Virus record (IMG/VR): IMGVR_UViG_3300020439_000101
Coordinates: 1-21,236 of that record
Direction: 5' to 3' (one strand)
Length of the DNA stretch: 21,236 nt
DNA from: a virus
Shown here: positions 1-21,236 of the stretch, one piece after another
Numbering within the stretch: position 1 is the stretch's first letter
How the letters are laid out: each line of letters begins with the position of its first letter
The notes under the pieces: generated by a model
Told to the model about the DNA's origin: nothing
Seen by the model: only the letters and a program-made list of their open reading frames with translations
The model's database searches: none
Position numbers and translations under genes: made by a program

Positions 1-2
1 TT

Positions 3-257
3 GAAACTGAGATGAATCTAAAACTATTTAGAAGAAACCAAATCGGAAAAGAATATGTTAAGTTTAACACAAACGCACTACTCAGAGGAAATATAAAAGA
101 CAGGGCTGACTATTATAAAACAGCAATCACAAATGGTTGGATGTCAATAAATGAAGTTAGAAGGAAAGAGGAAATGAACAGAATTGAAGATGGAGATTCT
201 AACTATTTACAAATGAATATGACAACCATTGATAAAATTGGAGAGGATGCCAGCTGA
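3..257 (+). CDS. Phage portal protein, C-terminal fragment (HK97 family)
   Basis: This is the last 84 codons of a portal protein; the 5' end lies outside the window and the frame is open to the first bases. The portal is the dodecameric ring at the capsid vertex through which DNA enters and leaves. The order of FNTNALLRG, a DYYKTAITNGW-like helix, the SINEVRRKEEMNRI segment and a final YLQMNMT matches the C-terminal end of HK97-type portals as I know the family. The position directly before protease and major capsid genes supports it. The first ATG in this frame (position 12) is internal, because coding-like sequence (E-T-E) continues upstream. The stop overlaps the next gene's start. Confidence 0.87.
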   Translation, partial: ETEMNLKLFRRNQIGKEYVKFNTNALLRGNIKDRADYYKTAITNGWMSINEVRRKEEMNRIEDGDSNYLQMNMTTIDKIGEDAS

Positions 258-1347
258 ACAATGTAATAATGGAAAATGGAAATGGGGTCAAACAGGAGAA
301 TGTAAGTATGATTCCAAAGAAGAAGCTGAGAAAGACAATGAAAATTATTACAGGGATTTAAGTGATATTGATTTAACTCCAACAAAAGGAATGGTTGAGG
401 AAGCAAAGAAGGGAAAAGAATGGAGAAAAGAATTTGGAAGAGGTGGAACTGAGGTTGGATTGAAAAGTGCAAACATGATAATCAACAATGAGTTGACTAT
501 TGAAAGAGTTAAAAAAATGTATGCTTACTTTCAAAGACATGAAGTTGATAAACAAGCAGAAGGATTTACACCTGATGAAGATGGTTTTCCTTCAGCTGGA
601 AGGATAGCTTGGGCGTTGTGGGGTGGAGATGCTGGAATGAGTTGGTCAACAAAGAAAAGAAATCAGATAGAAAACGAAACAGAAGAGAAAGGAATAAAAA
701 ATATTTGGGACAAAAAATTTGATAATACTATGGAAAAAAGAGTTTACAATATAGAAACAAGAGTTGAGAAAGATGAAAACGACAAGGAAGTTGTTGTTGG
801 TTATGGTTCAATATTCAACAGCCGTTCAGAGAATCTTGGTGGGTTTTATGAGTATATTGCTCCAGAAGCAATCACAAATGAAACAATCATGGCTTCTGAT
901 GTTAGAGCTTTAATTAACCATGATCCAAACCTAATTCTTGCACGTTCAAAGAATGGTGAAGGAAACTTAATGCTTTCAGTTGATGAAAAGGGTTTAAGAT
1001 ACCAATTTAATATTCCTGAAACTTCTTATGGAAAAGATTTAGCAATAAATCTAAAAAATGGAAACATTTCTCAATCAAGCTTTGCTTTCACAATTGCTGA
1101 AGGTGGGGACACTTGGTCAACAGATGATGAAGGAAGGGACATCAGAACAATCACAAAAATCAACAGGTTGTATGACATTTCTAGTGTAACATATCCAGCC
1201 TATTCTGAAGCAAGTTCTGATTTAGTAATTGCTCAAAGAGGATTGCAAACTTATAAAGAATCACAGAAAAAACAAGAGGAAGAAAATGATTTAGTTAAGA
1301 GGTCGCTGGCTAAACTAAAAATTGAATTGATAAAGCGAAAAAAATAA
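247..1347 (+). CDS. Prohead maturation protease with extra N-terminal domain
   Basis: This is the capsid maturation protease (HK97 gp4-like, S78 type) that removes the scaffold part of the capsid protein. I chose ATG 247, overlapping the portal stop by 11 bases; an in-frame TTG at 229 is less likely. The protease core occupies about residues 162-335. It has a probable catalytic His225 (INHDPN), a probable Ser278 (SQSSFAF) and the LYDISSVTYPAY segment. Ahead of it are about 160 residues not found in the usual protease of about 200 residues: a CNNGKWKWG...C start and a block with WRKEFGRGGT, RHEVDK and GRIAWALWGGD. The ATG at 730 (MEKRVYNIETR) looks like a normal protease start, so a short protease from an internal start is possible. 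The C-terminus is lysine-rich. Confidence 0.88.
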   Translation: MPAEQCNNGKWKWGQTGECKYDSKEEAEKDNENYYRDLSDIDLTPTKGMVEEAKKGKEWRKEFGRGGTEVGLKSANMIINNELTIERVKKMYAYFQRHEVDKQAEGFTPDEDGFPSAGRIAWALWGGDAGMSWSTKKRNQIENETEEKGIKNIWDKKFDNTMEKRVYNIETRVEKDENDKEVVVGYGSIFNSRSENLGGFYEYIAPEAITNETIMASDVRALINHDPNLILARSKNGEGNLMLSVDEKGLRYQFNIPETSYGKDLAINLKNGNISQSSFAFTIAEGGDTWSTDDEGRDIRTITKINRLYDISSVTYPAYSEASSDLVIAQRGLQTYKESQKKQEEENDLVKRSLAKLKIELIKRKK

Positions 1348-1356
1348 TTGTATAAT
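1327..1356 (+). promoter_or_regulatory. Possible sigma70-like promoter before the capsid gene
   Basis: TTGATA (1327-1332) and TATAAT (1351-1356) are separated by 18 bases, just upstream of the major capsid start at 1374. The arrangement fits the classical sigma70 pattern but not the Bacteroidota TAnnTTTG pattern, and such AT-rich matches arise by chance in this genome. The transcript leader would be only about 10 bases. An extra promoter would make sense for the most abundant structural protein, but this is a weak call. Confidence 0.22.
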
Positions 1357-1373
1357 ATAAATAAATAAGAAAA

Positions 1374-2591
1374 ATGAAATCAAGTATTGAATTAAAAGAA
1401 TTGAGATCAGATTACATTTCTAAGCTTGAAGTTATCAAAGAAACTTGCAAAGCTGAAGAAAGAGATTTGACTTCAGATGAAAATACTGAGATGGATTCAA
1501 TCCTTTCAAAGATTGATGATGTTGATGTAAAAATTGAAAGAGCTGAAAAAATTGAGGCTAATTTAAGAAACGCTGCAAAAGTTTCAGGTGTTAAAGTTGA
1601 AACTAAAAAAGACAAAGACCTTGACAAATTTACTTTCCAATCAGCTGTGAGAGCTGCTTACACAGGTAACATGGAAGGAATTGTTAAGGAAATGCATGAA
1701 GAAGCAATCAACGAAACTAGATACACAGGTGGGACTGTTAAAGGAGTTGGAATACCATCTTCAATCTTAACAAGAGCTTGGACAACTGCTGATGTTAACG
1801 CTACAGAAGTGATGTCTTTTACTGACCAATTAGAAGGAAACTTAGTTTTAGCTTCTGCGGGTGCTAACTTCTACTCTGGAATCAACAACATGAAGTTTCC
1901 TGTTTTCTCTGGAATAACTTCAACTTTCGTTGCTGAGGATGGGACAGGTGCTCCTTCATCTGCTGGTAACACAGGGAATGTAACTTTATCTCCAAAGAAA
2001 TTAATCTCTGTTGTTAACATGACTCAAGAGTCAATGATTCAGAACACAGGTCTTGAGGCTGCTCTACAAAGAAACATGGCTGCTTCTATTGCTTCTACTT
2101 TAGAGAAAGCTTTATTAGACACTTCTGATGTTTCTCAAGCTCCAGCATCAATCTTTGCTGACGCTGCTACAGGACCAACAGATGTAACTGCTGCAGATTG
2201 GCTTTCTATGGAAACTACTGTTTTAGAAGCTGGAGTTCAATTAGAAGGTTCAAGAATGGCTTACTTATTAGATACAACAGCTTATGGAGTTGTTAAAGCA
2301 TTAGCACAAGTTTCTAATGTTTCTCCAATTTGGGATAATGCAGACAAGAGATTAAATGGTTACTTTGCATTTGTTTCTCCTAATGTTGCTGAGAACGGAA
2401 CTGCTGCAAAAAGTCATGCTCTATTTGGGGACTTCTCAAAAGTTCACATTGCACAATTTGGTGGATTAGACATATTGTTTGACCCATACACAAATGCTGC
2501 TTCTGGACTTCCAAGATTAGTTGTTACATCATTAGTTGATGGAAACGCTGTTCAAAATGGTTCAGCTTTCGTTAATTTAATTGATGCATAA
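1374..2591 (+). CDS. Major capsid protein (HK97 fold)
   Basis: This protein forms the icosahedral shell. At 405 residues it has the usual HK97-family layout. Residues 1 to about 75 are a charged, helical delta domain that acts as internal scaffold and is normally removed by the protease encoded just upstream; cleavage somewhere after the run of Lys and Asp near residues 78-86 is my inference. The rest is the shell domain, with typical features such as SGANFYSGINNMKFPV-type strands, the helix with MTQESMIQNTGLEAALQRN, and a C-terminal GDFSKVHIAQFGGLDILFDPY segment. The start is preceded by an A-rich stretch (AAATAAGAAAA) rather than a Shine-Dalgarno site. A hairpin terminator follows the stop. 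Confidence 0.95.
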   Translation: MKSSIELKELRSDYISKLEVIKETCKAEERDLTSDENTEMDSILSKIDDVDVKIERAEKIEANLRNAAKVSGVKVETKKDKDLDKFTFQSAVRAAYTGNMEGIVKEMHEEAINETRYTGGTVKGVGIPSSILTRAWTTADVNATEVMSFTDQLEGNLVLASAGANFYSGINNMKFPVFSGITSTFVAEDGTGAPSSAGNTGNVTLSPKKLISVVNMTQESMIQNTGLEAALQRNMAASIASTLEKALLDTSDVSQAPASIFADAATGPTDVTAADWLSMETTVLEAGVQLEGSRMAYLLDTTAYGVVKALAQVSNVSPIWDNADKRLNGYFAFVSPNVAENGTAAKSHALFGDFSKVHIAQFGGLDILFDPYTNAASGLPRLVVTSLVDGNAVQNGSAFVNLIDA

Positions 2592-2610
2592 TTTAATTAT
2601 ATAACTTTAG

Positions 2611-2647
2611 AAAGGGGCTGGTTTTTATTAGCCAGCTCCTTTTTTTT
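2611..2647 (+). terminator. Rho-independent terminator after the capsid gene
   Basis: An 8-bp stem GGGGCTGG (2614-2621) pairs with CCAGCTCC (2632-2639), with one G-U pair, and is extended by AAA with TTT. The loop is short and T-rich and a run of eight T follows. No promoter is obvious before the next gene, so part of transcription probably reads through. That would give high capsid mRNA and lower levels of the connector genes. Confidence 0.85.
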
Positions 2648-2659
2648 AAAACAATAAAA

Positions 2660-3238
2660 ATGTATAGAAGTTTAAAAGAAAATACTTTAGCAACAAATCC
2701 TTTATTCACTACATCTGAAGCAAAAGATTTTTTGAAAGTTGACACCACTGCTGATGACACTTTGATTGACAACCTGATTAAAGCTGCAACTCAATCTTGT
2801 GAGGTTTACACTAATAGATATTTTCTTGACACTTTAGTCACTCAATATGCAGACAAATGGTCTGATATTAATACTCTATACAAAAGCCCCGTTTCATCAA
2901 TTACTCACATAAAATATTATGATTCAAATGATTCATTGCAAACATTAGACACTTCTGTTTATTTATTAGATGAAGTTTCTCAACCTGCAAGAATCGGATT
3001 GAAACCAAATCAATCATTTCCAAACCTAGCTGATAGAATTAATGCAATAGAGGTAAAATACACAGTTGGATATGGAGAAACATCAAGTGATGTTCCTGAA
3101 GGAATAAGGCAAGCTGTTCTGATCACAATTGGAAATTGGTATGAAAACAGACAAACAGTTGTTACAGGAACAATTGCAACAGAACTTCCATTGTCTAGTC
3201 AATATTTATTGAACCAATATAAAGTTCAAGTATGTTAA
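2660..3238 (+). CDS. Head-tail connector (gp6-like adaptor)
   Basis: This 192-residue protein has the pattern of phage gp6/YqbG-type connectors, which form the ring beneath the portal. The N-terminus carries TSEAKDFLKVD...DDTLIDNLIKAATQSCEVYTNR, the helical start typical of the family. The middle is beta-rich (SPVSSITHIKYYD...LQTLDTSVYLLDE), followed by the conserved IEVKYTVGYGET segment, VPEGIRQAVLITIGNWYENR and a C-terminal PLSSQYLLNQYK. It sits right after the capsid gene, as in HK97-type genomes. Its stop overlaps the next start by 7 bases, which suggests coupled translation. Confidence 0.9.
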   Translation: MYRSLKENTLATNPLFTTSEAKDFLKVDTTADDTLIDNLIKAATQSCEVYTNRYFLDTLVTQYADKWSDINTLYKSPVSSITHIKYYDSNDSLQTLDTSVYLLDEVSQPARIGLKPNQSFPNLADRINAIEVKYTVGYGETSSDVPEGIRQAVLITIGNWYENRQTVVTGTIATELPLSSQYLLNQYKVQVC

Positions 3239-3561
3239 GTATTGGACAATTAGATAGAAGAATAAAAATATTAGAGCCTTCCTATACAAGGAACAAGTAT
3301 GGAGAGGAATCAAAAACATATGCTTTGATTTACACATTGTGGGCAAAAGTAGATTGGAAATCAAGCAACAGAAAAGAAGAATCACAAGAACAAACAAACA
3401 GAACTGATGTTGTTTTTTATGTTAGAAATTTAGGAGTTGATATTTTAACAACATACAGAATAGAATATGAAAGTGAAACTTACATCATTCATGGAATTAA
3501 ACAAATAGAAGGAAGGGAAAGAATGTTGGAAATAGCAACTAGAATAAAAGATAATCAATGA
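3232..3561 (+). CDS. Head-tail stopper / head closure protein
   Basis: This 109-residue protein of the SPP1 gp16-like head-tail joining family binds under the connector and seals the packaged DNA. It shows the family start (IGQLDRRIKILEPSYTRNKYG), a central LWAKVDWKSS strand, the N-R-T-D-V-V-F-Y-V strand and the end (YIIHGIKQIEGRERMLEIATR). Length and position, third after the capsid gene, are as expected. The start lies inside the end of the connector gene. The stop and next start share ATGA. Confidence 0.9.
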   Translation: MLSIGQLDRRIKILEPSYTRNKYGEESKTYALIYTLWAKVDWKSSNRKEESQEQTNRTDVVFYVRNLGVDILTTYRIEYESETYIIHGIKQIEGRERMLEIATRIKDNQ

Positions 3562-4076
3562 GTGGAGTTAGTGTAGAAGCGCAAGGGTTGAAAGAGATTG
3601 ACCAAATGTTCAGACAACTTCCAAAACAAGTTAGTCAAGATGTGATATGGGGAAGGTTTTGGAGAAAGGTTTCAAAACCATTAAAAGAGGCCGCTGCTGG
3701 AAATGTTAAAGATGCACCAAAAGATATTCCATATCCTCCAGACACTTCTTTAAAAATTAGAAAGGGAACATTAAGAGAATCTATTCAGTTTTATAGAACT
3801 AGAGCCAGCAAAAAAGTTTATGGTGGTTATGTAGGCCCAAGAGTAAAAGGAAAGTTCAGAAAAAACAAAGGTGGATATTATGGAGCGTGGGTTGAATACG
3901 GACATAAAACAGTTCATGGAAAAATGACAAAAGACAATCCTTTCATGGAAAAAGCTTTTAAAAGTAAAAGTGGAACAGTTTTGTCAAATGGATTTAAAGA
4001 CGCTGAAAAAATATTTGTGAGTGCAGTAAAATCACATGAAAGAAGATTAAAAAAATACGGAACATTAGGATTTTAA
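3558..4076 (+). CDS. HK97 gp10-like neck/tail completion protein
   Basis: This 172-residue protein resembles the HK97 gp10 family, located at the neck or head-tail joining region. Recognisable parts are the N-terminal VEAQGLKEIDQMFRQLPKQV helix, AAAGNVKDAPKD, the GTLRESI segment, and YYGAWVEYGH...NPFMEKAF, which is the most diagnostic stretch. The C-terminus is strongly basic. It overlaps the stopper gene by 4 bases, and its stop directly abuts the ATG of the next gene. Confidence 0.88.
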   Translation: MSGVSVEAQGLKEIDQMFRQLPKQVSQDVIWGRFWRKVSKPLKEAAAGNVKDAPKDIPYPPDTSLKIRKGTLRESIQFYRTRASKKVYGGYVGPRVKGKFRKNKGGYYGAWVEYGHKTVHGKMTKDNPFMEKAFKSKSGTVLSNGFKDAEKIFVSAVKSHERRLKKYGTLGF

Positions 4077-5171
4077 ATGGATATAGGAAAAGCAATATAT
4101 AAAATTTTAAGTGATAACATTGCAGTTAGTTCAATGGTAGGAACAAGAATTTCTCCAAATGTAATGAAACAAACATCTCCATTTCCTTTTATTGTTTATG
4201 ATGTTAGTTCAGCAGAACCAGAAGGACAAAAGGATTCTGTTGCATTATTAGACACGGTTGATGTGATGGTTTCAGCTTATTGCAAAACATACTCAGAGGC
4301 TTCTAAATTAGCTAACTATATAAGAACAGCTTTGGACAGAGTGAATGGGGTTTATAATGCAGTAAACATTCAAGCAATTGATTTTGATGGTTATGATGAT
4401 GTTTTTGATGATATGTCTGGAAGTGATGGAATTTACAGAAAGTCTCTTAATTTTAATGTTAGAGTAATAAATTCATTTAACAATATTTATTCAACTTTAT
4501 TTGATGGAGTTGATGACTTTGTTTCATTAGGAGTTTCTGGTTTTGGAGCTGTTAAAAATCATGGTTCAATTTCTGCTTGGTTCAAGTTGGAAACAACTTC
4601 AGCAAGTGGGGACATCATGAGAATTTTTGAGGATTCAAATAACAACATAAGAGTTTTTTATCACAATCCTTCATCTGAATTGAGATGTGTTTATAAAGCG
4701 GGAGGAATAACAACATCTGCTGTTTTAACTGATGTAATTGAAGGAGATGGAAATTGGCACCATGTGGTTGGAACATGGGACAATAACACGGGAGACGCTG
4801 TTGCAATTTACTTAGATGGAGTTTTAAAACAATCAACAAGTGGAGTCAGTGGAACATTTACAGGAACATTCACATCAGCTTCTATTGGAAACAATGCAGA
4901 GGGTGGGGGATTCTGGAAAGGAAATATTGATGAAGTTGTTTTATTCAACAAAGCGTTGGATTCAACAGAAGTTTCTGATCTTTACAATGATGGACTTCCT
5001 TTCAATCCACAGCCTTTGAATGATATTGTTGGATATTGGAAAATGGGAGATGGTGGCATTGTAGGAAATCCAATTGCAACATTCCCAACAATTGTTGATG
5101 AAATTGGAAATCACAACGGGACAATGACTAACATGACATCAACTGATTTTGTTGCTGATGTTCCAGAATAA
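4077..5171 (+). CDS. Tail terminator (DUF3168-like) fused to a LamG-like domain
   Basis: The first 133 residues look like a tail terminator/completion protein of the gp17/DUF3168 type: IGKAIYKILSDN, VGTRISPNVM, FPFIVYDV, a helix with YSEASKLANYIRTALDRV, and LNFNVRV as the last strand. Normal members end there at about 120-140 residues. Here about 230 more residues follow directly, forming a LamG/concanavalin-A-like beta-sandwich (about 137-325). Its hallmarks are TLFDGVDDFVSLG, SISAWFKLE, DGNWHHVVGTWDN, AIYLDGVLKQS, FWKGNIDEVVLFNKAL and a closing GYWKMGDG. The terminator forms a ring at the top of the tail tube, so the added domain would probably sit outside the neck and may bind host or matrix glycans. 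No frameshift or internal stop is present; base use is similar across the junction. Confidence 0.85.
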   Translation: MDIGKAIYKILSDNIAVSSMVGTRISPNVMKQTSPFPFIVYDVSSAEPEGQKDSVALLDTVDVMVSAYCKTYSEASKLANYIRTALDRVNGVYNAVNIQAIDFDGYDDVFDDMSGSDGIYRKSLNFNVRVINSFNNIYSTLFDGVDDFVSLGVSGFGAVKNHGSISAWFKLETTSASGDIMRIFEDSNNNIRVFYHNPSSELRCVYKAGGITTSAVLTDVIEGDGNWHHVVGTWDNNTGDAVAIYLDGVLKQSTSGVSGTFTGTFTSASIGNNAEGGGFWKGNIDEVVLFNKALDSTEVSDLYNDGLPFNPQPLNDIVGYWKMGDGGIVGNPIATFPTIVDEIGNHNGTMTNMTSTDFVADVPE

Positions 5172-5175
5172 AGAT

Positions 5176-5409
5176 ATGGAAAAAAAGTATGTTATAACAA
5201 ATAGAAACGAGGTTGAGGCGATTGATTTCAAACAAGTTATTGAAACATCTCCTGCAACTTTAAGATATAGTTTGGATGGAAATAAAACAATAGTTAAATT
5301 TATTGGAGACGTTCCTTCATTTTTAGAAGGTTCAACAATTTATTCTCATTCGGAAATAATTAAAATTATTAACAATCCTGATAATGGTTGGATTGACATA
5401 AATGAATAG
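5176..5409 (+). CDS. Small hypothetical protein in the tail gene cluster
   Basis: This is a 77-residue protein starting at ATG 5176, four bases after the terminator gene stop; an in-frame TTG at 5149 lies inside that gene and is a poorer start. I do not recognise a family. The sequence begins EKKYVITNRNEVEAIDF and contains alternating beta-like stretches (ATLRYSLDGNKTIVKFIGDVP) ending in an acidic tail. It has no membrane segment and no signal peptide. Its place between tail terminator and major tail protein suggests a minor virion or assembly role, which is inference only. Confidence 0.65.
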   Translation: MEKKYVITNRNEVEAIDFKQVIETSPATLRYSLDGNKTIVKFIGDVPSFLEGSTIYSHSEIIKIINNPDNGWIDINE

Positions 5410-5411
5410 AT

Positions 5412-5585
5412 ATGAAATTTGAATTAAAAAGAAGATATGTTGTTAACTCAATAAAAACTTTGGAAGCCGGAGCAGTTATTGATGTAACAGAAGAAAAATA
5501 TAAGTGGCTTGAAGAAAATGGATATGGAGAGCCAGAAGAAAAAAAAGAAAAGAAAACAAAGAGAAGTTCAAAGAAGGAACAATAA
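5412..5585 (+). CDS. Small SH3-like phage protein with basic tail
   Basis: This 57-residue protein has a short N-terminal part (KFELKRRYVVNSIKTLEAGAVIDVTEEKYKWLEENGYGE) and a lysine- and arginine-rich tail. The layout of a short beta hairpin, then 'AGxVIDVTEExxxWLxxxG', resembles small phage proteins often found near head-tail genes in many tailed phages. I recognise the pattern but not a defined function. It begins 2 bases after the previous stop, and 31 A-rich bases separate it from the major tail gene. Confidence 0.65.
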   Translation: MKFELKRRYVVNSIKTLEAGAVIDVTEEKYKWLEENGYGEPEEKKEKKTKRSSKKEQ

Positions 5586-5616
5586 CAGAATTATAAATTT
5601 ATAAAATAGAAAAAAA

Positions 5617-6051
5617 ATGGCAAATGGACAATTAAATGGAACGGACCTTGGCGTTTATATTGCGGGAACTTTGGTGGCTTATAGCACTAATGCGACAATC
5701 AATATCAATCACAGTCCACGTTCTACAACAAACAAAGAATCTGGTGGGTTTGAAGAAAACATGGAAGGTTTAAGAAATTGGGATGTAAGTGTTGACGCTT
5801 TATATGCTTGGTTAGACCCTTCAGGCTCTGCAATTTCAAATGAAACTTTAAGTGAAATATTTACAGGATATTTAGCAACAAGAACAAAGTTTGAATTAAC
5901 ATTTGGAGTTACTACAACAGGAACAGGAGACACAAAATATGTTGGAGACGCTTGGTTGACTTCAATTAGTTTAACTGCACCTCTTGAGGACACAGCAACT
6001 TTCAGCTGTAGTTTTCAAGGAACAGGAGCATTGACACAAACTATTTCTTAA
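5617..6051 (+). CDS. Major tail tube protein
   Basis: This 144-residue protein builds the non-contractile tail tube. It has the TP901-1-like major tail protein pattern: the N-terminal NGTDLGVYIAGTLVAYSTNATI, then SPRSTTNKESGGFEE and LRNWDVSVDALYAW, then a C-terminal strand pair with DAWLTSISLTAPLEDTATFSCSFQGTGAL. Length and position, between tail terminator and tape measure, fit. The leader is purely A/T with a run of eight A before ATG, the strong Bacteroidota-style start context. A long hairpin terminator follows. Confidence 0.92.
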   Translation: MANGQLNGTDLGVYIAGTLVAYSTNATININHSPRSTTNKESGGFEENMEGLRNWDVSVDALYAWLDPSGSAISNETLSEIFTGYLATRTKFELTFGVTTTGTGDTKYVGDAWLTSISLTAPLEDTATFSCSFQGTGALTQTIS

Positions 6052-6064
6052 TAGTTACAATAAT

Positions 6065-6113
6065 AGCCTGCCTGACCGTTTTCTTTTCTGAGTGGTTGGG
6101 TGGGCTTATTTTT
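6065..6113 (+). terminator. Rho-independent terminator after the major tail gene
   Basis: A 13-bp stem forms between AGCCTGCCTGACC (6065-6077) and GGTTGGGTGGGCT (6094-6106), with four G-U pairs and a 16-base loop, followed by TATTTTT. As after the capsid gene, it probably trims transcription after a high-output gene while some polymerase reads through into the tail-assembly genes. Confidence 0.8.
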
Positions 6114-6142
6114 AAAAACAGAAAAGACAAAACTTAGAAAAA

Positions 6143-6484
6143 ATGAAATACGAAATTTTAGAAATCGGGGAACATAAAATGCCAATAAGATTTGGATTTA
6201 ACGCTTTGAGAAAGTATAGTGTAATGACAGGAGCTACAATAAATGACTTAAACAAATTAGCAGAAGGAAAAATGACTTTCAATGATGCTTTTAGTTTAAT
6301 TTATTGTGGATTGGAGGATGGTTACAGAGCTGCAAAACAACCTTTTCACTATTCATTGGATGATGTTACAGACATGTTTGATGGACATATGGATTGCATG
6401 GAACAAGCGTTTGAAATCTTAGGAAGAGCAATGGGAGAGAAGTCCGAAAAAAAGAACAAAGCCAAGAAAGTAAGGAAGAGCTAA
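6143..6484 (+). CDS. Tail assembly chaperone, short (G-like) form
   Basis: This is the first of two overlapping-frame tail chaperone proteins between major tail and tape measure genes, like lambda gpG. It has 113 residues and starts KYEILEIGEHKMPIRFGFNALRKYS, a pattern I know from tail chaperones of Bacteroidota phages. It is helical in the middle and ends in a short lysine-rich tail (EKKNKAKKVRKS). The slippery heptamer A AAA AAG lies in frame at 6448-6454, ten codons before its stop. A minority of ribosomes should slip back one base there to make the GT fusion. Confidence 0.85.
   Translation: MKYEILEIGEHKMPIRFGFNALRKYSVMTGATINDLNKLAEGKMTFNDAFSLIYCGLEDGYRAAKQPFHYSLDDVTDMFDGHMDCMEQAFEILGRAMGEKSEKKNKAKKVRKS
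6448..6454 (+). promoter_or_regulatory. -1 programmed frameshift site (A AAA AAG)
   Basis: The zero-frame codons are GAA AAA AAG, so the heptamer A-AAA-AAG is in exactly the phase needed for tandem -1 slippage. The -1 frame then reads GAA CAA AGC CAA and stays open to the stop at 6801, through the whole downstream chaperone frame. That downstream frame has no ATG near its beginning. A GGGAGAG stretch (6433-6439) lies 8 bases upstream and could act like the internal Shine-Dalgarno stimulator of dnaX. That role is uncertain, since Bacteroidota ribosomes make little use of such sites. Confidence 0.85.
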
Positions 6485-6801
6485 CTTGGCGTAAATTGGA
6501 AAAGATAGCATTCGGACAATTGGGAATGAATGTTGATGATTTTTATGATATGCTTCCAAGAGAGTTCTGGAATAAGGTTGAGGGATTTTATGAGTTGGAA
6601 AACATGAGACAAAGAAGTGATTGGGAAAGGACAAGATGGTCAACCTGTTTATTGTTGAACATACAAATCCAAAAAGGTAAAAGAATAAAACCACAGGACT
6701 TGATTTTGTTTGATTGGGAGAAGGATGAAAAGAAAATTGATTTTGAAGATTTAAAAGCGAAAGCAGAACTATATAAAAAAAGATTAGAACATGGCAAGTA
6801 A
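6454..6801 (+). CDS. Tail assembly chaperone, T part of the GT frameshift product
   Basis: This is the -1 frame that follows the slip site; the full GT protein would run 6143-6454 and then 6454-6801, about 219 residues. The T part reads EQSQESKEELTWRKLEKIAFGQLGMNVDDFYDMLPREFWNKVEGF, then a helix with MRQRSDWERTRW, matching the T domains I know, which bind the tape measure protein. The only start codon available near its beginning is a TTG at 6496 inside a conserved-looking segment, so independent translation is unlikely. It overlaps the tape measure start by 11 bases. Confidence 0.82.
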   Translation, partial: EQSQESKEELTWRKLEKIAFGQLGMNVDDFYDMLPREFWNKVEGFYELENMRQRSDWERTRWSTCLLLNIQIQKGKRIKPQDLILFDWEKDEKKIDFEDLKAKAELYKKRLEHGK

Positions 6802-8725
6802 AGCAATTGGATTTTTAAATTTTAAGTTTGGAGCCGACTTAGGAGGATTTGAAAGAGCAATGAAAAAAGCTGAAAGAAATCTCAAAAAGTTTGGAAAAAA
6901 CATTCAGAAAACAGGAAAAAATCTAACAACAGGATTAACACTCCCAATAGTTGCATTAGGTGCTGCAAGCGTAAAAGCTTTTGATGAACAACAAAAAGCA
7001 ATTGCACAGGTTGAGGCTGGTTTAAAATCAACAGCTCAAGTTGCTGGATTTACTTCAGAAGAACTTCAAAAAATGGCTGCTGATTTACAAAAAACTTCAT
7101 TGTTTGGAGATGAAGAAATTTTGAAAAATGCAACAGCTCAACTTTTAACATTCACAAACATAACAGGAGAACAATTTGAAAAAACTCAGAAAATTGCTTT
7201 AGATTTAGCAACTAGATTGGATGGAGATTTAAAGTCGGCTTCAATTATGTTAGGAAAAGCTTTAAACGACCCTGTTGCAAATCTTAGTGCATTAAGTAGA
7301 GCGGGAATACAATTTTCAGCAGACCAAAAACAATTGGTTAACTCATTAGTTGAAACAGGGAACATTGCTGAAGCTCAAACAATTATTTTAGAGGAATTAG
7401 AGAAACAATATGGAGGAAGTGCAGAAGCTGCAAGAAAAGCGGGATTAGGACCTATTCAGGCCTTGCAAAACACTTTAAGTGATTTATCCGAACAAATAGG
7501 GGAAAGATTGCTTCCTGTTATAACAAAGTTCACAGAATTTATTGTTGGATTGATGCAGAAGTTTGATAATTTATCCCCAAAAACAAAAGATTTTGTTGTT
7601 GCAATTGGTTTAATGGTTGCTGGAATAGGACCTTTATTGATTTTGATTGGAAAAATGTCTATTGGTGTGGTTGCTTTAAGTGGAGCTTTTAGAACATTGA
7701 CAGCCGTAATGACAAAAAATCCAATTGGATTGATTGCTGTCGCTTTAACAACTGCGTTGGGAGCTTGGTATTCATACAATGAAATTGTAAAAGCAACAAC
7801 AAGGTCTCAAAACGCTTTTAATGGAGTTGCTGAGTCAACTGATGACGCTGTTAAAAGAATCACAAAAAGTGTAACAGGAATGGGAAAAGACGCTTTCCAA
7901 ACCCAAATTGACGAAATTAATGACTTAATTAATACAATAAAAGGATTTGAAATTAAAGAAAGTCAATTTACAAAAGGAGTTAAATTAAGTGAAAAGCAAA
8001 CAAAACAAATTCAGGATTTGAACATGCTTTTGTTTAGACTCAAAAAGAGACAAGCAGAATCAAAAGAAGAGGCTGAGAAACTCAAAAAAACTTTTGGAGA
8101 GTTAAGCACCGGCACTGATGAACTAACAGAGTCAACTAAACAATATTCAGAAGCGTTAAAAGTTGTTGTTTTTGACACTTCCTTATATCAGAAAAGTGCA
8201 ATTGAGGACCAATTTAAAAACATAGTAGTATGGACTAAAACACTAACACAAGAACAAAAATTGGCAATTGAAGGATTTAAAATGTTTGGAGATGTTGTTA
8301 CAAGTTCATTAGACCAAGCTTTGAGTTCCCAAGAAAAATTCTTTCCACTTTTTATTGAAAACCTTAAAAAAGCAATTAAACAATTGTTGGTTCAAGCGGC
8401 AGTGATGACTGTTATTGCTTCAATAATGCCAACAAGCTTAGCGGGAAGCAGTGGGCTTTCTACAAATTTTGTGACAAACTTAGGATCAATATTGGGAGTA
8501 TCTGAATTTGCTCAAGGTGGATTGGTTACAGGCCCAACTTTAGGATTGATTGGAGAGGGTATTGGAACAACAGCTTCAAATCCAGAGGTTATTGCTCCAT
8601 TAGATAGATTAAAACAATTTATGGAAGGTGGAACTCAAAATGTAGTAGTTGAAGGAGTTATCAAAGGAAATGATATATTTTTAAGTAATAGAAACACAGG
8701 TTATAACAGACAAAGAAGCGTTTAA
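6791..8725 (+). CDS. Tail tape measure protein
   Basis: This 644-residue protein sets tail length and is ejected with the DNA. The start is typical: IGFLNFKFGADLGGFERAMKKAERNLKKFGKNIQKTGKNLTTGLTLP-type helix, then an alanine- and lysine-rich coiled region, then GKALNDPVANLSALSRAGIQFS, a common tape measure segment. Hydrophobic stretches lie near residues 264-300 and 312-328 and again near 530-550. The C-terminus ends with the FAQGGLVTGPTLGLIGEG...EVIAPLDRL motif seen at the ends of many tape measure proteins. At about 0.15 nm per residue the tail would be around 95-100 nm, an estimate from the general rule. It overlaps the tail-tip gene by one base. Confidence 0.93.
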   Translation: MASKAIGFLNFKFGADLGGFERAMKKAERNLKKFGKNIQKTGKNLTTGLTLPIVALGAASVKAFDEQQKAIAQVEAGLKSTAQVAGFTSEELQKMAADLQKTSLFGDEEILKNATAQLLTFTNITGEQFEKTQKIALDLATRLDGDLKSASIMLGKALNDPVANLSALSRAGIQFSADQKQLVNSLVETGNIAEAQTIILEELEKQYGGSAEAARKAGLGPIQALQNTLSDLSEQIGERLLPVITKFTEFIVGLMQKFDNLSPKTKDFVVAIGLMVAGIGPLLILIGKMSIGVVALSGAFRTLTAVMTKNPIGLIAVALTTALGAWYSYNEIVKATTRSQNAFNGVAESTDDAVKRITKSVTGMGKDAFQTQIDEINDLINTIKGFEIKESQFTKGVKLSEKQTKQIQDLNMLLFRLKKRQAESKEEAEKLKKTFGELSTGTDELTESTKQYSEALKVVVFDTSLYQKSAIEDQFKNIVVWTKTLTQEQKLAIEGFKMFGDVVTSSLDQALSSQEKFFPLFIENLKKAIKQLLVQAAVMTVIASIMPTSLAGSSGLSTNFVTNLGSILGVSEFAQGGLVTGPTLGLIGEGIGTTASNPEVIAPLDRLKQFMEGGTQNVVVEGVIKGNDIFLSNRNTGYNRQRSV

Positions 8726-11700
8726 TGGCATTAGGAAAAAAATACTATATTGACTACAAGTCAATGGCTAATGAGGATTTCACATTAGAAATCTGGGTTG
8801 AAGGTTCAACAGTTGCTGCAACAGAAATAAATCTTGGAAGTTCTGGTCCTGAAATAAAATATGAAACAAGCAATCAAGAAAAGTTTTCATACATTCTGGC
8901 TAGTTCTTTAGACATTCCTTTCATGGTTGAAAACACAGGACAAGCTGATTTCATTCAAGATTTAAGAGATGGAACTTTGGAGGAAAAAGATGTTTATGTT
9001 CATTTATATAATGATAGAGATACAGCAAGACCTTTGTGGAGTGGATTTTTGATTATGGACTTGGCTGCTCAAGAGGATGTTTCTTTTCCTTATGAGGTCA
9101 AATTAACTGCAATTGATGGACTTTCCTTATTAAAGGATGAACCATTTGTAAGAGACACAAATTTGGAAACAGGAAATCCTGTGACTTTTCCATATGATGT
9201 CAATGATGTTTATTGGAATAACTACACAAAAATAACTAATTGGATTGAAATAATATTAGCAAAAACAGGATCAGCTTTAACTGCTCAAGGTTCAAATGCA
9301 AACTATACTTATAAAACTTCTGTAAATTGGTATAACTCCGAAATGCCAAGCACAGGACAAGCTGATGATCCTTTATTTTGGACACAATGCAAAATGAACT
9401 CTTTATATACAAGAGATGAAAATGGTATTTACACTCCAAAATCAACATATGAAGTTTTAGAAGCTTTGTGTAAAAATTGGGGAATGAGATGTGTTTATTG
9501 GCACCACACCTTTCACTTTGTTCAAATTGCAGAATATGAAGCGGACGAATCGGGAACTCCAACAGTTCCTGTTAACATACCAACTAGAGAATATTTTTAC
9601 ACAGGTAGCAGAAGGCTTGATCAAGCTCATATTGGAGAACAAAACTTTGGACAATATGATTTGCAATTTGAAAATGTTACTAATGTAAACAATGCGGGAC
9701 TTCAAAAATTAGCTGGAACACAATATGATTTTTATGCTCCTATAAAAAGAATTATTGGAAATTTTCAAGTTTTTGCAGATGAAAACCAATTTCAAGGATT
9801 TCCAGAATTAGACCAAACAACAGACACAGGAGATTTAATTTATTCAAAAGCAATTGCAACTTACACTGATGCTAGTGATATGGATGGTTTTTATTGTCAA
9901 ATTCCATTAATATTCACAAATATAAAAGCACAATCACAGGGAACAGGATTGGGGGGGTTGCCGAGGGTTCTAAACATGCATCTTTGTTTCAGTATAAGAG
10001 CAAGAGAAGAGGGAACAACTCCATGGACAAAAATGCTTAATGAATCAGGTTCAACCTTATCATGGGTAACTTATACGGCTCCAACTTCAACAAATGGAGT
10101 TCCAGATGATATGATTAACAAAATTCTGACTTATATTCCAATTGGAACAAGTCAAAGGACAATTTTTGATTCTGGGTCTTATAACAACGGAATAATTCCA
10201 ACAGATTCAGCTTTCACAGGAGCTTGGGAGTTTGAATTTTTTACTTATACAGATGCGGTAGATGTAGAAAATATAAATTATCATGGAGAAATTAAAACAC
10301 CAACTAATCACATAATGTCTAGAGCTGGGGACCCAGAAACTGTTTTCAATTATTCAGATGTTTTTGATTCAAACAATAATTTCACAGGAATATTTGCTCA
10401 AATTGCGGCTGGTTCTATTGGTAACAATTCAACAAACACAGAATATACAACCTCAACCTCTGATTCCTATACTGTAAAAATAGAAAATTTATATTGGGGA
10501 GATAGTCCTTTAGTTGACAACGCTTCTGCTTTAAGAGTTTGGAATGGTTCTGCATTTGTTAAAGCGGATGCAAGTGGAGATTGGGGGAAAGGAACTTTGT
10601 CTGGAACAGATAATTTCAACAAACTTCTTGCAACAGAAATCATGAAATGTCAACATATAGCTTCTCAAAGAATGAACGTGACTTCTGCATTAAGTGAAAC
10701 AGATAAATTGACCTCAACAAAGTTAAAAATGGTTAATCCTGTAGGGAGGTTGAAAGACATAAATTCTGAAAAATATGTTTTTTTAAGTGGAACTTACAAC
10801 ACTTTAAAAGATGAATGGAATGGGGTTTGGTTCCAATTTACTTATGACACTGGCCTTGTAGTTACAACAGCCGACCCCGTTGGAACGGGTGGGCCTCATT
10901 CTGGTCCTGTTTTAGGCGGGGGGAATCAAGGAAGTAGTCAAGGAAATGGAGCTCAAATGAGTTGGGTTCCTTGGGGTGCCACTGAAGTCAATCAAAGGAT
11001 TTCTGCTGGTGCAATAACATCAATCAACATTGATCCTATTGGAGAAGAAATTATTTATTCAGGAGATAGAATTTATATAACAGATGACAAAAGTGGTCAA
11101 ACATTAGAATTTGAAGTTTCTGCTGATGTTGCAAGAACTGACACCACAATTTCAACTGTTGAAAATACCATAACAGATGACATCAGAGAAGGGTCTATTG
11201 TGGGAATAGACAACAAAAATTTATTTCAACAATACCAAAGAAAAACTGAAGGTTCTGTTGGTGGAATGCCGATCACTTCAGATTCAATTGGAAAATATGA
11301 AATCAAGAGTGGGGACTATTATATGGTTGGAGTGGACACTCTTTATGTTAAAATACTTCCATCAGATTTCATGGTAAATGATGACGCTTCAAGTCCTGAC
11401 ATCACTCCAGCTGTTTTTGGAGATGGAACAAACACAGGGGTTTCAGTAGAAAACACAGCTCAGGAACTTATTGCAACAGTAAACATTCCAAGTGGAACAT
11501 CAGCAACAGAAGTTTATATTTGGGGAAGCAACACAACCAAATCTGTTGAGGTTTATAAAATGGATATTAATGCAAATGGAAAAGGCTCAACAGTGGGAAC
11601 AGGAACAACAGATGGTTCAGCAATAAGCATTGGAACAATTGCTTCATCTGATACAAATTATTTAATGATAAAAGTTTTAGTTTCATCTACAAATCATAGA

Positions 11701-11736
11701 ATTTGGGGTGGAAAGGTAACATTAACACAAAATTAA
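8725..11736 (+). CDS. Large tail-tip / host-recognition protein
   Basis: This 1003-residue protein lies directly after the tape measure, the place of distal tail and baseplate hub genes. The N-terminal 135 residues (FTLEIWVEGSTVAATEINL, then SLDIPFMVEN, LWSGFLIMDLAAQE, VKLTAIDGLSLLKD) look like the beta-rich domain that attaches tail-tip proteins of Bacteroidota phages. A long middle section is rich in Asn, Thr and aromatic residues. A glycine-rich linker near 716-740 leads to a C-terminal beta-rich tail with repeated short strands and a final IWGGKVTLTQN. It probably combines tube-end, hub and receptor-binding roles, since no separate fibre gene follows. No enzymatic motif was seen. The exact function is inferred from position. 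Confidence 0.78.
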   Translation: MALGKKYYIDYKSMANEDFTLEIWVEGSTVAATEINLGSSGPEIKYETSNQEKFSYILASSLDIPFMVENTGQADFIQDLRDGTLEEKDVYVHLYNDRDTARPLWSGFLIMDLAAQEDVSFPYEVKLTAIDGLSLLKDEPFVRDTNLETGNPVTFPYDVNDVYWNNYTKITNWIEIILAKTGSALTAQGSNANYTYKTSVNWYNSEMPSTGQADDPLFWTQCKMNSLYTRDENGIYTPKSTYEVLEALCKNWGMRCVYWHHTFHFVQIAEYEADESGTPTVPVNIPTREYFYTGSRRLDQAHIGEQNFGQYDLQFENVTNVNNAGLQKLAGTQYDFYAPIKRIIGNFQVFADENQFQGFPELDQTTDTGDLIYSKAIATYTDASDMDGFYCQIPLIFTNIKAQSQGTGLGGLPRVLNMHLCFSIRAREEGTTPWTKMLNESGSTLSWVTYTAPTSTNGVPDDMINKILTYIPIGTSQRTIFDSGSYNNGIIPTDSAFTGAWEFEFFTYTDAVDVENINYHGEIKTPTNHIMSRAGDPETVFNYSDVFDSNNNFTGIFAQIAAGSIGNNSTNTEYTTSTSDSYTVKIENLYWGDSPLVDNASALRVWNGSAFVKADASGDWGKGTLSGTDNFNKLLATEIMKCQHIASQRMNVTSALSETDKLTSTKLKMVNPVGRLKDINSEKYVFLSGTYNTLKDEWNGVWFQFTYDTGLVVTTADPVGTGGPHSGPVLGGGNQGSSQGNGAQMSWVPWGATEVNQRISAGAITSINIDPIGEEIIYSGDRIYITDDKSGQTLEFEVSADVARTDTTISTVENTITDDIREGSIVGIDNKNLFQQYQRKTEGSVGGMPITSDSIGKYEIKSGDYYMVGVDTLYVKILPSDFMVNDDASSPDITPAVFGDGTNTGVSVENTAQELIATVNIPSGTSATEVYIWGSNTTKSVEVYKMDINANGKGSTVGTGTTDGSAISIGTIASSDTNYLMIKVLVSSTNHRIWGGKVTLTQN

Positions 11737-11737
11737 A

Positions 11738-11893
11738 ATGAAAGATAATACAAAAGATATATTGGACCTATCAATTGCAAATGGGGGAGCAATTGGATTA
11801 AGTTTAGCAGAAGTGAATGAAGTTCTCCTTACAATCTCAATAATTTTGGCAATATGTGTTTCTTTAGTAAAACTCCTAAAAAAGAGAAAGTGA
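11738..11893 (+). CDS. Small single-pass membrane protein, possible holin
   Basis: This 51-residue protein has one clear hydrophobic segment (about residues 27-46: EVLLTISIILAICVSLVKLL) and ends KKRK. This is the layout of a pinholin-like or spanin-like lysis accessory. It starts two bases after the tail-tip stop, behind AATTAAA, and its end overlaps the endolysin gene by 40 bases in another frame. The neighbouring endolysin and a larger GTA-type holin place it in the lysis block. Which of the two membrane proteins forms the hole cannot be decided from sequence. Confidence 0.7.
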   Translation: MKDNTKDILDLSIANGGAIGLSLAEVNEVLLTISIILAICVSLVKLLKKRK

Positions 11894-12291
11894 AACTCAG
11901 ACATTTTAAAATTAAGGAATTTGATTCTCCAGATGAAAAGGGTTCTGGGAAAAAGATGGATAAAACATTTTTATTGTTTTTAGATGAGTTGAGAGAAAGA
12001 TGTGGATTTCCTTTTAAAATAACAAGTGGATTTAGAACAAAATCACATCATGAAAAACTTGGAAAACTTGGCTATAAAACAATTAAAAATTCGGCACATT
12101 TAGAGGGAATTGCGGCTGATGTGGCTATAACAGACTCATATAAAAGAGCTTTGTTTGTTGCATTTGCTTTGGAGTTAGCAAGTGAATTGGACCTTCCTTT
12201 TCGTTTGGGAATAGCTGGAAAAGATAAGGGAAACTTCATTCATATTGATATAAGTGAGAAACTTTCATCTCCAAAGATTTGGATTTATTAA
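11854..12291 (+). CDS. Endolysin, peptidase M15 family
   Basis: This 145-residue peptidase cleaves peptide bonds in peptidoglycan at the end of infection. The M15_3 pattern is clear: KITSGFRTKSHHEKLG, then SAHLEGIAADV with zinc-binding His82 and Asp89, and FIHIDIS with His130 as the third ligand. The protein is single-domain with no cell-wall-binding part and no signal peptide, so it needs a holin to reach the wall. The first 13 residues (MCFFSKTPKKEKV) are encoded inside the previous gene. A later ATG at codon 35 would cut the fold, so the early start is kept, though its context is unremarkable. Confidence 0.9.
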   Translation: MCFFSKTPKKEKVKLRHFKIKEFDSPDEKGSGKKMDKTFLLFLDELRERCGFPFKITSGFRTKSHHEKLGKLGYKTIKNSAHLEGIAADVAITDSYKRALFVAFALELASELDLPFRLGIAGKDKGNFIHIDISEKLSSPKIWIY

Positions 12292-12328
12292 CACGGTATA
12301 TTTAACAACTTAAAAAAAATTATAAAAA

Positions 12329-12418
12329 ATGAAAAAATTTATTTGTAAATTAGTGGCATTCATAACTTTTAACAAAGTATGTTTCAATTATTGCAAAACA
12401 AAATGTTGTGAAAAATGA
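12329..12418 (+). CDS. 29-residue cysteine-rich peptide in the lysis block
   Basis: This short frame encodes a 29-residue peptide that starts MKKFICKLV and carries five cysteines (6, 18, 22, 26, 27; spacing CxxxCxxxCC near the end). It has an A-rich leader (ATTATAAAAAATG) as good as those of real genes here, and its TGA overlaps the next ATG as ATGA, the usual coupling in this genome. No family is recognised. It could bind a metal or be anchored at the membrane by its hydrophobic N-terminal half. Coding status rests on start context and overlap only. Confidence 0.5.
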   Translation: MKKFICKLVAFITFNKVCFNYCKTKCCEK

Positions 12419-12813
12419 ATTTTATAACAAAGATTTTTAAAGCTTCAGACCTTGTGAAAGAGGTTGGAAATGTAGCTGATGAATTAATCACATCTCAAGA
12501 AGAAAAACTGATTCTCAAAAAAGAATTAGAAGAAAAGATTTTGGAACATGAAGCAAGCATGCAGTCCGAAATCACAGAAAGATGGGAGGCGGACATGAAC
12601 TCAGATTCTTGGCTTTCCAAAAACATTAGACCTTTAACATTGGTTTTTTTGTTGTTTACACTAACGATTTTCACTTTGGTTGATTTTAGTTTTATTGATT
12701 TAAACATAAAAGACGCTTGGATTAACCTTTGGCAGACCTTAGCCATCACAGCTTTTGGAGCTTATTTTGGTGGTCGTTCTTGGGAGAAAATCAAAAGAAA
12801 AAATGAGAAATAA
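12415..12813 (+). CDS. Holin, GTA 3TM-like
   Basis: This 132-residue protein has an acidic, helical first half (about 1-60, cytoplasmic) followed by DSWLSKNIRPLTLVFLLFTL, a membrane segment at about 72-94 and another at about 102-118, then AYFGGRSWEKIKRK. The 'DSWLSxNIRPxTL...AYFGGRSWEK' pattern is that of the holin family first described for gene transfer agent release. It lets the M15 endolysin cross the inner membrane. It sits within the lysis block, coupled to the small peptide gene upstream and overlapping the phosphoesterase gene downstream by 11 bases. Confidence 0.85.
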   Translation: MNFITKIFKASDLVKEVGNVADELITSQEEKLILKKELEEKILEHEASMQSEITERWEADMNSDSWLSKNIRPLTLVFLLFTLTIFTLVDFSFIDLNIKDAWINLWQTLAITAFGAYFGGRSWEKIKRKNEK

Positions 12814-14035
12814 ATACTTAGACTACAAAGAAGAAATTCTTGAACTATTTGAAAATGGAGTTGGATTTGCTGAAATAGGAAGACATCTAATTGATAAATA
12901 CAATATTGATGTTTCTCCAGATTATATGAGAAAACAGGTTTCATTGGTTGTTTCTTATGTTTTAGTTGATAAGGATATTGTTAAACACAATGTCAAGCTA
13001 GCTAAACAAAAACAAAGAGCTCAGGACCTTAACAGAATAGCAAATAAATCATTTAGAGAGTATGCAAGAGAAGAAAACGCTTTGATGGAGTATAACAAGG
13101 CGTTAATTAAGATATTAAAGGAAAACTCATTAAAAACATCTCTAAAGAAACATAAGGTCAAAAAAGGTTCTGTTGCAGTTGTTCAAATAGCAGACACACA
13201 TTTTAACGAATTAGTAGATATTGACAACAACAAATATGATTTTCGGATTGCTTCCAAAAGATTACAAAAATTTGCTTACTATGTTAAACAATACGCAAAA
13301 TTAAACAATGTGAGTTCATTTTTAGTTGCTATAACGGGAGATTTATTAAATTCGGATAGAAGATTAGATGAAAAACTTTCAATGTCTACAAACAGAGCAA
13401 AAGCAACTTTTTTGGGAGTTCATCTATTAAAACATTTTTTGTTGGATTTACAGGAGTTTGCAGAAGTCAAGGTTTGCTGTGTTACAGGAAATGAATCCAG
13501 AGTTCATCAAGAACTTGGGTGGGTTGATCTTGTTGCTAGTGATAACTATGATTTTACAATTTTTGAAATGTTGAGGTTGTTGATTCCTGAAATGGATTTT
13601 ATAAGAGGGGACAATGCTTTAGAGTTAGTTGTTGAAGTAGAAGGAAAAAACATCTTGGTAATTCATGGACATCAATTGGGAAAAATGGGTTCAAGTGATG
13701 TTGGAAAAGTTGTTTCAAAATATTCACACAAAGGGATTTTAATTGATTTTATTATTTGTGGACATTTACACGAAACAATGATTAAAGATTCAATTGCAAG
13801 AAGTGCTTCTTTAGTAGGACAAAACGCTTATTCTGATAAAGCTTTGAATCTAAGTGGAACAGCAGCTCAAAATGTTTACTTCTTTACAAAGGATGGAAGG
13901 CAAGATGTGAGAATTGATTTACAGGAAACAGAAACTTGGGTTGGATATGATATTGATGAAGAACTTTTCTCTTATAATGCAAAGTCATTACAAAAAACAT
14001 ACAAAAAAGACACTATATTTAAAATTATAATATAA
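12803..14035 (+). CDS. Metallophosphoesterase (calcineurin-like), last late gene
   Basis: This 410-residue protein begins at ATG 12803; an in-frame TTG at 12755 is unlikely. Residues 120-330 carry the dinuclear-metal phosphoesterase motifs in order: IADTHFNE (Asp131, His133), TGD (Asp180), VTGNES (Asn230; the usual GNHE has Ser-free His here, so this is a variant), VIHGH (His288, His290) and ICGHLH (His321, His323). The N-terminal 120 residues include a helix-turn-helix-like start (ILELFENGVGFAEIGRHLI) and a basic helical stretch. Substrate is unknown: DNA ends, cyclic nucleotides and phosphoproteins are all possible for this fold. It shares the lysis operon and ends before the main late terminator. 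Confidence 0.82.
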   Translation: MRNKYLDYKEEILELFENGVGFAEIGRHLIDKYNIDVSPDYMRKQVSLVVSYVLVDKDIVKHNVKLAKQKQRAQDLNRIANKSFREYAREENALMEYNKALIKILKENSLKTSLKKHKVKKGSVAVVQIADTHFNELVDIDNNKYDFRIASKRLQKFAYYVKQYAKLNNVSSFLVAITGDLLNSDRRLDEKLSMSTNRAKATFLGVHLLKHFLLDLQEFAEVKVCCVTGNESRVHQELGWVDLVASDNYDFTIFEMLRLLIPEMDFIRGDNALELVVEVEGKNILVIHGHQLGKMGSSDVGKVVSKYSHKGILIDFIICGHLHETMIKDSIARSASLVGQNAYSDKALNLSGTAAQNVYFFTKDGRQDVRIDLQETETWVGYDIDEELFSYNAKSLQKTYKKDTIFKIII

Positions 14036-14080
14036 ATTTGCAAACACATATTACTTTTTTAGTTAATTATTAGTTTTTTA

Positions 14081-14114
14081 AGGGCTGTATTTATTTAGAT
14101 ACAGCTCTTTTTTT
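14081..14114 (+). terminator. Main terminator of the late operon
   Basis: A 10-bp stem AGGGCTGTAT (14081-14090) pairs with ATACAGCTCT (14099-14108), with one G-U pair and an 8-base loop, followed by seven T counting the last stem base. It lies 46 bases after the phosphoesterase stop and upstream of the early promoter. It separates late transcripts from the early control region. Confidence 0.88.
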
Positions 14115-14260
14115 GCTTAGTTTTCACAAAAATTAAACGAAAATCAACGAAATTGAGTAGTTCTTAACACTAAAAAAACACAAAAAACACCACAAAAAAC
14201 ACTAAAAAAATAGTGATTTACTAGATAAGAAAAAAAATATTTAAAAAAAACTTAAAAAAG
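14115..14260 (+). repeat. A-tract-rich block with nested direct and inverted repeats
   Basis: This non-coding stretch holds two tandem copies of CACAAAAAACAC (14179-14190, 14191-14202). Two copies of ACACTAAAAAAA (14167-14178, 14199-14210) flank and overlap them. The arms CACTA (14200-14204) and TAGTG (14211-14215) form an inverted repeat around six A. AATTAAACGA at 14131-14140 recurs at 14298-14307, over the predicted start of early transcription. Phased A-tracts suggest bent DNA. Candidate roles are an UP-like element, a repressor operator or an origin; the sequence does not decide. Confidence 0.6.
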
Positions 14261-14291
14261 TTTGTGATTGTTAAAAAACTATTTATATTTG
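14261..14291 (+). promoter_or_regulatory. Early promoter, Bacteroidota type
   Basis: TTTG (14261-14264) and TATATTTG (14284-14291) are 19 bases apart, matching the Bacteroidota primary sigma consensus TTTG...TAnnTTTG at both boxes. Transcription should begin near 14298, giving a leader of about 35 bases before ATG 14333. It is the best promoter in the window and probably drives the whole early operon through 21236. Confidence 0.8.
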
Positions 14292-14332
14292 TATCATAAT
14301 TAAACGAATTAAAAATACTAAAAATTACAATT

Positions 14333-14617
14333 ATGAAAACTACAAAACACACATTTAACAAGATTGCAAAAAAAGACAATTTATTTATTAAAGTAAAATC
14401 ATCATTTAATGGAATGATTGATGGTTGTGAATACTACAATAATGGATTTGAAAAAGCAGAAAGAACTGAAAACAACTTAAGAAACACTTATGGAATAAAT
14501 GGAGCGTGGTTAGTTGGAGGGGGTAGAGATTATTTTGAACTATATGAAGATGAAAACATAACAGGAATATATGTTTATAATTCATGTGGGTCTTTTATAA
14601 TAGGAACAAAAAAATAA
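14333..14617 (+). CDS. Hypothetical protein, first early gene
   Basis: This 94-residue protein lies directly behind the early promoter. It starts with a basic stretch (KTTKHTFNKIAKKDN) and continues with GMIDGCEYYNNGFEKAER, YGINGAWLVGGGRDYFELYED and a final GIYVYNSCGSFIIGTKK. The Gly- and aromatic-rich strands suggest a small alpha/beta domain. Similar proteins occur in Bacteroidota phages in my recollection, without known function. First position under a strong promoter suggests an early host-takeover or anti-defence role, but nothing in the sequence proves it. There is no membrane segment. A GC-rich hairpin follows. Confidence 0.75.
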   Translation: MKTTKHTFNKIAKKDNLFIKVKSSFNGMIDGCEYYNNGFEKAERTENNLRNTYGINGAWLVGGGRDYFELYEDENITGIYVYNSCGSFIIGTKK

Positions 14618-14625
14618 AACAACAA

Positions 14626-14645
14626 GGGGGATGAAACACTCCCCC
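14626..14645 (+). terminator. GC-rich hairpin after the first early gene, no T run
   Basis: GGGGGA (14626-14631) pairs with TCCCCC (14640-14645) around the 8-base loop TGAAACAC. The AATCTTAAAT that follows has no T tract, so it is a poor intrinsic terminator. It may shield the first early message from exonucleases or attenuate transcription. It is one of the few runs of five G in this AT-rich region. Confidence 0.4.
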
Positions 14646-14664
14646 AATCTTAAATAATAAAAAA

Positions 14665-14883
14665 ATGGAAAACTTAAAAAAGAACATCTACAAAATTATT
14701 GAAAACGGCGAACACATAAACACATTGGACGCAACTCAAAGAATTATGGATTTAACAAATGATTATTTGTCTAAACAAACAATTGAAATAATTAACAATA
14801 TTTTAGACACTTATATTTTAGACAACATCAGTGTTAAAGCTTTGGAATCAAAAAGAGATGAACTAATTGAATTAAATAAATAA
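14665..14883 (+). CDS. Hypothetical small helical protein
   Basis: This 72-residue, mostly helical protein (NLKKNIYKIIENGEHI, then ATQRIMDLTNDYLSKQTIEIINNI, ending KRDELIELNK) is not recognised. It lacks membrane segments and cysteines. It follows the hairpin with an A-rich leader (AATAATAAAAAATG) and sits 4 bases before the next gene. Position suggests early expression. Confidence 0.65.
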   Translation: MENLKKNIYKIIENGEHINTLDATQRIMDLTNDYLSKQTIEIINNILDTYILDNISVKALESKRDELIELNK

Positions 14884-14887
14884 AACT

Positions 14888-15091
14888 ATGTATAAAATAA
14901 CTAACAAAAAATCAGGATTTATTCAATACAGAAACGCTGAGGAAACAGCAAGTTTTGTGTTTAGAAACAAGCAATCAAATTACACAATTGAGGAAATGTC
15001 AGAGTTTGATCTTACAAAATATGAAAACTTTATTTATGGAGCTTTGATTATTACAACTTTTGTATTAACATTTTTTATTTTACAATTTTAA
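14888..15091 (+). CDS. Small membrane protein, early operon
   Basis: This 67-residue protein has a soluble N-terminal part (YKITNKKSGFIQYRNAEETASFVFRNK) and one C-terminal membrane segment (about residues 49-66: FIYGALIITTFVLTFFILQF), a tail-anchored layout. No family is recognised. Early phage membrane proteins of this kind often modify the host envelope or block superinfection, which is analogy only. Two bases separate it from the next ATG. Confidence 0.68.
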   Translation: MYKITNKKSGFIQYRNAEETASFVFRNKQSNYTIEEMSEFDLTKYENFIYGALIITTFVLTFFILQF

Positions 15092-15093
15092 TC

Positions 15094-15480
15094 ATGACAA
15101 AAAAAGAAAGATTAAATTCACTATATAAAGACAACTCTTTAACAAAAGAGGATGTTTACACTGACAAGAGAGGATTTACTATAATAACAAGATCTGGAAT
15201 TGAACAAATCCAATGGAACAATAAAATTGATGTAAGGTTTGAAATCATAAGTTCAGAACTTGGAAACATTATAATCAAAGCAACTTCTTTTCAAGATGGA
15301 GAAAGAAAATGTGAAACTTATGGATCAGCTTCAAAAGATAACTGTTTTCAGAAGTTTCCTGTTGAAATTGCTGAGAAAAGGGCTTTGGCTCGTGTAATTA
15401 TTAAAACTATGGGTCTAACGAACACTTTGGGAATAGATGAGGTTGACTTTCAAATCAATAAAAAAACCAAAGCAGAATGA
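15094..15480 (+). CDS. Candidate single-strand annealing or recombination accessory protein
   Basis: This 128-residue protein begins with a helical stretch (KKERLNSLYKDNSLTKEDVYTDKRGFTIITRSGIEQIQ), then paired strands (DVRFEIIS, NIIIKATSFQDGERKCETYG) and a helix, FPVEIAEKRALARVIIKTMGL. The GYPVEMAEKRAxxRxILKxxG-type ending is one I know from small phage proteins encoded just before RecB-like nucleases, and resembles the core of Rad52/ERF-type annealing proteins. It overlaps the nuclease start as ATGA, which ties the two together as a two-component recombination pair. The annealing role is inferred from this context. Confidence 0.6.
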   Translation: MTKKERLNSLYKDNSLTKEDVYTDKRGFTIITRSGIEQIQWNNKIDVRFEIISSELGNIIIKATSFQDGERKCETYGSASKDNCFQKFPVEIAEKRALARVIIKTMGLTNTLGIDEVDFQINKKTKAE

Positions 15481-16223
15481 AAATAAGTCAATCTATGCTC
15501 AGAGATTTTTACAATCCTGAATATTGCAAAATAAAATGGGAGGAAGTTTATTTAAATAACTTCAGAACAAAACCAAGCGACGCAATGTTAGATGGATTGG
15601 TGTTTGAACAAAATGTAATTGGAGAAAGTAGAGGTGGAGAAGTTTACGAAATACCAAAAGGAAAGACAGGAAAACCATTAAAAAGAGAAACAGACCTTCT
15701 TTTATTAGCTGAGAAGTCAAAACAGATGTTAAAGGATTTGGAGATTGAATTAATTGAAGTTCAACCTGAATGGGAAACAGATGATCTTATTGGACATCCA
15801 GACGCTTTAATAAAGTATAAAGGAGAACTTGCAATAATGGACTTGAAATATACATCAATGAAAGAAGATGAAAATTGCAAATGGAATCCTTATGGTTGGT
15901 CTAATTTAGTTGATGAAAATACGGGAGAGGTTTACAAGGATTTTACTCAGGCCATTCACTATATAGAAATGTATTATCAAATGAAAGGAGTTTATCTTCC
16001 ATTTTTTTATGTTATTTTTGGAAAATCTGGATGGAGCAAATTTGTTTTGGTTGAAGCGTCAAAAGAAAAGATTGAAGAACACAGAAACAAAATAAAACGA
16101 TTTAAAAAGGATTTAAAGAACTTTAAGCCATTTGGGGTGGACAACTACTCAATTTGCAGAAAATGTCCTGTAATGTGTGATAAAAGGGTTTTAAAACCAA
16201 ATCTTATTGAAATACTATACTAA
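15477..16223 (+). CDS. PD-(D/E)XK exonuclease with probable 4Fe-4S cluster (RecB/Cas4-like)
   Basis: This 248-residue nuclease shows the PD-(D/E)XK order: an N-terminal GLVFEQN helix, IGHPDALIKYKGEL with Asp109, AIMDLKYT with Asp122 and Lys124, and the QAIHY helix (Gln158...Tyr162) typical of RecB/Cas4/AddB nucleases. Cys17 near the start and Cys227, Cys230 and Cys234 near the end have the one-plus-three spacing that holds the 4Fe-4S cluster in AddB, Cas4 and Dna2. It probably resects double-stranded ends for the annealing partner encoded upstream. Its stop overlaps the next start as TAATG. Confidence 0.82.
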   Translation: MKISQSMLRDFYNPEYCKIKWEEVYLNNFRTKPSDAMLDGLVFEQNVIGESRGGEVYEIPKGKTGKPLKRETDLLLLAEKSKQMLKDLEIELIEVQPEWETDDLIGHPDALIKYKGELAIMDLKYTSMKEDENCKWNPYGWSNLVDENTGEVYKDFTQAIHYIEMYYQMKGVYLPFFYVIFGKSGWSKFVLVEASKEKIEEHRNKIKRFKKDLKNFKPFGVDNYSICRKCPVMCDKRVLKPNLIEILY

Positions 16224-16612
16224 TGAATTTAAAAGATACAGAAAGAATGGAGGTTGCAAAGTATGTGATTTCTAAAATTTGGGATTGTGAAGCTCTGGAG
16301 TTCACACAAATGAAAAAAAGAAAAAGAAACATTATAAATGCAAGAAGGTTTTTTATTTACTATCTATGGAAATATTTGGATGTTAAACATATGAAAATGA
16401 AAAATTATATTTATGGAATGAATCATGCAACATCTATTTATCATTGTAGAATATTTGAACAGGAGCTTGAACTCTATAAAGACATAAGAAAAAAATTTAT
16501 TACTTTTTTATATTATTCAGACAATAAAGAATATGTAAAAATGAAAATAGATATGAAATTTCCATTGGAAGTGATGGAAAACTTAGAATTAAACCAAAAA
16601 TACTTATATTAA
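16223..16612 (+). CDS. DnaA domain IV-like DNA-binding protein
   Basis: This 129-residue protein has no ATPase part. Residues 31-79 match the DnaA box-binding domain in order: RKRNIINARRFFIYYLWKYL corresponds to the conserved helix 'RKREIVxARQIAMYLxR', then a short HTH, then YGMNHATSIYHCRIFE in place of the DnaA signature 'GRDHTTVxHAxxxI'. The C-terminal 40 residues are helical and not recognised. It may recruit host replication proteins to a phage origin or compete with host DnaA for its boxes. It lies between the nuclease and the single-strand binding protein, in the replication module. Confidence 0.7.
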   Translation: MNLKDTERMEVAKYVISKIWDCEALEFTQMKKRKRNIINARRFFIYYLWKYLDVKHMKMKNYIYGMNHATSIYHCRIFEQELELYKDIRKKFITFLYYSDNKEYVKMKIDMKFPLEVMENLELNQKYLY

Positions 16613-16613
16613 A

Positions 16614-16928
16614 ATGAAAATTACAGGAAAATTAGCAAAAGTGCTAGACAGACAAACAGGAATTTCAAAAGCTGGAAAAGAATGGCAAAAACAGAGTTTT
16701 GTTTTGGACACAGGTTCGGACTTTAACAATGAGATTTGTATTGACACTTTTGGAGAAAAAATTGAATTGATCCAGAGCTTAAAAATTGGAGCAAACATTG
16801 AAGTCAAATTAAATGTTAGTTCTAAAGAATTTAAAGGGAGATATTATCATAACATCTCAGCTTGGGAAATTAATTTAATTGATGGAGTTGCAGACCATAA
16901 TGTTGAATCTGATGAAATGCCGTTCTAA
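16614..16928 (+). CDS. Single-strand DNA-binding protein, DUF3127 type
   Basis: This 104-residue OB-fold protein has the pattern of DUF3127, the SSB-like family common in Bacteroidota and their phages: ITGKLAKVLDRQTGISKAGKEWQKQSFVLDT, then ICIDTFGEKIELI, then KGRYYHNISAWEINLI. The final DEMPF is an acidic tip like the DDDIPF end by which SSB contacts partner proteins. It coats single strands in replication and in nuclease-plus-annealing recombination. It starts 1 base after the previous stop; its TAA overlaps the next ATG. Confidence 0.85.
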   Translation: MKITGKLAKVLDRQTGISKAGKEWQKQSFVLDTGSDFNNEICIDTFGEKIELIQSLKIGANIEVKLNVSSKEFKGRYYHNISAWEINLIDGVADHNVESDEMPF

Positions 16929-17299
16929 TGTTGAAAGGTTACGAAAACATCAATTTTGAACTTTGTGAGGATGACCTTAAATGGATTGGTCCTTTCAAAA
17001 AAGCTTTGGAAAGAAGGATTGGAAAAGAAAACGCTGTTACAAACAAAGAAATCCAAGAAAAAACGGGGTTGTCCTCGCAAAAAGTTCATAAGATAATACA
17101 ACACTTGAGAGTTAACAATTTAGTTGCTGGAATTTGTTCCAATGGGAGAGGTTATTACATAGCAAAAAACATGAATGAATTGGATGAATGTTTGGACTCA
17201 TTAAGACAAAGAATATTTTCACAAATGAAAACATTGCATTGCTTAGAAAAACAAGATGTGATGTTTGGTGGGGTTGGACAATTAACAATATTTGATTGA
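16928..17299 (+). CDS. Winged-helix DNA-binding protein
   Basis: This 123-residue protein has a clear winged helix-turn-helix in the middle (VTNKEIQEKTGLSSQKVHKIIQHLRVNNLVAGICSNGRGYYIA, with the wing at the end) followed by a helix (LDECLDSLRQRIFSQMKTLHCLEKQ) that may dimerise. The end, MFGGVGQLTIFD, resembles a short partner-binding tail. I recognise the type from Bacteroidota phages, where it often sits beside SSB and the initiator. It may be an early regulator or a replication accessory. Confidence 0.75.
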   Translation: MLKGYENINFELCEDDLKWIGPFKKALERRIGKENAVTNKEIQEKTGLSSQKVHKIIQHLRVNNLVAGICSNGRGYYIAKNMNELDECLDSLRQRIFSQMKTLHCLEKQDVMFGGVGQLTIFD

Positions 17300-17940
17300 T
17301 GAAAATAAAAAGAATACAAAAGAGTAAAAACTACTCAATCATTTCAAATGAAATATTGAAAAGAAAAGATTTGAGTTTGAAAGCAAAAGGATTAATGAGT
17401 TTGATCTTATCACTTCCAGATGATTGGGATTTGAATGTGAATGGTTTGGTTAAGATTGTAAAAGAGTCAAAAAACACATTATACTCAATTTTAAAAGAAC
17501 TTAATAGTTTCGGATATGTAGAAAGAAAAAGAATAACAGATAATTCAGGAAAAGTTCTTAAATGGGAGTTAATTGTTTATGAAAAACCACATCCCAAAAA
17601 ACCAGATCCCAAAAAACCAGATGTGGAAAATTGCTCACAAGTAAATACTAATATAAAACAAAATACTAATTTAACAAAGCACAATAAAGAAAAATTTTCA
17701 ATTCAAGTTTTTGAGATGGGTATTTTAAACAAAGAGGAGTCAAACAATTTCATTGATTATTGGTCCGAAAAAAACAAGAAGGGAAAAATGAGGTGGGAAC
17801 TTCAAAAGACTTGGGATTTAAGTTTGAGAATGAAAAGATGGAAAAGAACTTCCAAGAGTTCAGGAAGGTCAAAAATAGAAAATCAAATGAGTGCTCATTA
17901 TGGGGCTTTGGAATTATTGGAAAAGAAATATGGGAATTAA
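17299..17940 (+). CDS. Replication initiator-like winged-helix protein
   Basis: This 213-residue protein starts at ATG 17299 (TGATG overlap); a TTG directly before is not needed. Residues 1-95 form a winged helix of the kind found in phage and plasmid replication proteins: NYSIISNEILKRKDLSLKAKGLMSLIL, LNVNGLVKIVKESKNTLYSILKEL, FGYVERKR. A linker with tandem PKKPD repeats (98-108) and Asn-rich sequence follows. The C-terminal part, FIDYWSEKNKKGKMRWELQKTWDLSLRMKRWKR, is a segment I know from such HTH replication proteins. The linker DNA carries tandem direct repeats beside AT-rich sequence, as in lambda O. It probably binds the origin and loads host replication proteins. Confidence 0.75.
   Translation: MKIKRIQKSKNYSIISNEILKRKDLSLKAKGLMSLILSLPDDWDLNVNGLVKIVKESKNTLYSILKELNSFGYVERKRITDNSGKVLKWELIVYEKPHPKKPDPKKPDVENCSQVNTNIKQNTNLTKHNKEKFSIQVFEMGILNKEESNNFIDYWSEKNKKGKMRWELQKTWDLSLRMKRWKRTSKSSGRSKIENQMSAHYGALELLEKKYGN
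17587..17670 (+). repeat. Candidate origin: tandem 15-base repeats and AT-rich region inside the initiator-like gene
   Basis: ATCCCAAAAAACCAG occurs twice head to tail (17591-17605, 17606-17620) and a third copy begins at 17621. The repeats are bracketed by CCACAT (17587-17592) and ATGTGG (17621-17626). TGTGGAAAA (17622-17630) is a relaxed DnaA box on the minus strand, although such relaxed matches are expected several times by chance in this window. AAATACTAAT follows twice (17643-17652, 17661-17670) in a very AT-rich run. Confidence 0.5.
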
Positions 17941-18556
17941 TTTATATAACAAGGATTGCATGGAGGCTTTGAAGGAATTTAAAGATAATCAATTTGATTT
18001 AGCTATAGTTGACCCTCCTTATGGAATTGGAGCGGGAAGTAAAAATTTTATAAATGGTAGTAGCAAAACAGAAAAAAACTATTTTAGAGAAAATGATTGG
18101 GACATAGCTCCTAAAAAAGAATATTTTAAGGAATTACAAAGAGTAAGTAAGAATCAAATAATTTGGGGGGGAAATTACTTTGTAGAACATTTACAGAATT
18201 TTAGATGTTTTATATTTTGGGACAAAACTATACACGGAAATAGTTATGCAGATGGTGAATTAGCTTGGACTTCTTTTAATAAAGTTGCAAGGTATTACAG
18301 AAAAAATATTGCACAAGTTACAATTGAAGGCAGAATGCATCCAACACAAAAACCAATAACTTTGTATGAATTTTTGCTAATGAACTATGCAAAAGAAGGC
18401 GATAAAATTCTAGATACTCATTTAGGAAGTGGAAGCATTGCGATTGCTTGCCATAATTTAGGATTTGATTTAGAAGGATTTGAGTTAGATACAGAATATT
18501 TTGAAGCGGCAAAAAAACGATTAAAACAACATCAATCTCAATTAAGAATATTATGA
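17930..18556 (+). CDS. Orphan DNA methyltransferase (DPPY type)
   Basis: This 208-residue methylase starts at ATG 17930, inside the end of the initiator-like gene. Motif order is catalytic DPPYG (28-32) first, then HPTQKP (137-142), then the S-adenosylmethionine-binding DTHLGSGS (162-169) and GFELDTEYFEAAKKRL. This is the beta-class layout of N6-adenine or N4-cytosine methylases. The target-recognition region between is short, about 100 residues, with AWTSFNK and WDKT. No restriction enzyme is adjacent, so it probably protects phage DNA from host enzymes or marks DNA for replication timing. Confidence 0.88.
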   Translation: MGINLYNKDCMEALKEFKDNQFDLAIVDPPYGIGAGSKNFINGSSKTEKNYFRENDWDIAPKKEYFKELQRVSKNQIIWGGNYFVEHLQNFRCFIFWDKTIHGNSYADGELAWTSFNKVARYYRKNIAQVTIEGRMHPTQKPITLYEFLLMNYAKEGDKILDTHLGSGSIAIACHNLGFDLEGFELDTEYFEAAKKRLKQHQSQLRIL

Positions 18557-18714
18557 AAAACAATAAAGAAACATTAAATCCTGTTGGAAAAGCAAGAATC
18601 ATTGCAGATAGTTTAACAACAGATGTTAGATTACAAAACAAGTTGTTGGAAATACTAACAAGAAACCTATCTGTTGAACAAATAAACAAAATATATAATG
18701 AAAGAACTAACTAA
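18553..18714 (+). CDS. Small hypothetical helical protein
   Basis: This 53-residue protein starts in the ATGA overlap with the methylase stop and ends overlapping the next gene by 17 bases, which supports it as a real coupled gene. The sequence (NPVGKARIIADSLTTDVRLQNKLLEILTRNLSVEQINKIYNERTN, read in two helices) has no membrane segment or recognised motif. A role with the neighbouring proteins is possible but unknown. Confidence 0.6.
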   Translation: MKNNKETLNPVGKARIIADSLTTDVRLQNKLLEILTRNLSVEQINKIYNERTN

Positions 18715-19060
18715 AAAATGCATCGGATTAATAAGTTCAAGTTTGGTTCAATTAGGACAAACAAAAACAGATAAGGACATTTTGATTCTTGCTTCAACAT
18801 TAGCTGAGGACCTTGTGAGAGATTTTCCAAGAATGGAATGGAAAGACATTGAGGAAGCATTCAGAACAGGAATCAGAGAAACTGATGAATTTAGTTTGAA
18901 TGTTAAGACATACTACAAATGGATTAAACATCAAAAAAAAATTATTTATGAGGATCAATGGAATCAAGAAAACAAATTACACTATTCAGAGGATAAGCGT
19001 CTGAAATATAGATCAAGAAATGGAACAGGACTTTTAACAATTAATAAATTAATAAAATGA
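18698..19060 (+). CDS. Hypothetical early protein
   Basis: This 120-residue protein is helical (KELTKKCIGLISSSLVQLG, KTDKDILILASTLAEDLVRDFP, EWKDIEEAFRTGIRE) and contains FSLNVKTYYKWIKHQKK. The pattern of a helical domain followed by 'xNVKTYYKWIK' is known to me from Bacteroidota phages near replication genes, where function is unassigned. It could be a helicase-loader-like or DNA-binding accessory given its place, but no motif settles this. The C-terminal 40 residues look disordered and basic. Confidence 0.65.
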   Translation: MKELTKKCIGLISSSLVQLGQTKTDKDILILASTLAEDLVRDFPRMEWKDIEEAFRTGIRETDEFSLNVKTYYKWIKHQKKIIYEDQWNQENKLHYSEDKRLKYRSRNGTGLLTINKLIK

Positions 19061-19293
19061 TAAACAGATTTAAAAAAAGAGCTTACAAAACAAAAGACAA
19101 ATCCTTATTTCATAAATGGTTAAAAGAGGAAGGATATAACAGAGTTGGAATGTCTATTGACTTGGATGTAACTGAGGCAACAATTGACAGGTATATGAGA
19201 GAACCTGAGAGATTAACTCTGAAACAAATCAAAATCATTTGTGAATCAACCAAAGTGGATAGCAACTTTATAATGGATTTAATATGGAATTGA
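19057..19293 (+). CDS. Small HTH-type regulator candidate
   Basis: This 78-residue protein carries a likely helix-turn-helix (VGMSIDLDVTEATIDRYMREPERLTLKQIKIICESTKV), with helix, turn and recognition helix as in Cro/repressor-like folds, and a following helix, DSNFIMDLI. It overlaps its upstream neighbour by ATGA and its downstream neighbour by 10 bases. An early regulator is likely. No matching repressor gene in the opposite orientation was found. Confidence 0.62.
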   Translation: MINRFKKRAYKTKDKSLFHKWLKEEGYNRVGMSIDLDVTEATIDRYMREPERLTLKQIKIICESTKVDSNFIMDLIWN

Positions 19294-19511
19294 GAGAGTT
19301 AACCCCACCTGAAGGAAAGTTTTATCAATGTGAACTTTGTTACAATGAAGCAATTGACATGGACACTTATTGTGAAGAACACCAAAGATGTTTTGATTGT
19401 GGAGAAAGAGAGGTTTGTGATCAGGATTGCTTATATCAACCATTGATTGAACAATACAACAGAAACAGACCTTTCAAAGATTTTATTTATCATGTTCATC
19501 AAATAAAATGA
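19284..19511 (+). CDS. Small zinc-binding protein
   Basis: This 75-residue protein holds eight ligands in a regular pattern: C16-x2-C19, C30-x2-H33, C36-x2-C39, C45-x3-C49. It could bind two zinc ions in adjacent or interleaved knuckles, with a conserved-looking YQCELCYNEAIDMDTYC...CFDCGE segment. The last 25 residues are helical. Such small zinc proteins in phages may bind nucleic acid or host RNA polymerase. The family is not recognised. Confidence 0.68.
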   Translation: MELRELTPPEGKFYQCELCYNEAIDMDTYCEEHQRCFDCGEREVCDQDCLYQPLIEQYNRNRPFKDFIYHVHQIK

Positions 19512-19702
19512 AAAAGAAGTTAAGAAGTTATAAAGAACTCAATCATTTCACAAAGGGATGGATTTTTGCAAGGTTAAAATATAATGAAACAATTCCAGAG
19601 ATTGCAAAACATTTTAATTGTAGTGTTGTTACAATTAATAGAGTAATTGAGGAGAGATTAAATATTAACAAACGAATGTTAAAAACCAAAAAGAATGGAT
19701 AA
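19508..19702 (+). CDS. Small HTH protein
   Basis: This 64-residue basic protein has a helix-turn-helix (WIFARLKYNETIPEIAKHFNCSVVTINRVIEERL), flanked by lysine-rich ends. The layout resembles short resolvase- or sigma-type HTH domains that act on their own. The start overlaps the zinc-protein stop as ATGA, and the stop overlaps the next start. It is probably a DNA-binding regulator of the early operon; the target is unknown. Confidence 0.62.
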   Translation: MKKKLRSYKELNHFTKGWIFARLKYNETIPEIAKHFNCSVVTINRVIEERLNINKRMLKTKKNG

Positions 19703-19793
19703 ATTAGATGAATTAATACACCGAATTAAACAACATCAACCGTTGATAATAATTATTTTTATATATTTGTTGGCAATAATACTTCTATTATGA
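19695..19793 (+). CDS. 32-residue membrane peptide
   Basis: This short frame encodes a hydrophilic head (MDKLDELIHRIKQHQP) and one membrane segment (LIIIIFIYLLAIILLL). It overlaps both neighbours by a few bases (ATGGATAA and ATGA), the same coupling as other genes here. It carries TATATTTG at 19762-19769, resembling a -7 box, but the spacing to an upstream TTG is only 16 bases. It pairs with the next gene, another small membrane protein. Confidence 0.5.
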   Translation: MDKLDELIHRIKQHQPLIIIIFIYLLAIILLL

Positions 19794-19930
19794 AAGAATT
19801 AAAACAAGTTTGTGAATTGATTGGATATATTATTGGAGCAATTGTTGCTTTGCCTTTTATTATTTCATCATTAATATTAATATATATTTTTAAAGCACTT
19901 GAAACATTTTGGAAAAATCCAGAAAGGTAA
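19790..19930 (+). CDS. 46-residue membrane protein
   Basis: This 46-residue protein has a long hydrophobic stretch (about residues 10-36: LIGYIIGAIVALPFIISSLILIYIF), enough for one segment, and a polar end, LETFWKNPER. It starts with ATGA overlap. Its last 31 bases are also the first codons of the NinB-like gene in another frame. Two adjacent small membrane genes in the early operon suggest superinfection exclusion or envelope modification, without direct evidence. Confidence 0.52.
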   Translation: MKELKQVCELIGYIIGAIVALPFIISSLILIYIFKALETFWKNPER

Positions 19931-20279
19931 AATTGTATTTGATGACAAAGCCAAATTCATTAATGACGTTTCTAAAATGTCAGATGGAATAAGAGTTGTT
20001 ATTGAAGTCAGAGAAGCCGAAAATGTAAGGACAAACAATCAAAACCGTTTGTGGTGGTCTTGGATGACTATAATTGCAGGGGAACTTGGTTATTCAAAAC
20101 AAGAGATTCATGATATTCTCAAATATAAGTTTTTATTAAAAGAAGAAATGATTGATGGGGAGATTTATCAAAGTTTAAAATCAACAACAACTTTAACAAA
20201 GGAAGAGTTTCAAAAACTTACTCAGGATGTTTTCTTTTGGGCAAACGATACGTTTAACATAAATCTTCCAAATGAGTGA
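19899..20279 (+). CDS. NinB-like recombination protein (TTG start)
   Basis: This 126-residue protein has the pattern of phage NinB-type recombination mediators: RVVIEVREAENVRTNNQNRLWWSWMTIIAGELGYSKQEIHDILKYKFL, where the R-T-N-N-Q-N-x-x-W-W-x core is diagnostic, and later FQKLTQDVFFWANDTFNINLPN. The start is TTG 19899 because the KHFGKIQKGKIVFDDKAKF segment upstream of the first ATG is conserved-looking. TTG is rare in this genome. The family binds single-stranded DNA in phage recombination. It overlaps the VRR-NUC gene by 8 bases. Confidence 0.75.
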   Translation: MKHFGKIQKGKIVFDDKAKFINDVSKMSDGIRVVIEVREAENVRTNNQNRLWWSWMTIIAGELGYSKQEIHDILKYKFLLKEEMIDGEIYQSLKSTTTLTKEEFQKLTQDVFFWANDTFNINLPNE

Positions 20280-20616
20280 AGAAAGATTACAGTCAGAAGT
20301 TGTGAAATATATTCGGTTACAATACCCGAAAGTTAGATTTTGTGCTTCATTAGGTGGAATATATACAGGACCAAGACAAGCATCCAAAGCAAAGAGAACA
20401 GGTTATTCAAGAGGGTTTCCTGATCTACAAATATGTGAGGCTAGAAATGGTTATCATGGATTGTTTATTGAAATAAAAACACATAAGGGCAGAGCAACAG
20501 AAGTTCAAAAGGAATGGATTGATGCACTTAATGAAAGAGGATATAAAGCAGAGATATGTAAAGGACTTCCAGCTATATTGGATTTGATAGATAATTACTT
20601 AAATGAAAAAAGTTAG
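20272..20616 (+). CDS. VRR-NUC domain nuclease
   Basis: This 114-residue protein is a stand-alone VRR-NUC nuclease of the PD-(D/E)XK superfamily. Visible are an N-terminal ERLQSEVVKYIRL helix, GFPDLQI with Asp51, LFIEIKT with Glu67 and Lys69, and Q79KEW, then NERGYKAEICKG. Single-domain phage members are thought to resolve branched DNA such as Holliday junctions, clearing concatemers before packaging. It sits between the NinB-like and HNH-type genes, which together form a recombination/processing group. The start has ATG overlap with the NinB-like stop. Confidence 0.85.
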   Translation: MSEERLQSEVVKYIRLQYPKVRFCASLGGIYTGPRQASKAKRTGYSRGFPDLQICEARNGYHGLFIEIKTHKGRATEVQKEWIDALNERGYKAEICKGLPAILDLIDNYLNEKS

Positions 20617-20932
20617 TTCTAAACAAAGTAAAATAAATAAAGAACTTAAAAGAGTTTATAAAGAGATTAGTCAAGAGAGAGGACATTATTGTTCTGGATG
20701 TGGAAGGAGTGATGTTCCATTAAGTCATTCACATTTAATTCCAAGAAGCAGACGTCCTGATTTACAAACAGATAAAAGAAACATTACTTATCATTGTTTA
20801 AGTATGGGAGAAAGAAAAGGTTGTCATGAGATATGGGAGGGAATAAACAGAGATAGATTGATTGACTATCACAAGAATATGGAATATATTTTAGAAGCAG
20901 ATCCTGAGTATTATTTTTTAATTAGTGAATAA
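20603..20932 (+). CDS. HNH-like zinc nuclease
   Basis: This 109-residue protein holds C30-x2-C33, a SHSHLIPRSRR motif (His42, His44), NITYHC (Asn60, Cys65) and GCHEIWE (Cys74, His75): the order of an HNH/NinG-like fold with a zinc knuckle. The basic N-terminus suggests DNA binding. With NinB-like and VRR-NUC proteins upstream it repeats the nin-region theme of lambdoid phages, where NinB and NinG replace host recombination functions. It could instead be a homing-type nuclease, but no group I intron or disrupted gene is near. It overlaps the VRR-NUC gene by 14 bases. Confidence 0.68.
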   Translation: MKKVSSKQSKINKELKRVYKEISQERGHYCSGCGRSDVPLSHSHLIPRSRRPDLQTDKRNITYHCLSMGERKGCHEIWEGINRDRLIDYHKNMEYILEADPEYYFLISE

Positions 20933-21061
20933 ATGCCAAAGAAAAGAAAACTAAATTCAAAGAATCCAAAATATAAAAAGGATGTGGAAGTGAAACAATA
21001 TGAAAAGAAATTAGTAAAAGAAACACCACTGTTCAAGATGTTTTTTTTATATGAGATATAA
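20933..21061 (+). CDS. Small basic protein
   Basis: This 42-residue frame encodes a strongly basic N-terminal part (PKKRKLNSKNPKYKKDVEVKQ) and a hydrophobic end, FKMFFLYEI. It starts at the first base after the HNH-like stop and its TAA overlaps the next ATG as TAATG. Coupling on both sides favours a real gene. It is not recognised; charge suggests nucleic acid binding. Confidence 0.5.
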   Translation: MPKKRKLNSKNPKYKKDVEVKQYEKKLVKETPLFKMFFLYEI

Positions 21062-21236
21062 TGCCTAAACTACCAAAAGCAAAACAAAGACCATGGATTC
21101 CAAAGAAACCTCAACATTTGAGAGAAGTTGATAATGCTTCATTTTATAATTCAAAAAGATGGAGAGCGTTAAGGAATTACTTTATTCAAAAGAATCCATT
21201 GTGTGCTCAGTGTAAAAGGGAAGGAGAGGTGAAGGG
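21061..21236 (+). CDS. HNH endonuclease next to terminase, 5' part
   Basis: The first 58 complete codons of an HNH endonuclease are present; the window ends inside the gene. The start is proline- and lysine-rich (PKLPKAKQRPWIPKKPQ), then FYNSKRWRALRNYFIQKNPLCAQCKREG, the classical beginning of HNH enzymes that sit beside terminase small subunits in cos-packaging HK97-type phages. There the enzyme works with terminase to cut packaging sites. The catalytic HNH itself would lie beyond the window. The portal fragment at the other end fits a following terminase pair. Confidence 0.82.
   Translation, partial: MPKLPKAKQRPWIPKKPQHLREVDNASFYNSKRWRALRNYFIQKNPLCAQCKREGEVK

Follow-up and report, generated by a model that had tools for sequence, protein, structure and literature searches.

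Studies of phage adsorption usually look to the tip of the tail. Modules of carbohydrate-binding type that lie away from the tip have been described in the 936 lactococcal phages, in the neck passage structure and in TpeX/MTP extensions; two of these neck and tail modules were shown to bind host cells, and they are variable and exchangeable between phages (PMC6669499). The locus described here, in a stretch of viral DNA from IMG/VR of 21,236 nucleotides (the window), likewise encodes a module of carbohydrate-binding type away from the tip. In the 936 phages the neck module is carried by a protein of its own, 500-900 amino acids long with a collar N-terminus and a helical stalk, and the modules are BppA-like, whereas the module in the window is attached to the tail terminator by a short linker, has a LamG fold, and is accompanied by a partner ORF.

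Appended beta-sandwiches on neck or tube proteins, spread by exchange, are also familiar as Ig-like domains–for example, the C-terminal domain of lambda gpV and the adaptor of roseophage R4C (PMC10276861, PMC10721106). Those decorations have an Ig fold and a different carrier, whereas the domain in the window is LamG/ConA-like and has a linked second gene. Terminators with an added domain likewise exist in myophages and PVC-like machines, but there the addition contacts the sheath or duplicates the terminator fold, and the available part of the source describes no lectin-type domain (PMC11784142). The protein family PHROG 347 contains LamG fusions and is annotated as tail terminator only, with no note of the LamG domain, of the empty site in unfused relatives or of the linked ORF. 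Literature searches, which covered few subscription journals, found no report of LamG-bearing phage terminators or of a LamG gene paired with a small ORF. Neck modules and extended terminators are already known; the pair is the more novel part.

Domains and genomic setting of the fusion protein

A single plus-strand ORF, beginning right after the stop codon of Neck1 at positions 4077-5171, encodes a fusion protein of 364 amino acids. Residues 5-130 match the Pfam family PF11367 (Tail_completion_gp17; E = 1e-9, above the curated cut-off) and residues 144-300 match PF13385 (Laminin_G_3; E = 3e-25, 89.4 bits against a curated cut-off of 27.6), so a terminator and a LamG domain do share one polypeptide, as had been predicted. 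The predicted extension of about 230 residues beyond the terminator was also the right size, the LamG part spanning residues 139-364. The protein matches PHROG 347, 'tail terminator' (E = 2e-43), the PF13385 match is present in 61 of the 70 rows of its alignment, and the whole 21,236-base record contains one match to it. The linker between the 133-residue terminator and the LamG domain is about 6 residues long, and a conserved C-terminal stretch, YWKMGD...NHNGTMTNM, belongs to the LamG domain. The features of the region are as follows.

2660-3238, + strand: head-tail adaptor (Ad1-like; PHROG 442/40)
3232-3561, + strand: head closure protein Hc1, the stopper (PHROG 25)
3558-4076, + strand: Neck1, tail completion protein (PHROG 5)
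4077-4475, + strand: tail terminator domain of the fusion, residues 1-133 (PF11367, PHROG 347, structure 6tba_4A); the unfused homologues L072-L075 end exactly here
4476-4490, + strand: junction or linker FNNIY, residues 134-138; lower pLDDT in the block of residues 131-140
4491-5168, + strand: LamG / ConA-like jelly-roll domain, residues 139-364 (PF13385, fold match, dN/dS)
5176-5409, + strand: 77-amino-acid ORF of no recognised family, the cassette partner (linkage to LamG; confident small fold)
5412-5585, + strand: 57-amino-acid Lys-rich ORF, the right flank of the insert; in unfused relatives its homologue comes immediately after the terminator
5617-6051, + strand: major tail protein (PF06199, PHROG 1407)
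6791-8725, + strand: tape measure protein (PHROG 27166)
8725-11736, + strand: probable tail tip, by its position behind the tape measure; 1003 amino acids

The order adaptor-stopper-Neck1-terminator-major tail protein-tape measure is the ordinary siphophage order, and family, fold and gene order all identify the terminator domain as a siphophage tail terminator of the gp17/gpU class. The 1003-residue probable tip protein has no Pfam match and no confident PHROG match, and we detected no LamG domain of the fusion's family in it. The window has no tRNAs. Its early region contains a weakly matching PD-(D/E)XK nuclease-like ORF of the Cas4/exonuclease type (15477-16223) and a VRR-NUC domain ORF (20272-20616), and a DNA N6/N4 methyltransferase ORF lies at 17891-18556. 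The suggestion that this is a Bacteroidota phage fared less clearly than the domain assignments: the tape measure protein matches those of Flavobacterium phages at 42%, but the match to roseophages is about as strong. The window also encodes a DUF3127 protein (16614-16928, E = 4e-25), from a family common in Bacteroidota, a weak hint of the host.

Structure prediction gave separate terminator and LamG folds, as anticipated. The AlphaFold model, made from the 70-row alignment, has a mean pLDDT of 88.7 and two domains joined by a weaker stretch at about residues 131-140. Residues 1-132 superimpose on the terminator of a gene transfer agent (GTA; 6tba_4A) with Z = 15.8 and an rmsd of 2.6 over 126 of 134 aligned residues; the LamG domain therefore begins where the GTA terminator ends. 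Residues 134-364 match LamG, pentraxin and CBM structures with Z of about 16-24 (top 23.7), among them the PAPP-A LamG domain, PTX3, C-reactive protein and AbnA domain 4, and also align to 4dqa, a putative carbohydrate-binding protein of B. ovatus. The added domain is thus not an Ig fold, the Pfam and fold matches being LamG/ConA-like instead. The LamG-type fold also serves non-binding roles.

A search of IMG/VR with the fusion found 103 related stretches, and about 60 distinct intact fusions occur in IMG/VR contigs. Chance and faults of assembly or ORF calling are ruled out by its presence, intact, in 60 distinct proteins from many distinct contigs. The two domains might instead be made as separate products, an unextended terminator and a free LamG protein, by internal initiation or proteolytic cleavage, and free-standing LamG genes do exist in other phages (L077 and L080). 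We consider this very improbable: the ORF in the window has no in-frame start codon near the terminator-LamG junction, the next methionine lying well inside the LamG domain, and none of the intact fusions (60 distinct proteins) has a stop or frameshift. One apparent free LamG product, in the related locus L061, is a disordered contig end and not a start.

The empty site and repeated capture of LamG

Unfused relatives of the window's terminator (L072-L075 and L129-L131) are 57-61% identical to it and end at residue 133. In one of them, L073, a 58-amino-acid ORF (3564-3740) starts 4 nucleotides after the terminator stop codon and is a homologue of the Lys-rich ORF at 5412-5585 of the window, so that the insert in the window relative to L073 is exactly the LamG domain plus the 77-amino-acid ORF (hereafter the small ORF). 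Among the unfused relatives that we searched, some with records as long as 17 and 26 kb (all possibly fragments), none showed either element. In a sister unfused lineage comprising 80 loci, every complete terminator has 136 or 138 amino acids, and none of the loci has a LamG domain or small ORF near the terminator.

Capture did not happen only once. In a tree of terminators the main fused clade is supported at 99/98, the fused terminators of L146 and L141 lie elsewhere, and the fused and unfused labels change three times. In a tree of LamG domains, built by a quick method, the terminator-borne domains fall in three places, again with three label changes, of which the starred branches force at least two. 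Both L141 and L146 lie in full neck gene order; L142 has a further terminator-LamG junction, its terminator being cut by the contig end. LamG has been captured by terminators at least twice, and probably three or more times.

Among 35 fusions, median dN/dS is 0.35 for the LamG part and 0.11 for the terminator (median dN 0.27 and 0.07), and dN/dS for the small ORF is 0.28, so terminator, LamG domain and small ORF are all under purifying selection. The faster change of the LamG part would be expected of a domain that faces the host, but relaxed constraint would give the same picture.

The phages that carry the fusion form an uncultured, mostly marine group. A tblastn search with three of the fusion proteins gave no such fusion in cultured phages, and none occurred as a prophage in 84,980 species genomes, where the scan gave only two distant LamG proteins. 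In the 394-position PHROG 347 profile, the segment 304-389 matches the LamG end of L141; fusions of this sort were therefore already in the public set. A BFVD entry, A0A516M548 (405 amino acids), aligns to the fusion over 379 columns and may be another public record of one.

A LamG gene and small ORF that travel together

Comparison of the small ORF with Pfam, PHROG and PDB gave nothing that rises above noise. Its predicted fold is confident (pLDDT 91.6). A homologue follows the free-standing LamG gene of L077. A scan that used only the small ORF as query yielded 247 relatives. In 65 of the 72 scored contexts that lie outside the window lineage, LamG is present in the gene immediately upstream; it is present in 15 of the 308 other ORFs of at least 150 amino acids in the same small-ORF loci, and in some contexts without an adjoining LamG there is one a gene away. 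In the reverse scan, with LamG alone, a small ORF directly follows the LamG ORF in 68 of 77 scored cases. These linkage counts come from related contigs and are not independent events, although the carriers and sequences are diverse. LamG is usually found on short fibre-like anchors (so called from the look of their N-terminal sequences), on tip proteins of 1267-1335 amino acids or as free-standing genes, and tandem LamG genes also occur. An N-x-Y-S motif recurs at the start of LamG in most carriers, unrelated ones included, and the 3' half of the cassette is conserved across unrelated carriers. We conclude that LamG and the small ORF (about 75 amino acids) form a travelling two-gene cassette, and that the window does not contain a one-off graft onto a terminator.

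Variants of the arrangement occur. In L081 (genome G001) the terminator is unfused, and LamG lies inside a 1335-amino-acid tip protein (2319-6326), with another in the next gene (6329-7741); this phage is of the same type and has the LamG module at the tip instead of the neck. In four loci of other phages (L148, L234, L242 and L286) two LamG genes stand in tandem with a small ORF behind each. Conversely, three loci keep the fusion and have no small ORF directly behind it (L002, L004 and L120, after positions 6095, 2650 and 2613, respectively) and none was found elsewhere in their records. L002 and L004 are 94% identical to the window's fusion protein. These are natural losses of the partner gene, and the small ORF is thus not strictly needed at the terminator site.

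Fibre-like anchors and tip proteins are the class of protein used for adsorption. The range of carriers suggests that phages reuse the LamG + small-ORF unit as a plug-in for sticking to cells. The same range, with its constant start motif and conserved 3' half, could also be produced by a near-neutral hitchhiker that spreads by recombination behind any virion gene and brings little benefit at the neck, and the absence of the cassette from sister lineages would fit. We think this distinctly unlikely, because about 60 distinct proteins keep the reading frame, LamG and the small ORF both have dN/dS values well under 1, and terminators recruited the cassette more than once.

Possible roles of the LamG domain at the neck

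The best explanation, and one that we hold to be probable though by a modest measure, is that a terminator carrying LamG from a mobile adhesin cassette acts as an auxiliary adhesin displayed at the neck. On this reading the terminator has acquired, at its natural C-terminus, a LamG-type lectin domain from a travelling two-gene adhesin cassette. Six copies of the terminator would seal the upper end of the tail tube, with roughly six LamG domains projecting around the neck, where they may bind cell-surface or extracellular polysaccharide weakly and hold the virion close to the cell until its tip meets the receptor. The small ORF would most likely encode an assembly helper or other dedicated LamG partner, made adjacent to it as tail-fibre chaperones are.

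These steps differ in what they rest on. The ring position and outward display of LamG are proposed by analogy with terminators that form a hexamer between the stopper and the tail tube (PMC7296036, PMC10721106); six added LamG domains should not fit in the channel, and we infer that they should therefore stand outside the neck. Outward display is not self-evident, because the C-terminus of the T5 terminator is located at the interface between subunits, and tagging it disturbed assembly (PMC11784142). Glycan binding by LamG is suggested by the modelled fold, and the small protein is a putative LamG partner. There are precedents for reversible binding of polysaccharide by parts other than the tip: host cells are bound by the neck passage CBMs of the 936 phages (PMC6669499), and capsule by the head spikes of RcGTA (PMC7296036).

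The LamG domains could instead form a structural collar that braces the junction of head and tail, or the first ring of the tail, without binding glycans, like the Ig-like neck domain of the R4C adaptor. The Ig-like domain at the R4C neck was judged by its authors to be structural and not adsorptive (PMC10276861), and extra domains of other terminators have structural tasks such as sheath contact (PMC11784142). We regard a collar as unlikely here: close relatives of the window phage join head and tail without LamG, the same LamG family occurs on fibre-like, tip and free-standing proteins, and LamG is far more variable than the terminator, unlike a contact surface.

Beyond the auxiliary adhesin at this neck, we tentatively propose, giving it slightly less than even weight, that LamG and the small ORF constitute a two-gene adhesin system of marine phages that has not previously been described. 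In it the small protein would be LamG's dedicated partner, which either helps it fold or blocks premature self-binding, and the pair would move from fibre or tip to neck, shifting where the particle binds glycans.

A lectin-type domain has become joined to an essential neck protein more than once, and it belongs to a pair of genes found repeatedly in different phages. Should that pair prove to be a real adhesin-plus-partner system, its small ORF would be a sequence marker for adhesins in uncultured phages, and the natural pairs of fused and unfused phages permit a direct test of what neck binding adds to infection.
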